A DNA stretch of 64,000 bases, taken from contig OY282382.1 of the NCBI GenBank assembly GCA_958295905.1, positions 1,264,001 to 1,328,000 of the forward strand, given 5' to 3'. This document shows, one piece after another, positions 1 through 64,000 of the stretch. The first letter of the stretch is position 1. Each line of letters begins with the position of its first letter. This stretch comes from an uncultured Vicinamibacterales bacterium (lineage in GTDB: Bacteria > Acidobacteriota > Vicinamibacteria > Vicinamibacterales > UBA8438). The translations under genes were made by a program, and so were the position numbers. The notes under the pieces are model-generated. The model did not search any database, was not told the origin of the DNA, and worked only from the letters and a program-made list of their open reading frames with translations.

Positions 1-1596
1 GTCGACGGCCGCCGCGGGCGGCCGTTCTCTGGCGCCGACCCGCGCCATCCAGTCTGCCTCTTCGGTAGTCAGACGCTCCCTGAGCGTGTCGAAGACGGCG
101 TCGCCGGGCCAGCCGGCCAGCGATCGAGCGGCGGCGAGAATCGGCTCCGTCGCCAAGCCCGCGATATCGTCGTCGTCCAGCCCCGCGATGATCTCCATCG
201 CCGCCGCCGTATCCCGCACCAAGGCCCAAATCAGGCCCTTCTCGAACGGCTTCGGCTTCCGCCCGAGCGCAATGCGGCGTTCGTCGACCGTCGTCCGCTT
301 CGCCACCGCCGCTCTGCGGATCTCCCGGCGCACGACATCCTCGAGAATCCCCGCCCGATGCGCGACGCTGTCGGCGAAATGATCGGCCTCCGCCGCCTCC
401 GGTATGCGGGCCGCCACCTCCAGCATCCGCTTCACGAACTCGCGCCGGTGATCGCCGCGGGTCAGATCGCGCTGCGACGCCTCGCGATCCAGCACATACT
501 TCAGATACGGCCGAGACCCTCGGAGCGTTTCCCGGTACCGAGCGACCCCCCGGTTCCGGATGCAGGTGTCGGGGTCCTCGCCGTCCGGGAGCACCGCCAC
601 GTTGACCTGCAGCCCCTGCGCGAGCAGCAGCTCGCCGGAGCGGGTCGCGGCCCCGGCGCCGGCCGGATCGGGGTCGAAGCTCACGATCACCTTCGACGTA
701 AAGCGCCGGAGCAACCGAATCTGCTGTTCCCCCAAGGCGGTGCCGCAGCAGGCGACCACCGGGGCGACACCCGCCTGCACCGCCTGCGCGAGATCGAAGT
801 ACCCCTCCACGAGGATCGCGTACCCGGCCTCGCGGATGGCGCGCTTGGACAGGTGAAGCCCATACAGTGTACGCGCTTTCGAGTAGATCGCGGTCTCCGG
901 CGAGTTCAGGTACTTCGCCGGCTGGTCCGCCTGCAGGGCCCGTGCGCCGAAGGCGATGATCGTCCCGCTGTCCCGGGCGATCGGAATGACCAGCCGGTTC
1001 CGGAACCGGTCGACGGGCGGTCCTCCCTCCCGGGCGATCGCCACCCCGCTCCGCACGAGGAGCTCGTCCGACCAGCCGCGCGTGCGCAGATGCGCGGTCA
1101 GGCGGTCGCGGCCCGGCGGCGCGAAACCCAGCCCGAGCTGCGCGGCGGTGTCCGGGGTGATGTCCCGGGCCGCGAGATGGTCCCTGGCGGCCCGGCCCGC
1201 CGTCTCGGCCAGACACGTCGTGAAGAACTCCGCCGCCGCCTCGTGGACGGCGACGAGCGCCTCGCGTTCCGCGTCCGCCGCGGCGTCCCGATCCGTGGCG
1301 GGCTCGGGAGTCTGGACCCCGATGCGTTGCGCGAGGTGGCGCACCGCGTCCTGGAAACCGAACTTCTCCTGGAGCTCGAGGAACTTCAGGACGTCTCCGC
1401 CCACGCCGCATCCGAAGCAGTGAAAAAAGCCCTTGTCCTGATGGACGTGGAACGACGGGGTCTTCTCCGCGTGAAACGGACAGAGACCCTGGTGGCTGGT
1501 CCCTGCCCTCCGGAGCGGGACGTAGTCCTGCACGATCTGCACGATATCCGCTTGCGACTTCAGGTCGTCGATGAACGACTGGGGGAACAGGCCCAT
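1..1596 (-). CDS. dnaG: DNA primase DnaG (3' end outside the window)
   Basis: DnaG makes the RNA primers for lagging-strand synthesis at the replication fork. The frame is open from the ATG at 1596 to the window edge, giving 532 codons; full-length DnaG is about 600 residues, so the C-terminal helicase-binding part is cut off. The N-terminal CHC2 zinc finger is complete (C39, H42, C60, C63). A TOPRIM motif, VEGYFDL, has its metal-binding Glu at about residue 264 and is followed by a second acidic patch, SFDPDPAG. The start lies 8 bp after the mutS2 stop, so the two genes are probably cotranscribed. The start is supported by the family-typical opening MGLFPQSFIDDLK. Confidence 0.96.
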   Translation of the reverse strand, partial: MGLFPQSFIDDLKSQADIVQIVQDYVPLRRAGTSHQGLCPFHAEKTPSFHVHQDKGFFHCFGCGVGGDVLKFLELQEKFGFQDAVRHLAQRIGVQTPEPATDRDAAADAEREALVAVHEAAAEFFTTCLAETAGRAARDHLAARDITPDTAAQLGLGFAPPGRDRLTAHLRTRGWSDELLVRSGVAIAREGGPPVDRFRNRLVIPIARDSGTIIAFGARALQADQPAKYLNSPETAIYSKARTLYGLHLSKRAIREAGYAILVEGYFDLAQAVQAGVAPVVACCGTALGEQQIRLLRRFTSKVIVSFDPDPAGAGAATRSGELLLAQGLQVNVAVLPDGEDPDTCIRNRGVARYRETLRGSRPYLKYVLDREASQRDLTRGDHRREFVKRMLEVAARIPEAAEADHFADSVAHRAGILEDVVRREIRRAAVAKRTTVDERRIALGRKPKPFEKGLIWALVRDTAAAMEIIAGLDDDDIAGLATEPILAAARSLAGWPGDAVFDTLRERLTTEEADWMARVGARERPPAAAVD

Positions 1597-1604
1597 GTCC
1601 GCGG

Positions 1605-4055
1605 TCAGTCCTTCAGCTCGGCAATCGTGACCGCGCCGCCCCCGTCCTCGGGTGCCGCCGCCGACACCCGCCGGACGCACGGGTGGGTATCGAGAAACCG
1701 GGTAATCGAGCGCCGCAACTGGCCGGTGCCGTGTCCGTGCACGAAGCGCACGGTACGGGTTTCGCTCATCAGGGCATGGTCGAGGTGCTTCTCGACCCGC
1801 GACAGGGCTTCATCGACCCGGCACCCGATGACGTTCAGCTCCTCGAGCGCCCCCGCCGGCTCCTCGACGTGAATGGCGACCTGGCTGCGGGGCCGGCGCG
1901 GCGCGGTCCGGCGTCCGCCCGCGGCCCGCAGCGAGGCGAGCGGCACCCGCAACCGCTTGCCGTTGACCTCCACGTCGGCGTCCTGACCGTGGAGCGACTG
2001 CACCGCACCGGCGACCCCGAGGGTCGACACCGTCACCCAGGCCCCGACCTCGACGTCGGGCGGCGGCGCCGCCGGCGCCGGGGCGGGAACCTCGAGCCGG
2101 CGGGCGACGGCGTCGAGCGCCGTCTGCGCCTCGGCCTTCAGGGTCCCGCGGTCCCCCGTCGACAGCGCCGGTTCCCGGTTGTCGATCCGGCCGGCCGCCT
2201 CCCGCTCGAGGGAGGCGACCCGTTCGCGCAGGCCCCCGACGATCCCGTCGATCTCGTCCCGGGCGGCTCGGAGCCGCTCGCCGAGCGACTGTTCGAACCG
2301 CTTCCGGCCGGCCTCCTCCCGCTCTTCGAGCTCGCGCTCGCGCCGGGCGAGCCCGGCCGTCTGCGCGGTCAGCGACCGCTCGCGTTCCCCGAGCTCCCCG
2401 CGAAGCTGGTCGAGCCGCCGGCGGTCCGTGTCGATCCGGGCCAGATGCTCCGCGAGCTGAGCCTCGCGGGCGCTGCGCCGATGCGCGGCGGCGGCGATGA
2501 TCTCGGGGGCGAGGCCCAGCCGGCCGGCGATCTCCAGGGCCAGGCTGCGGCCGGCCGAGCCGTAGATCAACCGGTAGGTCGGCGCGAACGTGTCCGGGTC
2601 GAAGCCGAACGCGGCGCACGCGACCCCGCTCGTCGTGGCGCCGTAGGACTTGAGAACGTCGTCGTGGGTGGTGGCGATGACGTGCGCTCCCCGTTCGCGG
2701 AAGTGCTCGACCACCGCGCATCCCAGTGCCCCGCCCTCCGCCGGATCGGTGCCGGCGCCGACCTCGTCGAGCAGAATCAACCCCGGGAGGGCCAGCCTGC
2801 GATCCATCGCCACGATGTTGCTCAGATGTCCCGAGAACGTGCTCAGGTTGGCCGCGATCGACTGCTCGTCGCCGATGTCCGCGAAGACCGACCGGAAGAC
2901 CGGGATCACGGATCCCGCGGCGGCCGGTACGTGCAGTCCGGCCTGCGCCATGAGGGTGAGCAGCCCGGCCGTCTTCAGCGCGACGGTCTTCCCGCCGGTG
3001 TTCGGGCCGGTGACGATCAGGGCGCGGTCGGGCGATCGCAGGACGATGTCGACGGGAACCGGCTCGGCGGGTCCACCCGCGGGCGCGGGCGTCTCCAGCC
3101 GGCTCGTCACCGCCCTCATCAGCAGCGGATGCCGGGCCGCCCGGAGCTCGAAGGTCTCGTCGGTCGCGAGGCGCGGCTCCACGCCGCCGATCGCCGCCGC
3201 GAACGCGGCGCGCGCCTGCACGGCGTCGAGATCCGTCGCCACCGTCAGGGTCCGCCGCAGGTCCGCCGCGCGCCGCCGGAACGCCGAAGACAGCCCCAGC
3301 AGCACGCGGCGGACCTCGTCCTCCTCGTGCTGCTCCAGGGCGACGATCTCGTTGTTGACGTCGACGGTGCTGAGCGGCTCGAGGAACAGGCTGGCCCCGC
3401 TCGTCGAGCTCCCGTGCACGATGCCCGGGATGGCCGTGCGATGCTCCGATCGGACGACCAGCACGAACCGCCCGTTGCGCTCGGTGATCACCCGGTCCTG
3501 CAGGTACTTGGCGGTCTCCCGATCCCGCAGGAACGATTCGAGATTCCCGCGCAGCCGGTTGCGCTGCTTGCGCAGGCGGCTGCGAATCGTCTTCAGCTCC
3601 GGGCTCGCATCGTCGTTGACGTCGCCGCCGGCGTCGATCTTCCGGTGAACGTCATCGCACTCCCGCTTCCAGGCGGCGCAGCCGTTCACGATCGCGGCCA
3701 GCCCCGGATACGGCCCGCCCCCGGCATTGCGAACGGTTTGGCACGACCGTTCGACCGATTGGAGAAACCCGGCCAGCTTCCGCAGATCGATCGGGGCGAG
3801 GGGTTGCGCCTCGATGGCGAGCCGCGCCAGGATCCCGGCGAGGCCGCTGGGCGCTTCGAGGGGGATGCCCTCGTCGTTGGCGGCGAGAAACCGGACCCCT
3901 TCGGCCGTGTGGGCGAGCGCGGTCTGGACCGCGCGCCGGTCGGTGAGCGGCCGCAGTTCCGCGAGCCGGCCGGCTCCGAGCGGGGTCAGGGCATGGCTGG
4001 CGACCACCTCGACCACGCGGTCGAACTCGAGGGTCGTCTGGGTTCCTGCGTGCAT
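1605..4055 (-). CDS. mutS2: Endonuclease MutS2
   Basis: MutS2 is a MutS-like ATPase with a C-terminal Smr nuclease domain; in studied bacteria it suppresses homologous recombination or acts in rescue of collided ribosomes. The 816-residue protein has MutS core domains, Walker A GPNTGGKT (Lys at about 356), Walker B LILLDEVGAGTD (about 427-438), a long charged coiled coil (about 510-650) and an Smr domain with the signature HGHGTGQLR near residue 775. The ATG at 4055 (MHAGTQTTLEFDRVV) is chosen because the family begins here; the frame is open 34 codons further upstream, but that stretch is unlike MutS2. It probably forms an operon with dnaG. An insertion sequence sits about 150 bp upstream. 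Confidence 0.95.
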   Translation of the reverse strand: MHAGTQTTLEFDRVVEVVASHALTPLGAGRLAELRPLTDRRAVQTALAHTAEGVRFLAANDEGIPLEAPSGLAGILARLAIEAQPLAPIDLRKLAGFLQSVERSCQTVRNAGGGPYPGLAAIVNGCAAWKRECDDVHRKIDAGGDVNDDASPELKTIRSRLRKQRNRLRGNLESFLRDRETAKYLQDRVITERNGRFVLVVRSEHRTAIPGIVHGSSTSGASLFLEPLSTVDVNNEIVALEQHEEDEVRRVLLGLSSAFRRRAADLRRTLTVATDLDAVQARAAFAAAIGGVEPRLATDETFELRAARHPLLMRAVTSRLETPAPAGGPAEPVPVDIVLRSPDRALIVTGPNTGGKTVALKTAGLLTLMAQAGLHVPAAAGSVIPVFRSVFADIGDEQSIAANLSTFSGHLSNIVAMDRRLALPGLILLDEVGAGTDPAEGGALGCAVVEHFRERGAHVIATTHDDVLKSYGATTSGVACAAFGFDPDTFAPTYRLIYGSAGRSLALEIAGRLGLAPEIIAAAAHRRSAREAQLAEHLARIDTDRRRLDQLRGELGERERSLTAQTAGLARRERELEEREEAGRKRFEQSLGERLRAARDEIDGIVGGLRERVASLEREAAGRIDNREPALSTGDRGTLKAEAQTALDAVARRLEVPAPAPAAPPPDVEVGAWVTVSTLGVAGAVQSLHGQDADVEVNGKRLRVPLASLRAAGGRRTAPRRPRSQVAIHVEEPAGALEELNVIGCRVDEALSRVEKHLDHALMSETRTVRFVHGHGTGQLRRSITRFLDTHPCVRRVSAAAPEDGGGAVTIAELKD

Positions 4056-4160
4056 CGCTGCAACGGCGCCGGTTCTCAACGGACGCTGGCCCGGCTCGGG
4101 CTTCCGAGCAGCCGTGGCCGCGATGCTCGGAAGGTCAGAAGCGGAGGTTTGGAACAAGAA

Positions 4161-4190
4161 AGAATATCACGGTGCCGAGAGCGTGCTCAA
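4161..4190 (-). promoter_or_regulatory. Putative sigma-70 promoter for mutS2-dnaG
   Basis: On the minus strand, TTGAGC (4190-4185) and TATTCT (4166-4161) are separated by 18 bp, about 105 bp upstream of the mutS2 ATG. The left target duplication of the first insertion sequence starts only 8 bp upstream of the -35 box, so the insertion spared the promoter core. Inference from motif and position only. Confidence 0.45.
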
Positions 4191-4197
4191 CTTGGCT

Positions 4198-4206
4198 ACC
4201 GTGGCA
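4198..4206 (+). repeat. Left 9-bp target-site duplication of IS copy 1
   Basis: ACCGTGGCA directly abuts the left inverted repeat at 4207 and recurs directly after the right end at 6083-6091. A 9-bp duplication agrees with what I recall for the ISKra4 group. Confidence 0.85.
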
Positions 4207-4235
4207 GGGTGCACGTCAGATTTGTGAGATGCCCC

Positions 4236-5585
4236 TCAAGCGGCCTTTGCGGCTCGTCGTTCCCAGAAATCCTCGAAGCGGCCGCTGAGCTTGCAGCACC
4301 GCAGGGCGATGATGGCGTTGGCGCCGGCCACCGTCCAGTGCATGCCGGCCCGCTTGAGCCGGGCGCCGATGGCGTGTTTGCATCCCGCCTCGACGACGCC
4401 CGATGACACGCAAAGACCCCACGCGCGGAACTCCGCATAGCGCATCCGGTGGCGGTTGCGGGTCAGGTAGTCGATACACTTGCGGGCTTCATCGCAGGTC
4501 TGGCGGTGGGGGCGCAGGGCGGTCAGGACCGCCCCGATCCGCCCCGCGTCCAACTCGTCCCGCCGGTCCTTGCCCCACCGGGCGGCGAGGTCCGTGCCGG
4601 CGCCGTAGACGGCCTTGGCCACATCGCACAGATGCCCCTTGGCGTGGTAGAGGTCGACGATTTCGATGGCGCCGGGGAACTGTTCGGCGGACAGATTCCA
4701 GATCCACTCGGCCCCGTCGCCGATGACGACGCGACGCGACGCGGTGTCGAAGTCGCGCCGCCGCGCTTCGCGGTACGCCCGTTGCGCGAACGGGGACGGC
4801 TGCGGGTCGGCGTCGCGGCCGGCCGCGCTCTCGACCGCAGCGCTGTAGCTGACCGAACCGCGGTCCCGGACGGGCAGGCCGTCCCCGTCGCGCGTTTCCG
4901 CCGTCCACACCGTGACCAGCTTGACCTCGCGGGTCTTGGCCGAACCGTCGGGCTGCTTGCCGCGCCGCCCGGCCGTCTCGGACTTGCGCACCGGCACCCC
5001 GGTGCCGTCCAACCCGAGGTACATCGTCGGCGCCGCGGCGGGGGCGGGTTCGACCACCCCGCGTTCGTCGGCCGCGACCGCGCATCCCAGCGCTTCGGCG
5101 GTACGCTCGACCTGCTTGGCCCCGATGCGCATCCCGGTCAAATCGCTCAACAACCCGCTCGCGTCGGCGAAGCTCCCATCCGCCGCCACCAGTCCCACCA
5201 TCCGCGTGAGGGCGGGGGACAGCGCGGTGCCGTGCAGGCCCAACGCTTGGTCCCGCGGGCACACGCCCGCGCGGCAGGCGGCGCAGTAGTAGTAGGCGCG
5301 TTCCAGCGTCACCGGCCCCAGTACGGTGCCGAACGTCTTCGGGCGGCGGCCGGCGTAGCGCGCCGTCTGTCCGCAGGCGCACACCACCGTCGGGCCGCAG
5401 GAGTCGGTGCGGTCCGCGTTCAGTTGGTGCTCTACCTCCCCCGCGGCGGCGTCGAGCACCCCGCGGCGGACGGCTTGTTCGAAGGCCTCGAAGTCCTGCC
5501 CGGACGCCCCCGGTCCGACGAGTTCGGCGATCCCGGTGGCAATCTTGAGGTTGATCCCGGCCGCGAACGCTTCCGCCGGGCCCCC
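4236..5585 (-). CDS. IS copy 1 transposase (ISKra4 family), made by -1 frameshift
   Basis: This frame encodes the DDE-type transposase. Acidic candidates lie in YLGLDGTGVPV, VVIGDGAEWIWNL and SSGVVEAGCKHAIGARLK, which match the DDE motifs of the ISKra4 group as I recall them. A Cys-rich finger (CACGQTARY with YYYCAACRAGVCP) precedes the catalytic core. The frame is open from the slippery heptamer at 5591-5585. The first start-like codon inside it is a GTG at 5459, but homology-like sequence (AFAAGINLKIATGIAEL) continues upstream of it. I therefore infer expression by -1 slippage from the frame starting at 5971, giving AEKK followed by GGPAEAF. Internal initiation at 5459 would leave 407 residues. 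Confidence 0.85.
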   Translation of the reverse strand, partial: GGPAEAFAAGINLKIATGIAELVGPGASGQDFEAFEQAVRRGVLDAAAGEVEHQLNADRTDSCGPTVVCACGQTARYAGRRPKTFGTVLGPVTLERAYYYCAACRAGVCPRDQALGLHGTALSPALTRMVGLVAADGSFADASGLLSDLTGMRIGAKQVERTAEALGCAVAADERGVVEPAPAAAPTMYLGLDGTGVPVRKSETAGRRGKQPDGSAKTREVKLVTVWTAETRDGDGLPVRDRGSVSYSAAVESAAGRDADPQPSPFAQRAYREARRRDFDTASRRVVIGDGAEWIWNLSAEQFPGAIEIVDLYHAKGHLCDVAKAVYGAGTDLAARWGKDRRDELDAGRIGAVLTALRPHRQTCDEARKCIDYLTRNRHRMRYAEFRAWGLCVSSGVVEAGCKHAIGARLKRAGMHWTVAGANAIIALRCCKLSGRFEDFWERRAAKAA

Positions 5586-5971
5586 TTTTTTTCCGCCGCG
5601 GCGGGGGGCGGCGGCGGAGCGGCGGGGCGCGGGCGCCCGGCCGCCAGCCGGGCTTCACTCAGCGCATCGCTGACCTCGATCAACGCTTTCGACAACTCCC
5701 GGAAGCGCCGGTACTCCGCGTTCTGCGCCTGGACTTCCGCACCCGCGTCCGCCGGAATCAGCCGCGTCACCGTCTTGCCGTCCTGCTTGCGCGTCAGCGA
5801 CAGGACCGGGCCGCGTCCCGAGGCCCCCCGGTCGGCGCAACCACAGGATGCCTTGCCGCAGCGGCGGCACCGCTCCGTCAGCGTCCCTGAACGCATCTCG
5901 CCGACCGCGGCCAACTGACTCCGAAGGTGGGCGTGGCGCCGCTCCAGGGCGGCAATCTGCGCATCGGACAT
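5432..5971 (-). CDS. IS copy 1 first frame (DUF6788-like N-terminal part)
   Basis: The zero-frame product is 179 residues. It begins with a predicted helical segment and a zinc-ribbon-like stretch (RCRRCGKASCGCA), then SLTRKQDGKTVTRL, as in small DUF6788-type proteins next to ISKra4 transposases. A strong ribosome site, GGAGGAG, precedes the ATG at 5971. After residue 129 the zero frame becomes low-complexity Arg/Pro/Ser, unlike a folded domain. The preceding AAA AAG codons lie in a canonical slippery site (5591-5585), so the useful product is probably the -1 fusion with the downstream transposase, about 578 residues. Confidence 0.75.
   Translation of the reverse strand: MSDAQIAALERRHAHLRSQLAAVGEMRSGTLTERCRRCGKASCGCADRGASGRGPVLSLTRKQDGKTVTRLIPADAGAEVQAQNAEYRRFRELSKALIEVSDALSEARLAAGRPRPAAPPPPPAAAEKKGARRKRSRPGSTSRLPPGSPNSSDRGRPGRTSRPSNKPSAAGCSTPPRGR
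5585..5591 (-). promoter_or_regulatory. Canonical -1 ribosomal slippery site, copy 1
   Basis: A AAA AAG lies in the correct phase relative to the first frame (GAA AAA AAG, codons 127-129). A -1 slip enters the transposase frame as GGG GGC CCG. The same heptamer is present in copy 2 at 7479-7485. Confidence 0.7.
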
Positions 5972-6082
5972 GATCGGGCTCCTCCAGGCTCAAAACAGCC
6001 TCCATACTGATAGCATCGGTCGATCACGCCTTGCTCTACATCCCCAACGACATTCCCTAACCAACAAATCTGACGTGCACCC

Positions 6083-6100
6083 ACCGTGGCAGTGCCCGAC
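6083..6100 (+). repeat. 18-bp linker between the two IS copies
   Basis: The linker is exactly two 9-mers: ACCGTGGCA (6083-6091, right target duplication of copy 1) and GTGCCCGAC (6092-6100, immediately left of copy 2). The second 9-mer is not repeated to the right of copy 2 but is the target duplication of the 181-bp miniature element at 11070. Confidence 0.85.
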
Positions 6101-6129
6101 GGGTGCACGTCAGATTTGTGAGATGCCCC

Positions 6130-7479
6130 TCAAGCGGCCTTTGCGGCTCGTCGTTCCCAGAAATCCTCGAAGCGGCCGCTGAGCTTGCAGCACCGCAGGG
6201 CGATGATGGCGTTGGCGCCGGCCACCGTCCAGTGCATGCCGGCCCGCTTGAGCCGGGCGCCGATGGCGTGTTTGCATCCCGCCTCGACGACGCCCGATGA
6301 CACGCAAAGACCCCACGCGCGGAACTCCGCATAGCGCATCCGGTGGCGGTTGCGGGTCAGGTAGTCGATACACTTGCGGGCTTCATCGCAGGTCTGGCGG
6401 TGGGGGCGCAGGGCGGTCAGGACCGCCCCGATCCGCCCCGCGTCCAACTCGTCCCGCCGGTCCTTGCCCCACCGGGCGGCGAGGTCCGTGCCGGCGCCGT
6501 AGACGGCCTTGGCCACATCGCACAGATGCCCCTTGGCGTGGTAGAGGTCGACGATTTCGATGGCGCCGGGGAACTGTTCGGCGGACAGATTCCAGATCCA
6601 CTCGGCCCCGTCGCCGATGACGACGCGACGCGACGCGGTGTCGAAGTCGCGCCGCCGCGCTTCGCGGTACGCCCGTTGCGCGAACGGGGACGGCTGCGGG
6701 TCGGCGTCGCGGCCGGCCGCGCTCTCGACCGCAGCGCTGTAGCTGACCGAACCGCGGTCCCGGACGGGCAGGCCGTCCCCGTCGCGCGTTTCCGCCGTCC
6801 ACACCGTGACCAGCTTGACCTCGCGGGTCTTGGCCGAACCGTCGGGCTGCTTGCCGCGCCGCCCGGCCGTCTCGGACTTGCGCACCGGCACCCCGGTGCC
6901 GTCCAACCCGAGGTACATCGTCGGCGCCGCGGCGGGGGCGGGTTCGACCACCCCGCGTTCGTCGGCCGCGACCGCGCATCCCAGCGCTTCGGCGGTACGC
7001 TCGACCTGCTTGGCCCCGATGCGCATCCCGGTCAAATCGCTCAACAACCCGCTCGCGTCGGCGAAGCTCCCATCCGCCGCCACCAGTCCCACCATCCGCG
7101 TGAGGGCGGGGGACAGCGCGGTGCCGTGCAGGCCCAACGCTTGGTCCCGCGGGCACACGCCCGCGCGGCAGGCGGCGCAGTAGTAGTAGGCGCGTTCCAG
7201 CGTCACCGGCCCCAGTACGGTGCCGAACGTCTTCGGGCGGCGGCCGGCGTAGCGCGCCGTCTGTCCGCAGGCGCACACCACCGTCGGGCCGCAGGAGTCG
7301 GTGCGGTCCGCGTTCAGTTGGTGCTCTACCTCCCCCGCGGCGGCGTCGAGCACCCCGCGGCGGACGGCTTGTTCGAAGGCCTCGAAGTCCTGCCCGGACG
7401 CCCCCGGTCCGACGAGTTCGGCGATCCCGGTGGCAATCTTGAGGTTGATCCCGGCCGCGAACGCTTCCGCCGGGCCCCC
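6130..7479 (-). CDS. IS copy 2 transposase (ISKra4 family), made by -1 frameshift
   Basis: The translation matches that of copy 1, with the same LDGTGVP, IGDGAEW and VVEAGCK motifs and no inactivating change visible. Both copies therefore look competent to transpose. The stop at 6130 lies close to the left inverted repeat. Confidence 0.85.
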   Translation of the reverse strand, partial: GGPAEAFAAGINLKIATGIAELVGPGASGQDFEAFEQAVRRGVLDAAAGEVEHQLNADRTDSCGPTVVCACGQTARYAGRRPKTFGTVLGPVTLERAYYYCAACRAGVCPRDQALGLHGTALSPALTRMVGLVAADGSFADASGLLSDLTGMRIGAKQVERTAEALGCAVAADERGVVEPAPAAAPTMYLGLDGTGVPVRKSETAGRRGKQPDGSAKTREVKLVTVWTAETRDGDGLPVRDRGSVSYSAAVESAAGRDADPQPSPFAQRAYREARRRDFDTASRRVVIGDGAEWIWNLSAEQFPGAIEIVDLYHAKGHLCDVAKAVYGAGTDLAARWGKDRRDELDAGRIGAVLTALRPHRQTCDEARKCIDYLTRNRHRMRYAEFRAWGLCVSSGVVEAGCKHAIGARLKRAGMHWTVAGANAIIALRCCKLSGRFEDFWERRAAKAA

Positions 7480-7865
7480 TTTTTTTCCGCCGCGGCGGGG
7501 GGCGGCGGCGGAGCGGCGGGGCGCGGGCGCCCGGCCGCCAGCCGGGCTTCACTCAGCGCATCGCTGACCTCGATCAACGCTTTCGACAACTCCCGGAAGC
7601 GCCGGTACTCCGCGTTCTGCGCCTGGACTTCCGCACCCGCGTCCGCCGGAATCAGCCGCGTCACCGTCTTGCCGTCCTGCTTGCGCGTCAGCGACAGGAC
7701 CGGGCCGCGTCCCGAGGCCCCCCGGTCGGCGCAACCACAGGATGCCTTGCCGCAGCGGCGGCACCGCTCCGTCAGCGTCCCTGAACGCATCTCGCCGACC
7801 GCGGCCAACTGACTCCGAAGGTGGGCGTGGCGCCGCTCCAGGGCGGCAATCTGCGCATCGGACAT
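7326..7865 (-). CDS. IS copy 2 first frame (DUF6788-like N-terminal part)
   Basis: Same 179-residue product as in copy 1, starting at the ATG at 7865 behind GGAGGAG. The slippery A AAA AAG is at 7485-7479, and the expected functional product is the -1 fusion with the transposase frame. Confidence 0.75.
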   Translation of the reverse strand: MSDAQIAALERRHAHLRSQLAAVGEMRSGTLTERCRRCGKASCGCADRGASGRGPVLSLTRKQDGKTVTRLIPADAGAEVQAQNAEYRRFRELSKALIEVSDALSEARLAAGRPRPAAPPPPPAAAEKKGARRKRSRPGSTSRLPPGSPNSSDRGRPGRTSRPSNKPSAAGCSTPPRGR

Positions 7866-7985
7866 GATCGGGCTCCTCCAGGCTCAAAACAGCCTCCATA
7901 CTGATAGCATCGGTCGATCACGCCTTGCTCTACATCCCCAACGACATTCCCTAACCAACAAATCTGACGTGCACCCCCGTGGCAG

Positions 7986-8463
7986 GCCGTCCCACGCTCC
8001 GCCACCGCCGTGCGCAGGCGGAATCGTGGCGGATCCTGGCCCAAGTTTACCCAGTTGACCGGTCATTTTGCCGATCTTGGCTGTATTTCGGGTCTTTCAT
8101 GTCCGTAAGTTATTGATTCTAAAGGATCTGGTTTTATTGTCGTGTAATTGTAGTGCCATAATTTTCAAAGATGGGTTGGCTGGGGTAGATCCACCCGCCA
8201 TCGCGGGCATCGTGTTCCGCAAGACGCTCATCTGACCGACCCCTCTCACCGGTTTGGGTACGTTTGTAGTGCCACTCGAGTATTTCTGTCGGCGTAAGCT
8301 GCTTATTTACAGTATTTTATATTTATGGCTGGTAAACTTGGGCTGGGGCTCTGGACGTGCGGAATCGTGGATCTCACGCGATGCCGGCCGGTCGCCGAAA
8401 CGGCGGCGACCCCTCGAATCGGGGGCGGGCCGTCACGCGCCGTCAGCGTGGGATGCTCCTGCT
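7986..8463 (-). repeat. Dispersed palindrome-ended repeat (family R), copy 1, split by an insertion
   Basis: Left part 7986-8039 and right part 8343-8463 together match the family R unit (about 170 bp, ends CATCCCACGCT / AGCGTGGGATG). Other copies are at 9352, 9522, 28051 and 37789. Between the parts lies a 303-bp AT-rich element. The gene-free stretch 7977-8553 contains only this repeat, its insertion and the hairpin at 8497. Confidence 0.8.
8040..8342. mobile_element. AT-rich 303-bp miniature element with 12-bp terminal inverted repeats
   Basis: It begins CCCAAGTTTACC (8040-8051) and ends GGTAAACTTGGG (8331-8342), a perfect 12-bp inverted repeat. CTGG flanks both sides (8036-8039, 8343-8346), and removing the element plus one CTGG restores the repeat seen at 37789. 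Its base composition is strikingly AT-richer than its surroundings. No reading frame of transposase size is present. The 4-bp duplication and CC ends recall IS1380-like elements, but the family is uncertain. Confidence 0.75.
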
Positions 8464-8496
8464 ACCGCGGCGGAGCGTGGGATGGCGGGCTGCAGC

Positions 8497-8551
8497 GGGT
8501 GCGCGTCGGATTCGTGCCGGGGGCGTCCTTGCGCAAATCCGACGCGCACCC
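8497..8551. repeat. 55-bp hairpin with ISKra4-like inverted ends
   Basis: GGGTGCGCGTCGGATT (8497-8512) pairs with AATCCGACGCGCACCC (8536-8551), leaving a loop of about 23 nt. The arms resemble the IS ends nearby (GGGTGCACGTCAGATT) with two A-to-G differences. It lies 2 bp after the larB stop codon, so it could end larB transcription, although no T-tract follows. Confidence 0.65.
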
Positions 8552-8553
8552 GC

Positions 8554-9324
8554 CTACAGATGGTTGATCTGGCTGGCGAGGGCGGCGGCGCCGAACCCGT
8601 TGTCGATGTTGACCACCGCCACCCCCGTCGCGCAACTGTTCAGCATCGCGAGCAACGCGGCGACGCCCCCGGCGCCGGCGCCGTAGCCCACGCTCGTGGG
8701 CACCGCGACGACCGGCGCCGCGACCAGCCCGCCGACCACGCTCGCGAGGGCGCCCTCCATGCCCGCGGCCACCACGATGACCCGGGCCTCCTCCAGACGC
8801 GTCCGTGCCGACAGCAGCCGGTGCAGGCCGGCGACCCCGACGTCGTAGAGCCGCTCGACGCGGTTGCCCATGACCGCGGCGGTGACCGCCGCTTCCTCCG
8901 CCACCCGCTGATCGGCGGTGCCGCCCGACACCACGAGGATTGTGCCCCGGCCGGTCGGCTCCGGGTGCGCGGTACGGCTGATGATGCCGGCTTCCGGGTG
9001 GAAGACGGCATCGTTCACGCGTTCGCGGACCGCGTCGAACGCGGCGTCGTCGGTTCGCGTCACCAGCAGGGTCTGGTTCGCCTCGACGATCCGGGCCGCG
9101 ATGTCCGCCACTTGGCCCGGGGTCTTGCCGGCGCCGAAGACGACCTCGGGGAAGCCCTGCCGGATGGCCCGATGGTGATCGATGCGGGCGAACCCGAGGT
9201 CCTCGAACGGCGCGCGCCGCATCGACGCGGCCACTTCCGCCTGGGCCGCGTCCACGTCGAGCGCCCCCCCGCGCACCTGCTCCAGAAGAGAACGAAGCCT
9301 CTCGGGTTCCATGCCTACGATCAT
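8554..9324 (-). CDS. larB: Nickel pincer cofactor biosynthesis protein LarB
   Basis: LarB carboxylates and hydrolyses nicotinic acid adenine dinucleotide to make the pyridine-dicarboxylate precursor of the nickel-pincer nucleotide cofactor. The 256-residue protein has a PurE-like C-terminal domain with the glycine-rich stretches LVVSGGTADQRVAEEA, AAGMEGALASVVGGL and PTSVGYGAGAGG, and the closing NIDNGFGAA typical of LarB. The N-terminal helical part (MEPERLRSLLEQVRGG) also fits. The ATG at 9324 gives MIVGMEP; the ATG at 9312 (MEPERL) is equally possible. No larC or larE lies nearby. Confidence 0.9.
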   Translation of the reverse strand: MIVGMEPERLRSLLEQVRGGALDVDAAQAEVAASMRRAPFEDLGFARIDHHRAIRQGFPEVVFGAGKTPGQVADIAARIVEANQTLLVTRTDDAAFDAVRERVNDAVFHPEAGIISRTAHPEPTGRGTILVVSGGTADQRVAEEAAVTAAVMGNRVERLYDVGVAGLHRLLSARTRLEEARVIVVAAGMEGALASVVGGLVAAPVVAVPTSVGYGAGAGGVAALLAMLNSCATGVAVVNIDNGFGAAALASQINHL

Positions 9325-9351
9325 ACAGACGGCGGCGGGGGGCGGATCGGC

Positions 9352-9509
9352 AGGGGCATCCCACGCTGACTGCGCGTGACGGCCCGCCCCCGATTCGAGG
9401 GGTCGCCACCGTCTTGCCGATCAGCCGGCGCCGCGTGAGACCCACGATTCCGCCCGTCCGGAGCCCCAGGACCCGCCACGATTGGCGGTGGCGGAGCGTG
9501 GGATGGTCC
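9352..9509 (+). repeat. Dispersed repeat family R, copy 2
   Basis: Unit from GCATCCCACGCT to AGCGTGGGATGGTCC, lacking about a dozen bases near its 3' end compared with copy 3 next to it. Together with copy 3 it fills the 426-bp gap between larB and the citrate synthase gene. Confidence 0.85.
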
Positions 9510-9521
9510 TGGGCGGATCGG

Positions 9522-9691
9522 CAGGAGCATCCCACGCTGACTGCGCGTGACGGCCCGCCCCGATTCGAGGGGTCGCCACCGTCTTGCCGATCAGCCGGCG
9601 CCGCGTGAGACCCACGATTCCGCCCGTCCGGAGCCCCAGGACCCGCCACGATTCCGCCTGCGCACGGCGGTGGCGGAGCGTGGGATGGTCC
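9522..9691 (+). repeat. Dispersed repeat family R, copy 3
   Basis: About 170 bp in direct orientation to copy 2, with a 12-bp spacer. The ends CATCCCACGCT and AGCGTGGGATG are inverted repeats. An inner segment CCACGATTCCGCCTGCGCACGG is present that copy 2 lacks in part. Confidence 0.85.
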
Positions 9692-9735
9692 TGGGCGGAT
9701 CGGCGCCGGCGGTTGCGGTCCGCCGCCGGGACCAC

Positions 9736-9741
9736 TATTCT
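9736..9741 (+). promoter_or_regulatory. Possible -10 box (TATTCT) close to the citrate synthase start
   Basis: TATTCT ends 9 bases before the ATG at 9751 and no Shine-Dalgarno sequence is visible, so transcription may begin at or next to the start codon. Similar spacing occurs before lepA and thiC. Confidence 0.35.
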
Positions 9742-9750
9742 TCGGGACCC

Positions 9751-10977
9751 ATGACCAGGCAGTCGACGGCGGCGGGGCTCGACGAGGTCGTCGCGGCCAC
9801 GTCGCGGATCTGTTATCTCGACGGGCAGCGCGGCGTGCTGGCCTATTGCGGGCACGACATCCACGACCTCGCGCGCCACGCGACCTTCGAGGAGGTGTGC
9901 CACCTGCTCTGGCGCCGGCGGCTGCCGACCCGGGCCGAGCTCGGCGATCTGCAGACCGATCTGGCGCGGCACCGCGCCCTCCCGGAACCGGTGATCCGCC
10001 TGCTGCGGGCGCTGCCGCCCGGAGATCTCATGGATGCGGTGCGCACCGGGGTGTCGGCGCTGGCGCATCACGATCCGGATGCCGGGGGGGACGATTCGGC
10101 CGCGGCGTCGCGGCGCAAGGCGGTGCGGCTGACGGCCCAGATCGGCACGCTGGTGGCGACGCTGGGAAGACTGGCCGCGGGGGGCGCGCCGATGACGCCG
10201 GATCCGGCGCTGGGGCACGCCGCCAACTTCCTGTATCTCCTCACCGGAGACCGTCCGGGCGCGCTCGCCGCGCGCGCGTTCGACGTGGGGTTGATCCTCC
10301 ACGCCGACCACGAGCTGAACGCGTCGACGTTCGCCGCGCGGGTGGCCGCGGCGACCCTCACCGACCTGCACTCGACCATCGTGGCGGGGGTCGCGGCGTT
10401 GAAGGGACCCCTGCACGGCGGGGCGAACGCCGCCGTCATGCGGATGCTGACGGCGGTCGGCGACGATGCCGACGACCGGCGGGTCGAGGACGTCATCCGC
10501 GGCATGCTCGCCGACAAGCGGCGGGTGCCCGGCTTCGGCCATCGGGTCTATCGCACCGAGGATCCCCGCGCGACCCATCTGCGCCGGATGTCGCGGGACC
10601 TCGGCGAGCAGACGGGACGGCCCCGCTGGTTCGCGATCTCCGAACGCATCGAGAAGCTGATGAAGGCGGAGACCGGGATCGACGCGAACGTCGACTTCTA
10701 TTCCGCGTCCACCTACCACGTGCTCGGGATCCCGATCGATCTGTTCACGCCCATCTTCGTGGTGAGCCGGGTGGCGGGCTGGACCGCGCACGTGCTGGAG
10801 CAGTACGCGAACAACCGCCTGATCCGGCCGCGGGCGGAGTACGTGGGGCCCGAATACCCGCAGGCGTTCGTGCCGCTGGCCGATCGGCAGGCGCCCTCGG
10901 CGCAGGCGTTTGCGCCGGGGAACGGCGGACGCCGCGAAACCGGCGCCGACTCCCGCTGGGAGGTGCCGACTCCCTGA
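9751..10977 (+). CDS. Citrate synthase-family protein (citrate or 2-methylcitrate synthase)
   Basis: It condenses acetyl-CoA or propionyl-CoA with oxaloacetate. The 408-residue protein is of the short (type I) bacterial form. Catalytic elements are visible: HADHELNAST, KGPLHGGANAAVM with the catalytic His, VPGFGHRVYRTEDPR, and the catalytic Asp in NVDFYSAS. The C-terminal RPRAEYVGP is typical. Sequence alone does not separate citrate from methylcitrate synthase; prpB and prpD are not in the window. The ATG at 9751 starts MTRQSTAAGLDEVV, and the upstream frame runs through repeat DNA, so a longer product is unlikely. Confidence 0.9.
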   Translation: MTRQSTAAGLDEVVAATSRICYLDGQRGVLAYCGHDIHDLARHATFEEVCHLLWRRRLPTRAELGDLQTDLARHRALPEPVIRLLRALPPGDLMDAVRTGVSALAHHDPDAGGDDSAAASRRKAVRLTAQIGTLVATLGRLAAGGAPMTPDPALGHAANFLYLLTGDRPGALAARAFDVGLILHADHELNASTFAARVAAATLTDLHSTIVAGVAALKGPLHGGANAAVMRMLTAVGDDADDRRVEDVIRGMLADKRRVPGFGHRVYRTEDPRATHLRRMSRDLGEQTGRPRWFAISERIEKLMKAETGIDANVDFYSASTYHVLGIPIDLFTPIFVVSRVAGWTAHVLEQYANNRLIRPRAEYVGPEYPQAFVPLADRQAPSAQAFAPGNGGRRETGADSRWEVPTP

Positions 10978-11282
10978 ACCGCCCGCGGCGAACCCCGCGC
11001 CGCCCCGAGAGCGGCGCGGCCGCCAGCGGGCGGAGGAGCGCCCGCGGGCGAAGAGCGCCCGTGCCCGACGGGTGCACGTCAAGTAAAGTGAGACGGTGCC
11101 GTTGGGGGTATCCGGCGCGGGCGGCCCCGAGGCGCCCCATCGTGTCGAAGCTCGAAAGGCCCGTTCGGAGGGCATCCAGGCCGGGAACGGGATCGGAATC
11201 GCCAATCTGGCAGCGACAGGGCGGCCGTCTCACAAATCTGACGTGCACCCGTGCCCGACCAAACCTGAGGAGGGCGCCGGTT
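10976..11282 (+). repeat. Dispersed repeat F4, copy 1, interrupted by a miniature transposon
   Basis: Segments 10976-11069 and 11251-11282 match the intact copy at about 48649-48761 (core AGCGCCCGCGGGC, then CGCCCGTGCC, GACCAA and GAGGGCGCC). Copy 2 has no insertion and so shows the empty site. The 436-bp gap to lepA holds this repeat, the miniature element and repeat F5. Confidence 0.65.
11070..11250. mobile_element. 181-bp miniature transposon with ISKra4-like ends
   Basis: The right end, read inward, is GGGTGCACGTCAGATTTGTG, identical to the left end of the IS copies at 4207 and 6101 and continuing to GAGA. The left end is GGGTGCACGTCAAGTAAAGTG. Perfect 9-bp duplications GTGCCCGAC flank it (11061-11069 and 11251-11259). 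The interior is not transposase sequence. It is probably mobilised in trans by the full-length elements. Confidence 0.85.
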
Positions 11283-11350
11283 GCTGTGATACTGGTCCCG
11301 ACGTGTCGCGGCGTCGGGGTGATCGGCGTCCCCGATCACGACGGTTGGGC
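11283..11350 (+). repeat. Repeat F5 hairpin, copy 1, upstream of lepA
   Basis: About 68 bp shared with 13249-13317, with few mismatches. The core TGATCGGCGTCCCCGATCA forms a stem of 7 bp. The copies lie upstream of lepA and lepB respectively. Confidence 0.7.
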
Positions 11351-11395
11351 GCAGGTGACCCCGGTAACCCCGATCCATCCCCCCCTGCGGCAGGC

Positions 11396-11401
11396 TATAA
11401 T
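11396..11401 (+). promoter_or_regulatory. Consensus -10 box (TATAAT) for lepA
   Basis: TATAAT ends 12 bases before the lepA ATG at 11414. No clear -35 box and no Shine-Dalgarno sequence are present, so the transcript is likely leaderless or has only a few untranslated bases. Confidence 0.45.
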
Positions 11402-11413
11402 GACGATCCGTCC

Positions 11414-13216
<1,803 letters not shown>

Positions 13217-13248
13217 CCGTCCGCATGCCGTGACGGCGCGCGGCAGGC

Positions 13249-13317
13249 GCTGTGAACATGTCCCGACGTTTCGTGGCGTTGGGGTGATCGGCGTCCCCGA
13301 TCATGACGGTTTGGGCG
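13249..13317 (+). repeat. Repeat F5 hairpin, copy 2, between lepA and lepB
   Basis: Near-identical to 11283-11350, from GCTGTGA through the palindrome TGATCGGCGTCCCCGATCA to GACGGTTTGGG. Confidence 0.7.
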
Positions 13318-13333
13318 GCAATCGGAGGCCGCA

Positions 13334-13386
13334 GCGCGACCTTGCGGCCGCGTTGGGCGTTTCGCCGGCGCGAAACGCCTGCGGCG
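13334..13386 (+). repeat. REP-like double hairpin F3, copy 1
   Basis: Contains a perfect 10-bp stem with a CGGC loop: GGCGTTTCGC (13356-13365) and GCGAAACGCC (13370-13379). A smaller GCGCGACC...GGCCGCG hairpin precedes it. Related copies are at 26555, 30146 and (inverted) 48609. Confidence 0.7.
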
Positions 13387-13498
13387 GCGATTTCCGGGCG
13401 GGCCGTCCGCGCCGTGAACGGCTTGGACGGCCGACGGATGGGTTGGCGGAGGACGGAGCGGCAGAGGAGAGCGGAGCGGCAGAGCCGGGACGGATAGC

Positions 13499-14188
13499 AT
13501 GGCTGGAGAGACGACGTTCAGGAAGTCGACGGCGCGGGAGTACTTCGAATCCATCGTGATCGCGGTGATCCTGGCCCTGTTCGTGCGGACGTGGGTCGTG
13601 CAGGCCTTCAAGATCCCGACCGGCTCGATGGAGGAGAACCTGTTGATCGGCGATCACCTGCTGGTGAACAAGTTCGTCTACGCGCCGTCCGGGACCGCGC
13701 TGGAGCGGATGCTGCTGCCCATCGGGGACGTCGAGCGCGGCGATGTGCTCGTCTTCAAGTTTCCCGAGGATCCCGAGCGCGACTTCATCAAGCGGGTCGT
13801 CGGCCTGCCCGGCGAGACCATCGAGCTGCGGCAGGGCCGGGTGTTCATCGACGGGAACGCGATCGACGAGCCCTATCTGGACGCGATGCGGCCCGGCGGC
13901 CGGCTCCCGCCCGACTTCCGCGGCACGTACGGGCCGACCCCCATTCCCGAGGGCCATCTCTTCATGATGGGCGACAACCGCGGCGACTCCGAGGACAGCC
14001 GGTACTGGGGGCCGCTCCCGGCGGAGTACGTCAAGGGCCGGGCGTTCATGCTGTACTGGTCCTACGAGTCGGAGAGCGATTTCTACGCCGAGGTCGGCGT
14101 CGGCGCGACCCTGCGCCGGCTGGGGTCCGCCGCCACCCACTTCTTCACCCGCACCCGCTGGGACCGCCTGTTCATGGCGGTGCCTTAG
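13499..14188 (+). CDS. lepB: Signal peptidase I
   Basis: Membrane-bound serine protease that removes signal peptides from secreted proteins. It has 229 residues with one N-terminal membrane segment (about 18-32). The catalytic Ser is in PTGSMEENL (S43) and the general-base Lys in DFIKRVVGLPGE (K98). Box E, GDNRGDSEDSRYWG, is intact. The C-terminal tail (about 190-229) lacks further family motifs. It follows lepA on the same strand. Start chosen at 13499 because the next ATG would remove the membrane segment. Confidence 0.96.
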   Translation: MAGETTFRKSTAREYFESIVIAVILALFVRTWVVQAFKIPTGSMEENLLIGDHLLVNKFVYAPSGTALERMLLPIGDVERGDVLVFKFPEDPERDFIKRVVGLPGETIELRQGRVFIDGNAIDEPYLDAMRPGGRLPPDFRGTYGPTPIPEGHLFMMGDNRGDSEDSRYWGPLPAEYVKGRAFMLYWSYESESDFYAEVGVGATLRRLGSAATHFFTRTRWDRLFMAVP

Positions 14189-14235
14189 CTGGCTAGACCC
14201 GGGACCGCTTGAGCCGCCGGGATCTTTGAGTTGAG

Positions 14236-14246
14236 TCAAGTCTTGA
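14236..14246. promoter_or_regulatory. Short palindrome upstream of the cas operon
   Basis: TCAAGTCTTGA is a perfect 5-bp dyad within a relatively AT-rich part of the 213-bp space between lepB and cas3. It could be an operator. Nothing else, and no CRISPR repeat, is seen in this space. Confidence 0.2.
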
Positions 14247-14401
14247 TCGTGTTGTGTTCGCCCTCGGTGGACTGACCACGGTATCCGCGATCATGGAACC
14301 TGCACGTTTCGTCTGACGCGGAGCCTCGATAGGACTTTGGGCGAAGTTCTGGGAACGGGACCGATCCAGATCGGCCGACGAGATGTGGGGAGAGGCTGGT
14401 C

Positions 14402-17400
14402 ATGACTCCGGAGGATCCGTACGCGGCGGATTTCGCGGAGTTCTTTGCCGCGCTGGGGGACAAACGCCCGTTCAGTTGGCAGCAAGAGTTGGCGGAGAGG
14501 GTGCTGAAACGCGCGCCGGCCTCCGTGGATTCGCCGGGAGCAGACGCTCCTTCGGGCGCCGGCGGAGCAACACCGTCCTCCTGGCCTGCCGCTATCGCCT
14601 TGCCGACCGCATCCGGCAAGACCGCCTGCATGGACGTCGCCCTGTTCGCCTTGGCGGCTCAGGCATCGCGGCTGAGTTCCGGGCAGCCGTTCACCGCGCC
14701 GCGCCGCATCTTCTTCGTGGTTGACCGGCGGGTGATCGTCGATGCAGCGCATGAACGCGCGCGCCGTTTGGCAAAGAGGCTGGGGCAAGCCAGGGAAGGC
14801 ATTCTGAAGGTCGTCGCGGACGATCTGCGACGCATTGCCCACGGCGCCGCCACCGGATTCGAGAACGAACGTCCGCTCGCCGTGTACGCGCTGCGCGGCG
14901 GCCTGTATCGATCGGAAGCGTGGGCGCGTCATCCGCTGCAACCGACCATCGTCGCGTCGACGGTGGACCAGATCGGCTCCCGGCTGTTGTTCCGCGCCTA
15001 CGGCCGCAGCGCCGGCACTTGGCCAATCTACGCGGGACTCGTTGCCAACGACAGCCTCATCCTGCTCGACGAAGCGCATTGCGCGCAGCCGTTCTTGCAG
15101 ACTCTGCGGGCCGTCCGCCGCTATCGGACCTGGGCGCATGAGCCGCTTCGGCGGTGTTTCCACCCGGTGGTGATGTCGGCGACGCCGCCGCCGGGGATTG
15201 ACGACGTGTTCACGGACTCGTCCGGCGACGGCCGCGACCCGGACCATCCGCTCGGCAAGCGGCAATTGGCAAGCAAGCCGGCGAAGCTGCGGCCTCCGGT
15301 GCGAAACGACGACGGCGCATCCGGTCGATTCTCGGAAGCGCTGGCGCAAAGCGCATTGGACCTGCGGGACGGCGGCCGGCAGGCTGTCGTCGTCTTTGTC
15401 AATCGAGTAGTGACAGCCCGTGAAACGTATCGACAGCTTTGCGAGAACGACGATGTCGAGGCCGTTTTGCTGACTGGCCGCATGCGTCCGGTGGACAAGG
15501 ACGCGGTGGCACGGCGGCTTCGCGACCTGGACCTCCACTCGGACGAGGCCACCGGCCGCCGACTGGAAAAAACGGTCATCGTCGTCGCCACCCAGACCCT
15601 CGAAGTCGGAGCCGACCTCGACTTCGACGGCTTGGTCACCGAGTGCGCGAGCCTTGACGCTCTGCGGCAGCGGTTCGGCCGCCTGAACCGCATGGGTCGG
15701 AATATCGAAGCCCGCGCCTGGATTCTCATTCGCGCCGATCAGGCCAAGCCGGCGCGTGGCGCGGAGAAGGATCCGGTGTACGGCGAAGCGTTGACCCGCA
15801 CTTGGCAATGGCTTGGCGATCACAAAAATGAAGACGGCGAGGTCGATTTCGGCATCGCCCATCTCGACCGCCTGTTGGCGGAAGACGATTCCCTCGCCGG
15901 TCTCGACGCGCCGTCGACCGATGCGCCGGTGATGCTCCCTGCGCACGTTGATTGCTGGGCGCAGACCGCGCCGGAACCACGGCCCTCGCCGGACGTGGCG
16001 CACTTTCTGCACGGGCCGCGGGAGGGTGCCCCGGACGTGCAGGTCTGCTGGCGCGCGGACATCGACCTGTCCAGTGCGGAAGCGCCGGACGACGCCATCG
16101 AATCCCTGACGCTGTGCCCGCCAGGCAGCAGCGAGACGCTGCCGGTGCCGATCGGCGTGTTCAAACGCTGGCTGGCCGGGAAAGATGCGGGCGACTTCAG
16201 CGCCGACATGGAAGGCGCTCTGATCGCTGACCGGCCCGAAGAAGATTCGGAAGGCGTGGAGGACTCGAATCTTGCGGACCGCCGAGTCATCCGTTGGCGC
16301 GGGACCGGAACGAATGACAAAGACGTGACTTCCGATCCGGCCGACATCCGGCCCGGAGACGTCATCGTGATCCCGTGCGCACACCCCGGCCCGCATGACC
16401 GGCTTGGAGACCTCCCACCGGAAGCGTCCGATTCCCCCGCAACGCTCGACGTGGGGGATGCCGCGCACCGGCTCGCCCGCGCCAAGCCGATCCTGCGCCT
16501 GCACCCTGCCCTGGTGGACGCCTGGCCGGATTCGGTGGCCGCCAAGGCGACGGCGCGTTCGCTGCTGAGCGACCTTTCGCAGAAGTATGAAAACGATCCG
16601 CTTGAAGTCGCGGACGCGGTACACGGCCTCCTGACGGAGCTGTCGAAGGCCGAAGCCCTGCCGGATCGCTGGGTCTGGCTGCCCCAAGCTGCGAAGGAAC
16701 TCGGCGCGGAATTTTCCACCGTCGCCAAGCTTCGTCGGGAATGCCGCCTCATCGGGGTCCGATGCCTGGTCCTTGCCGGGCGCCGGCGTGTGGAGGAGAT
16801 CGCCCACGAGGCCGCCGTCTTCAGCGACGAGGACGATGCGGCCGCATCCGGTATCTCGCACCGCGACGGCAAGCCGGTGCCGCTCCGCACCCATCTCCCC
16901 GGCGTCGAGACATTCGCCCGCCGTCATGCGGTTGGTTGTGGTTTGCCCGAAGGGTTGGCGGAAGCCGTCGCCCGCGCGGGACTGCTGCACGACCTCGGCA
17001 AGGCGGACCCGAGATTCCAGGCCATGCTCCGGGGAGGATCGCCGTGGTCGGCCGGCGAAATACTGGCCAAGTCCGCGGGGATGCCCAGGACCCCGGTCGC
17101 GCGGGAACGCGCCCGCACCGCTTCGGGATATCCGGCCGGAGGCCGGCACGAGCTGTTGTCGGTGCGGCTGGCGGAAGCCGCGCCGGCGCTCTTGCCGGAA
17201 GACGACGAATTGCGCGACCTCGTGCTTCACCTCGTGGCCAGCCACCATGGTCATTGCCGCCCGTTCGCGCCCGTCGTGGCCGATGACGAGCCCGTGCCCG
17301 TGGAATACACGTCGTGCGGCCACCGGATGCGCTGGTCCGGTCCGACCGGCCTGGAACGGCTGGACTCCGGCGTCGCGGAGCGCTACTGGCGGCTGACCCG

Positions 17401-17500
17401 TCGCTACGGCTGGTGGGGGCTGGCATGGCTCGAAGCCCTGTTGCGCCTCGCCGACTGGCGGCGCAGCGAATGGGAGGAGGCGCACGATGCCGGCGGGTGA
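14402..17500 (+). CDS. cas3: CRISPR type I-G helicase-nuclease Cas3
   Basis: Unwinds and degrades target DNA recruited by the Cascade complex. The 1032-residue protein has helicase first and HD nuclease last, the order seen in type I-G (I-U) Cas3. Visible motifs are Walker A LPTASGKTACMD (Lys73), DEAH box LLDEAHCAQPF (223-226), VMSATPP, ATQTLEVGADLDFDGLV and RFGRLNRMG. The C-terminal HD signature is LLHDLGKADPRFQ (His863, Asp864) with a second His cluster, VASHHGHCRP. All key residues appear intact. The next gene starts inside the last codons of cas3. Codon use is visibly less GC-extreme than in lepA or lepB, suggesting horizontal origin. A purine-rich GGGGAGAGG precedes the ATG. Confidence 0.93.
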   Translation: MTPEDPYAADFAEFFAALGDKRPFSWQQELAERVLKRAPASVDSPGADAPSGAGGATPSSWPAAIALPTASGKTACMDVALFALAAQASRLSSGQPFTAPRRIFFVVDRRVIVDAAHERARRLAKRLGQAREGILKVVADDLRRIAHGAATGFENERPLAVYALRGGLYRSEAWARHPLQPTIVASTVDQIGSRLLFRAYGRSAGTWPIYAGLVANDSLILLDEAHCAQPFLQTLRAVRRYRTWAHEPLRRCFHPVVMSATPPPGIDDVFTDSSGDGRDPDHPLGKRQLASKPAKLRPPVRNDDGASGRFSEALAQSALDLRDGGRQAVVVFVNRVVTARETYRQLCENDDVEAVLLTGRMRPVDKDAVARRLRDLDLHSDEATGRRLEKTVIVVATQTLEVGADLDFDGLVTECASLDALRQRFGRLNRMGRNIEARAWILIRADQAKPARGAEKDPVYGEALTRTWQWLGDHKNEDGEVDFGIAHLDRLLAEDDSLAGLDAPSTDAPVMLPAHVDCWAQTAPEPRPSPDVAHFLHGPREGAPDVQVCWRADIDLSSAEAPDDAIESLTLCPPGSSETLPVPIGVFKRWLAGKDAGDFSADMEGALIADRPEEDSEGVEDSNLADRRVIRWRGTGTNDKDVTSDPADIRPGDVIVIPCAHPGPHDRLGDLPPEASDSPATLDVGDAAHRLARAKPILRLHPALVDAWPDSVAAKATARSLLSDLSQKYENDPLEVADAVHGLLTELSKAEALPDRWVWLPQAAKELGAEFSTVAKLRRECRLIGVRCLVLAGRRRVEEIAHEAAVFSDEDDAAASGISHRDGKPVPLRTHLPGVETFARRHAVGCGLPEGLAEAVARAGLLHDLGKADPRFQAMLRGGSPWSAGEILAKSAGMPRTPVARERARTASGYPAGGRHELLSVRLAEAAPALLPEDDELRDLVLHLVASHHGHCRPFAPVVADDEPVPVEYTSCGHRMRWSGPTGLERLDSGVAERYWRLTRRYGWWGLAWLEALLRLADWRRSEWEEAHDAGG

Positions 17501-18470
17501 CGCCAAGAACGACGACGCTCAAGGGCTGTTGTTGAGCGGCCTTGACGGCAGCAATCCGCTGGGCTTTCTGGCCGCCGTCGGGACGTTGTGCGTCCTCGGT
17601 GATGCGTTCGCGGGATCAGTCCGCCTCGGATGGCGGAGCGTCCACGGTAGCTGGAGACCCTTGCTCGCGGGATGCGGCGGCGACGAGCGGGAGTTTTGCG
17701 GCACGATGCTGCAAGCGCTGAAGAATGCCTCGACGGCCGTATTCGACGTCGGCAACGAGAACAGGAGCGGGAAGGAATCCAACAAGTTTCCGTTCGCCCA
17801 CGACAGATTCGTGCGAGAGATCAAGACTCGGCAGGGCAAAGCCGGCCCGTCCAGCCGCCGGGACGTGGACTTCCTGGCCGGTTTCGGCACGGAACTCTAC
17901 CCGGATACGAAGAAGGGCGAGTTCCGGGAAACCTGTTTCAGGATGGTGCGTGCCGGAGACTCCAACCGGCAGGGCATGTTGTTCTACGCAAAGGCCATTC
18001 ACGAAGGCATCGACCACCGGCACATCGAGCGCACGCTGTTTCAACCCTGGGACTACCGGGACGAGGGTTACAGCCTGCGCTGGGATCCGATCGAAGACCA
18101 AGCCTACGCGCTCCGATGGAAGGACCCGAGCAAACCGAACTTGGCCAATGGTCCGGGCACGATGCTGGCCGCCAACCGTCTGGCGGCCGAGTCGTTGAGA
18201 TGTTTTCCAACCTTCGCGGTTGGAAGACGGATCCACACCACGGGGTTTCACGCGCACGAAGGGCGAGGACTTCGTTTCGTGTGGCCGATATGGACTTCGA
18301 TGGTGGACGTCGAGACCCTGCGCTCCCTGGTTGCGCTGCGCGATCTTCATGAAAGCCCCCTGCCTCGTCCGGCCCTGCTCGCCAAGGGTATCGAAGAGGT
18401 CTATGGCGCGCGTCGGGTACAACCGAACCAGTATTACCGCAACTTTGCCCCGGCGCAGCCGCTCGCTTGA
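17487..18470 (+). CDS. Type I-G Cas8-like subunit (Cas8u2 / Cas3-extension type)
   Basis: A 327-residue protein starting 14 bp before the end of cas3, so translation is probably coupled. The N-terminal motif LLLSGLDGSNPLGFLAAVG (about 14-32) is what I recall from the large-subunit-like proteins encoded beside type I-G cas3 (GSU0052-like). The remainder has no catalytic motif I recognise. By position and family it should be the large subunit that helps recognise the PAM and recruit Cas3. Exact naming in this subtype is inconsistent (Csb3, Cas8u2, Csx17), so no symbol is given. Confidence 0.75.
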   Translation: MPAGDAKNDDAQGLLLSGLDGSNPLGFLAAVGTLCVLGDAFAGSVRLGWRSVHGSWRPLLAGCGGDEREFCGTMLQALKNASTAVFDVGNENRSGKESNKFPFAHDRFVREIKTRQGKAGPSSRRDVDFLAGFGTELYPDTKKGEFRETCFRMVRAGDSNRQGMLFYAKAIHEGIDHRHIERTLFQPWDYRDEGYSLRWDPIEDQAYALRWKDPSKPNLANGPGTMLAANRLAAESLRCFPTFAVGRRIHTTGFHAHEGRGLRFVWPIWTSMVDVETLRSLVALRDLHESPLPRPALLAKGIEEVYGARRVQPNQYYRNFAPAQPLA

Positions 18471-18502
18471 CGGCCGGAACTCGAACACGACGGAGTCAGG
18501 CA

Positions 18503-19807
18503 ATGGAGAAACGCATGACGCTCGATCTGAAGACCCTGCGAGACGCGGTCGCGGGCACGGCCGCGGCGTTTCGTTGCGTGACCGACTATCAGCCGGCCGG
18601 CGGTCCCGGTGACAAGGTGTTCCCGCCCACTTACGAAGGCGGGAAGTACGCCACGGAGGAACGCATCGATCCCGAAACGGGCAAGATCAACTGCGTGCTC
18701 CTCGATTCCGTGCAATCACAGGCCAACCGCATGGAGTTGGCCCTTCTGGAAGCGCATCGTGCCGGCCAAGTGACGCTTCCGCTGATTGTGACGCGCTTCG
18801 ATCAGGACGAATTGCTCAGGAAATTCACCGTGACCAGCCTGGAAGCGCCGCATCGCGCCGCGGACGCGCTGTTCCGCGACAGCCGGTTGAACGGCGTGAT
18901 GTTCCGCAAATCGGACAAGGGCCGACTCCTCGATACGGCGGACGTCCGCAACGCCACGGGCCTGTTCGGTCTCTGCCCTACGGCGCTGGTCTTCGGTTTG
19001 TGGGACTCGACGGGACCGCGCGGCGGACTGGGCGCGAAGTTCCAACGGGCGCTGGTGTCGGAGATCGTCGGTTACGCCGCGGTGCCAGGGATCACGACGG
19101 CGAGCCGTATTGATTCGGCACAGATCATGCGGGTCCCGGACGTAACCCTCTACCAGCGCGCCGCCGTCAGGGACGATGCGCCGGATTGGACTCTGGAGGA
19201 AGCGGAAGGAAGCGGTCCGTTGGGTACCGGCCCGCAGAGGGGTAGGCCATCGCAGGCGAATCATGGGAACGTCACGCCGGATTACGCCTTCGCCCGGGAT
19301 CAGCGAGGACAGGTCATTTACGATACCGTGAAGCATTCGGACGGACGAGAAGTCAGGGAACCCCGCATTCTGGGTGGCTTCACGATCTCCAAGGCCACGC
19401 AGACCACGGTGCTGTCGCTTGCGGCGTTGCGGCGGCTCCGTTTCCCGTTCAACGGCGCGGCGGATTCCAATCACGAAACAGATGTGGCCGCGCGCACCGC
19501 ACTGGCCGCGCTGGGGCTCGCCGCCGGCACGCTGGCCCGGAACGACACGGACCTTCGCTCTCGCTGCCAGCTTTTCGCGGAAACCGCGCCGACCTGGGAA
19601 TTGCTCGATCGTCCCGCGGAGCCCCCGAAGACCTTCGATCTCGACCAGGACGCCGCGCTCCAATTGCTGGCGGACGCGATAGAACAAGCCAGGAAAGCGG
19701 AACTGCCGTGGGAGGATCGGATCGAATTGACCCCCTCCCCCGAACTGGTCGAACTCGTTCGCCGCAGCCAGGTATTGGCGAGCCGGGAAGGAGCGGAGCA
19801 GGACTGA
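18503..19807 (+). CDS. csb1: Type I-G CRISPR RAMP protein Csb1 (Cas7 backbone)
   Basis: Csb1 (GSU0053 family) forms the Cas7-like backbone that coats crRNA in the type I-G complex. The 434-residue protein has the family stretches FRCVTDYQPAGGPGDKVFPP, DSVQSQANRME, SHRA-like SLEAPHRAADALFRDS, FGLWDSTGPRGG and LGGFTISKATQTTVLSLAALRRLRFP. GGAG lies 8 bases before the ATG at 18503; a second ATG at 18515 with its own GGAG is an alternative start. The stop overlaps the csb2 start by one base (TGATG), implying translational coupling. Confidence 0.92.
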   Translation: MEKRMTLDLKTLRDAVAGTAAAFRCVTDYQPAGGPGDKVFPPTYEGGKYATEERIDPETGKINCVLLDSVQSQANRMELALLEAHRAGQVTLPLIVTRFDQDELLRKFTVTSLEAPHRAADALFRDSRLNGVMFRKSDKGRLLDTADVRNATGLFGLCPTALVFGLWDSTGPRGGLGAKFQRALVSEIVGYAAVPGITTASRIDSAQIMRVPDVTLYQRAAVRDDAPDWTLEEAEGSGPLGTGPQRGRPSQANHGNVTPDYAFARDQRGQVIYDTVKHSDGREVREPRILGGFTISKATQTTVLSLAALRRLRFPFNGAADSNHETDVAARTALAALGLAAGTLARNDTDLRSRCQLFAETAPTWELLDRPAEPPKTFDLDQDAALQLLADAIEQARKAELPWEDRIELTPSPELVELVRRSQVLASREGAEQD

Positions 19808-22191
19808 TGTTCGCGCTCGGCATCCGCTACCTGAACGGGTGGTCGATGGCCGCCGCGGACGGGGCGAGGAAGGAGCGGGCCGAGTGGCCGCCGCATCCCG
19901 ATCGGGTGTTCATGGCCCTGGCGGCGGCATGGTTCGAGACCGGCGGGGACACCGAAGAGCACGCCAGCGAAGGCGACGCGCTGCGTTGGCTGCAAGCTCT
20001 TCCTCCGCCCGCCATCGCCGCTTCCGACGCGGGGTATCGCACCCGCGTCACCAGTTACGTGCCGGTGAACGACGATAGGGGAGGCAGGAAGAACACCCCG
20101 AAGACCGCGTTGGACAAGCTGAGGAACAAGGGCTTGGCGCTCGTCCCGGAACATCGTCTGCGCCAGCCCCGCGGATTCCCCGTCGCCATCCCCCACGACC
20201 CCGTCGTGCATCTGATCTGGCGGGAGGCGGAATTGGGCGGCTACCGCGCCGCGCTGGAGCGTCTGGCCCTCAAGGTCACCCATGTCGGGCACTCCGCATC
20301 CTTCGTGCAGGCGTGGGTGGAGCGGCGCTGCGGCATCGCCGCGAGCTGGGAGCCAACCGAGGGCATCGCCAAGCACCGGCTGCGGGTTCCTTCGCCCGGG
20401 AGCCTTGATCGGCTGGCCCGAACCTGCAACGGCGAAGCCTTGATCGCCTATCACGACCTGCGTGACGAGCTTGAGCGGGCTCGAGTGGATCTCAAGGCGG
20501 TGAAGCCCCCGCCAAGGGTTGCCTGGCGGGATTTTCCCGACGCCGTATTGCTGGCCGAGGAAACAAGCACCAAGCGGCATCCGGCGTATTCCGCCGCGAA
20601 GGCGGGTGATGCCGCGGCTGCGACGAACCTCGTCCACGCTCTGGTCGAGGAAGCCGGAATTGGCGCGGTGCGCCGTCTGTTGGACGCGGTGGAGGCCGTC
20701 CAGCCCAGGCTGGCCAGCGCCCACGCCTACGAGCGCGAGGGCGTCAACGCGATCCCCGCCGCACTGGCGAAGCTCCTGAGCGAACGCCTGGGTATCCCGT
20801 TCGACATTTCCGTCGTGCAAACCAACGTCGTCGGCCACACCGGGGCCGGCGGCTATGGCCGGCTCGCCAGGCAGGCCGCCTTTGGAGGCGAGGTCAAGAG
20901 GGGCCGCGAGTACGTGATGGTGGACGACTTCATCGGCCAGGGCGGTACACTGGCGAACCTGCGCGGCTGGATCGAGAAGCGGGGCGGTACAATCGTCGGT
21001 GCGGTCGCATTGACCGGCAAGCCGTATTCGGCGAAATTGAGTCCATCAGAAGGACAACTCCATGAGCTCCGACGGAAACACGGACCGGACTTCGAGAAGT
21101 GGTGGCGGGAGCATTTCGGCCACGCCTTCGATCGCCTCACTCAATCGGAGGCTCGGTACCTCGCCCACTCCCCGGATGCTGACACGATACGAGATCGACT
21201 TGCTGCGGCAGAGTGCGAAGGAAGTGGCCGAGGTCGCCGGCGAAGTCCTCGCGAGCAAAAGCGGCACGTCGACCGATTGAAGGAACGTCTCGCCGTCCGG
21301 TTCCCGGACGGGCAGCCGCCGGCACCCATGCGGCCGGTCCCCGGCAGATGGCAGGGATACGGCCGTCCGCGGGCAGAGTCTTTACCCGAAGCGGTGCCCC
21401 GTTCGGTGTTCGACCCGCACCTCGTCGTCCTTGCGATCGCCGGCAAGCGTGTACCCCTCCCGGCAACGCTCAAGCTCACGACGGCGCTGCGCGGCCTGCT
21501 GATGCGCAAGTGCCCGGAGCAACCGCCCCCGGAATGGTTCAGCGGGCATCGCCGGGACGGCAAGGCGACCGCGGCGCCGCACTTGGCCCTGGCGCCGCTG
21601 GCCTTCGCGGGCTCGCAGCACGCGGACGGCCGCATCATGGGTCTGGCCCTGATCCTGCCTCGCGGGCTGGAGCCGCAAGAGGCCGGCCGCTGCCTGGAAC
21701 CCATCCTGACGGACCCGGAGACCGGCCTGCCGCCCGACGACCTCCGTTTGTTCGACGGCGGCCGGCTCGAGTGTTCCATCGAGCTCGAAACCCGCGAACG
21801 CCCGCCGGCGAGTCTCGATCCCCGGACCTGGACCAGGGCGTCCCGCGTCTGGGCCAGCGTGACCCCGGTGGTGCTGAACCGGCACTTCGACGGCAAGGAC
21901 GAATGGGAACGGGCCGCCGAGAGCGTGAAGGAGATGTGCGGGCACGCCGGCCTCCCGCGCCCCCGCGAAGTCTTGCTGCACCCGGTCTCCGCGGTCGAAG
22001 GCGTTCCCCATGCGAGGGAGTTTCCGCAACTGATCCGCAAGCAGGACGGGGGCCGGCGCCGGCACGGCCATGCCGTGGTCATTTTCGACGAACCCGAATG
22101 CGGACCGGTGCTGATCGGGGCGGGGAGGTTTCGCGGGTACGGACTGTGCCGGCCGATCGAAGAGGGCGATGGCGGTGGCCGCGGCGGGTGA
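19807..22191 (+). CDS. csb2: Csb2 (Cas5-Cas6) interrupted in frame by a phosphoribosyltransferase domain
   Basis: Csb2 (GSU0054 family) is the Cas5-Cas6 fusion of type I-G, which processes pre-crRNA and caps the crRNA 5' end. Residues 1-228 match its N-terminal half (PHPDRVFMALAAAWFETGG, PVNDDRG, VTHVGHSASFVQAW, HDLRDELERAR). Residues from about 487 match the C-terminal half (FDPHLVVLAIAGKRVPLPAT, ASVTPVVLNRHFDGKDEWER, and the glycine-rich AGRFRGYGLCRP of Cas6). Between them, about 258 residues form a phosphoribosyltransferase with the PRPP loop YVMVDDFIGQGGTLANL (369-385), then GGTIVGAVALTGKP and TQSEARYL. The frame is uninterrupted for 794 residues, whereas Csb2 without the insert would be about 535. 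Start is the ATG overlapping the csb1 stop. Confidence 0.88.
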   Translation: MFALGIRYLNGWSMAAADGARKERAEWPPHPDRVFMALAAAWFETGGDTEEHASEGDALRWLQALPPPAIAASDAGYRTRVTSYVPVNDDRGGRKNTPKTALDKLRNKGLALVPEHRLRQPRGFPVAIPHDPVVHLIWREAELGGYRAALERLALKVTHVGHSASFVQAWVERRCGIAASWEPTEGIAKHRLRVPSPGSLDRLARTCNGEALIAYHDLRDELERARVDLKAVKPPPRVAWRDFPDAVLLAEETSTKRHPAYSAAKAGDAAAATNLVHALVEEAGIGAVRRLLDAVEAVQPRLASAHAYEREGVNAIPAALAKLLSERLGIPFDISVVQTNVVGHTGAGGYGRLARQAAFGGEVKRGREYVMVDDFIGQGGTLANLRGWIEKRGGTIVGAVALTGKPYSAKLSPSEGQLHELRRKHGPDFEKWWREHFGHAFDRLTQSEARYLAHSPDADTIRDRLAAAECEGSGRGRRRSPREQKRHVDRLKERLAVRFPDGQPPAPMRPVPGRWQGYGRPRAESLPEAVPRSVFDPHLVVLAIAGKRVPLPATLKLTTALRGLLMRKCPEQPPPEWFSGHRRDGKATAAPHLALAPLAFAGSQHADGRIMGLALILPRGLEPQEAGRCLEPILTDPETGLPPDDLRLFDGGRLECSIELETRERPPASLDPRTWTRASRVWASVTPVVLNRHFDGKDEWERAAESVKEMCGHAGLPRPREVLLHPVSAVEGVPHAREFPQLIRKQDGGRRRHGHAVVIFDEPECGPVLIGAGRFRGYGLCRPIEEGDGGGRGG
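20489..21264 (+). other. Phosphoribosyltransferase cassette inserted in csb2
   Basis: Approximate limits of the foreign segment. On both sides the csb2 frame shows a Val-Asp codon pair (GTGGAT at 20485-20490, GTCGAC at 21268-21273), consistent with an ancestral ERARVDRLKERL-like linker. A GTG at 20501 (MKPPPRVAWRDFPDAV) could be the original start of a free-standing phosphoribosyltransferase. The first helical part has KRHPAYSAAKAGDAAAATNL and AHAYEREGVNAIPAALA, as I recall from free-standing members. The boundaries are inferred from family resemblance, not from an alignment. Confidence 0.65.
21176..21280 (+). pseudogene. Out-of-frame small ORF at the 3' end of the inserted cassette
   Basis: The frame encodes 34 residues starting MLTRYEIDLLRQSAKEVAEV, a sensible amphipathic helix, in a different frame from csb2. 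It overlaps the end of the phosphoribosyltransferase domain and stops just beyond the inferred junction. Such a start-stop overlap suggests the remnant of a second gene of the original cassette. Expression within csb2 is possible but not shown. Confidence 0.4.
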
Positions 22192-22265
22192 TCCGCCCAG
22201 CCGGGATCCGGCGATCCTCGCGCAACCGCGTCGGTATGGATAGATGGTGGACAGGATAGAGACAA

Positions 22266-22289
22266 CCCGCCGATCTGCGCTTCGGCGGG
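22266..22289. terminator. Hairpin between convergent csb2 and yggS
   Basis: CCCGCCGA (22266-22273) and TCGGCGGG (22282-22289) form an 8-bp GC stem with an 8-nt loop. No T-tract follows, so factor-independent termination is uncertain. The rest of the 147-bp gap shows nothing else. Confidence 0.4.
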
Positions 22290-22338
22290 GTTCCGTGTAC
22301 GCTTCATGGGCGACGATCAAAGCGGGCATGGCGGACGA

Positions 22339-23055
22339 CTACCGGATTGAAACCGGATTCGTGCGCCGGCCGAACAGCGCGGTGCCGACCCGGACCATGG
22401 TCGCGCCTTCTTCGATCGCGATCTCGAAGTCGTGGCTCATCCCCATCGAGAGCTCGTCGAGGCGGACCGACGCCGGGGCGCGGGCCTGCAGCGCGTCCCG
22501 GAGGGCCCGCAGGCGCCGGAACCAGGGCCGCGCCGCCTCCGGGTCGTCAGACCAGGGCGGCAGGACCATGAGCCCGCGCAGGCGGACGGCCCGGCAGCCG
22601 GCGGACGTCTCCACGATGCGGCGGGCCTCGTCCTCCGGCGCGCCGTGCTTGGCTGCCTCCCGGGCGAGGTCGACCTGAATCAGGAGCTGCGGCGACCGGC
22701 CCGCGTCGGCCGCGGCCCGGTCGAGCCGCCCGAGCAGGGCGGCGCTGTCGACGGAATGGATCCAGTCGAAGCCGACGGCCTTGCGCGCCTTGTTCGACTG
22801 CAGGTGCCCGATGAGGTGCCAGCGGACGGGCAGCGCCGGGGTCGCGGCCTGCTTTTCGAGAGCCTCCTGCACCCGGTTCTCGCCCAGATCGCGCAACCCG
22901 GCCGCCGCCGCGGCCTCGACGTGGGCGACCCCGAACGTCTTCGACACCGCGATCAGGCGGATCTCGCCGGGCGCGCGTCCCGCCGCCGCGGCCGCGCGGT
23001 CGAGCCGGTCGCGGACGGCGGCGAGGTTGGCCGAGAGGGTGGCTTCGATCTCCAT
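22339..23055 (-). CDS. YggS-family pyridoxal phosphate homeostasis protein
   Basis: Cytosolic PLP-binding protein that buffers free pyridoxal phosphate. It has 238 residues, the usual length. PLP Lys39 lies in IRLIAVSKTF, followed by the typical DLGENRVQEAL, WHLIGHLQSNKA, IHSVDS, QVDLAREAAKHG, LRGLMVLPP and LSMGMSHDFEIAIEEGATMVRVG. All motifs are intact. It lies downstream of the TPR gene on the same strand after a 235-bp gap in which I see no other feature than GC-rich small dyads. Confidence 0.95.
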   Translation of the reverse strand: MEIEATLSANLAAVRDRLDRAAAAAGRAPGEIRLIAVSKTFGVAHVEAAAAAGLRDLGENRVQEALEKQAATPALPVRWHLIGHLQSNKARKAVGFDWIHSVDSAALLGRLDRAAADAGRSPQLLIQVDLAREAAKHGAPEDEARRIVETSAGCRAVRLRGLMVLPPWSDDPEAARPWFRRLRALRDALQARAPASVRLDELSMGMSHDFEIAIEEGATMVRVGTALFGRRTNPVSIR

Positions 23056-23290
23056 GATTCGGGAATCCCGCCGGGGTCGGCGATGCGGGGCGGAGCCGGT
23101 GAGGTCCGCGGATTGTGGTCCGAGGCTCCGAGCGCCGCCGGCCCTCCGGGAGCCCGCGCCGTTGCCGGTTCCCGGGCCCGGAGGACATCGCCTGCGGCTC
23201 CGCCGCCGCGTGGCGGCGCCGCCGTCGTCCCGATCAACCCCGGCCAGGAGCCCGCGCCTCCCGCAGGGCGCCGCCGTTCCCCGGCGCAGA

Positions 23291-24535
23291 CTACCGGCGC
23301 AGGGCGGCCATCCGTTCCCGGGCCACGCCCGCGTGCTCGCCGTTGGGGGCGGCGCCCAGATACCGGGCGAACGATCGACGCGCGCCCGCCGGATCGCCGT
23401 TCGCCTCGTAGGCGAGCCCCAGCCAGTAGTGGGTGTCGGCCACCGTGGGGTCGGTCTCCGACGCTTCGCGGAACAGGCGCAGGGCGTCGCCGACGTTGCC
23501 CGAGTCCCAGATCGCGATGCCGCGGGTCAGGATTTCCTGGGCCATCGCGCGTCCCGCCGCAAGCCGTCGCACCGCGATGCGGTTCGCCTCGCCCCGCGCC
23601 GCCGCCGCCGCTTCGGGGCGGTTCTGGCGGGTGAAGACATCGGCCAGCCCGTAGTGGGCCGGGGCATAGTCCGGCCGGATGGCGAGCGCCCGGCGGTAGG
23701 CGGCCTCGGCGTCGGCGTAGCGACTCAGCCGGCTGTGAGACACCCCGATGTTGAAGTGGCAGTCGACGCACGCCGGGGTGACCTGCAGCACCATCTCGAA
23801 CTGCACGATGGCGTCGTCGTAGTTGCCGTCCCGGTTGGCCCGGACGCCGGCCGCGAACGCGGCGGCTGCGGTCTGGTCGTCCTGCAGCGCGCGCAGCCAC
23901 GGGGCCGCGGTCCGCCCCGCCTCGAGGACGAAACGCACGTCCACCGAGCCGGCGGGGTGCACGAGCACGCGGAAGATCTGATCGCCGAGCTCGGTCTTGC
24001 CGGCGCTGACGCTGTACTGCCCGGGAGCGAGGCCGACCTCGGTGAATCGGCCGTTCACGTCGGTGACGGTCTCGATGCCGGGCTCCTGCGACTCGAGGGG
24101 CACCAGGGTCACCGTGGCCCCGGCCACCGGCTGGCCGTCGCGGGTGGTGACCCGGCCCTGCACCGAGCCCGTCGGCTGGGAGCCCGTGGACAGACGCTGC
24201 GCCGCGCCGGGGCCGGCGGGGGCGACGGGCTCGAGGCCCCCGTGCGACAAGCCGCGGCGGGCCGGCGGCGGCTGCCGTCTCTCATGGCGTGTTGCCCGGG
24301 GGGGGTGAAGGCGCCCGTGCGACAAAGCGCGGCGGGGGAGGCGGTCGGGCCCGCGTGACGCCGTCCGCGGGTTGAACGCCGTCCGCGGATTGAACGCCGC
24401 AACGCAGTCGGGCGGCACGCACCCCCGGAATGCGGCCGGGGCGCCCGCCACCGGTTCCGCGGTCCCGCCGGCCGGACCCGCGAGGCAGAACGCGGCACCG
24501 AAGATGGCGAAGCCCAAGTTTCTGGAAGCTGGCAC
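23291..24535 (-). CDS. Secreted carboxypeptidase-regulatory-like / TPR protein
   Basis: A 414-residue protein with a hydrophobic N-terminus (FAIFGAAFCLAGPAGGTA) that looks like a signal peptide. Next comes a low-complexity Arg/Pro-rich stretch (about 45-110) containing internal repeats (AFNPRTAFNPRT; two copies of a LSHG motif) that resemble translated repeat DNA. A carboxypeptidase-regulatory-like beta-sandwich follows (GSVQGRVTTRDGQPVAGATV, about 120-200), then several TPR units (for example AFAAGVRANRDGNYDDAI, AEAAYRRALAIRPDYAPAHY, THYWLGLAYEANGDPAGA). The start is a GTG at 24535 behind GGGGTAAC, 19 bp after the helicase stop, so it likely shares that operon. The specific role is unknown. 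Confidence 0.75.
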   Translation of the reverse strand: MPASRNLGFAIFGAAFCLAGPAGGTAEPVAGAPAAFRGCVPPDCVAAFNPRTAFNPRTASRGPDRLPRRALSHGRLHPPRATRHERRQPPPARRGLSHGGLEPVAPAGPGAAQRLSTGSQPTGSVQGRVTTRDGQPVAGATVTLVPLESQEPGIETVTDVNGRFTEVGLAPGQYSVSAGKTELGDQIFRVLVHPAGSVDVRFVLEAGRTAAPWLRALQDDQTAAAAFAAGVRANRDGNYDDAIVQFEMVLQVTPACVDCHFNIGVSHSRLSRYADAEAAYRRALAIRPDYAPAHYGLADVFTRQNRPEAAAAARGEANRIAVRRLAAGRAMAQEILTRGIAIWDSGNVGDALRLFREASETDPTVADTHYWLGLAYEANGDPAGARRSFARYLGAAPNGEHAGVARERMAALRR

Positions 24536-26554
24536 GTTACCCCGAGTTTACACCCTACTGCTGCGCCATGAACGCCCTGACCCGCGCCAGGTCCTGCACG
24601 ATCGGCGTGGGAGGCAGCGAGTCGAGAAAGCGGCGTCCGTACCCCTTGTTCAGCAGCCGGGGGTCGAGCACCGACAGCACCCCGCGGTCGCGGCGGTGCC
24701 GAATCAGTCGGCCGAGCCCCTGCAGCAGGCTGAGGACCGCCAGCGGCACCTGATACTCGTCGAACGGGCTGCCCCCGCTCCGGGCGATCGACTCCATGCG
24801 CGCCGCGGTGATGGGGTCGCCCGGCGGGGCGAACGGCAGCTTGTCGATGATGACGCAACTGAGACTGTCGCCGACCACGTCCACCCCCTGCCAGAAGCTC
24901 GACGTGGCCAGCAGCACCGCGTTGGGGGTCGCGCGGAAGTTGCGCAGCAGCACCGGGCGCGGGGCGGTCCCCTGCACCAGCAGGGGGTAGGGGCTGGCCG
25001 GCGCGATGAGCCGGTGCACCCCGCGCAGGTTGGCGAAGCTGGTGAAGAGCACGAAGGCGCGCCCCTCGGTGGCGTCGAGCAGGGCGCGAACGTGCGCCGC
25101 CGCGTCGCGGGTGAACGTCGGCGACCGGGGCTCCGGCATCTGTCGGGGCAGATACAGCACCGTCTGCGCCGCGTAGTCGAACTCCGACGGCAGGCGCAGC
25201 TCGATCGCCGCGCCGATTCCCAGGCGCGATCGCTGGTAGTCGAAGGATCCGTCCACGGCGAGGGTCGCCGACGTGAGGATGGCGCCCTGCAGACGGTCGA
25301 GGAGCAGCTCGCGGACGATGGACGACACGTCGATGGGCGACGCCCGCAGGAACGTGCCGCGGCCGCGGCGCTCCAGAAAGTACACGAGGCTGTCGTCGCC
25401 GGCGTCGAGCACCACGTCGACGTCGTCGCCGAGCTCGTGCGCGCGGCGGCCCAGCGCGCGCAGGTCCTCGGTGGCGTTGGCGAACGACTGCACGGCCGCG
25501 TCCAGGGCCCGCACCGCGCTGGCGAGCTGCCGCCCGGGCTCCGCCACCGGCTCGAGGACCTCGGCGTTCAGCCGGGTCCGCTCGGCCCGCGCCAAGTGCA
25601 TCTGGACGGCGGTGAAGAACCGCGCGGCCCGCTCGTCGATCACGTCCAGCCCCCGGTGCAGGGTCTGGGCGGTCTCTGCGTCCTGCTCCAGGTCGCGCGT
25701 CGCCCAGCGCCTGCCGTCGGCGACCAGCCGCTCCAGCCGGTAGTTGCTGACGGCGATGCCGAAGTGCTGCGTCGCCACGTCCTCGAGTTGGTGGGCCTCG
25801 TCGATCACCGCGTAGGCGTACGACGGAATCACCTCGCCGTAGGCCGACTGGCGCACCGCGGCGTCGGCGCAGAGCAGGTGGTGGTTGACGATGACGATGT
25901 CCGACTCGGCCGCCCGCTGCCGCATGCGGGTGATGAAGCACTCCGCGTGCTGCGGGCAGTCGGCGCCGATGCAGTTGTCCGACGTGGCGGAGATCTCGCT
26001 CCAGAAGGGGAGGTCGTCCGGCAGGTCCTCGATCTCCGAGCGGTCCCCGGTCTCGGTCTGGACCGCCCACGCCGCGATGGTGTCCACATGGTCCCGCCCC
26101 GGGGCGAGGCGGAGGGGGTCGTTGTCCCGGAAGGCCTCGAACCGGTGCAGGCAGAGGTAGTTCCCCCGGCCCTTCATGTAGGTGGCGGTGAAGTCCACGC
26201 CGAGCGCGGCGCGGAGGGCGGGGAGGTCCTTGTCGTAGATCTGGTCCTGGAGCTGCCTGGTGCCGGTGGAAACGAGCACCCGGTGGCCGCTCAGAATCGC
26301 CGGAACCAGATAGGCGAGGGTCTTGCCGGTGCCGGTGCCGGCCTCCGCCAGCAGGACCCCGCCGTCCTCGAAGACGCCGGCCGCCGCCGCCGCCATCTCC
26401 TGCTGGCCGGTCCGGGGCTCGAACGACGGCAGGGCCGCCGCCAGCGCGCCGTCCCCGATGAACGCGGCCTCGACCTCGTCGACCAGCGATCCGCGCCGCG
26501 GGCCGGCCGGGACCCCGGCAGGGTCGGGGGGGCGGGAATCTCCGCCAGGCGGCT

Positions 26555-26607
26555 GCGCGACCCTGCGGTCGCGTTGGGAGTCTCGCCGGCGCGAAGCTCC
26601 TGCGGCG
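26555..26607 (+). repeat. REP-like double hairpin F3, copy 2
   Basis: GCGCGACCCTGCGGTCGCG followed by GGAGTCTCGC-CGGC-GCGAAGCTCC, the same architecture as 13334-13386. It sits between glyA and the helicase core and is read through in the helicase frame. Confidence 0.7.
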
Positions 26608-26614
26608 CCGGCGC

Positions 26615-30135
<3,521 letters not shown>

Positions 30136-30145
30136 ATGCGCGGCC

Positions 30146-30205
30146 GCGCGACCGCGCGGCGTTCGGCCGCGTCGGGAGTTTTCGACGGCGCGGAACTCCT
30201 GGGCC
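30146..30205 (+). repeat. REP-like double hairpin F3, copy 3
   Basis: GCGCGACCGCGCGGC followed by GGGAGTTTTCGACGGCGCGG and AACTCCTGG, diverged from copies 1 and 2, between convergent thiC and the small secreted protein gene. It may serve as a bidirectional terminator. Confidence 0.55.
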
Positions 30206-30226
30206 GGGTTGAGCCGGCGCGGCCCC

Positions 30227-30796
30227 TCAGCGTCCCGCCCCGGGCGGCGGGACTATCTGTATGATGGTCCTGAACCGGGCGGGCTCGACGCCGACACGGT
30301 TCAGGTACCCCGCCGAGCCGTTCCACGCATAGTCCTTGATGGTCACGCTCGGGGGAAAGGCCATCTCCCGTTCTCGAAAGCGTCCGGCCTCGAAGATGTG
30401 GGTCGGGGGCGCGTCGAATACCCGGTCGCCGCGTTCGCGGAGGATGTTGCGGTAGTAGCGCACCATGGCTTCGAATTCCGTGTTGGTGCCGAAGAGGTAA
30501 TATCGTTGCCGGCGGCCGGCGTCGTACGACCTGATGAACTGCGCCGCGGGGTAGACGGGAAGTCCGAGCATCTCGGCGGTGGGCGCCTCGCTCGCGCCGG
30601 CCGGTCCGGCGGCCGCCGGTGCGGGGCCCTCCACGGGCCTTCGGGTCTCGACGCGATCCGGTTCGGGCTGGCCCGGACGGGGGAACGGCCGGGGCACGGG
30701 CCGGCGTTGCGGCTCGCCGGCCGGCGGCGCGCCGACGACCGGTGACGCCGCCATCAGGGTTACGAGACAGCCTCCGATGATCGTGCGCATGCGCAT
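30227..30796 (-). CDS. Uncharacterised secreted protein
   Basis: 189 residues from the ATG at 30796 (MRMRTIIGGCLVTLMAASPV), which gives a clear signal peptide cleaved near VVGA-PPAG. A Pro/Arg-rich linker follows (about 25-70), then a compact domain (about 75-189) with PVYPAAQFIRSYDAG, QRYYLFGTNTEFEAMVRYYRNIL, GRFREREMAFPPSVTIKDYAWNGS and FRTIIQIVPP. I recall similar proteins in Acidobacteriota with no assigned function. An upstream in-frame ATG at 30832 would bury the signal peptide. It is convergent with thiC and divergent from the M20 peptidase gene. Confidence 0.75.
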   Translation of the reverse strand: MRMRTIIGGCLVTLMAASPVVGAPPAGEPQRRPVPRPFPRPGQPEPDRVETRRPVEGPAPAAAGPAGASEAPTAEMLGLPVYPAAQFIRSYDAGRRQRYYLFGTNTEFEAMVRYYRNILRERGDRVFDAPPTHIFEAGRFREREMAFPPSVTIKDYAWNGSAGYLNRVGVEPARFRTIIQIVPPPGAGR

Positions 30797-30991
30797 GCCG
30801 GACATTATGCGGCGCGGCCGGTTGCCGCGCAACCCGGCCGCGCGTCCCGGCGCTCGGCCCCTGCGGCATGCCGCCTGACCGCTTCGACCCGCCGAGGCGG
30901 ATCGGCGTCGGCCCCGCCCCGCTCGACGGCCGCGCCGCCTCTCCGAAGGGAGGCGCCGGCTCCCGGAGGGAATAGACTACGGTTGAGTGAC

Positions 30992-32164
30992 ATGAGCACA
31001 GGACTTGGCGTCTCACCCACCGCGGCCGAGCAGGCCCTGCTCGTCTACTGCGAGTCTCACCGCGACTGGGTCGTCGAGACCACCCTGGCGCTGGCGCGTC
31101 TGGAGTCTCCCACCAGCGACAAGGAGGCGGTCGACCGCTGCGGCCGTGAGCTGCAGCAGCGCCTGGAGGCGATCGGGGGAACCGTCACCCGGCTGGCGCG
31201 GGCGGAGGCCGGCGACCATCTCCGGGCCGAGTTCGGGAGCGGCGGGAGCCAGGTGCTGATGATCGGCCACTTCGATACCGTGTGGCCGGTCGGACAGATC
31301 GAGCGCATGCCGCTGGAGTTCAGGGACGGCTGCCTGTTCGGACCCGGGGTCTTCGACATGAAGGCGGGCATCGCGGTGGGCCTGCTCGCGGCCCGCGCGC
31401 TGCGGGAGGCGTCGCCGTCCGCCGGTCGGCTCGTCATGCTCTGGACCTCGGACGAGGAACGCCGCAGCCGGACCTCGCGCGCCGTGGTCGAGGAGGAGGC
31501 GCGCCGGAGCCGGGCCGCCTTCGTGCTCGAGCCGGGGTTGCCCGGCGGAGGGGTGAAGACGGCTCGCAAGGGATGCGGCGAGTTTCGGCTCGCCGTCCAC
31601 GGCGTCGCCGCCCACGCCGGGGTCGAGCCCGACAGGGGGGCGAGCGCGGTCCACGAGCTGGCGGCCCAGATCGTCGATCTGCAACGGGTGCGCGACCTGG
31701 GGCCGGACGTGACGCTCAACGTCGGGATGGCGGCCGGCGGCACCCTTCCCAACGTCGTGGCGGAAGAGGCCCACGCGGTCATCGACACGCGGGTCTCGGC
31801 GGCGGCGGACATGGACCGGGTGATCGAGTTCGTCCGGAACCGGACCTCCACCGTGCCCGGGACCCGCATCGAGGTGACCGGCGGGTTCGATCGCCCGCCG
31901 TTGGAACGAACCGCGGCGGTGGCGCGTCTCTATGAGAGAGCGCGTACGATTGCGGGCAGGTTGGGGCACGATCTGCGCGAGGGCGCGACCGGCGGGGGAT
32001 CCGACGGCAACTTCACGGCCGCGGTCGGCACCCCCACCCTCGATGGGCTCGGGGCGGTCGGGGCCGGGCCGCACGCCCTGCATGAACACATAGAAGTCGA
32101 CTCGCTGCCGTGGCGGGCGGCGTTGCTGGCGGCGCTGGTGGCCGACGTCTGGGCGTCGGCCTGA
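30992..32164 (+). CDS. M20 family metallopeptidase (carboxypeptidase G2-like)
   Basis: Zinc-dependent hydrolase of the M20A group that removes C-terminal amino acids, often glutamate, from peptides or folates. The 390-residue protein has zinc ligands in IGHFDTVWP (His93), GPGVFDMKAG (Asp122), SDEERRS (catalytic Glu155 and ligand Glu156), VLEPG and a C-terminal His in GPHALHEHI. The dimerisation (lid) domain lies between (about 185-300). No signal peptide, so it is cytosolic. The ATG at 30992 is preferred to an in-frame TTG three codons upstream. TAGACT at 30972-30977 is a possible -10 box. Confidence 0.9.
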   Translation: MSTGLGVSPTAAEQALLVYCESHRDWVVETTLALARLESPTSDKEAVDRCGRELQQRLEAIGGTVTRLARAEAGDHLRAEFGSGGSQVLMIGHFDTVWPVGQIERMPLEFRDGCLFGPGVFDMKAGIAVGLLAARALREASPSAGRLVMLWTSDEERRSRTSRAVVEEEARRSRAAFVLEPGLPGGGVKTARKGCGEFRLAVHGVAAHAGVEPDRGASAVHELAAQIVDLQRVRDLGPDVTLNVGMAAGGTLPNVVAEEAHAVIDTRVSAAADMDRVIEFVRNRTSTVPGTRIEVTGGFDRPPLERTAAVARLYERARTIAGRLGHDLREGATGGGSDGNFTAAVGTPTLDGLGAVGAGPHALHEHIEVDSLPWRAALLAALVADVWASA

Positions 32165-32225
32165 GCCGCCGGGCGGTCGGCCCGGACTCGACGGCGAGGC
32201 GGAGAATGAAGGAGAGCTGCAACCC

Positions 32226-33068
32226 ATGGGCAACTCAGTGAAGACGGTCCTGCTGCTGGGCCTGTTGAGCGGGCTCCTGCTCGTGATCGGCGAGCTGCTG
32301 GGCGGCCAGGCTGGCCTGCTGTTCGCGTTCGTCATTGCCGTCGCCATGAACTTCGGCTCCTACTGGTTCTCGGACCGTATCGTGCTGCGCATGTACCGGG
32401 CCGAGCAGGTGGGGCCCGAGCATCCGCTGCACCAGATGACGGAGCATCTGGCGAGCCGGGCGGGGCTGCCCACCCCCAAGGTCTACGTGATTCCCGACGA
32501 CTCGCCGAACGCGTTCGCGACGGGCCGGAATCCGCAGCATGCCGCGGTCGCCGCGACCCGCGGGATTCTGCGCATGCTCGATCGGGACGAGCTGGAAGGG
32601 GTCGTCGCCCACGAGCTGGCCCATGTGAAGCACCGCGACATCCTGATCGGCTCGGTGGCCGCGACCATCGCCGCGACGGTCATGATGGTGGCCCGCATGG
32701 CCCAGTTCGCGGCGCTGTTCGGGGGGCTGGGGGACCGGGACGACCGCGGGGGCGGCAATCCCATCGCCCTGCTCGCGACCATCATTCTCGCGCCGCTCGC
32801 CGCCATCCTGATTCAGTCGGCCATCTCCCGCTCGCGGGAGTTCGCGGCCGACCGCGGCGCGGCCCGCATCGTGGGAAGCCCGCACGGGCTCGTCCGGGCG
32901 CTGCGCAAGATCGACGCGGGCTCCCGGCGGATGCCCATCGACGCCAACCCCGCGACCGCGCACATGTTCATCGTCAAGCCGTTTTCCCGCGGCGGGGTGA
33001 TGTCCCTGTTCAGCACCCATCCCCCGACCGAGCAGCGGGTCGAGCGCCTGCTCCAGAGCCGTCGGTAG
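32226..33068 (+). CDS. htpX: Membrane metalloprotease HtpX
   Basis: M48 protease in the cytoplasmic membrane that degrades misfolded membrane proteins. It has 280 residues, two N-terminal membrane segments (about 5-25 and 29-46), zinc motif HELAH (129-133), two central membrane segments (about 139-165 and 178-198) and the third zinc ligand region SRSREFAADRGAA. The C-terminal STHPPTEQRVERL is typical. A strong AAGGAG lies upstream of the ATG. Probably transcribed with the M20 gene 61 bp upstream. Confidence 0.95.
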   Translation: MGNSVKTVLLLGLLSGLLLVIGELLGGQAGLLFAFVIAVAMNFGSYWFSDRIVLRMYRAEQVGPEHPLHQMTEHLASRAGLPTPKVYVIPDDSPNAFATGRNPQHAAVAATRGILRMLDRDELEGVVAHELAHVKHRDILIGSVAATIAATVMMVARMAQFAALFGGLGDRDDRGGGNPIALLATIILAPLAAILIQSAISRSREFAADRGAARIVGSPHGLVRALRKIDAGSRRMPIDANPATAHMFIVKPFSRGGVMSLFSTHPPTEQRVERLLQSRR

Positions 33069-33078
33069 CCGCTTCGGT

Positions 33079-34164
33079 TCACAACAATCTTGACTGCCGG
33101 GGCGCCCGCGGGGGTTCGCGCGGCGCCTCCTCTCTCGGCGCGGCGCGCCGGGCCGGCAGGCGGTGCCGGCGCCGCACCAGCTCCAGCATTCGGTGAACCT
33201 GCTCCCGGTAGCGCCGGGGCGCGTACTTCCCCGCATACAGTCGATCGATTCTGGGGGCGAGCTCCGGGAACCCGCGGTCGAGGAACCGCAGGAAGTGTTC
33301 GCGGGTCCCTTCGTCGAGGTGGAGGACGACGGCGCCGCAGAACCGGGCCCCGTGGTCGGCGATGGCCTTGATGGTCCGTTCGATCCGGGCGGGGTGCGAG
33401 GTCAGCCCCGGCACGATCGGCGCCACCAGCACCCCCGCTTCTATGCCCGCGTCGGTCAGCTCCCGCACCGCCCGCAGCCGTTGCAGGGGGTGGGCGGCAC
33501 CCGGCTCCAGGGCGGCCCACGCGTCTTCGTCGACCGTCGGCACGCTCATGTGCACGGTGCAGGCCGTCCGTTCGGAGAGGTCCCGCAGCACGTCGACGTC
33601 GCGCACGACCATCGGTCCCTTCGTGATCAGGCCGACCGGCGCGGGGTTTTCGACCAGGGTTTCGAGCACGCGCCGGCTGAGCCGGTAGCGGCCCTCGATC
33701 GGCTGATACGGATCGGTGGCGGTGCCGAATCCGATCAGCTCGCGGCGCCCCCCCGAACGGCCGAGCTCCCGCCGCAGCACGTCCACGAAGTTCACCTTGA
33801 CGAGGATGACCGACGCGAACTCGTCGCCCGCGCCGAGCGCCAGGTGAGGGTGGTACCGGCGCGCGAAGCAGTAGTGGCAGCCGTGGGTGCAGCCGCGGTA
33901 GGGGTTCAGCGTCCATTCGAACGGCATGCCCCGCACCCGGTTCAGGGCGGTGCGGCAGGTGACCTCCTGGTAGCGCGCATCGTCGGCCCGGCGTGCCGCG
34001 GCGGGCAGAGCGGGCGGGCGGGACGGGTCGCCGGCCCGATCCGCCCGAATCAGGTCCGCGACCTGCCGCGCGGTCGGCTGCCGGGGGGACAGGTCGAAGA
34101 GGGTCGGGGCACCGTCGCCGGGCCAAGTATTCGATTTTTGTTCGCCCATCGGCGCATGGTGCAC
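33079..34164 (-). CDS. Radical SAM protein, PA0069/Rv2578c family
   Basis: 361 residues with the 4Fe-4S binding motif CTHGCHYC (C92, C96, C99) preceded by WTLNPYRGC, the signature of this family, which is distantly related to spore photoproduct lyase. Further motifs are ILVKVNFVDVLRREL, GTATDPYQPIEGRY and VLVAPIVPGL. The substrate is unknown for the family. It starts 16 bp after the sugar-nucleotide reductase stop, so the two share an operon with lptD. Its 3' end faces htpX with a 10-bp gap. The second ATG (MGEQKSN, 34149) is an alternative start. Confidence 0.88.
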   Translation of the reverse strand: MHHAPMGEQKSNTWPGDGAPTLFDLSPRQPTARQVADLIRADRAGDPSRPPALPAAARRADDARYQEVTCRTALNRVRGMPFEWTLNPYRGCTHGCHYCFARRYHPHLALGAGDEFASVILVKVNFVDVLRRELGRSGGRRELIGFGTATDPYQPIEGRYRLSRRVLETLVENPAPVGLITKGPMVVRDVDVLRDLSERTACTVHMSVPTVDEDAWAALEPGAAHPLQRLRAVRELTDAGIEAGVLVAPIVPGLTSHPARIERTIKAIADHGARFCGAVVLHLDEGTREHFLRFLDRGFPELAPRIDRLYAGKYAPRRYREQVHRMLELVRRRHRLPARRAAPREEAPREPPRAPRQSRLL

Positions 34165-34180
34165 CGGGGCGGGCCGCCGG

Positions 34181-35179
34181 TCAAGGGGCGATGGGCGGGG
34201 GGGCGCCGGCGACGACCCCCCGCCAGTAGTCGAGCAGGTCGGATAGGGTCTCCGACAGGGGGCGCCGGGGGGTCCAGCCCAGTTCTCCGGTGATGCGCGA
34301 CGGATCGCCGAGGAGGACCGGGTTGTCGCCGGGCCGGGCGCGGTCCGGGTCGTGCCGGGTCGAAATCGGCGTCGCGGCCAGGGCCAACAGGGCGTCGAGG
34401 ACGTCGCCGATGCGGTGGGCGCCGCCGGAGCACACGTTGTAGGGTCGGCCCGGCGTTCCCCGGGCCATCAGCATCCGGTAGGCCCGGACGGTGTCGCGCA
34501 CGTCCGTCAGGTCCCGGCGCGCCTCGAGGTTGCCGACCGAGAGCACCGGCTCGGCGCGCCCCGCTTCGATGCGGGCAATCTGCTCCGCGAAGCTCGAGGC
34601 GGCGTAGGCGGGGGCCTGTCCCGGACCGATATGCGTGAAGGACCGGGTCAGGACGACAGCCAGACCGTCCTCCCGGGCCGCCGCGAGCCCCAGCCGCTCC
34701 TGATCGAGCTTGCTCTGCCCGTAGGGGCTGACGGGGTCCAGCGGCGCGTTTTCCGCGAGCGCGGTGGCGGCGGGCCGATACACGAGCGCGGACCCGGGAA
34801 TCAGCACCCGGGGTGCGGTGGGCAGGCCCCGCAGCGCCGACAGCAGGTGCCCGGTTCCCTGCGCGTTGCCCTGCAGGGTCGCCCGCCGGTTGGACCACGA
34901 GCCGTTCACGTTCGCGACCCCCGCGCAGTGGTACACCTGGTTCGGCGGTCGCTCCGCTATCGCCCGCCGCACCGCCGCACCATCGAGCAGGTCGACGTCG
35001 CGCCAGGCCGCCGCTCCCGCGGGAACCGGCCGGGGCGGCGTCGCCGCGGCCGGAGCGCGGCCCGCCGCCGGGCGCCGCCACGCCAGCAGCGCCGCGTCCG
35101 GCTCGGTGCGGTGCAGCAGGGCGAGCAGATGGCTGCCGGCGAAGCCGGCCGCGCCGGTGACGAGGATGGTGTCGGGCAC
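34181..35179 (-). CDS. NAD(P)-dependent sugar-nucleotide reductase/epimerase (Rmd-like)
   Basis: Extended short-chain dehydrogenase, 332 residues. The NAD(P) motif is VTGAAGFAGSHL (7-18). Catalytic Tyr153 and Lys157 lie in YGQSK, with VLIPGSALVY supplying the Ser. The pattern DPVSPYGQSKLDQE and SFTHIGPGQ resembles GDP-6-deoxy-D-mannose reductase, though GDP-mannose dehydratase-related epimerases cannot be excluded. Its place downstream of lptD (16-bp gap) suggests a role in surface polysaccharide. Confidence 0.82.
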   Translation of the reverse strand: MPDTILVTGAAGFAGSHLLALLHRTEPDAALLAWRRPAAGRAPAAATPPRPVPAGAAAWRDVDLLDGAAVRRAIAERPPNQVYHCAGVANVNGSWSNRRATLQGNAQGTGHLLSALRGLPTAPRVLIPGSALVYRPAATALAENAPLDPVSPYGQSKLDQERLGLAAAREDGLAVVLTRSFTHIGPGQAPAYAASSFAEQIARIEAGRAEPVLSVGNLEARRDLTDVRDTVRAYRMLMARGTPGRPYNVCSGGAHRIGDVLDALLALAATPISTRHDPDRARPGDNPVLLGDPSRITGELGWTPRRPLSETLSDLLDYWRGVVAGAPPPIAP

Positions 35180-35194
35180 GGGAAGGCGGTCGGG

Positions 35195-37555
35195 TTAGTA
35201 CTGCCGCGCTCCGGTGCCGGGACCGAAGGCGCCGAGCAGATTGGCGAACGTGCCGAGCCCGGCCAGCGTGAACGAGACGTTGAGACGCCGGTCGGCCTCC
35301 ACCCGGGTGAAGAACCCGAGGTTGCGCAGGTTGTACTCCTGGTACTCGACGCTGAAACCGCAGCACTGCGCGTTGTAATAGGCGAGTATCCGTTGCTGCA
35401 CCATGCGCTTGAGCTGGATGTCGTAGTTGAACTGATAGACGCCTCCCCACTTGTTGTCGTCCGCCCGGAAGTTGGTGAACGAGTTGATGACGTGGTCGAG
35501 GTAGTCGGGGTTGTCGAATCCGGACAGTCCTTCGATGAAGCGGCGCTGGCTCCAGCCGGCGCGCTGGTGCAGGCGGGTGCTGAACGCGATGTCGGCGTCG
35601 GCCCGGATGGTCCGCAGGGCCATGAATTGGGTATCGTACTCGGCTCGCAATGATCCGTCGATTCCCTCGGTCAGGGCGGCGCGAACCGTCAGGGCGACCG
35701 GCGACAGGCTGCTCGGCGCCGTCTGCTGGAAGCTCGTCAGGAACTGCTGGTCGAACTGCGAGGCTCTCTCGTCGGTATAGTAGGTCTGCTCGATCCCGAT
35801 CGTCAGGAACTCCTGCGCCCCGCTCTCCCCCCGCCTCGCGTACAGCCGGTTGTCGACCCCGTACCGGAGCCGCGTCGTGTTGCCCACGATCGAGTCGATG
35901 CTGTCGATTCTCACGATCCGGTCGAAGTTGTCGACCGCGGTGGTGCGCTGCACGGTGACCCACGGCTCGATCAAGTGCTTCATCCGTTCGGAGTAGCCGG
36001 TGTTCGGCGTGTCCCAGATCTTGACGAACACGGGACCGGTGATCTCGGTCTCCATCTCGAACATCGACCGCGAGAGAGGCGCGCCGATCTGTTCCTGCGT
36101 CTCCGGGTCGATGCTCTCCCGCCAGTGGGTCCGGCGGTATCCGACCGACGAGTTGACCGTCAGGAACGGCCAGGGGGTGAACGGCACCCGCACCAACGGG
36201 GTGACGTCGAACCGGGTCAGCCCCGAGTCGGTCTCCCGCTCGCCGAAGCTCTGCGTCTGGAGTAGGTTGGCGTACTCGCCGGCGAAGCCGTAGTAGACGG
36301 GCAGGGTCCCGATCTGCCGCTCGGACTGGCTGAACGAGATGCGCGGCGCGGCGCCGTGGAGCGAGGAATCGTCTACCCCGAAGAACGTTTCCCGGAAGTC
36401 GGCGGTTCCGTTCAGGGTGTACGCGTTCCACGAACCGGTCACGTTGCCCCCGAACGTGCGGGAGCTGTTGGTCGCGCGGAAGATGTCCCGTTGGTAGGTC
36501 TGCTGCACCTCCACGTCCGAGAAGAAGTCGACCTGGCCCCGCGCCTGGATCGCGTCCGTGAACGCGTGCTGCAGGTCGCCGCGCATCTGGAAGCTGCGGC
36601 GGGCGGGCAGGCTCGTCTCGCCGCCGCGGAACGGGTCGATGGCCGTGGTCTCCCGTTCGTTCAGCAGGTACGTTTCGGCGTTGCCGCGCGAGCTCTGCCC
36701 GAGCACGTAGCGGTACTCCCCCCCCAGGCCCTGGCCGGTCGCGGTGAGCCAGTCGTGGAACACGGTGGCGTCGTGGCTGCGGTTGATGGCCCAGAAGAAC
36801 GCGTTGCTGATCGAGTTCCCCTGGACGGTCGAAGCGCCGTAGGTCGGCATCAGGAAGCCGGTGGCCCGGTCGTCGTCCTGGATCGGGTAGTGCATCCACG
36901 GCAGGTAGAAGAGAGGGACGCCCTTCACCAGCAGCAGCATGTTGCGCAACCGGGCGTACTCGCTCAGGTCGATCCGGACCGAGGTGGCCCGCACCTCCCA
37001 GCGGGGGGTCGGCTGGATGCACGAGGTGAAGCCGCCGTCGGTGAGGCGATAGGCGCGCGGGCCGAGCTTCTCGATGAGCGCTCCCCAGAACCGCATCTCC
37101 GGTTCCTGGGTGCCGAACATGCTCGGCTCGACGTCCTCGACCAGTTGCGTGGAGCCCGACGCGTTGTAGAACGTTCCGGTCCCCGTCTCGTAGTCGAACT
37201 CCGCCCGCTCGGCCGCCACCCGGCCGCCTTCCCCCGCGTACACCACGTTGCCGGTGGCCACGAGCAGCGACTCGTCCGTGTACATGTTCGCTTCGTCGGC
37301 ATGGAACCGCCACCCCCGGCCGTCGATCTGGACCTGACCGACGAAGAGCCAGTGATTGCTCGAGATCCGCTCCAGCCGAAACTGCCTCGACTCGGCGATG
37401 CCGGGGGGGAGGTCCTGCGCCCCGACGGCGCCGGCGGCCATGAGGCCCAGCGCGAACGCGGGGAGCCCGGTGCGGAAGCCCCGCCGCTTGCGGCCGGCGC
37501 TGCGTCCCGGCCGGACGGCGTTGCTCCTCGGACGGCGTTCTGTGCGCGGTCGCAT
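35195..37555 (-). CDS. lptD: LPS-assembly outer membrane protein LptD
   Basis: Outer membrane barrel that inserts lipopolysaccharide into the outer leaflet with LptE. The 786 residues include an Arg-rich N-region and signal sequence ending near GAVGAQ, an LptA-like beta-jellyroll domain (about 60-230; HADEANMYTDESLLVATGN) and a barrel. The conserved adjacent Cys pair is present in AQCCGF near the C-terminus, but only one N-terminal partner Cys is seen (FTSCIQP). Start is the ATG at 37555; the upstream frame is not LptD-like. It heads a three-gene operon. Confidence 0.93.
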   Translation of the reverse strand: MRPRTERRPRSNAVRPGRSAGRKRRGFRTGLPAFALGLMAAGAVGAQDLPPGIAESRQFRLERISSNHWLFVGQVQIDGRGWRFHADEANMYTDESLLVATGNVVYAGEGGRVAAERAEFDYETGTGTFYNASGSTQLVEDVEPSMFGTQEPEMRFWGALIEKLGPRAYRLTDGGFTSCIQPTPRWEVRATSVRIDLSEYARLRNMLLLVKGVPLFYLPWMHYPIQDDDRATGFLMPTYGASTVQGNSISNAFFWAINRSHDATVFHDWLTATGQGLGGEYRYVLGQSSRGNAETYLLNERETTAIDPFRGGETSLPARRSFQMRGDLQHAFTDAIQARGQVDFFSDVEVQQTYQRDIFRATNSSRTFGGNVTGSWNAYTLNGTADFRETFFGVDDSSLHGAAPRISFSQSERQIGTLPVYYGFAGEYANLLQTQSFGERETDSGLTRFDVTPLVRVPFTPWPFLTVNSSVGYRRTHWRESIDPETQEQIGAPLSRSMFEMETEITGPVFVKIWDTPNTGYSERMKHLIEPWVTVQRTTAVDNFDRIVRIDSIDSIVGNTTRLRYGVDNRLYARRGESGAQEFLTIGIEQTYYTDERASQFDQQFLTSFQQTAPSSLSPVALTVRAALTEGIDGSLRAEYDTQFMALRTIRADADIAFSTRLHQRAGWSQRRFIEGLSGFDNPDYLDHVINSFTNFRADDNKWGGVYQFNYDIQLKRMVQQRILAYYNAQCCGFSVEYQEYNLRNLGFFTRVEADRRLNVSFTLAGLGTFANLLGAFGPGTGARQY

Positions 37556-37788
37556 ATGTTCGATATGTCCGAGATGTTCCCTCGCGGCGTCTTGCCGGCC
37601 GGGCGTCCTGAGCCCGCCGGCGAACCCGCCCATCCCGGCGCAACCTACGGTTTTGCCACGGGCTCCCGGGCGGAGCGGGCGGTTCATTGGAGAGGACGGG
37701 CGCGGAGGGTCGTCGCGGGAGCCGGCCTCCAACCGAAGAATACCACGCGCCGATCCGTTTCACGCCGGCTCCGGCGCGGCCGGAACCA

Positions 37789-37959
37789 GGACCATCCCAC
37801 GCTCCGCCCCCGCCGTGCGCAGGCAGCATCGTGGCGGGTCCTGGGGCTCCAGACGTGCGGAATCGTGGGTCTCACGCGGCGCCGGCCGGTCGGCAAGACG
37901 GTGGCGACCCCTCGAATCGGGGGTGAGCTGTCACGCGCAGTCAGCGTGGGATGCTCCTG
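37789..37959 (-). repeat. Dispersed repeat family R, copy 5, overlapping the folC 3' end
   Basis: Unit in reverse orientation (starts GGACCATCCCACGCT, ends AGCGTGGGATGCTCC). Its last 19 bases provide the final residues and stop codon of folC. The rest of the 385-bp lptD-folC gap (37556-37788) shows nothing recognisable beyond a weak minus-strand TATTCT at 37742-37737. Confidence 0.85.
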
Positions 37960-39326
37960 CGGCCGGAACCCCCCCCTCCGCGCAGGGCCGCGAGGAGCTC
38001 GCCCACGAGAAAGATGGAGCCGGTCGCGCAGACCGTCCCGGCGTGGCGCCAGGCGGCTTCCAGCGCCCGCCGGGGGTCGTCCTCGACGGTCACCGGCGGC
38101 GCCCCCGCCCGCCGCCGCACGCGCTCGGCGAGGGCCGGGGCGGGGGTCGCCCGCGGGGTGTCCGGCGCGGTGCAGACGATGTGGCTGGCGCAGGGGGCGA
38201 GGTGGCCGAGGACGCCGTCGGCGTCCTTGTCGCGCATGACCGCGCACACGATGGGCAGGCGGTCCGGAAACGCATCGCGCAGATGCCGGGCCAGCGCCGC
38301 CGCCGCGGCCGGATTGTGGGCGGCGTCGAGCAGCACCGCGCCGCGTCCGGGCACGCGGACGAGGTCGAGGCGCCCCGGCCACACCACGTCCGAGAGCCCG
38401 CGGACGATGGCCTCGGCCCCGACCGGCAGACCGGCGTCGGCGAGCCCCTCCAGCAGGCGGATCGCGCCGGCCGCATTCGAGCGCTGATGGGCGCCGGCGA
38501 GACCGGGGCGAAACGGCGGATAGCGGTGACCGGGGGTGGTGACCCGAATCTCGGGGGTGCCGGGCCGCCCCGCGATCTCGGTGTCCCGCCCCGCGGGGAT
38601 GAGCCGCGCACCGCGCCGCCGGCAGGCTTCCTCGATGACCGACAGGGCCGCCGGGGCGGTCTCGGTGGTGACGACGGCCATGCCCGCCTTGACGACCCCC
38701 GCTTTTTCGGCCGCGATGGCCTTGATGGTGCCGCCGAGGTGCTCCTGATGGTCGAGCCCGATGCTGGTGATGACCCCCGCCACCGGTGTCACCACGTTGG
38801 TGGCGTCGAGCCGTCCCCCGAGACCGACCTCGACCACCGCCAGGTCGACCTCCGCGCGCCGGAACCACGACAGCGCGATCGCCGTCGCGGCCTCGAAGAA
38901 CGTGGGCGGACGGGACAGCCCGCCCGCGCGCACGAGCGCCCCGGCCCGCCGGAGGACCCGCGCCGCCTCTTCGCGCAGCGCCGGTTCGCCGATCGCGGCG
39001 CCGTCGACGGCGAAGCGTTCGGTGATCGACACGAGGTGGGGCGAGGTGTACCGGCCGGTGCGGTACCCGGCGGCGCGCAGGGCGCTGTCGATCATCGCCG
39101 CCACCGAGCCCTTGCCGTTGGTGCCGGCCACGATGATCGCGGGATAGGCGCCCTGGGGGTCGCCGAGGGCCGCCATCAGGCGGCGGATGGTGTCGAGCCC
39201 GGGCCGGATGCCGAAGCGCTCGAGCCCGAACAGCCGATCCAGCGGATCCGGCGGATCCCGCGGACCCGGCGGCCGCGGGGGGGTATCCGCAACGGGGGCG
39301 TCTTCGAACCGATGGTCCGGCGGCAT
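37941..39326 (-). CDS. folC: Folylpolyglutamate synthase / dihydrofolate synthase
   Basis: ATP-dependent Mur-ligase-like enzyme that adds glutamate to dihydropteroate and folates. 461 residues with P-loop IVAGTNGKGSVAAM, SPHLVSITERFAVDG, VVEVGLGGRLDATNVV, SIGLDHQEHLG and C-terminal LLDAAHNPAAAAAL. The N-terminal 30 residues are Pro-rich and variable; the conserved part begins at DPLDRLFGLERFGI. The last residues (GRRSIPR) are encoded by dispersed repeat R copy 5, implying the original 3' end was replaced. Divergent from the HEAT/cyclophilin gene. Confidence 0.94.
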   Translation of the reverse strand: MPPDHRFEDAPVADTPPRPPGPRDPPDPLDRLFGLERFGIRPGLDTIRRLMAALGDPQGAYPAIIVAGTNGKGSVAAMIDSALRAAGYRTGRYTSPHLVSITERFAVDGAAIGEPALREEAARVLRRAGALVRAGGLSRPPTFFEAATAIALSWFRRAEVDLAVVEVGLGGRLDATNVVTPVAGVITSIGLDHQEHLGGTIKAIAAEKAGVVKAGMAVVTTETAPAALSVIEEACRRRGARLIPAGRDTEIAGRPGTPEIRVTTPGHRYPPFRPGLAGAHQRSNAAGAIRLLEGLADAGLPVGAEAIVRGLSDVVWPGRLDLVRVPGRGAVLLDAAHNPAAAAALARHLRDAFPDRLPIVCAVMRDKDADGVLGHLAPCASHIVCTAPDTPRATPAPALAERVRRRAGAPPVTVEDDPRRALEAAWRHAGTVCATGSIFLVGELLAALRGGGGSGRRSIPR

Positions 39327-39515
39327 GGCGGCGGGCGGTGTGACCGGCCGGTCCGCACCGGGTGCGCCGCGGCCGGATGGAGACGGATGGAGCGGCCAGG
39401 AAACCGCATGATACCGTATACGCGTCCGGCGGCCACCGTCACGGCGCTTCGGCCGGGCCTCCTCCGGGTTCGCGCGTGGTCTCCGCTTGGCGTTAGCAGG
39501 TTCCTGGCTGCATTG

Positions 39516-41705
39516 ATGTCAGCATCCGTGCCTCTTCCACGGCGCATCTCCATTCCGATCGCCGCCGCGTGCATCGTTCCGCTCGTCGCCGGCTGCGCGT
39601 CGACGCCGTCCGCGGTGCCGGCGCCGGCCGTGGTGACCGATACCGAGAAGCTGGCCTGGATTCTCGAGCTAGAAGATCAGCGTCTGCTGCGGGACCGGTC
39701 GCTACCGCCCCCCGTCGCCGGCGACGGCGGGGCGGGTCCGGGGGCCGGTCTCCCGCCGGCTCCGATTCCGGACCTGCTCCGGCTCGTCGGCGATCCCGGG
39801 CCGGCCGTTCGCTATCGGGCGGCCTTGGCGGTCGGGCGGGTCGGACTCCGGGAGGGCGTGCCCGCGCTGATGACCGCGCTCTCCGATCCCGAGCCGGACG
39901 TTCGGGGGATCGCCGCCTTCGGGCTGGGCCTGCTCGGCGATCCGGCTGCGGCGGAACCCTTGATCGCCGCCCTGCAGGATCCGGCGCCGGCGGTGCAGGC
40001 GCGGGCGGCGGATGCGCTGGGCCGACTGCCGGCCGCGGACGCCGCCGAGGCCATACGGGCGATGGCCGCGGCGCACGTGACGGTGGCCTACGACGTCGAT
40101 CCCGACGAGCCGGGGTACCCGTTGAGCCCGCGCGTGGAGGCGTTCCGGTCGGGGGTCCACGCGCTGGCCGCGCTGGGAGACTTCGATGCGCTCGCCTCCG
40201 TGGTTCTCACCGAATCCGGCGACCCGCTGCTGTGGTGGTGGCCGGTGGCCGATGCGCTGGCGCGGGTCGGCGATCCCCGGGCGGCGGGGCCGCTCGCCAC
40301 CCTGGCCGGGGTCGGCGGCGCCCTCGGGGTCGCGCTGGCCGCCCGCGGGCTGGGAGAGCTCGGCGACCCGTCGGCGATGCCGGTGCTCGTCGAGCTGCTG
40401 GATCCGGATCGGTACGACCCCCGGGTCGTGCTGTCCGCGGTGCAGGCGTTGAGCGCGATCGGCGATGCCGGGGCGGCGCCGGCGTTGCGCGAACTGCTGA
40501 GGACCCCGAACCTCGAACCGAACCTGCTGGTCGCGCTGGTCGATGCCCTCGCCGCGGTCGGGGCGCCGGACACCGTCCGGATCGCGATCGAGCTGCTCGG
40601 GCACCGCGCGCCGGCGGTGCGGGGGGCGGCTTTGACGGCCCTCGCGGGGCTGGACCCCGACACGTTCCTGCTGCTCCTGTCCGGTCTCCCGCGCGACCCC
40701 CACTGGCAGGTTCGCGCCGACCTCGCCCGCGCCCTGGCGCTCGTCGATCCCGATGTGGCCGCCTATCGCCTGCCCCTGATTCTCGATGACGAGGACCGGC
40801 GGGTGATTCCGGCCGTGCTGCGGTCCCTCGCCGCGGTCCGCGCCCCCGGCGCTGGCGCGGTATTGCAGGAGCATCTGTCCGACGGCGCCGCGGCCGTCCG
40901 CGAGACCGCGGCCCGGTTGCTGGGCGAAGCCGGGGACCGCCGGGCCGTCGCGTCCCTCGCCGCGGCGTATCGCGGCGAGCTGAACGCGGAGGCGCCGGCG
41001 GTGCGCGCCGCCGCCGTCCACGCGCTGGTCCGGCTCGGGGGCGGTGCGGCCTTCGAGACGCTGCGCGAGGCCCTCGACGACCCGGACTGGGCGGTCCGGG
41101 TCCGGGCCGCGGAGGGTCTGGCCGGGCGCGGCGGGCTCGACGATCCGGCCCCCGCGATTCGGTCGGCCCCGTTGCCGCCGCCGCTCGAGACCTACGACTC
41201 ACCCGAGTTCCTGCGCCCGTCGGTGTCGCCGCACGTGTTCCTCGATACCGGCCGGGGGACCATCCAGATCGAGCTGGCGGTCAACGACGCGCCGCTGACC
41301 TGCGGGCACTTCATGCGCCTCGCCCGGTCCGGCTTCTACGACGGGGCGCCCGTGGATCGGGTGGTGGCCGGCCGGGCCTTGCGCGCGGGCGGTCCCCGCC
41401 GCGACGGGGCGCCCGTGGATCGGGTGGTGGCCGGCTGGGCCGTGCACGCGGGCAGCCGCGGCGAAGGGGGGCCGCGGCGCCGCATTCGCGCCGAGCTCGG
41501 CCCGTCCCCCTACCTGCGGGGGACCGTCGGAATGACCCGCGACGGGGCCGGCCGGTTCTTCATCACGACGTCCCCGCAGCCCCCCCTCGCGGGCCGGCAC
41601 ACCGTGTTCGGCGCCGTGATCGGGGGCATGGACGTCGTCGACCGGTTGCAGCGCGGCGACGTCATCCGGTCGGTGCGCGTCTGGGACGGCCGGACGCCGT
41701 TCTAG
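39516..41705 (+). CDS. HEAT-repeat lipoprotein with C-terminal cyclophilin-like domain
   Basis: 729 residues. A lipoprotein signal ends in PLVAGC (Cys27), so the protein is probably membrane-anchored. About ten HEAT/armadillo-like repeats follow (about 75-560; for example VRYRAALAVGRVGLREGVPALMTAL). The C-terminal domain (about 575-729) is cyclophilin-like: GTIQIELAVNDAPLTCGHFMRLA, YLRGTVGMTRDGAGRFFI, HTVFGAVIGGMDVVDRL. The loop normally carrying the HRV/IPG active-site motif is altered to DGAPVDRVVAG and tandemly duplicated (21 residues twice), so isomerase activity is doubtful. Start is the ATG at 39516 directly before the signal. Divergent from folC. Confidence 0.87.
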   Translation: MSASVPLPRRISIPIAAACIVPLVAGCASTPSAVPAPAVVTDTEKLAWILELEDQRLLRDRSLPPPVAGDGGAGPGAGLPPAPIPDLLRLVGDPGPAVRYRAALAVGRVGLREGVPALMTALSDPEPDVRGIAAFGLGLLGDPAAAEPLIAALQDPAPAVQARAADALGRLPAADAAEAIRAMAAAHVTVAYDVDPDEPGYPLSPRVEAFRSGVHALAALGDFDALASVVLTESGDPLLWWWPVADALARVGDPRAAGPLATLAGVGGALGVALAARGLGELGDPSAMPVLVELLDPDRYDPRVVLSAVQALSAIGDAGAAPALRELLRTPNLEPNLLVALVDALAAVGAPDTVRIAIELLGHRAPAVRGAALTALAGLDPDTFLLLLSGLPRDPHWQVRADLARALALVDPDVAAYRLPLILDDEDRRVIPAVLRSLAAVRAPGAGAVLQEHLSDGAAAVRETAARLLGEAGDRRAVASLAAAYRGELNAEAPAVRAAAVHALVRLGGGAAFETLREALDDPDWAVRVRAAEGLAGRGGLDDPAPAIRSAPLPPPLETYDSPEFLRPSVSPHVFLDTGRGTIQIELAVNDAPLTCGHFMRLARSGFYDGAPVDRVVAGRALRAGGPRRDGAPVDRVVAGWAVHAGSRGEGGPRRRIRAELGPSPYLRGTVGMTRDGAGRFFITTSPQPPLAGRHTVFGAVIGGMDVVDRLQRGDVIRSVRVWDGRTPF
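41340..41465 (+). repeat. 63-bp in-frame tandem duplication in the cyclophilin domain
   Basis: Units 41340-41402 and 41403-41465 begin identically (GACGGGGCGCCCGTGGATCG...) and diverge towards their ends. They encode two 21-residue copies starting DGAPVDRVVAG at the place of the substrate-binding loop. Confidence 0.85.
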
Positions 41706-41890
41706 TGCAGTGCCCGCGGTCCGGCGTTCACCGGTCGGGCGTGTTCCGGGGGCGGCCGAGAAGGGATTTCCGCTTGTCCGCGTGCGCGTCTGGGGCGGTC
41801 GGACGCCGTTCTAGTGCGGCGCCCGCGGTCCGGCGTTCACCGGTCGGGCGTGTTCCGGGGGCGGCCGAGAAGGGACTTCCGCTTGTCCGC
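41673..41890. repeat. 109-bp tandem duplication covering the tails of two convergent genes
   Basis: 41673-41781 and 41782-41890 are near-identical. Each unit holds the last codons and stop of the HEAT/cyclophilin gene and, on the other strand, the last codons and stop of ddl. The upstream gene uses unit 1 and ddl uses unit 2, so each gene has a spare copy of the other's tail beyond it. Confidence 0.88.
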
Positions 41891-43009
41891 GTGCCGCTCC
41901 ATCGCCAGATCGATCAGCCGATCCAGCAACGCCGCGAAGCTGACGCCGGTGGCGGCCCAGAGTTTCGTGAACATGCTGATGGTCGTGAACCCCGGGTGGG
42001 TGTTGATCTCGTTCACGAACAGGCGGCCGCCGGGGTCGAGGAGGAAGTCCACCCGGGCCATGCCCGCGCAGTCGATGGCGCGAAACGCCGCGATCGCGAC
42101 ACGGCGGACCTCTTCGGTCTCGTGCGGGGCGAGCTTTGCGGGGACGATGGTCCGCGACCGGTCGTCCAGATACTTCGCGTCGTAGTCGTAGAAGTCGCCC
42201 GACGGCACGATCTCCCCGGGCACGGACGCTTCGGGATGGTCGTTGCCGAGCACCGCGCACTCGATCTCGCGGCACGGGGCCACGCCCTCCTCGACGATGA
42301 TCTTCCGGTCGAACTCCGCCGCGAGGTCGATTCCCGCCGACAGCGACGCGTCGTCGTCGACGCGCGAGATTCCCACGCTGGAGCCGAGATTGGCCGGCTT
42401 GACGAACAGGGGAAACCGAAGCCGCCCGGCGAGGTCGCCGATGAGTCCCGCGCGGCCGGTGCGCCAGGCGCGGCGCAGCACGGTGGCGTGCTTCACGATC
42501 GGCAGGCCGGCGGCGGCGAACAGCGCCTTCATCACCGCCTTGTCCATTCCCGCGGCGGACCCGACCACCCCGGCCCCCACGTAGGGGATGTCGGCGAGCT
42601 CCAGCAGTCCCTGCAACGTGCCGTCCTCGCCATAGGGTCCGTGCACGATCGGGAAGACGGCGTCGAGGCTCAACGTGCCGGTCGGCATCTGCCCGCCGTC
42701 GTGCGGGCCCGCGCCGCGGCTGACCACCATCAGCGTCTCGTCGCCGGGGCGGGCGATGGGATGGACTTCCCGGCCGTCGCGCACGGTGTGCGGTCTCGTC
42801 GTCCGGGCCTGCGTTATCGTCTGCGCCGCCGACTCGACGGCGGGGGCGTGGTCGGCCACCGACCAGCGCCCGTCACGGGAGATGCGGATGGGCACGGGGT
42901 CGTAGCGCGCCCGGTCGAGGTTGGCGAAGATGGCGGCGGCGGAAGCCAGCGACACTTCGTGCTCGCCCGAGCGGCCGCCGTAGACCACGCCGAGGCGAAG
43001 CCGTTTCAC
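41837..43009 (-). CDS. ddl: D-alanine--D-alanine ligase
   Basis: ATP-grasp ligase making D-Ala-D-Ala for peptidoglycan. 390 residues with VVYGGRSGEHEVSLASA, FPIVHGPYGEDGTLQGLLE, YVGAGVVGSAAGMDK, FVKPANLGSSVGI, EIECAVLGN, FYDYDAKYLDD, ARVDFLLDP and NEINTHPGFT. The serine-rich omega-loop type FYDYDAKY fits D-Ala ligases rather than VanA types. Start is the ATG at 43009. Divergent from tgt, whose start lies 75 bp away. Confidence 0.96.
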   Translation of the reverse strand: MKRLRLGVVYGGRSGEHEVSLASAAAIFANLDRARYDPVPIRISRDGRWSVADHAPAVESAAQTITQARTTRPHTVRDGREVHPIARPGDETLMVVSRGAGPHDGGQMPTGTLSLDAVFPIVHGPYGEDGTLQGLLELADIPYVGAGVVGSAAGMDKAVMKALFAAAGLPIVKHATVLRRAWRTGRAGLIGDLAGRLRFPLFVKPANLGSSVGISRVDDDASLSAGIDLAAEFDRKIIVEEGVAPCREIECAVLGNDHPEASVPGEIVPSGDFYDYDAKYLDDRSRTIVPAKLAPHETEEVRRVAIAAFRAIDCAGMARVDFLLDPGGRLFVNEINTHPGFTTISMFTKLWAATGVSFAALLDRLIDLAMERHADKRKSLLGRPRNTPDR

Positions 43010-43083
43010 TGCTGCGGACTCCCAGTCCGGAATGGCACCGTCAAACCGGCTTAGTATACGGCAGCGCCGGGAGCCATGGAGCG

Positions 43084-44256
43084 ATGCCGCAATCCGATAC
43101 CCGCTTCTCGTTTCGGGTGACCCACCGAGATCGGGGGGCGCGCGCGGGTGAGATCGGTACCCCGCACGGAATCATCCGGACGCCGGCGTTCGCGCCGGTG
43201 GGCACGCGGGGGGCCGTCAAGGGATTGACGCACCGCGACGTCATCGGCCTCGGAGCGCAGCTCGTCCTCGCCAACACCTACCACTTGCATCTGCGTCCCG
43301 GCGCCCGGCTCGTGGCGCGGGCCGGCGGTCTGCACCGTTTCATCGGTTGGGACCGGCCGATCCTGACCGACAGCGGGGGCTACCAGGTGTTCAGCCTCGG
43401 CGCCCGCCGGGAGATCGACGAGGACGGCGTCTGGTTCCGGTCGCATCTCGACGGCAGCCGGCAGCGGCTGACCCCCGAGGGCGCCACCGACATCCAGGCC
43501 CGGCTCGGGTCCGATATCGCCATGGCGTTCGACGAGTGCGCGAGCTACCCGGTGTCCGAGGCGCAGGCCGCCGCCTCGATGCGGCGGACGCTGCGCTGGG
43601 CCCGCCGGTGCCGCGCCCGTTTTCTCGAGATCGGCGGCGACCCCGCGAGCCTCCAGGGCGAGGTGACCAACCCGGGCCAGGTGCAGTTCGGCATCGTGCA
43701 GGGGGGCGTCTACGATCGCCTCCGGGCGTGCAGCGCGCGGGAGACGGTGGCCCTCGGGTTCGAGGGGTACGCCATCGGCGGCCTGAGCGTGGGCGAGCCC
43801 GTGGACGTCATGTACGAGGTGGCGGCGGGCACCGCGGCGCGGTTGCCGGACGACCGGGTGCGGTATCTGATGGGGACGGGGATGCCGGACGATCTCGTCG
43901 AATGCGTGGCCGCTGGCATCGACCTTTTCGATTGCGTGCTGCCGACCCGCAACGCCCGCAACGGCCAGCTCCTGACGCGCGGGGGACCCCTGTCCATCAA
44001 GCAGGCGAGGTTCGCGGAGGATGCGCGCCCCCCCGATCCCGGGTGCGCCTGCTATACCTGCCGGCGGTACTCCCGGGCCTATCTGCGCTATCTGCACGTC
44101 GCCGGCGAGATGGCCGGGAGGACCCTTAACACACTGCATAACCTGCACTTCTACCTTGACACGATGCGCCGAATGAGAGAAGCTATAGCGTTTGGCACGT
44201 TCGATTCGTTCCGACGACGCTTTCAGGAGACTTTTTCTCGTCGCCCCCGTTCTTAG
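43084..44256 (+). CDS. tgt: tRNA-guanine transglycosylase
   Basis: Exchanges guanine-34 for preQ1 in tRNAs with GUN anticodons during queuosine synthesis. 390 residues. Base-recognition Asp in LTDSGGYQVFSL (D96), GIVQGG, GLSVGEP and RYLMGTG are present, and the nucleophile Asp is in IDLFDCVLPTRNARNG (about 278). The zinc site is CACYTC with a downstream His in YLRYLHVAGE. AGCC-ATGGAGCG precedes the ATG at 43084, with a possible in-frame choice of only this start. It begins the yajC-secDF cluster, a common neighbourhood. Confidence 0.97.
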   Translation: MPQSDTRFSFRVTHRDRGARAGEIGTPHGIIRTPAFAPVGTRGAVKGLTHRDVIGLGAQLVLANTYHLHLRPGARLVARAGGLHRFIGWDRPILTDSGGYQVFSLGARREIDEDGVWFRSHLDGSRQRLTPEGATDIQARLGSDIAMAFDECASYPVSEAQAAASMRRTLRWARRCRARFLEIGGDPASLQGEVTNPGQVQFGIVQGGVYDRLRACSARETVALGFEGYAIGGLSVGEPVDVMYEVAAGTAARLPDDRVRYLMGTGMPDDLVECVAAGIDLFDCVLPTRNARNGQLLTRGGPLSIKQARFAEDARPPDPGCACYTCRRYSRAYLRYLHVAGEMAGRTLNTLHNLHFYLDTMRRMREAIAFGTFDSFRRRFQETFSRRPRS

Positions 44257-44288
44257 CCGAGTCGCAGGGTGGAGCGACGGTCACGCAG

Positions 44289-44407
44289 CCTAGGAGTCTG
44301 CGCCGTAGAACGATTTTGGGCACGATTAGGCCCTGTATTATAGTAGTCGTAGACCTTCAACCCCACTATATGTGGGGGCTGATTTTCCTGCGGCGCAGAC
44401 TCCTAGG
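44289..44407. mobile_element. 119-bp palindromic miniature element with 17-bp perfect inverted repeats
   Basis: CCTAGGAGTCTGCGCCG at 44289-44305 is inverted exactly at 44391-44407. The inside is AT-richer than the host and has its own hairpin (CCCCAC-TATA-TGTGGGG). The terminal sequence AGGAGTCTGCGCCGTA also begins repeat family F2, linking the two. It lies in the 335-bp tgt-yajC gap. Confidence 0.7.
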
Positions 44408-44514
44408 CCGTCCGATGATTTCGATGCTGAGGGTTCCCAGCGTAGTCGCGAATCCGCGCGCGCCGGCAACTCTGCCCCCCCATGGCGGCGGCGCACCGCG
44501 ACGCGGGGCCGGCG

Positions 44515-44582
44515 AGGGTGAGCCAAGGTGAGGAAGCCAGGGTGAGCGGGTCCAGGGTGAGTGAATCAAGGTGACAAGGTGA
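44515..44582 (+). repeat. Array of six Shine-Dalgarno-like heptamers before yajC
   Basis: AGGGTGA or AAGGTGA occurs at 44515, 44525, 44539, 44554, 44568 and 44576, spaced 8 to 15 bases. The last, AAGGTGA (44576-44582), is 9 bases before the yajC ATG and is the likely ribosome site. Confidence 0.65.
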
Positions 44583-44591
44583 AGAGTACCG

Positions 44592-44933
44592 ATGCTTGAA
44601 TCCGGTCTGCCGACGCTGTTCGCCCAGGCGACGCAGGGCGCCCCCTCGGTGTTGGTGCAGTTCCTGCCGTTCGCGCTGATACTCGCCATCTTCTACTTCG
44701 TCATCCTGCTGCCCATGCGGCGGCGCCAGAAGAAGGTGCAGGAGTTCCGCGCCGCCCTGAAGGTGGGCGACCGGGTGATCACCACGAGCGGCATCTACGG
44801 CTCGATCACGAAGCTGAACGATCGGTCGGTGCAGCTCCAGGTGGCCGACAAGGTGCGTATCGAAATGTCGCGGTCGGCGGTCGGGGGCTATCAGGGGCAG
44901 GATCCGGTGGTCGAGGATTCGGGGTCGATGTAG
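44592..44933 (+). CDS. yajC: Preprotein translocase subunit YajC
   Basis: Small single-span membrane partner of SecDF. 113 residues; membrane segment at about 20-40 (FLPFALILAIFYFVILLPM), then the conserved RRRQKKVQEFRAALKVGDRVITTSGIYG. tgt, yajC, secD and secF follow in the classical order. The start is set by AAGGTGA at 44576-44582. Confidence 0.95.
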   Translation: MLESGLPTLFAQATQGAPSVLVQFLPFALILAIFYFVILLPMRRRQKKVQEFRAALKVGDRVITTSGIYGSITKLNDRSVQLQVADKVRIEMSRSAVGGYQGQDPVVEDSGSM

Positions 44934-44948
44934 CGCGCGGTGTTGACC

Positions 44949-45036
44949 GGGCCGGGCGTCTGCGCCGTAGAACGGGGCGGACTCCTGGAGGGTTGGTTGG
45001 GCGGCCGTCGGAGCCGCCGGCGACGATTTTCCGGGC
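44949..45036 (+). repeat. Repeat family F2, copy 1 (diverged)
   Basis: Starts GCGTCTGCGCCGTAGAACGG and continues GGACTCCTGGAGGGTTGG, then GGAGCCGCCGGCGACG. It lies in the yajC-secD gap. Better copies are at 57371, 57455 and 59660. Confidence 0.6.
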
Positions 45037-45123
45037 CCGGCGACCGTGGCGGATTTCCACGTCGCACCGAGACCGGCGGGCGGCAGGTGTGGCGGGGGAG
45101 CAGACGACAAGGCGGATCAAGTC

Positions 45124-46689
45124 ATGAGGAAGAACCTGCGCTGGAAGGTGTTGACCATCATCGCGGTCGCGGCCGCGGCCGGGTTCGCCGTCTATCCGCC
45201 CGAGGACCAGGTGCGGCTCGGCCTCGACCTCCGCGGCGGCGTCCATCTCGTGTTGCGGGTCCAGACCGACGACGCGCTGCGGGTGGAGACCGAGACCAGC
45301 GCCGGGCAGTTGAGCGAGGAGGTCGGCCTCGCCGGCATCACCCTGCTCTCGGCCGGCGCCACCAGCCCCACCGAGTTCCGGGTGGAGGGCGTGCCCGCGG
45401 AGCGGGACCAGGAGTTTCGTCGAACCGCGGACGAGTTGCTGCAGGTGAGCTACGACCGCGAGTCCGGCGCCGGGGGCGCCTATACCTTCCGCATGCAGCC
45501 GGGCGTCGAGCGTTCGCTCCGCGAAGAATCGGTGCGTCAGGCTTTGCAGACGATCGAGCGCCGGGTGAACGAGCTGGGCGTCGCCGAGCCGATTGTCGCC
45601 CCCTACGGTGTGGCCGGCGACCAGATCCTCGTGCAGTTGCCGGGTGTCGAGGATGTGGCGGGGGCGAAGGAAATCATCCGCTCGACCGGCCTTCTCGAGC
45701 TGAAGCTGGTCGAGGACGGTCCCGCGATTTCGCGCGAGCTGCTGCTGCAGGCGCGAAACGGCATCGTGCCGCCGGACATGGAGGTCGTGTCGGGGGCCGA
45801 CGAGTCGCTCGGGGCCACCGCCGGCTCGACCGTCTACTACCTCGTGCGGCAGGTGGCGCCGGTGACGGGGCGCGATCTGCGCAACGCCCGGCCCACCATC
45901 GACGAGTTCAACCAGCCCGCCATCAGTTTCTCGTTCAACCGGGAGGGGGCCCGCAAGTTCGGCAACTTCACCGGGAGCAACGTGGGCCGCAACCTGGCGA
46001 TCATCCTCGACAGCCGCGTGTACTCGGCCCCGGTGATCCAGGAGCGCATCGCCGACGAGGGCCGCATCACCGGCACCTTCACGAGCGGGGAGGCATCCGA
46101 TCTCGCGTTGATCCTGCGGTCGGGGGCCCTGCCCGCCTCCCTGACGTATCTCGAGGAGCGGACGGTGGGACCGACCCTGGGGGCCGATTCGATTCGCGCC
46201 GGGGTCACCGCGTCGATCTCCGGGCTCATCGCGGTCGCGCTGTTCATGCTCGCCTACTACCGGCTGTCGGGCATCAACGCCATCGTCGCGGTCGGCATGA
46301 ACCTGCTGATCCTGCTGGGCTGCATGGCCTACATCGGCGCCGTGCTCACCCTGCCGGGCATCGCCGGGTTCATCCTCACCATCGGCATGGGGGTCGATTC
46401 CAACGTGCTGATCTTCGAGCGCATCAAGGAGGAGCTGGGCTCCGCCAAGGGGGTCCGGGCGGCCGTCTCGGCCGGGTTCGACCGCGTGTTCCTGACCATT
46501 CTCGACACCCACATCGCGTCGCTGATCGCCGCCGCCTTCCTGTTCCAGTTCGGTTCGGGACCGATCAAGGGGTTCGCGACGACCCTGTTCTTCGGTCTCG
46601 TGTCGAACGTGTTCACCGCGGTGTTCGTGTCGCGTACCATCTTCGAGGCGGTGCTCACGCGCCGCCGGGAAGCCTCGTTGAGCATCTGA
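45124..46689 (+). CDS. secD: Protein translocase subunit SecD
   Basis: RND-like membrane protein that uses the proton-motive force to pull substrates after SecA. 521 residues: first membrane segment at 7-23, DLRGGVHLVL, a periplasmic P1 domain, GRDLRNARPT, FNREGARKFGNFT, then five membrane segments from about 350 with the conserved GMGVDSNVLIFERIKEEL in the fourth. Start ATG at 45124 (MRKNLRWKVLTII) is preferred because upstream codons read F2 repeat DNA. It is followed by secF after 86 bp. Confidence 0.96.
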   Translation: MRKNLRWKVLTIIAVAAAAGFAVYPPEDQVRLGLDLRGGVHLVLRVQTDDALRVETETSAGQLSEEVGLAGITLLSAGATSPTEFRVEGVPAERDQEFRRTADELLQVSYDRESGAGGAYTFRMQPGVERSLREESVRQALQTIERRVNELGVAEPIVAPYGVAGDQILVQLPGVEDVAGAKEIIRSTGLLELKLVEDGPAISRELLLQARNGIVPPDMEVVSGADESLGATAGSTVYYLVRQVAPVTGRDLRNARPTIDEFNQPAISFSFNREGARKFGNFTGSNVGRNLAIILDSRVYSAPVIQERIADEGRITGTFTSGEASDLALILRSGALPASLTYLEERTVGPTLGADSIRAGVTASISGLIAVALFMLAYYRLSGINAIVAVGMNLLILLGCMAYIGAVLTLPGIAGFILTIGMGVDSNVLIFERIKEELGSAKGVRAAVSAGFDRVFLTILDTHIASLIAAAFLFQFGSGPIKGFATTLFFGLVSNVFTAVFVSRTIFEAVLTRRREASLSI

Positions 46690-46775
46690 CTGCCCGAAGC
46701 CCGCTCCGCCCGGCCTGAAGACATCGCCGTCCGCCGGCGCGGCGGCGGCATGACCATCCAGGACACAACGCGCGT

Positions 46776-47756
46776 ATGCCGATCTTCAAGAATCCGAACT
46801 TCGACTTTCTCAAGTGGCGCTGGCCCGCCGTGGGCCTCTCGTGCCTGATCATCTTCGCGGGCGCGGTGGCGGTGGTGCTGCAGGGGGGGGTGTCCCTCGG
46901 CATCGACTTCTCGGGCGGCACCAGCGTCATCGTGCAGTTCGACGATCCGGTCACCGAGGATGCGGTGCGCGACGCGGTGGGCGGGGCGGTCGGCGAGAGC
47001 GTCGTCCAGCAGTACGGCGACGCCGAGGCCAACGAGATCATGATCCGTCTGCCGCAGAGCGGCCCCGAAGTAGGCACGAGCCTGGAAGAGGGGGCGAACG
47101 CGGTCGTCGCGGCCCTGGAGCAGAGCGCGATCGGCGGCTTCACGGTCATCGGGCAGGAGCTCGTCGGCCCCGTCATCGGGGAGGAACTCCAGCGCCGCGG
47201 GGCCAACGCCTTCGTCTTCGCGATGCTCGGCATCCTGGTCTACGTCGCCCTCCGCTTCCGGTTCAGCTTCGCGGTCGGCGCCATCATCGCCGTCGTGCAC
47301 GACATCCTGGTAACCCTGTCGCTGCTGACGTTCTTCGGCTTCGACCTGTCCCTGAACGTCGTGGCGGCCATGCTGACCATCACCGGCTACTCGGTGAACG
47401 ACTCGATCGTCGTGTTCGACCGGGTGCGCGAGAACCTGCGGCGCATGCGGCGGGACGCGTTCGACAAGCTCGTCAACACCAGCATCAACCAGACCCTGAG
47501 CCGCACCGTCATCACGTCCGGCACCACCGCCTTCGCGGTCCTTGCCCTGTTCGTCTTCGGCGGCGAGGTGTTGCGCGGTTTCGCCTTCACGATGTTCGTC
47601 GGCGTGATCAGCGGCACCTACTCCACGATCTTCATCGCGGCCGCCGCGGCCATCGTGATCAGCGAGCGGCGGTCCGCGAGGCGCATCCAGGCGGCGCCGG
47701 CCCCCGGGGCCTCGAAGCCGAACCGGCGCAGCCGGAAGACGAAAGCCCGCGCCTGA
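46776..47756 (+). CDS. secF: Protein translocase subunit SecF
   Basis: Partner of SecD. 326 residues, first membrane segment at about 17-36, SLGIDFSGGTSVIVQF, GPVIGEELQRRGANAF, and five C-terminal membrane segments with TITGYSVNDSIVVFDRVREN, RTVITSGTTAFAVL and FAFTMFVGVISGTYSTIF. The tail is Lys/Arg-rich. uppP starts 40 bp downstream. Confidence 0.96.
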   Translation: MPIFKNPNFDFLKWRWPAVGLSCLIIFAGAVAVVLQGGVSLGIDFSGGTSVIVQFDDPVTEDAVRDAVGGAVGESVVQQYGDAEANEIMIRLPQSGPEVGTSLEEGANAVVAALEQSAIGGFTVIGQELVGPVIGEELQRRGANAFVFAMLGILVYVALRFRFSFAVGAIIAVVHDILVTLSLLTFFGFDLSLNVVAAMLTITGYSVNDSIVVFDRVRENLRRMRRDAFDKLVNTSINQTLSRTVITSGTTAFAVLALFVFGGEVLRGFAFTMFVGVISGTYSTIFIAAAAAIVISERRSARRIQAAPAPGASKPNRRSRKTKARA

Positions 47757-47796
47757 TGGCGGCTGAGGCCATGTCCGCCGCCGGTCTCGACGCCGC

Positions 47797-48603
47797 GTGA
47801 CCAGCGCCCAGGCCGTGTGGCTCGGAATCGTGCAGGGATTGACCGAGTTCCTCCCGATATCCAGCTCCGCGCATCTCATTCTGGTTCGCGAGCTGTTCGG
47901 CTGGGACGCGGGGCCGGCCGAGGTCCCTTTCGATGTGGCCTGCCATCTCGGTACGCTGCTCGCGGTGCTCGTCTACTTTCGCCGCGACGTCGTCGAGCTC
48001 GCGGCGGCCGCTCCCGGCGCCCTCGGCGGCCGCCCCGGCGAGACCGCCCGCACCGGACGCCTGATTCTGCTTGCGACCGCCCCGATGGTTCCCGCGGGCC
48101 TGTTCCTTTCCGGGCAGATCGAGGGCCTGCGCGCGCCCGCGGTGGTGGCGGCGGCGTTGGCCGCGGGCGCGGCGGCGATGCTCTGGGTGGACCGGGGCGG
48201 GCCGCGCACCCGGCGCGCCGCGTCGCTGTCCGCGGTCGAAGCGATCGTCCTCGGCTGCGCGCAGGCCGCCGCGCTCGTGCCCGGCGTTTCGCGGTCGGGC
48301 GCGATCATCACGGTGGCGCTGCTGCGGGGGCTGTCCCGGGCCGAGGCGGCGCGGTTCGCCTTTCTCGCCGGCATTCCGGCGATTGCCGGCGGCGGCGCGC
48401 AGGCGTCCCGGATGCTCGGGGGCGACGCTCTCGCCGCGCACGGTCCGGTCCTGCTCGCCGGGTTCGTCACCTCCGGGGTCGTCGGCTATCTGGCGGTGGC
48501 CGGGTTGCTCCGCTATCTCGCCCGGCACTCGCTCGCCGCCTTCGCCTGGTACCGGCTCGCGGTGGCGGCGCTGCTGGCCATCGGATTGTCCTGGGGATGG
48601 TAG
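47797..48603 (+). CDS. uppP: Undecaprenyl-diphosphatase (BacA/UppP)
   Basis: Membrane phosphatase recycling undecaprenyl diphosphate for cell-wall synthesis; confers bacitracin tolerance. 268 residues, many membrane segments. The active-site motifs are GIVQGLTEFLPISSSAHL (about 10-27) and PGVSRSGAIITVALLRG. Starts with GTG at 47797; a downstream ATG would remove the first motif. Terminates into the F3 hairpin at 48609. Confidence 0.95.
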   Translation: MTSAQAVWLGIVQGLTEFLPISSSAHLILVRELFGWDAGPAEVPFDVACHLGTLLAVLVYFRRDVVELAAAAPGALGGRPGETARTGRLILLATAPMVPAGLFLSGQIEGLRAPAVVAAALAAGAAAMLWVDRGGPRTRRAASLSAVEAIVLGCAQAAALVPGVSRSGAIITVALLRGLSRAEAARFAFLAGIPAIAGGGAQASRMLGGDALAAHGPVLLAGFVTSGVVGYLAVAGLLRYLARHSLAAFAWYRLAVAALLAIGLSWGW

Positions 48604-48608
48604 AGCGG

Positions 48609-48644
48609 GCGCCAGGAGTTTCGCGCCGGCGAAACTCTTGGCGC
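48609..48644. terminator. Strong hairpin after uppP (F3 repeat, inverted copy)
   Basis: GCGCCAGGAGTTTCGC (48609-48624) pairs with GCGAAACTCTTGGCGC (48629-48644), 16 pairs with one G-T wobble and a GCCG loop. It begins 5 bp after the uppP stop. No T-tract follows. Confidence 0.6.
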
Positions 48645-48648
48645 GGCC

Positions 48649-48761
48649 GTCAGCCGCCCGTGGCGAACCCCGCGTCGCCCCGAGAGCGGCGAGGGCGCCG
48701 GCGCGCTGAAGAGCGCCCGCGGGCAAAGAACGCCCGTGCCTGACCAAGCGTGGGGGAGGGC
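48649..48761 (+). repeat. Dispersed repeat F4, copy 2 (uninterrupted)
   Basis: Matches 10976-11069 plus 11251-11282. The target of the miniature element there reads CGTGCCTGACCAA here without insertion. With the F3 hairpin it fills the first part of the 424-bp uppP-hppA gap. Confidence 0.65.
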
Positions 48762-48867
48762 GCCTATCGGGGATGGGCAACCGACGAACAACGCAGTCAG
48801 ACGGGATGCATCGCCGCTCGAAGGCACCGGGGACTGTCGCCACGGCGTGTCCGGCCGCGCGGCCGGC

Positions 48868-48896
48868 TTGACAGCGGCACGGTCGGCTGCTAGCTT
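48868..48896 (+). promoter_or_regulatory. Sigma-70-type promoter for hppA
   Basis: TTGACA (48868-48873), 17-bp spacer, TAGCTT (48891-48896). The hppA ATG is 131 bp downstream, leaving a leader of about 125 nt in which I see no known motif. Confidence 0.6.
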
Positions 48897-49027
48897 TTCG
48901 CGTCCCCCGAACGGCCGCTCCGTCGGCGGCAGTGGATTTCGGGGCGCGTCACCCGCCGCGTCGGGTGGGGCCGCCCCCCGCGTTGGATTCGCCCGCAGGC
49001 TGGAAGGTACGAAACTCCAAGGTCAAG

Positions 49028-51136
49028 ATGGACAACTCACTCTACGTGCTCCTCGGGGTCGGCGCGCCGGTTGCCGCCGCCCTCTTCGCGCTCTCCCTGA
49101 TCCGCACCATCAACGCCCACGATGCCGGCACCGAGCGCATGCAGCAGATCGCGGCGCTGATCCGCCGCGGCGCGATGGCTTTCCTGCGGACCGAGTACAG
49201 CGTCCTGGCGGTGTTCGTCGTCGTCATGTTCGGCGTTCTCGTCTTGTTCCTGCCGGGCAACGCCTTCCTCGTCGGCGTCAGCTTTCTCGTCGGTGCGCTC
49301 CTGTCCGCGACCGCGGGGTGGATCGGTATGCGCACCGCCACCGGCGCCGCGGTGCGGACCACCGCGGCGGCCCGGACCAGTCTCGCCGGCGCCCTGCGCG
49401 TGGCGTTCTCGAGCGGGGCGGTCATGGGCCTGACCGTGGTCGCGCTCGGCACCCTGGGCATCGCCCTCCTGTACTGGCTGTACGGCGGCCTCGACGGCCG
49501 GGGGCCGTCCGCCGTCGGGTCGCTGCTCGGGATGTCGCTCGGGGCGTCGTCCATCGCGCTGTTCGCGCGGGTCGGCGGGGGCATCTTCACCAAGGCGGCG
49601 GACGTCGCCGGCGATCTGTCCGGCAAGGTCGAGGCGGGCATTCCCGAGGACGATCCCCGCAACCCCGCGACCATCGCCGACAGCGTGGGCGACAACGTCG
49701 GGGACGTGGCGGGCATGGGGGCCGACCTGTTCGAGTCCTACGTGGGCAGCATCATCTCCGCGGTGGCGCTGGCGTGGGCCCTCACCGCGGCCACCGCGTC
49801 CGATCTGTGGGGCGTCGGCGAGAGCGGCTTCCTCGCCCTGCAGGCCGACCTCGCGGTGTTCCCCGTGCTGCTGGCCGGCATCGGCATCGTCGCCTCGATC
49901 CTCGGGACGTTCACGGTGCGGACCGACGACGAGAGCAAGGTGCAGGGGGCGCTGCTCCGCGGACTCGTCGTGGCGTCGATCATCGTCATCATCGGCGCCG
50001 CGGTCCTGATCAACGCCACCACCGTCCCCTGGGCGGTCATGGGTTGCGTGGTGTTCGGGGTCGTGGCGGGGGTGGTCATCGGGAAGCTCACCGAGTACTA
50101 CACCGGCAAGGACAAGCCGCCGGCCGGCCACATCGCCCAGCAGTCGGAGACCGGCCCGGCCACCAACATCATCGCGGGCCTCGGCGTCGGCATGATGTCG
50201 TGCGGCTACCCGGTGCTCGTCGTCTGCTTCGCCATCTTCTTCAGCTACCAGCTCGGCGAGCTCTACGGCATCGCCATCGCCGCCGTCGGCATGCTGTCGA
50301 CGCTCGGGATCAGCCTCGGGGTGGACGCCTACGGGCCGGTCGCGGACAACGCCGGGGGCATCGCCGAGATGAGCCGGTGCGAGCCGTACGTGCGCGACCG
50401 CACCGACGCCCTCGACGCGGTGGGCAACACCACCGCGGCGATGGGCAAGGGCTTCGCCATCGGGTCCGCCGCCCTCACCGCCCTCGCCCTGTTCTCGACG
50501 TTCCAGGCGACGGCGGCCGACAACGTGGCCCGGGCCGGCGGGGCCGGCGCGTTCGATCCGCGGCACCTGAGCCTCGAGCTGACGAACCCCAACGTGCTGA
50601 TCGGCATGTTCATCGGCGGCATGCTGCCGTTCATCTTCTCGGCGATGACGATGAACGCGGTGGGCCGGTCGGCGAACGAGATGATCGAGGAGGTCCGGCG
50701 GCAGTTCCGCAGCATCCCCGGGCTGATCGAAGGGAACGCCGAGCCGGACTCGGCGCGGTGCGTGGCCATCTCCACCCGTTCGGCCATCAAGGAGATGATT
50801 CTCCCCGGCCTCCTCGCGGTGACCGCGCCGGTGGCGACCGGTTTCGTGCTCGGGGTGGCCGGCCTCGGCGGGTTGCTCGGCGGCGCGCTCGTGACCGGCG
50901 TCCTGATGGCCCTGATGATGGCCAACGCGGGCGGCGTGTGGGACAACGCGAAGAAGCTGATCGAGGAGGGCCACCACGGGGGCAAGGGCTCGGAGCCGCA
51001 CAAGGCGGCCGTCATCGGCGACACCGTGGGCGATCCGTTCAAGGATACGGCGGGGCCGAGCCTCAACATCCTCATCAAGCTGATGACCATCGTCGCCGTC
51101 ATTTTCGTGCCGCTCGTCGTCGCGTGGATGCGTTAG
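49028..51136 (+). CDS. hppA: Membrane-bound pyrophosphatase HppA (potassium-dependent type)
   Basis: Ion-pumping pyrophosphatase that couples PPi hydrolysis to H+ or Na+ export. 702 residues, about 16 membrane segments. Catalytic motifs: GGGIFTKAADVAGDLSGKVE, the Asp-rich DDPRNPATIADSVGDNVGDVAG, and C-terminal GDTVGDPFKDTAGPS. GNTTAAMGKGFAIGS carries Ala where potassium-independent enzymes have Lys, so K+ dependence is expected; the pumped ion cannot be decided by eye. Start ATG 49028 (MDNSLYVLLG). Confidence 0.95.
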   Translation: MDNSLYVLLGVGAPVAAALFALSLIRTINAHDAGTERMQQIAALIRRGAMAFLRTEYSVLAVFVVVMFGVLVLFLPGNAFLVGVSFLVGALLSATAGWIGMRTATGAAVRTTAAARTSLAGALRVAFSSGAVMGLTVVALGTLGIALLYWLYGGLDGRGPSAVGSLLGMSLGASSIALFARVGGGIFTKAADVAGDLSGKVEAGIPEDDPRNPATIADSVGDNVGDVAGMGADLFESYVGSIISAVALAWALTAATASDLWGVGESGFLALQADLAVFPVLLAGIGIVASILGTFTVRTDDESKVQGALLRGLVVASIIVIIGAAVLINATTVPWAVMGCVVFGVVAGVVIGKLTEYYTGKDKPPAGHIAQQSETGPATNIIAGLGVGMMSCGYPVLVVCFAIFFSYQLGELYGIAIAAVGMLSTLGISLGVDAYGPVADNAGGIAEMSRCEPYVRDRTDALDAVGNTTAAMGKGFAIGSAALTALALFSTFQATAADNVARAGGAGAFDPRHLSLELTNPNVLIGMFIGGMLPFIFSAMTMNAVGRSANEMIEEVRRQFRSIPGLIEGNAEPDSARCVAISTRSAIKEMILPGLLAVTAPVATGFVLGVAGLGGLLGGALVTGVLMALMMANAGGVWDNAKKLIEEGHHGGKGSEPHKAAVIGDTVGDPFKDTAGPSLNILIKLMTIVAVIFVPLVVAWMR

Positions 51137-51195
51137 TTTGGAGGGAGTCGCGTCAGCGAAGCGCTCCCGACGCGGCCGCGGGTCGCGCAGTTGGG

Positions 51196-51224
51196 TTGAC
51201 ACCGTTTCGGTGTCTGCGTATAAT
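51196..51224 (+). promoter_or_regulatory. Perfect consensus sigma-70 promoter for tonB-exbBDD
   Basis: TTGACA (51196-51201), exactly 17 bp, TATAAT (51219-51224). A transcript starting near 51231 would have a leader of about 50 nt before the GTG at 51281. Confidence 0.85.
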
Positions 51225-51280
51225 GCGCGCTTCTCATTGTGGAGCGATCACCCCCAAGGGGGGGGCGCAGGAGGTTGCCT

Positions 51281-51994
51281 GTGGCTGCAGGTCAGATGTT
51301 CGGTGAAATCGCGAATCCGTCGATCAAGATCGGTGCCCAGAAGTGGTATACGGTGCCGGTCTCGATCCTCGCGCACGTGGTGGCGATCGCCGCCGTGTTG
51401 ATCGTGCCGTTGCTGGCGGCGGAGGCACTGCCGCAGGTGCCGTCGATGATGGCGTTCGTGGCGGCGCCGCCCCCGCCGCCCCCGCCGCCCCCGCCGCCCC
51501 CGCCGCCGGCCGCACAGGCGGTGGAAGCGCCGGTCGTCGACGTGAACCCCAACGCCGCACCGATCGAGGCCCCGGCGCAGATTGCCCCGGAGACCGGCTT
51601 CGACCTGTCCAGCGTGCAGGGCGTCGAAGGGGGCATCGCCGGCGGCGTCGTGGGCGGCATCGTCGGCGGGCTGCTGCAGGCCCCGCCCCCGCCGCCCCCG
51701 CCGCCCGAGCCGGTCCGCGTCGGCGGCAACATCCAGGCGCCGACGAAGGTGACCAACGTCGATCCGCGGTATCCCCCGGTCGCGCAGGCCGCACGGGTCC
51801 AGGGCATCGTCATTCTCGAGGCGGTCATCGCCGGCGACGGTCGGGTGACCGACGTGAAGGTGCTGCGTTCGGTGCCGCTGCTCGACGAGGCGGCCATCGA
51901 GGCGGTCCGGCAGTGGACGTACACGCCGACGTTGCTCAACGGCGTGGCGGTTCCCGTCATCATGACGGTCACGGTGAACTTCCAGTTGCGGTAG
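51281..51994 (+). CDS. tonB: TonB-family energy transducer
   Basis: Couples the ExbB-ExbD motor to outer-membrane receptors. 237 residues from a GTG at 51281, chosen because AGGAGG (51269-51274) is 6 bases upstream; the ATG at 51296 is too far from it. One membrane segment (about 25-45, VSILAHVVAIAAVLIVPLLA), a run of 14 prolines (about 62-75), a Gly-rich stretch, a second run of 8 prolines, then the TonB C-terminal domain (VDPRYPPVAQAARVQGIVIL, VRQWTYTPTLLNGVAV). It heads the exbB-exbD-exbD operon. Confidence 0.92.
   Translation: MAAGQMFGEIANPSIKIGAQKWYTVPVSILAHVVAIAAVLIVPLLAAEALPQVPSMMAFVAAPPPPPPPPPPPPPPAAQAVEAPVVDVNPNAAPIEAPAQIAPETGFDLSSVQGVEGGIAGGVVGGIVGGLLQAPPPPPPPPEPVRVGGNIQAPTKVTNVDPRYPPVAQAARVQGIVILEAVIAGDGRVTDVKVLRSVPLLDEAAIEAVRQWTYTPTLLNGVAVPVIMTVTVNFQLR
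51461..51512 (+). repeat. CCGCCC-type microsatellite in tonB
   Basis: Near-perfect hexamer repeats encode the proline run. Unit gain or loss would change spacer length without shifting frame. Confidence 0.7.
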
Positions 51995-52086
51995 CGCGGC
52001 GCTCGTAGGACGGGTCATGTGGGCGGCGGCGCGCCGACAGCCGGCGCGCCGCGGCTCGACGAATTGAAACGCAGGTAGGAGGCACA

Positions 52087-52758
52087 ATGGATCTTCTGGA
52101 ACTCTGGGAACAGATGGGTTTGGCCGTCAAGACCCTCATGCTGGTGCTGGCGCTGATGTCGATGTGGTCGATGGGCGTCTTCTTCGAGCGGCTGTTCACC
52201 TTCACGCAGGCCGGCAAGCAGTCGAAGGCCTTCGCGCCGCAGGTGGCCAAGCACCTGAAGGACAGTCATCTGAAGGACGCCATCGCCGTCTCGCAGTCCA
52301 AGAACTACAAGTACAGCCATCTCGGAAAAGTCGTTCTGGCCGGCCTGCAGGAGTACCAGTTCCAGAAGGACGCCGGGGTCGATCTGAACCGCGACGATCT
52401 GATCGACAGCGTGCGCCGGGCCATCCAGCGCGCCGCCGCCCTGACCGCGGCCGACCTCAAGAAGGGCATGGGGGGGCTGGCGACCATCGGGGCGACCGCC
52501 GTGTTCGTCGGCCTGCTCGCGACCACCCTCGGCGTCATCAACGCGTTCCAGGGCATCGCGGCCACCGGGTCGGGCGGTCTGGGCGCGGTGTCCGCCGGTA
52601 TCGCGGAAGCGCTCGTCGGAACCGCGGTCGGGCTGTTCGTGGCGATCCCCGCAGTGTGGTTCTACAACTACCTCACAGGGCGCATCGAGTTCTTCAACGT
52701 CGAGATGGACAACTCGTCGTCCGAGCTCGTCGACTACTTCATCAAGAATGCCGACTAG
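52087..52758 (+). CDS. exbB: MotA/TolQ/ExbB proton channel protein
   Basis: 223 residues, three membrane segments (about 15-33, 135-160, 172-195). The channel signature GLLATTLGVINAFQGIA and the GIAEALVGTAVGLFVAIPAVWFYN stretch are intact. GGAGG precedes the ATG at 52087. It forms the motor with the two ExbD proteins that follow and drives TonB. Confidence 0.94.
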   Translation: MDLLELWEQMGLAVKTLMLVLALMSMWSMGVFFERLFTFTQAGKQSKAFAPQVAKHLKDSHLKDAIAVSQSKNYKYSHLGKVVLAGLQEYQFQKDAGVDLNRDDLIDSVRRAIQRAAALTAADLKKGMGGLATIGATAVFVGLLATTLGVINAFQGIAATGSGGLGAVSAGIAEALVGTAVGLFVAIPAVWFYNYLTGRIEFFNVEMDNSSSELVDYFIKNAD

Positions 52759-52855
52759 GGGATGCGGTAACCGTACCGAGGGCCGGACACGACCGCGCGG
52801 CGCGCGGTCGTGTCCGGTCATCCGGTGACACCCGAGCGGACCGAGGAGATCACCC

Positions 52856-53302
52856 ATGGGAATGCAAGTAGGCGAAAAATCGGGTGCGATGAATTCGGAG
52901 ATCAACATCACGCCGCTGGCCGACGTGATGTTGGTGCTGCTGATCATCGTCATGCTGATCGCGCCCCTGTTGCAGAAGGGCGTCGACGTGACCCTGCCCG
53001 AAGCCGCGAACACGACGGACAAGCCCGAGAACGACACGCAAACGGTCCTCGCGGTGACCGCGGACGGCCGCTTCTACGTCGACAGCACCCAGACCACCGA
53101 GCAGGAACTGCTGACGACGGTGCAGAGCGTGCTGGAGCGGAAGTTCGAGCAAATCGTGCTGATCAAGGCCGATCAGGACGCCCAGTACGCCGATGTCATG
53201 TCTGTGCTCGACCGTCTGCAGCGCGCCGGCATCGAGGACATCGGCCTGATTACCGAACGGAAGGTGGGCAGCGGCGGGGGCTCTGCCGGAGGAGGCGAGT
53301 AG
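52856..53302 (+). CDS. exbD: ExbD/TolR-family protein 1
   Basis: 148 residues with one membrane segment (about 20-42). The proton-carrying Asp lies in INITPLADVMLVLLIIVM. The periplasmic domain ends in a Gly-rich tail. GAGGAG lies before the ATG. First of two tandem exbD genes, as often found in Acidobacteriota and myxobacteria. Confidence 0.93.
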   Translation: MGMQVGEKSGAMNSEINITPLADVMLVLLIIVMLIAPLLQKGVDVTLPEAANTTDKPENDTQTVLAVTADGRFYVDSTQTTEQELLTTVQSVLERKFEQIVLIKADQDAQYADVMSVLDRLQRAGIEDIGLITERKVGSGGGSAGGGE

Positions 53303-53305
53303 TCC

Positions 53306-53767
53306 ATGGCCAAGAAGCATCACGGCGCGGAGACGGTCGTCTCGGCCGAGCAGCCGCACTCCAACGCGGACATCAACATCACGCCGTTTATCGATGTGCT
53401 GCTCGTGCTGATCGTCATCTTCCTGGCGGCGCTGCCCCTGTCCCAGCGGGGACTCGACATCAATCTCCCGCTCGAGACCCAGGGCTCGACCGAGGCGGCG
53501 GCGGACTCCAGCCAGATCGTGCTGCAGTACACGGCTGACCGCGTGATTTCCGTGAACCAGCAGCCGGTGCCGATTCAGCGGCTCGAGTCGGAGCTCCGCG
53601 GCATCTTCGAGCAGCGCCGCGAGAAGACGATGTTCATCGCCGGGGCCGGCAACCTGCGCTATGGCGAGATCATCGAGGTGATCGACGCGGCCAAAGGTGC
53701 CGGAGTCACCAAGGTGGGCATCGTCACCGAGGCTATGCGCAGGGCCGGCGGGGCCGACGCGCTGTAG
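53306..53767 (+). CDS. exbD: ExbD/TolR-family protein 2
   Basis: 153 residues with INITPFIDVLLVLIVIFLAA carrying the channel Asp. It starts 3 bp after exbD1 behind GGAGG, so translation is coupled. Sequence is clearly different from ExbD1, so this is an old paralogue rather than a recent copy; the two may form a heteromer. Confidence 0.93.
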   Translation: MAKKHHGAETVVSAEQPHSNADINITPFIDVLLVLIVIFLAALPLSQRGLDINLPLETQGSTEAAADSSQIVLQYTADRVISVNQQPVPIQRLESELRGIFEQRREKTMFIAGAGNLRYGEIIEVIDAAKGAGVTKVGIVTEAMRRAGGADAL

Positions 53768-53803
53768 AAGACCGATTACCGCAGTTCCGTTGTTCGGAAG
53801 TCG

Positions 53804-53833
53804 AGGCGCGGCATGTGCGAGCATGCCGCGCCT
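53804..53833 (+). terminator. Terminator-like hairpin after the tonB operon
   Basis: AGGCGCGGCATG (53804-53815) and CATGCCGCGCCT (53822-53833), a perfect 12-bp stem with a 6-nt loop, then ATTGCG. Located 37 bp after exbD2. Confidence 0.7.
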
Positions 53834-53909
53834 ATTGCGTACGGGAGGCGGCCGGCGGCCCCGGAGAGCCGCCGGCGCGAATCGGCAAGCGACCCGCGGA
53901 CCCGGACCC

Positions 53910-53939
53910 TTGACTTGGCGCTTTTGACGCCACTATACT
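53910..53939 (+). promoter_or_regulatory. Sigma-70 promoter for the TPR lipoprotein gene
   Basis: TTGACT (53910-53915), 18-bp spacer, TATACT (53934-53939). The predicted leader is about 200 nt with a few small dyads but no recognisable riboswitch. With the hairpin at 53804 this accounts for the 378-bp gap. Confidence 0.65.
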
Positions 53940-54145
53940 GATCCGCCTTTCGTGGGCTTCGACACGTTCCGGCCTGACATGGGACGCGCCTGAAGGCCTG
54001 CGGCCGGATATCCGTTTCCGAACCGGAGCAAGAACCCGGCAGTCGGCGTCTAATCGTTGAAGACAGCGCCCGGCATTGACGACTGCGCCCACCAGATTCG
54101 GCGCAGGGAGACGTCACGACCGAACGGTGATTGAAGGGGACCGTC

Positions 54146-55096
54146 ATGCACATCCGATCGCTCGCCATCAGACTCGCTCTCGTTACCCTCGTGGCTCTAT
54201 CGACGACATCCTGTTACATGTTGGACCAGCTCCGCGCGTTGCGGGTCATCAAGGATGCGCACACGCAGTATCAACGGGCCGACTACGAGGCCGCCGCGGA
54301 GCTGTACGAGGAAGTCCTGGCCAACGACCCCAACCTCGTCGAGGCCTACTTCTATCTGGCCAACAGCTACGACCAGCAGTTCCGGCCGGCCTTGCGGGGC
54401 GAGCCGGAGAACGATCGGATGCTCGATCTCGCTATCGAGAACTACATCCTGTCGGCCGAACGTCAGACCTACCTGGAGCTCCAGACGCTGTCGCTGCAAT
54501 ATCTGGTGGCCGCCTACGGTCCCGACAAGGCCAACGATCCGGCCTCCTCGGAGCCGGTGCTGCAGACGATGATAGAGACCGATCCAGAGAATCCGGAGAA
54601 CTACTACGCCCTGGCCAGGCTCTACGAGGACTCGGGGCTCTACACCGAGGCCGAGGAAGTGCTGCTGCAGGTCACGACGGAGCGGTCCGAGGATCCCACC
54701 GCGTATCTGCAGTTGGCGGGGTTCTACCGGCGCAACGAACAGTTCGAACAGACGATCGAGGCGGTTCGCCGTCGCGCCGAGCTCGAGCCCGACAACCCGG
54801 AGGCGTACTACACCATCTCTACCTACTACTGGGAGAAGGCGTTCCGCGATTTCACGCTGGACGACGACCAGGAGATGGAGTACGTCACGCTCGGCATCGC
54901 CGAAGCGGACAAGGCCCTCGAACTGAATCCCGACTATATCGAGGCCCTGACCTACAAGAACATCCTGCTGCGAATGCAGGCCAACCTCACGAGCAACGTC
55001 CGCGAACGGCGGGATCTGATCGATTTGGCGGACGAGCTGCGTGACCGCGCCCAGGAGCTGCAGGATCTGCGGAGCGGCGCCGCCGGCGGCAACTAG
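54146..55096 (+). CDS. TPR-repeat lipoprotein
   Basis: 316 residues. The signal (MHIRSLAIRLALVTLVALS) ends at TTSC, a weak lipobox, so lipid attachment is probable but not sure. At least five TPR units follow (for example AHTQYQRADYEAAAELYEEV, PENYYALARLYEDSGLYTEA, EALTYKNILLRM). Similar proteins with long acidic TPRs scaffold envelope complexes; no specific partner is suggested here. GAAGGGGA precedes the ATG at 54146. A strong hairpin follows the gene. Confidence 0.82.
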   Translation: MHIRSLAIRLALVTLVALSTTSCYMLDQLRALRVIKDAHTQYQRADYEAAAELYEEVLANDPNLVEAYFYLANSYDQQFRPALRGEPENDRMLDLAIENYILSAERQTYLELQTLSLQYLVAAYGPDKANDPASSEPVLQTMIETDPENPENYYALARLYEDSGLYTEAEEVLLQVTTERSEDPTAYLQLAGFYRRNEQFEQTIEAVRRRAELEPDNPEAYYTISTYYWEKAFRDFTLDDDQEMEYVTLGIAEADKALELNPDYIEALTYKNILLRMQANLTSNVRERRDLIDLADELRDRAQELQDLRSGAAGGN

Positions 55097-55131
55097 ACCG
55101 CCGGGCCGGGATCTCGGCTTCCACCCTCCGG

Positions 55132-55167
55132 GCCGGGTGCGGTCTTCCTGGGAAGACCGCACCCGGC
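55132..55167 (+). terminator. Terminator-like hairpin after the TPR lipoprotein gene
   Basis: GCCGGGTGCGGTCTTC (55132-55147) and GAAGACCGCACCCGGC (55152-55167), a perfect 16-bp stem with CTGG loop, followed by TTCGTC. Confidence 0.75.
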
Positions 55168-55201
55168 TTCGTCATGTACGGGGTCGCCCCGGAGTTTCTC
55201 G

Positions 55202-57355
55202 ATGATCAGCTTCGACACCCTGATCGACAAGGCCCGCGCCTCCAACCCGAACGCGGACACCGACCTGCTCCGCCGCGCCTACGACTTCTCCGCGGCCGAG
55301 CACGCCGGCCAGAAGCGGCGGTCCGGCGAGCCCTACCTGATCCACCCCCTCGAAGTCGCCTCCCTGGTCGCGGACATGCGGCTCGACGACGTGGCGATTG
55401 CCGCGGGGCTGCTCCACGACGTCGTCGAGGACACGCTGACCACGATTGAGCGCGTGCGCGAGCTGTTCGGAACGGACGTCGCCCACGTCGTGGAAGGGGT
55501 GACCAAGATCAGCTCGATCTCCTTTTCCTCGAGCGAGGAGCGGCAGGCGGAGAACTTCCGCAAGATGCTGCTCGCCATGGTCGACGACATCCGCGTCATC
55601 CTCGTGAAGCTCGCCGACCGGCTCCACAACATGCGCACGCTCGATCACCTGGCGGAGGCGCGCCGCCTGATCATCGCGCAGGAGACCCTCGACATCTACG
55701 CCCCCATCGCCCACCGGCTGGGCATGAAGAAGGTCAAGGACGAGCTGCAGGATCTGGCGTTCAGGCACCTCGATCCCAGGAGCTACGAGACGACGCGGGC
55801 CTGGGTGGAGCGGCGCCGGAAGGCCACCCGGCGGGCCGTCCAGGGGTTGCGCGAGACCATTGAGCGGACGCTGGCCGAGCACCGCATCCCGTTCGACCGT
55901 ATCGAGTCGCGCATCAAGCGGCTCTACGGCATTCATCAGAAGATGAAACGGCAGCGCATCCCTCTGGAGCAGGTCTACGACCTCATCGCGCTCCGGGTCA
56001 TCACCACGTCGGTCCGGGACTGCTACGCGGTGCTCGGCGTCATCCACCAGACCTGGTCGCCGGTGCCGGGCCGGTTCAAGGACTTCATCGCGATGCCCCA
56101 GGCGAACCGGTACCAGTCGCTGCACACCTCCGTCGTCAGCGATCGGGGAGTCCCGTTCGAGGTGCAGATCCGGACCGAGGCGATGCACGCGGTGGCCGAA
56201 AACGGCATCGCCGCGCACTGGAAGTACAAGGAGGGGCGGATCGGGGTGAACCCGGACGAGCAGCACTTCGCCTGGCTGCGGCAGTTGCTCGAGTTTCAGC
56301 AGGAGCTGCGCGATCCGGGAGAGTTCATCCAGAACCTGAAGATCAACCTCTACCCCGACGAGGTCTACACGTTCACCCCCAAGGGCGAGGTCAAGGCGCT
56401 GCCGCGGGGCGCCACGCCGATCGACTTCGCCTACAGCATCCATACCGACGTCGGTCACCAGTGCGTGGGGGCGCGGGTGAACGGCCGGATGGTGCCCGTG
56501 CGCACGCGGCTCGCGAGCGGCGACATCGTCGAGGTGGTGACCGCGCCCGGACACACCCCGAGCCGCGACTGGCTCAACATCGTCGTCACCCCCCGCGCCC
56601 GCAACAAGATCAAGCACTTCATCCATGCGGAGGAGAAGCTGCGCGCCGTCGAGCTGGGCCGGAAGCTCTTCGACAAGGAGCTGCGGCGGTTCAACCTGAG
56701 CGCGAAGTCGGTGCTGGCGCCGGAGTCCGTCAGCCGGGTGGCGGCGGAGTTCGGATCGCAGCGGAGCGACGATCTGTTCGCGGCCGTCGGCTACGGCAAG
56801 GTGCCGGCGCGGTCCGTGCTCGACAAGCTCGTGCCGCGGGAGCTGGAGGAGTCCGCCGCCTCGTCGATCGGTACGGTCGTCCGCAGGGTGCTGCGTTCCG
56901 GCGGGGACAAGGTCAAGGTTCGCGGGTTCGACGACTTGTTGGTCTTCCGCGCCCGGTGCTGCAACCCGATACGGGGAGAGAAGATCGTCGGCTACGTGAC
57001 GCGGGGCAAGGGGGTCTCGGTGCACGCGGCCCGATGTCCCAACGTGCTCAATCTCCTGTACGACCCCGAGCGGCGGATCGACGTGATTTGGGACAAGAAG
57101 GCCGACGAGAACGGCTTCGTGGTCCAGCTCGGGATCCAGGTGGAGGACCGGCAGGGGATTCTGGCCGATGTCACGTCGAAGATCGCCGGGCTCAGGACCA
57201 ACGTCCTCAAAATCGAGGCGACCACCACCGATCATCACGGACGGATCAGCGTCACCGTCGAGATCACCGACATGAAGCATCTGCAGCGCATCATCAAGGT
57301 GATCCGCGGCGTCTCGGGCGTGCTCGAGGTCGAGCGGATGATGCGCCAGGGGTAA
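55202..57355 (+). CDS. RelA/SpoT bifunctional (p)ppGpp synthetase/hydrolase
   Basis: 717 residues with four domains in order: HD hydrolase (about 20-180; RSGEPYLIHPLEVA and GLLHDVVEDT intact, so hydrolase competent), synthetase (about 220-345; YDLIALRVIT and AMPQANRYQSLHTSV), TGS (about 385-445; DEVYTFTPKGEVKALPRGATPIDFAYSIHTDVG) and a C-terminal ACT domain (about 640-715). This is the usual single long RSH of many bacteria. GGAG lies upstream of the ATG at 55202. Confidence 0.96.
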   Translation: MISFDTLIDKARASNPNADTDLLRRAYDFSAAEHAGQKRRSGEPYLIHPLEVASLVADMRLDDVAIAAGLLHDVVEDTLTTIERVRELFGTDVAHVVEGVTKISSISFSSSEERQAENFRKMLLAMVDDIRVILVKLADRLHNMRTLDHLAEARRLIIAQETLDIYAPIAHRLGMKKVKDELQDLAFRHLDPRSYETTRAWVERRRKATRRAVQGLRETIERTLAEHRIPFDRIESRIKRLYGIHQKMKRQRIPLEQVYDLIALRVITTSVRDCYAVLGVIHQTWSPVPGRFKDFIAMPQANRYQSLHTSVVSDRGVPFEVQIRTEAMHAVAENGIAAHWKYKEGRIGVNPDEQHFAWLRQLLEFQQELRDPGEFIQNLKINLYPDEVYTFTPKGEVKALPRGATPIDFAYSIHTDVGHQCVGARVNGRMVPVRTRLASGDIVEVVTAPGHTPSRDWLNIVVTPRARNKIKHFIHAEEKLRAVELGRKLFDKELRRFNLSAKSVLAPESVSRVAAEFGSQRSDDLFAAVGYGKVPARSVLDKLVPRELEESAASSIGTVVRRVLRSGGDKVKVRGFDDLLVFRARCCNPIRGEKIVGYVTRGKGVSVHAARCPNVLNLLYDPERRIDVIWDKKADENGFVVQLGIQVEDRQGILADVTSKIAGLRTNVLKIEATTTDHHGRISVTVEITDMKHLQRIIKVIRGVSGVLEVERMMRQG

Positions 57356-57370
57356 CGACGGCGATGATTT

Positions 57371-57542
57371 CCGGGGCAGGCGTCCGCTGGCGTGGAACGG
57401 CGCGGATTCCTGGCGGGTTGGTCGGGCGGTGAGCGGAGCCGTAGGCGACGCTCTCCGGGGCAGGAATCTGCGGTGTGGAACGGCGCGGATTCCTGGCGGG
57501 TTGGTCGGGCGGTGAGCGGAGCCGCAGGCGACGCTCTCCGGG
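57371..57542 (+). repeat. Repeat family F2, two tandem copies (84-bp period)
   Basis: Units start at 57371 and 57455 (CCGGGGCAGG, then GGAACGGCGCGGATTCCTGG, then GGCGACGCTCTCCGGG). They fill the rsh-ridA gap. The trailing CCGGGCTAGG supplies the ridA stop codon on the minus strand. Confidence 0.85.
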
Positions 57543-57947
57543 CTAGGCGTAGCGGGCCGGCGTTGCTCCCAGATCGGCGATCGCGTCGATCTCGACCTCG
57601 ACCCCTTTGGGCAGCGCCGCGACCTGCACCGTCGCCCGGGCCGGCGCGGGGGCGTCGAAGTAGCTGCCGTAGACCTCGTTCACCTGGGAGAAGGCGCTCA
57701 GATCCGTCAGGAAGATGGTCGTGCGGACGACTTGGTCGAACCCCGCCCCGGCCGCGTCGAGGATGGCGCCGAGGCTCTGCATGACCCGGCGGGTCTGGGC
57801 GGCGACGTCGCCGTCGATGACCTCGCCGGTGGCCGGGTCAAGGGGAATCTGACCCGAGACGAACAGCAGCGACCCGGCCCGCACCGCCTGCGAATAGGGG
57901 CCGATGGCGGCCGGGGCGCCGTCGGTCTGGACGCCGTGGCGGGGCAT
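57543..57947 (-). CDS. ridA: RidA family reactive intermediate/imine deaminase
   Basis: 134 residues. RidA hydrolyses reactive enamine/imine intermediates from PLP enzymes. Arg104 in APARATVQVAALPKG binds the carboxylate; GPYSQAV, LLFVSGQIPLDP and VEIDAIA are typical. Downstream of rpmB with only 4 bp between, so cotranscribed. The last residues lie at the edge of an F2 repeat. Confidence 0.94.
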   Translation of the reverse strand: MPRHGVQTDGAPAAIGPYSQAVRAGSLLFVSGQIPLDPATGEVIDGDVAAQTRRVMQSLGAILDAAGAGFDQVVRTTIFLTDLSAFSQVNEVYGSYFDAPAPARATVQVAALPKGVEVEIDAIADLGATPARYA

Positions 57948-57951
57948 CGGA

Positions 57952-58143
57952 CTACGCCGCCTTGACGACCCGGTTCGACCGGAGGCAGCGGGTGCAGACG
58001 CGGATGCGCCGTACGCCCCCGTTGATCACCGCCTTGACCCGCTGGATGTTGGCTTCGAATCGCCGCCGCGTCACGTTGTGCGCGTGACTGACGTTCCGCC
58101 CGAAAGCCGGGCCTTTCCCACAGATGTCGCAACGCTTCGCCAT
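57952..58143 (-). CDS. rpmB: 50S ribosomal protein L28
   Basis: 63 residues: MAKRCDICGKGPAFGRNVSHAHN-type N-terminus, RRRFEANIQ and a second Cys pair in RVCTRCLRSNRV, so this is the zinc-binding C+ form. Between the zinc-finger protein gene and ridA on the same strand. Confidence 0.97.
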   Translation of the reverse strand: MAKRCDICGKGPAFGRNVSHAHNVTRRRFEANIQRVKAVINGGVRRIRVCTRCLRSNRVVKAA

Positions 58144-58178
58144 AATGTCGATCCCGCTGTCACCAATCCGAACTTGGA

Positions 58179-58187
58179 ATTATAGCA
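58179..58187 (-). promoter_or_regulatory. Extended -10 promoter for rpmB-ridA
   Basis: On the minus strand TGCTATAAT (58187-58179) is an extended -10 element 36 bases upstream of the rpmB ATG, just after the stop of the upstream gene. No clear -35 box. Confidence 0.55.
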
Positions 58188-58193
58188 GACCCG

Positions 58194-58859
58194 TCAGGGA
58201 AAGATGACGAGCGGCTTGTCGGCCGCGTCGCCCGTCCGACCCGGTGTCCCGGCCGGGGGCGGTGACGACTGCACCATGCGGCTCACCAAGTCGAGATAGG
58301 CGCGGCCGCCGCCCCCGAGGGCCGATTCTGCGCCGGCCGCGGCGCGTTCGATGCGCCGCAGCACCTCGACCAGATCGCGTTTCCCGGCGTTCGGGCCGCC
58401 CGCCGCGGCCGGATCGTCGAGCAGCGGCTTGATCTCCCGCGACAGGCGTTCGGCCAGCGGTGAGGAGGCCCGGTGCTCGTAGATGATGCCCTTGCCCGCG
58501 GTGTCGTAGGTCTTGGCGAGGGTCTCGGCGGTCTCGCGCACCGTGCGATCGTCCACCGGTACCCCGCCCTTCCGGGCAATGCCGTGCAGCAGGTTCTGCA
58601 CGAAGAAGAACAGCTTGTACTGGTGCGCCTGCAGCTCGGCCACGATCGGGAACAGAAAGCGGACGTCGCGTTCCCGTTGGCGTTGCACCGCCGCGGGGGG
58701 ATGGCTCTGCGCCGACGCGAGATACCGGCAGTCGGAAGGGCATCGGATCTCCGTCTGCCGTTTCGTGGCGCAGCAGACGGTGCAGATCTCCCGCTGCAGC
58801 GCGGGACACGTTCGCCGCGGCCGGCGCCGCCGGCACAATGGACAGGTAGATGCGCTCAT
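58194..58859 (-). CDS. Uncharacterised Cys-rich zinc-finger-like protein
   Basis: 221 residues from the ATG at 58859 (MSASTCPLCRRRRPRRTC). The first 50 residues hold eight Cys (CPLC, C, CTVCC, C-x3-C), suggesting one or two zinc sites. A helical domain follows (about 70-170; FLFPIVAELQAHQYKLFFFVQNLLHGIARKG split by short loops). The frame is open about 160 codons upstream, but that part is Arg/Ala/Gly repeat sequence and is not likely to be translated. Function unknown; position upstream of rpmB suggests a housekeeping role. Confidence 0.7.
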   Translation of the reverse strand: MSASTCPLCRRRRPRRTCPALQREICTVCCATKRQTEIRCPSDCRYLASAQSHPPAAVQRQRERDVRFLFPIVAELQAHQYKLFFFVQNLLHGIARKGGVPVDDRTVRETAETLAKTYDTAGKGIIYEHRASSPLAERLSREIKPLLDDPAAAGGPNAGKRDLVEVLRRIERAAAGAESALGGGGRAYLDLVSRMVQSSPPPAGTPGRTGDAADKPLVIFP

Positions 58860-59360
58860 GAGTCGTAGGCCGGCCGCGTCCCGCCCCACCCGGGCGGAAC
58901 GCCGGTTGCGGGGCCGGCACCGCCGTTGCCCGCCGTGGTTCCGTCCCCCGGCCTTCGGGCGCATTCTACTATTCCCCGCCGCTCCCCGTACTCCCGTCAT
59001 GTCGATGCGATCCGGGGGGAGGCGGCCTTCGGGCGCATTCTGCTGTTTTCCTGAGCCCCGGCCGCTCGCGGCGCGCCCTGGGCCGCCTCTGGCCGTTCGC
59101 GGCGCGCCCCGGGCTTGGTCGCTCGCGGCGCGCCCCGGGCTTGGCTGCTCGCGGCGCGCCCCGGCCCTCGCGCTCGCGGCGCGTCTCCGACACCGGCGCA
59201 TGCCGTGCGCTCCGCCGCCCCGGCGCTCACGGCGCGAGCCGGGTCGGCGGCCGTCCCGCCGCGCAGGTCGCCGGCCCCCGCCGCGCATCGGCCGTTCCCG
59301 CGTCCGGGCGCCGCCGGCGGCAGTGCCCCCGTTCGGTGACAATCCGTTCGATATTTGAAA
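58860..59360. other. Gene-free repeat-rich GC spacer
   Basis: No convincing gene. It contains a direct repeat GGCCTTCGGGCGCATTCT at about 58951 and 59026, and about five imperfect tandem units of about 26 bp with the core CTCGCGGCGCGCC at 59065, 59096 (TTCGCGGCGCG), 59122, 59148 and 59173. All frames through it give Arg/Ala/Pro-rich low-complexity translations. Confidence 0.6.
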
Positions 59361-59422
59361 CTGTACGGGACGAACCGTCGTCTAAGGTTACGAACGGGGG
59401 GTGTCAATGGCGGCAGCAGTCC

Positions 59423-59487
59423 GTTGGAATCGGTGAACGCAGCTCAACGGGGCAGAGGGACTGCCCCTTCCGTCGTTCGATTCCAAC
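59423..59487. repeat. Nested hairpin of unknown role
   Basis: GTTGGAATCG (59423-59432) is inverted exactly at 59478-59487 and encloses GGGGCA (59449-59454) / TGCCCC (59462-59467). It stands in an unusually AT-rich stretch for this genome and resembles, but does not fold as, a tRNA. Confidence 0.5.
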
Positions 59488-59541
59488 TCACGTTGCTTCT
59501 TTTTCCGGGGTCAAGCCGGCCGTGTACCGGTTTTGAAATCT

Positions 59542-59556
59542 TGGCACTGAATTTGC
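59542..59556 (+). promoter_or_regulatory. Sigma-54-type -24/-12 promoter match
   Basis: TGGCACTGAATTTGC has GG and GC separated by exactly 10 bases and matches TGGCAC-N5-TTGC at every defined position. It lies about 214 bp upstream of the dksA-like ATG, inside a locally AT-rich stretch. An activator binding site was not identified. Confidence 0.5.
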
Positions 59557-59659
59557 GAAGGAAAACTATCCAGGCGTGAACGAACTCTGTCGGGGCTTGT
59601 CGCCGGCGCAACGGAGCAGCCGTGTTTGGAGGCATCGAGCTGTCACGATGCGTGCAACT

Positions 59660-59752
59660 CCAGCCAGGAGTCTGCGCCGTAAAACGGCGCGGATTCCTGG
59701 AGGGTTGGTTGGGCGGTGAGCGGAGCCGCAGGCGACGCTCTCCGGGCTAGGC
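59660..59752 (+). repeat. Repeat family F2, copy 4
   Basis: The best-preserved unit: CCAGGAGTCTGCGCCGTAAA then ACGGCGCGGATTCCTGG as an imperfect 17-bp dyad, followed by the GAGCGGAGCCGCAGGCGACGCTC-like hairpin part and CTCTCCGGGCTAGG. It lies between the sigma-54-type match and the dksA-like gene and would be transcribed in its leader. Confidence 0.8.
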
Positions 59753-59769
59753 TTGGGAGGGGCCGTAGA

Positions 59770-60216
59770 ATGAATACGAATGCAGAGGGCATGTCCGAGA
59801 TGCGCTTCGACGAGTTGCGCCGCATGCTCGAAGAACGCCGCGAGGAGCTCTCGGGCGCCGTGAAGCACAAGATTCGCGACGTGCGCGCCGATGCGACGCA
59901 GGCGGGGGGACACCGCCCGACCGACGCGAACGGGATGCCGGAAGCGGACATCCAGGGTGACATCGAGTTCGCCCTGCTGCAGATGAAGGCCGAGACGCTG
60001 GCGAAGATCACCGCCGCCCTCGAGCGGCTGGAAGAGGGCACCTACGGGTACTGCTACGAGTGCGGTCAGGAGATCGCCGGGCGGCGGCTGCGGGCGCTGC
60101 CGTTCGCGGAGCGTTGCCGGGACTGCGAGGAAGCGCACGAGTCCGAGTTGAACCGCGAGCGCATGCTCGAGTTCCGCAGCAAGGCGGTGTCGCTGTTCGG
60201 GGCGCCGTCGAGCTGA
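59770..60216 (+). CDS. TraR/DksA-type zinc-finger transcriptional regulator
   Basis: 148 residues with a coiled-coil N-terminal part (about 10-90) and a C4 zinc finger (C95, C98, C116, C119; GYCYECGQEIAGRRL and RCRDCEEAHE). DksA-like proteins bind the RNA polymerase secondary channel, acting with ppGpp; the rsh gene lies 2.4 kb upstream. The coiled-coil tip DxxDxA motif of true DksA is not evident (PTDANGMPEADIQGD is the nearest), so it may be a RNAP-binding general stress type. GGGAGGGG precedes the ATG. Confidence 0.88.
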   Translation: MNTNAEGMSEMRFDELRRMLEERREELSGAVKHKIRDVRADATQAGGHRPTDANGMPEADIQGDIEFALLQMKAETLAKITAALERLEEGTYGYCYECGQEIAGRRLRALPFAERCRDCEEAHESELNRERMLEFRSKAVSLFGAPSS

Positions 60217-60246
60217 TCGGATGGAGGCGTTCCTTCAGGGCGCTCG

Positions 60247-60291
60247 CCGGGGGCTGTCGAAAAAGGGAGCCCCCGGACGAGCGTCCGGGGG
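60247..60291 (+). promoter_or_regulatory. Mutually exclusive hairpins directly upstream of lon
   Basis: CCGGGGGCT (60247-60255) pairs with AGCCCCCGG (60268-60276). Alternatively CCCCCGGAC (60270-60278) pairs with GTCCGGGGG (60283-60291). The middle strand is shared, so only one can form. The ribosome site GGGAG (60296-60300) and the lon ATG at 60310 follow at once. Confidence 0.55.
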
Positions 60292-60309
60292 ATGCGGGAG
60301 AATCGTACG

Positions 60310-62754
<2,445 letters not shown>

Positions 62755-62936
62755 GGGACGCTCACGAATCAGCTTGCCGTGGGGTCCGGCGCGCCGAGCT
62801 GCAGAAAGGCTGCGCCGCGATGCTGTTGGCGACCTCGTAGAGATCGCGGTCCCGACGGTGGGAGCTGCCGCTCCCGTGGGAGCCGGGGTACGGTCCCGCG
62901 GCATTTGCGGGAGGCCGCCGCACGCCGCTCGAACCT

Positions 62937-63989
62937 TCAGCCGTCGCGGCCGCGGGAGTTTCCGCCCCCGTGCGGACGCCGCCCCCGCCCTTCCGGGAGC
63001 CCCGCCCCCGCTCCTCCGGGGGGGCCGCCCTGGCGCCCGCCCCCCCGGGCGCGCATCTGCCCCCGCAGATCGTCGAGCACCCCCTGCAGGTCTCCCGGCA
63101 GCGGCGTCTCGAACTCCACCCTGCGGCCGTCGCGCGGGTGGCCGAACGCGAGGCGCCAGGCGTGAAGAAACGGCCGCTCGAGCGAGGCGAGCACCCGGTG
63201 GTCGGCCGCGAGGTGGCGGCGCACCCCGCCGTAGAGGGCGTCGCCCGCGATGGGGTGGCCGATGCTGGCGAGATGCGCGCGAATCTGGTGGGTGCGGCCG
63301 GTGGCGATGGCGACGGTGGCCAGCGTCAGGCCGCGCAGCCGCTCGGCGCCGGTGATTCGGGTGACGGCGGAGCGGGCGCGGCGGGCCCGCGTCGAGATCC
63401 TCTGCCGGTGGACGGGGTCGCGGCCGAGCGGGGCGTCGATGCGCCGGCCGGCGTTCAGGAGGCCCCACGCCAGGCCGAAGTACTCCTTGTCGACCTCGCG
63501 GCCCGCGAACTGGCGCGACAGCTCGGTGTGGGCGGCGTCGTGCTTGGCGACGACCATCACCCCCGAGGTGCCGCGGTCGAGACGGTGCACGATGCCGGGG
63601 CGCTGCTCGCCGCCGATGCCGCTGAGCCCGGTGACATGGTGCAGCAGGGCGTTCACCAAGGTTCCGCGGTCGTGGCCGGCCGCGGGGTGGACGACCATGC
63701 CGGCCGGCTTGTCGACCACCACGAGATCCGGGTCGTCGTGCAGGATGGCCAGCGGCAGCGCCTCCGGCGCGGGCGCCGCCGGCGCCGCGGCGGGAACCCG
63801 CAGGTCGACCACGTCGCCGGTGCGCACGGCATGACTCGCCCGGACCGTCTTCGCGTTCAGGAGCACATGGCCCTCCCGAATCAGGCGCTGAATCTGCGCC
63901 CGCGATCGCTCGGGCACGACGGCGGTGACGAAGTGGTCGAGGCGCGCGCCGTGGTGCGCGTCCGTCACCGCCAGGCGCTCGGGGTCCAC
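62937..63989 (-). CDS. RluA/RluD-family ribosomal large subunit pseudouridine synthase
   Basis: 350 residues from a GTG at 63989. An S4 domain (about 12-70; ARLDHFVTAVVPERSRAQIQ) precedes the catalytic domain with Asp138 in GIVHRLDRGTSGVMVVAK, VDKPAGMVVHPAAGH and TGRTHQIRAHLASIGHPI. The C-terminal tail (from about 315) is Gly/Arg-rich and not conserved. The frame stays open to the window edge, so the true start may lie outside; the S4 domain looks complete. Convergent with lon; the 182-bp gap holds only GC-rich dyads. Confidence 0.92.
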   Translation of the reverse strand: MDPERLAVTDAHHGARLDHFVTAVVPERSRAQIQRLIREGHVLLNAKTVRASHAVRTGDVVDLRVPAAAPAAPAPEALPLAILHDDPDLVVVDKPAGMVVHPAAGHDRGTLVNALLHHVTGLSGIGGEQRPGIVHRLDRGTSGVMVVAKHDAAHTELSRQFAGREVDKEYFGLAWGLLNAGRRIDAPLGRDPVHRQRISTRARRARSAVTRITGAERLRGLTLATVAIATGRTHQIRAHLASIGHPIAGDALYGGVRRHLAADHRVLASLERPFLHAWRLAFGHPRDGRRVEFETPLPGDLQGVLDDLRGQMRARGGGRQGGPPGGAGAGLPEGRGRRPHGGGNSRGRDG

Positions 63990-64000
63990 TACTTCCGTCT

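What the first reader, a model, noticed from the sequence alone, without database searches (positions are those of the whole stretch)
11061..11259. Non-autonomous 181-bp relative of the IS, with the same 9-mer as the IS linker
The miniature element carries ISKra4-type ends and perfect GTGCCCGAC duplications. The same 9-mer stands at the left of IS copy 2, joined to the same end sequence, so GTGCCCGACGGGTGCACG occurs at both loci. Either the target is strongly preferred or flanking DNA moved between loci. The empty site is visible in repeat F4 at about 48730.
Basis: seen in the sequence. Interest (0 to 1): 0.6.

Follow-up and report, generated by a model that had tools for sequence, protein, structure and literature searches.

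The report
IS-plus-MITE transposon multiplied core genes
The 181-base miniature element is the right-hand end of a 5,150-base hybrid transposon (full insertion sequence on the left, miniature element on the right) that picked up two neighbouring core genes, larB and citrate synthase, and copied them to five other places in the same chromosome.

Summary
The sequence facts hold: a 181-bp element with ISKra4-type ends lies at 11070-11250 between perfect GTGCCCGAC repeats, and GTGCCCGACGGGTGCACG also begins IS copy 2. F4 shows the empty site. The stated alternatives (preferred target, or moved flanking DNA) resolve to a third reading. The miniature element is one of 44 matches in the genome, and six copies are 100% identical. 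Each of those six lies about 3.1 kb downstream of an IS copy in the same orientation. The mobile unit is 6101-11250: IS left end, larB, citrate synthase, MITE right end. At five other loci the whole 5,150-bp unit (one copy has a 182-bp deletion) is flanked by perfect, unrelated 9-bp target duplications, and GTGCCCGAC is internal cargo there. In the window, the outer GTGCCCGAC pair is therefore the unit's own flanking duplication. dnaG-mutS2-larB-citrate synthase-lepA is conserved in relatives, which have one larB each; this genome has six. The window is the ancestral locus. The 18-bp IS-IS linker equals the left flank of the original IS plus the right flank of the MITE. I infer an excision scar or captured circle junctions. 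Mechanistically this is an IS/MITE-bounded composite transposon: a new variant of a known kind.

The parts
6101..11250 (.). 5,150-bp IS/MITE-bounded composite transposon (mobile unit)
   Evidence: Six copies in the genome. Four of the five dispersed copies differ from the window copy at one base only; the fifth has the same base change plus a 182-bp deletion. Exact 9-bp TSDs at the five other loci
6101..7976 (-). IS copy 2 (1,876 bp, ISKra4 family); its left end is the left end of the composite
   Evidence: NF033572 298.6 bits on the identical copy 1; IS length and solo-copy 9-bp TSDs
4207..6082 (-). IS copy 1, flanked by ACCGTGGCA on both sides
   Evidence: sequence; identical to copy 2 over the IS
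6083..6100 (+). 18-bp linker ACCGTGGCA+GTGCCCGAC = left 9-mer of the original IS site + right 9-mer of the MITE; the only tail-to-head IS-end junction with a 4-30 bp spacer found in the genome
8497..8551 (+). 55-bp sequence with ISKra4-like inverted ends (GGGTGCGCGTC...GACGCGCACCC) inside the cargo
   Evidence: sequence; no TSD seen
8554..9324 (-). larB cargo gene (nickel-pincer cofactor biosynthesis)
   Evidence: NF033503 LarB 285 bits, cutoff 175; six 100% copies here, at most one in each relative
9751..10977 (+). citrate synthase cargo gene
   Evidence: TIGR01800 457.8 bits; six identical intact copies
11061..11069 (+). GTGCCCGAC, left TSD of the original MITE insertion; internal cargo in all six composite copies
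11070..11250 (+). 181-bp MITE; its right end (23 bp identical to the IS left end) is the right end of the composite
11251..11259 (+). GTGCCCGAC, right flank of the MITE and of the composite
6092..6100 (+). GTGCCCGAC, left flank of the composite (pairs with 11251-11259)
48647..48830 (+). F4 dispersed repeat (at least 40 genomic copies): empty-site homologue of the MITE insertion site

Best explanation
Shown: the MITE inserted into an F4 repeat between citrate synthase and lepA with 9-bp duplication GTGCCCGAC. An ISKra4-family IS lies between mutS2 and larB at ACCGTGGCA. The IS left end and the MITE right end share 23 identical bp in inverted orientation. The whole segment between them, including larB and citrate synthase, sits as one 5,150-bp unit at five further loci with perfect 9-bp target duplications. 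Inferred: the IS transposase pairs the IS left end with the MITE right end, skipping the IS right end, and moves the segment as a composite transposon, probably through a circular copy, as reported for related Mutator-type transposases. Inferred, less certain (about 0.45): the 18-bp IS-IS linker records local excision or circularisation and reinsertion at the ancestral locus, because it joins the left 9-mer of the original IS site to the right 9-mer of the MITE.
For: All six 100% MITE copies lie 3,095 bp (one 2,913 bp) downstream of a 100% IS copy in the same orientation. Unit ends coincide with the IR ends, and the five flanking 9-mer pairs are exact: CAGCGTGGG, CAAAGCTGG, CGCCGGCGC, CCGGCCGCC, CCCGTCGAT. 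GTGCCCGAC is internal in all six. At one locus the joined flanks give a continuous 360-aa reading frame. Gene order dnaG-mutS2-larB-CS-lepA is conserved in relatives with at most one larB each, so the cargo is native and the window is the source. F4 empty site. Literature: circular forms of related Mutator-type elements carry 6-10 bp from one flank between the IRs (PMC3942029).
Against: No transposition was observed. Transposase activity on a mixed IS/MITE end pair is inferred from TSDs only. The linker history is not uniquely determined: IS1 and IS2 share a T at unit position 547, while all five dispersed copies have C. IS2 lacks the first A of the right-hand duplication (CCGTGGCA) while IS1 has it. 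The tandem IS could in principle be an assembly error; no reads were available.
Confidence: 0.93

Rival explanations
1. The IS and MITE each inserted independently at GTGCCCGAC because the transposase strongly prefers that 9-mer.
For: GTGCCCGAC adjoins IS2 and both sides of the MITE.
Against: 20 other target 9-mers differ, best match 6/9. The 18-mer occurs genome-wide only in the composite copies and at IS2. IS2's right flank is CCGTGGCAGG, so IS2 alone has no GTGCCCGAC duplication.
Confidence: 0.02
2. The six copies are ordinary segmental duplications made by homologous recombination between IS or repeat copies.
For: The genome is rich in dispersed repeats.
Against: Unit boundaries coincide exactly with IR ends at all five loci, each with a different perfect 9-bp duplication, and one insertion interrupts a reading frame that is continuous in the joined empty site.
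Confidence: 0.02
3. For the linker only: the composite was excised, leaving ACCGTGGCAGTGCCCGAC, and then a solo IS and the composite inserted anew into the two adjacent 9-mers of that scar.
For: Removing IS1 with one ACCGTGGCA and the composite with one GTGCCCGAC leaves exactly the joined outer flanks, and both insertions have perfect 9-bp TSDs.
Against: It needs two independent insertions at the very sites used before, which is improbable in a 6.3-Mb genome without target preference.
Confidence: 0.25
4. For the linker only: both 9-mers are captured circle junctions. A solo-IS circle with spacer ACCGTGGCA and a composite circle with spacer GTGCCCGAC recombined with the resident copies, followed by loss of one composite copy.
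For: Circles of related Mutator-type elements have 6-10 bp spacers taken from one flank (PMC3942029). It explains why ACCGTGGCA next to IS1 keeps the A that IS2's right flank lacks, and why IS1 and IS2 share the T allele.
Against: No circle detected; several steps needed; the window holds the only such junction in the genome.
Confidence: 0.45
5. For the linker only: the tandem IS pair with its 18-bp linker is a chimeric read or mis-assembly.
For: Identical tandem 1.9-kb repeats are error-prone in assembly (general knowledge, not tested).
Against: The linker consists of two exact 9-mers that match the two outer target duplications, which a chance mis-join would not be expected to produce.
Confidence: 0.1

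Closest known systems
Composite (compound) transposons such as Tn5 or Tn10
   Same: Cargo genes between two transposase-recognised ends, moved as a unit with target duplications
   Different: Only one end is a full IS; the other is a 181-bp non-autonomous MITE, and the cargo is native core metabolism rather than acquired resistance
TIME-COMPs (Tn3-derived MITE-bounded transposons; PMC13367494, PMC4133298)
   Same: A MITE supplies a functional end and cargo is moved with direct repeats at the outermost IRs
   Different: TIME-COMPs are bounded by two MITEs of Tn3 type with 5-bp repeats and need transposase in trans; here one end is an ISKra4-family IS that can supply transposase itself, with 9-bp repeats
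ISKra4-family IS (p-MULT 4, Mutator superfamily; PMC3942029)
   Same: Transposase profile, IR ends, 8-9 bp DRs
   Different: The published family consists of ISs and transposons with internal passenger genes; an IS/MITE composite is not mentioned in the passages read
MITEAba12 / ISAba12 (PMC6382973)
   Same: MITE with IS-like TIRs and 9-bp TSDs next to its presumed parent IS
   Different: Other IS family; there the MITE is merely located inside Tn6645, an IS1-family composite, and does not form its end

Membership tests
ISKra4-family IS (for the IS copies) | transposase matches the ISKra4 model above cutoff | tested here: met
   NF033572 298.6 bits against cutoff 205
ISKra4-family IS (for the IS copies) | 8-9 bp direct repeats on insertion | tested here: met
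   two solo IS copies have perfect 9-bp repeats, a third 8 of 9
ISKra4-family IS (for the IS copies) | transposition through a circular form | not testable with these tools
   stated for related Mutator-type families in PMC3942029, not assayed here
MITE of this IS | short, no transposase, ends match the IS | tested here: met
   181 bp; right end 23 bp identical to the IS left end, 19 bp to the IS right end; left end 12 bp
MITE of this IS | multiple copies with the same TSD length as the IS | tested here: met
   44 matches; 12-17 of 25 independent copies with 9-bp TSDs, 0.07-0.34 expected
MITE of this IS | internal deletion derivative of the IS (not required of all MITEs) | tested here: not met
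   only the ends match; no internal similarity beyond short chance words
Composite transposon | cargo and both bounding elements move as one unit with TSD at the outer ends | tested here: met
   five loci with exact 9-bp TSDs
Composite transposon | both ends are IS copies | tested here: not met
   the right end is a MITE; so it works like a composite transposon but is a hybrid-ended variant
TIME-COMP | bounded by two copies of a Tn3-type MITE with 5-bp repeats | tested here: not met
   one IS plus one ISKra4-type MITE, 9-bp repeats

The most novel reading that the evidence does not exclude
The 18-bp IS-IS linker is a chromosomal record of two circular transposition intermediates, one of the solo IS (spacer ACCGTGGCA) and one of the IS/MITE composite (spacer GTGCCCGAC). 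It would show that ISKra4-family transposase circularises mixed IS/MITE end pairs and that the circles feed back into the donor locus by recombination, while larB and citrate synthase are amplified to six intact copies.
Probability: 0.35. Interest if true: 0.55.

Novelty: new variant of a known kind. Interest (0 to 1): 0.47.

Why it matters
It documents, with source locus, empty-site homologue and five target sites all in one genome, how a 181-bp passive element next to native genes turns them into cargo: a full IS and a MITE whose right end copies the IS left end suffice. It raises core metabolic genes (larB, citrate synthase) to six intact copies, a dosage change not seen in the relatives searched. 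The linker makes circular intermediates of ISKra4-type elements testable by PCR.

Tried and rejected
Target preference for GTGCCCGAC: rejected. Six independent MITE insertions: rejected because the citrate-synthase side of all six is the same sequence (GTGCCCGAC and at least 1,400 bp in the pairs compared) while the other side differs at each locus. Cargo imported from elsewhere into the window: rejected by conserved gene order in relatives and by the F4 repeat running across the MITE site. MITE as a simple internal deletion of this IS: rejected, no shared interior. Second IS/MITE composites: the extended IS copies in L200/L201 turned out to be other ISKra4-type units; none with this MITE was found. 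Four paper searches gave no report of an IS/MITE-bounded composite, but subscription literature is not covered. The organism's name was not determined.

Full report
Observation. The element is exactly 181 bp (11070-11250) with GTGCCCGAC at 11061-11069 and 11251-11259. The 18-mer GTGCCCGACGGGTGCACG is at 11061 and at 6092, the left end of IS copy 2 (0.03 expected). The IS copies are 4207-6082 and 6101-7976 (1,876 bp each, identical, ISKra4 family), separated by 18 bp.

The element is one of a MITE family. In the window's own genome (6.3 Mb, 3 contigs) there are 44 matches. Among 25 independent near-full-length copies, 12 have 9-mers matching at 8-9 positions at the exact ends (17 if the ends may shift by 2 bases), against 0.07 (0.34) in shuffled flanks. 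Targets show no resemblance to GTGCCCGAC beyond 6 of 9 bases. The MITE shares only its ends with the IS: its right end is identical to the IS left end for 23 bp and to the IS right end for 19 bp, while its own left end is identical for only 12 bp.

The key result. All six 100% identical MITE copies lie 3,095 bp (one 2,913 bp) downstream of a 100% identical IS copy in the same orientation. Taking the unit from IS left end to MITE right end (6101-11250, 5,150 bp), the five dispersed copies are identical to it except for one base (unit position 547; T in the window, C elsewhere) and, in one copy, a 182-bp deletion (window 9484-9665 equivalent) between short repeats GGCGGTGGCGGAGCG. Each of the five is flanked by a different perfect 9-bp direct repeat: CAGCGTGGG, CAAAGCTGG, CGCCGGCGC, CCGGCCGCC, CCCGTCGAT. 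GTGCCCGAC lies inside the unit, left of the MITE, in all six; genome-wide the 18-mer occurs only at those six places and at IS2. So the pair GTGCCCGAC at 6092 and 11251 is the flanking duplication of the whole unit.

Source locus. The gene order dnaG-mutS2-larB-citrate synthase-lepA is complete in several members of the same family and partly visible, at contig ends, in the two same-genus drafts. Of 30 relatives searched, 29 have exactly one larB and one has none; this genome has six and six identical, intact citrate synthase genes. F4, the dispersed repeat into which the MITE inserted, has at least 40 copies; with the MITE and one 9-mer removed the window copy aligns continuously with the others. 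Hence the cargo is native and the window holds the ancestral insertion. At one target (L064) joining the flanks gives a continuous 360-aa frame, so that copy appears to interrupt a gene.

Mechanism. By its footprint the ISKra4 transposase pairs the IS left end with the MITE right end, ignoring the IS right end between them, and inserts the unit with 9-bp duplications. In related Mutator-type elements (IS256, ISLre2, TnGBS, Mycoplasma ICEs) circular forms exist, and the ends in such circles are reported to be separated by 6-10 bp from one flank (PMC3942029). A composite circle would thus have the junction MITE-right, GTGCCCGAC, IS-left; the last two parts are what stands at 6092-6109.

The linker. 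ACCGTGGCA+GTGCCCGAC (6083-6100) is the left flanking 9-mer of the original IS site followed by the right flanking 9-mer of the MITE, and it is the only tail-to-head junction with a 4-30 bp spacer found in the genome. Deleting IS1 with one ACCGTGGCA and the unit with one GTGCCCGAC leaves exactly the joined outer flanks. Two histories fit: (a) excision of the unit leaving this scar, then new insertions into both 9-mers; (b) capture of two circle junctions by recombination with loss of one unit. I favour (b), because (a) requires two hits on previously used sites, and (b) explains why the 9-mer beside IS1 keeps the A missing beside IS2 and why both window IS copies share the T allele. This part is inference.

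Known or new. The parts are known: ISKra4-family IS, MITEs moved by a parent IS, composite transposons, MITE-bounded TIME-COMPs (PMC13367494). A composite bounded by one IS and one MITE, formed in place around native core genes and multiplied to six copies, was not found in the papers searched, which do not cover subscription journals. I rate it a new variant of a known kind.

Noticed in passing
L200 4634-9220; L201 (3,207-bp unit); L202: Three longer ISKra4-type units: the IS (98-99% to the window IS) is joined on its right to extra DNA. Two have exact 9-bp flanks, CGAGAACCC (L200) and GCGCCGATC (L201). L200 also contains an IS110-family transposase frame inside. The passenger proteins are unidentified.
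   Followed up: partly
window 5586-5592 (and the same place in IS copy 2): Run of seven A on the coding strand inside the overlap of the DUF6788 frame and the transposase frame; the transposase match starts only at model position 40, so a programmed frameshift may join the two.
   Followed up: partly
window 8497-8551: 55-bp sequence with ISKra4-like inverted ends (GGGTGCGCGTC...GACGCGCACCC) within the cargo, without a flanking duplication; possibly a second, smaller miniature element.
   Followed up: no
unit position 547 (window IS1, IS2; L031): T in both window IS copies and one solo IS, C in all five dispersed composites and two other solo IS copies, suggesting conversion or local duplication after the dispersal.
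   Followed up: partly
L021, L197, L202: Two MITE copies and one IS copy are cut off at the same foreign sequence (GACGACTGGCGCGGTGGCGGTAGG), which looks like the end of another mobile or recombining element.
   Followed up: no
window 9340-9709, 28038-28227, 37771-37980: Dispersed 150-190 bp repeat with CGTGGGATGCTCCTG motifs in both orientations; one composite copy (L060) inserted into such a repeat.
   Followed up: no
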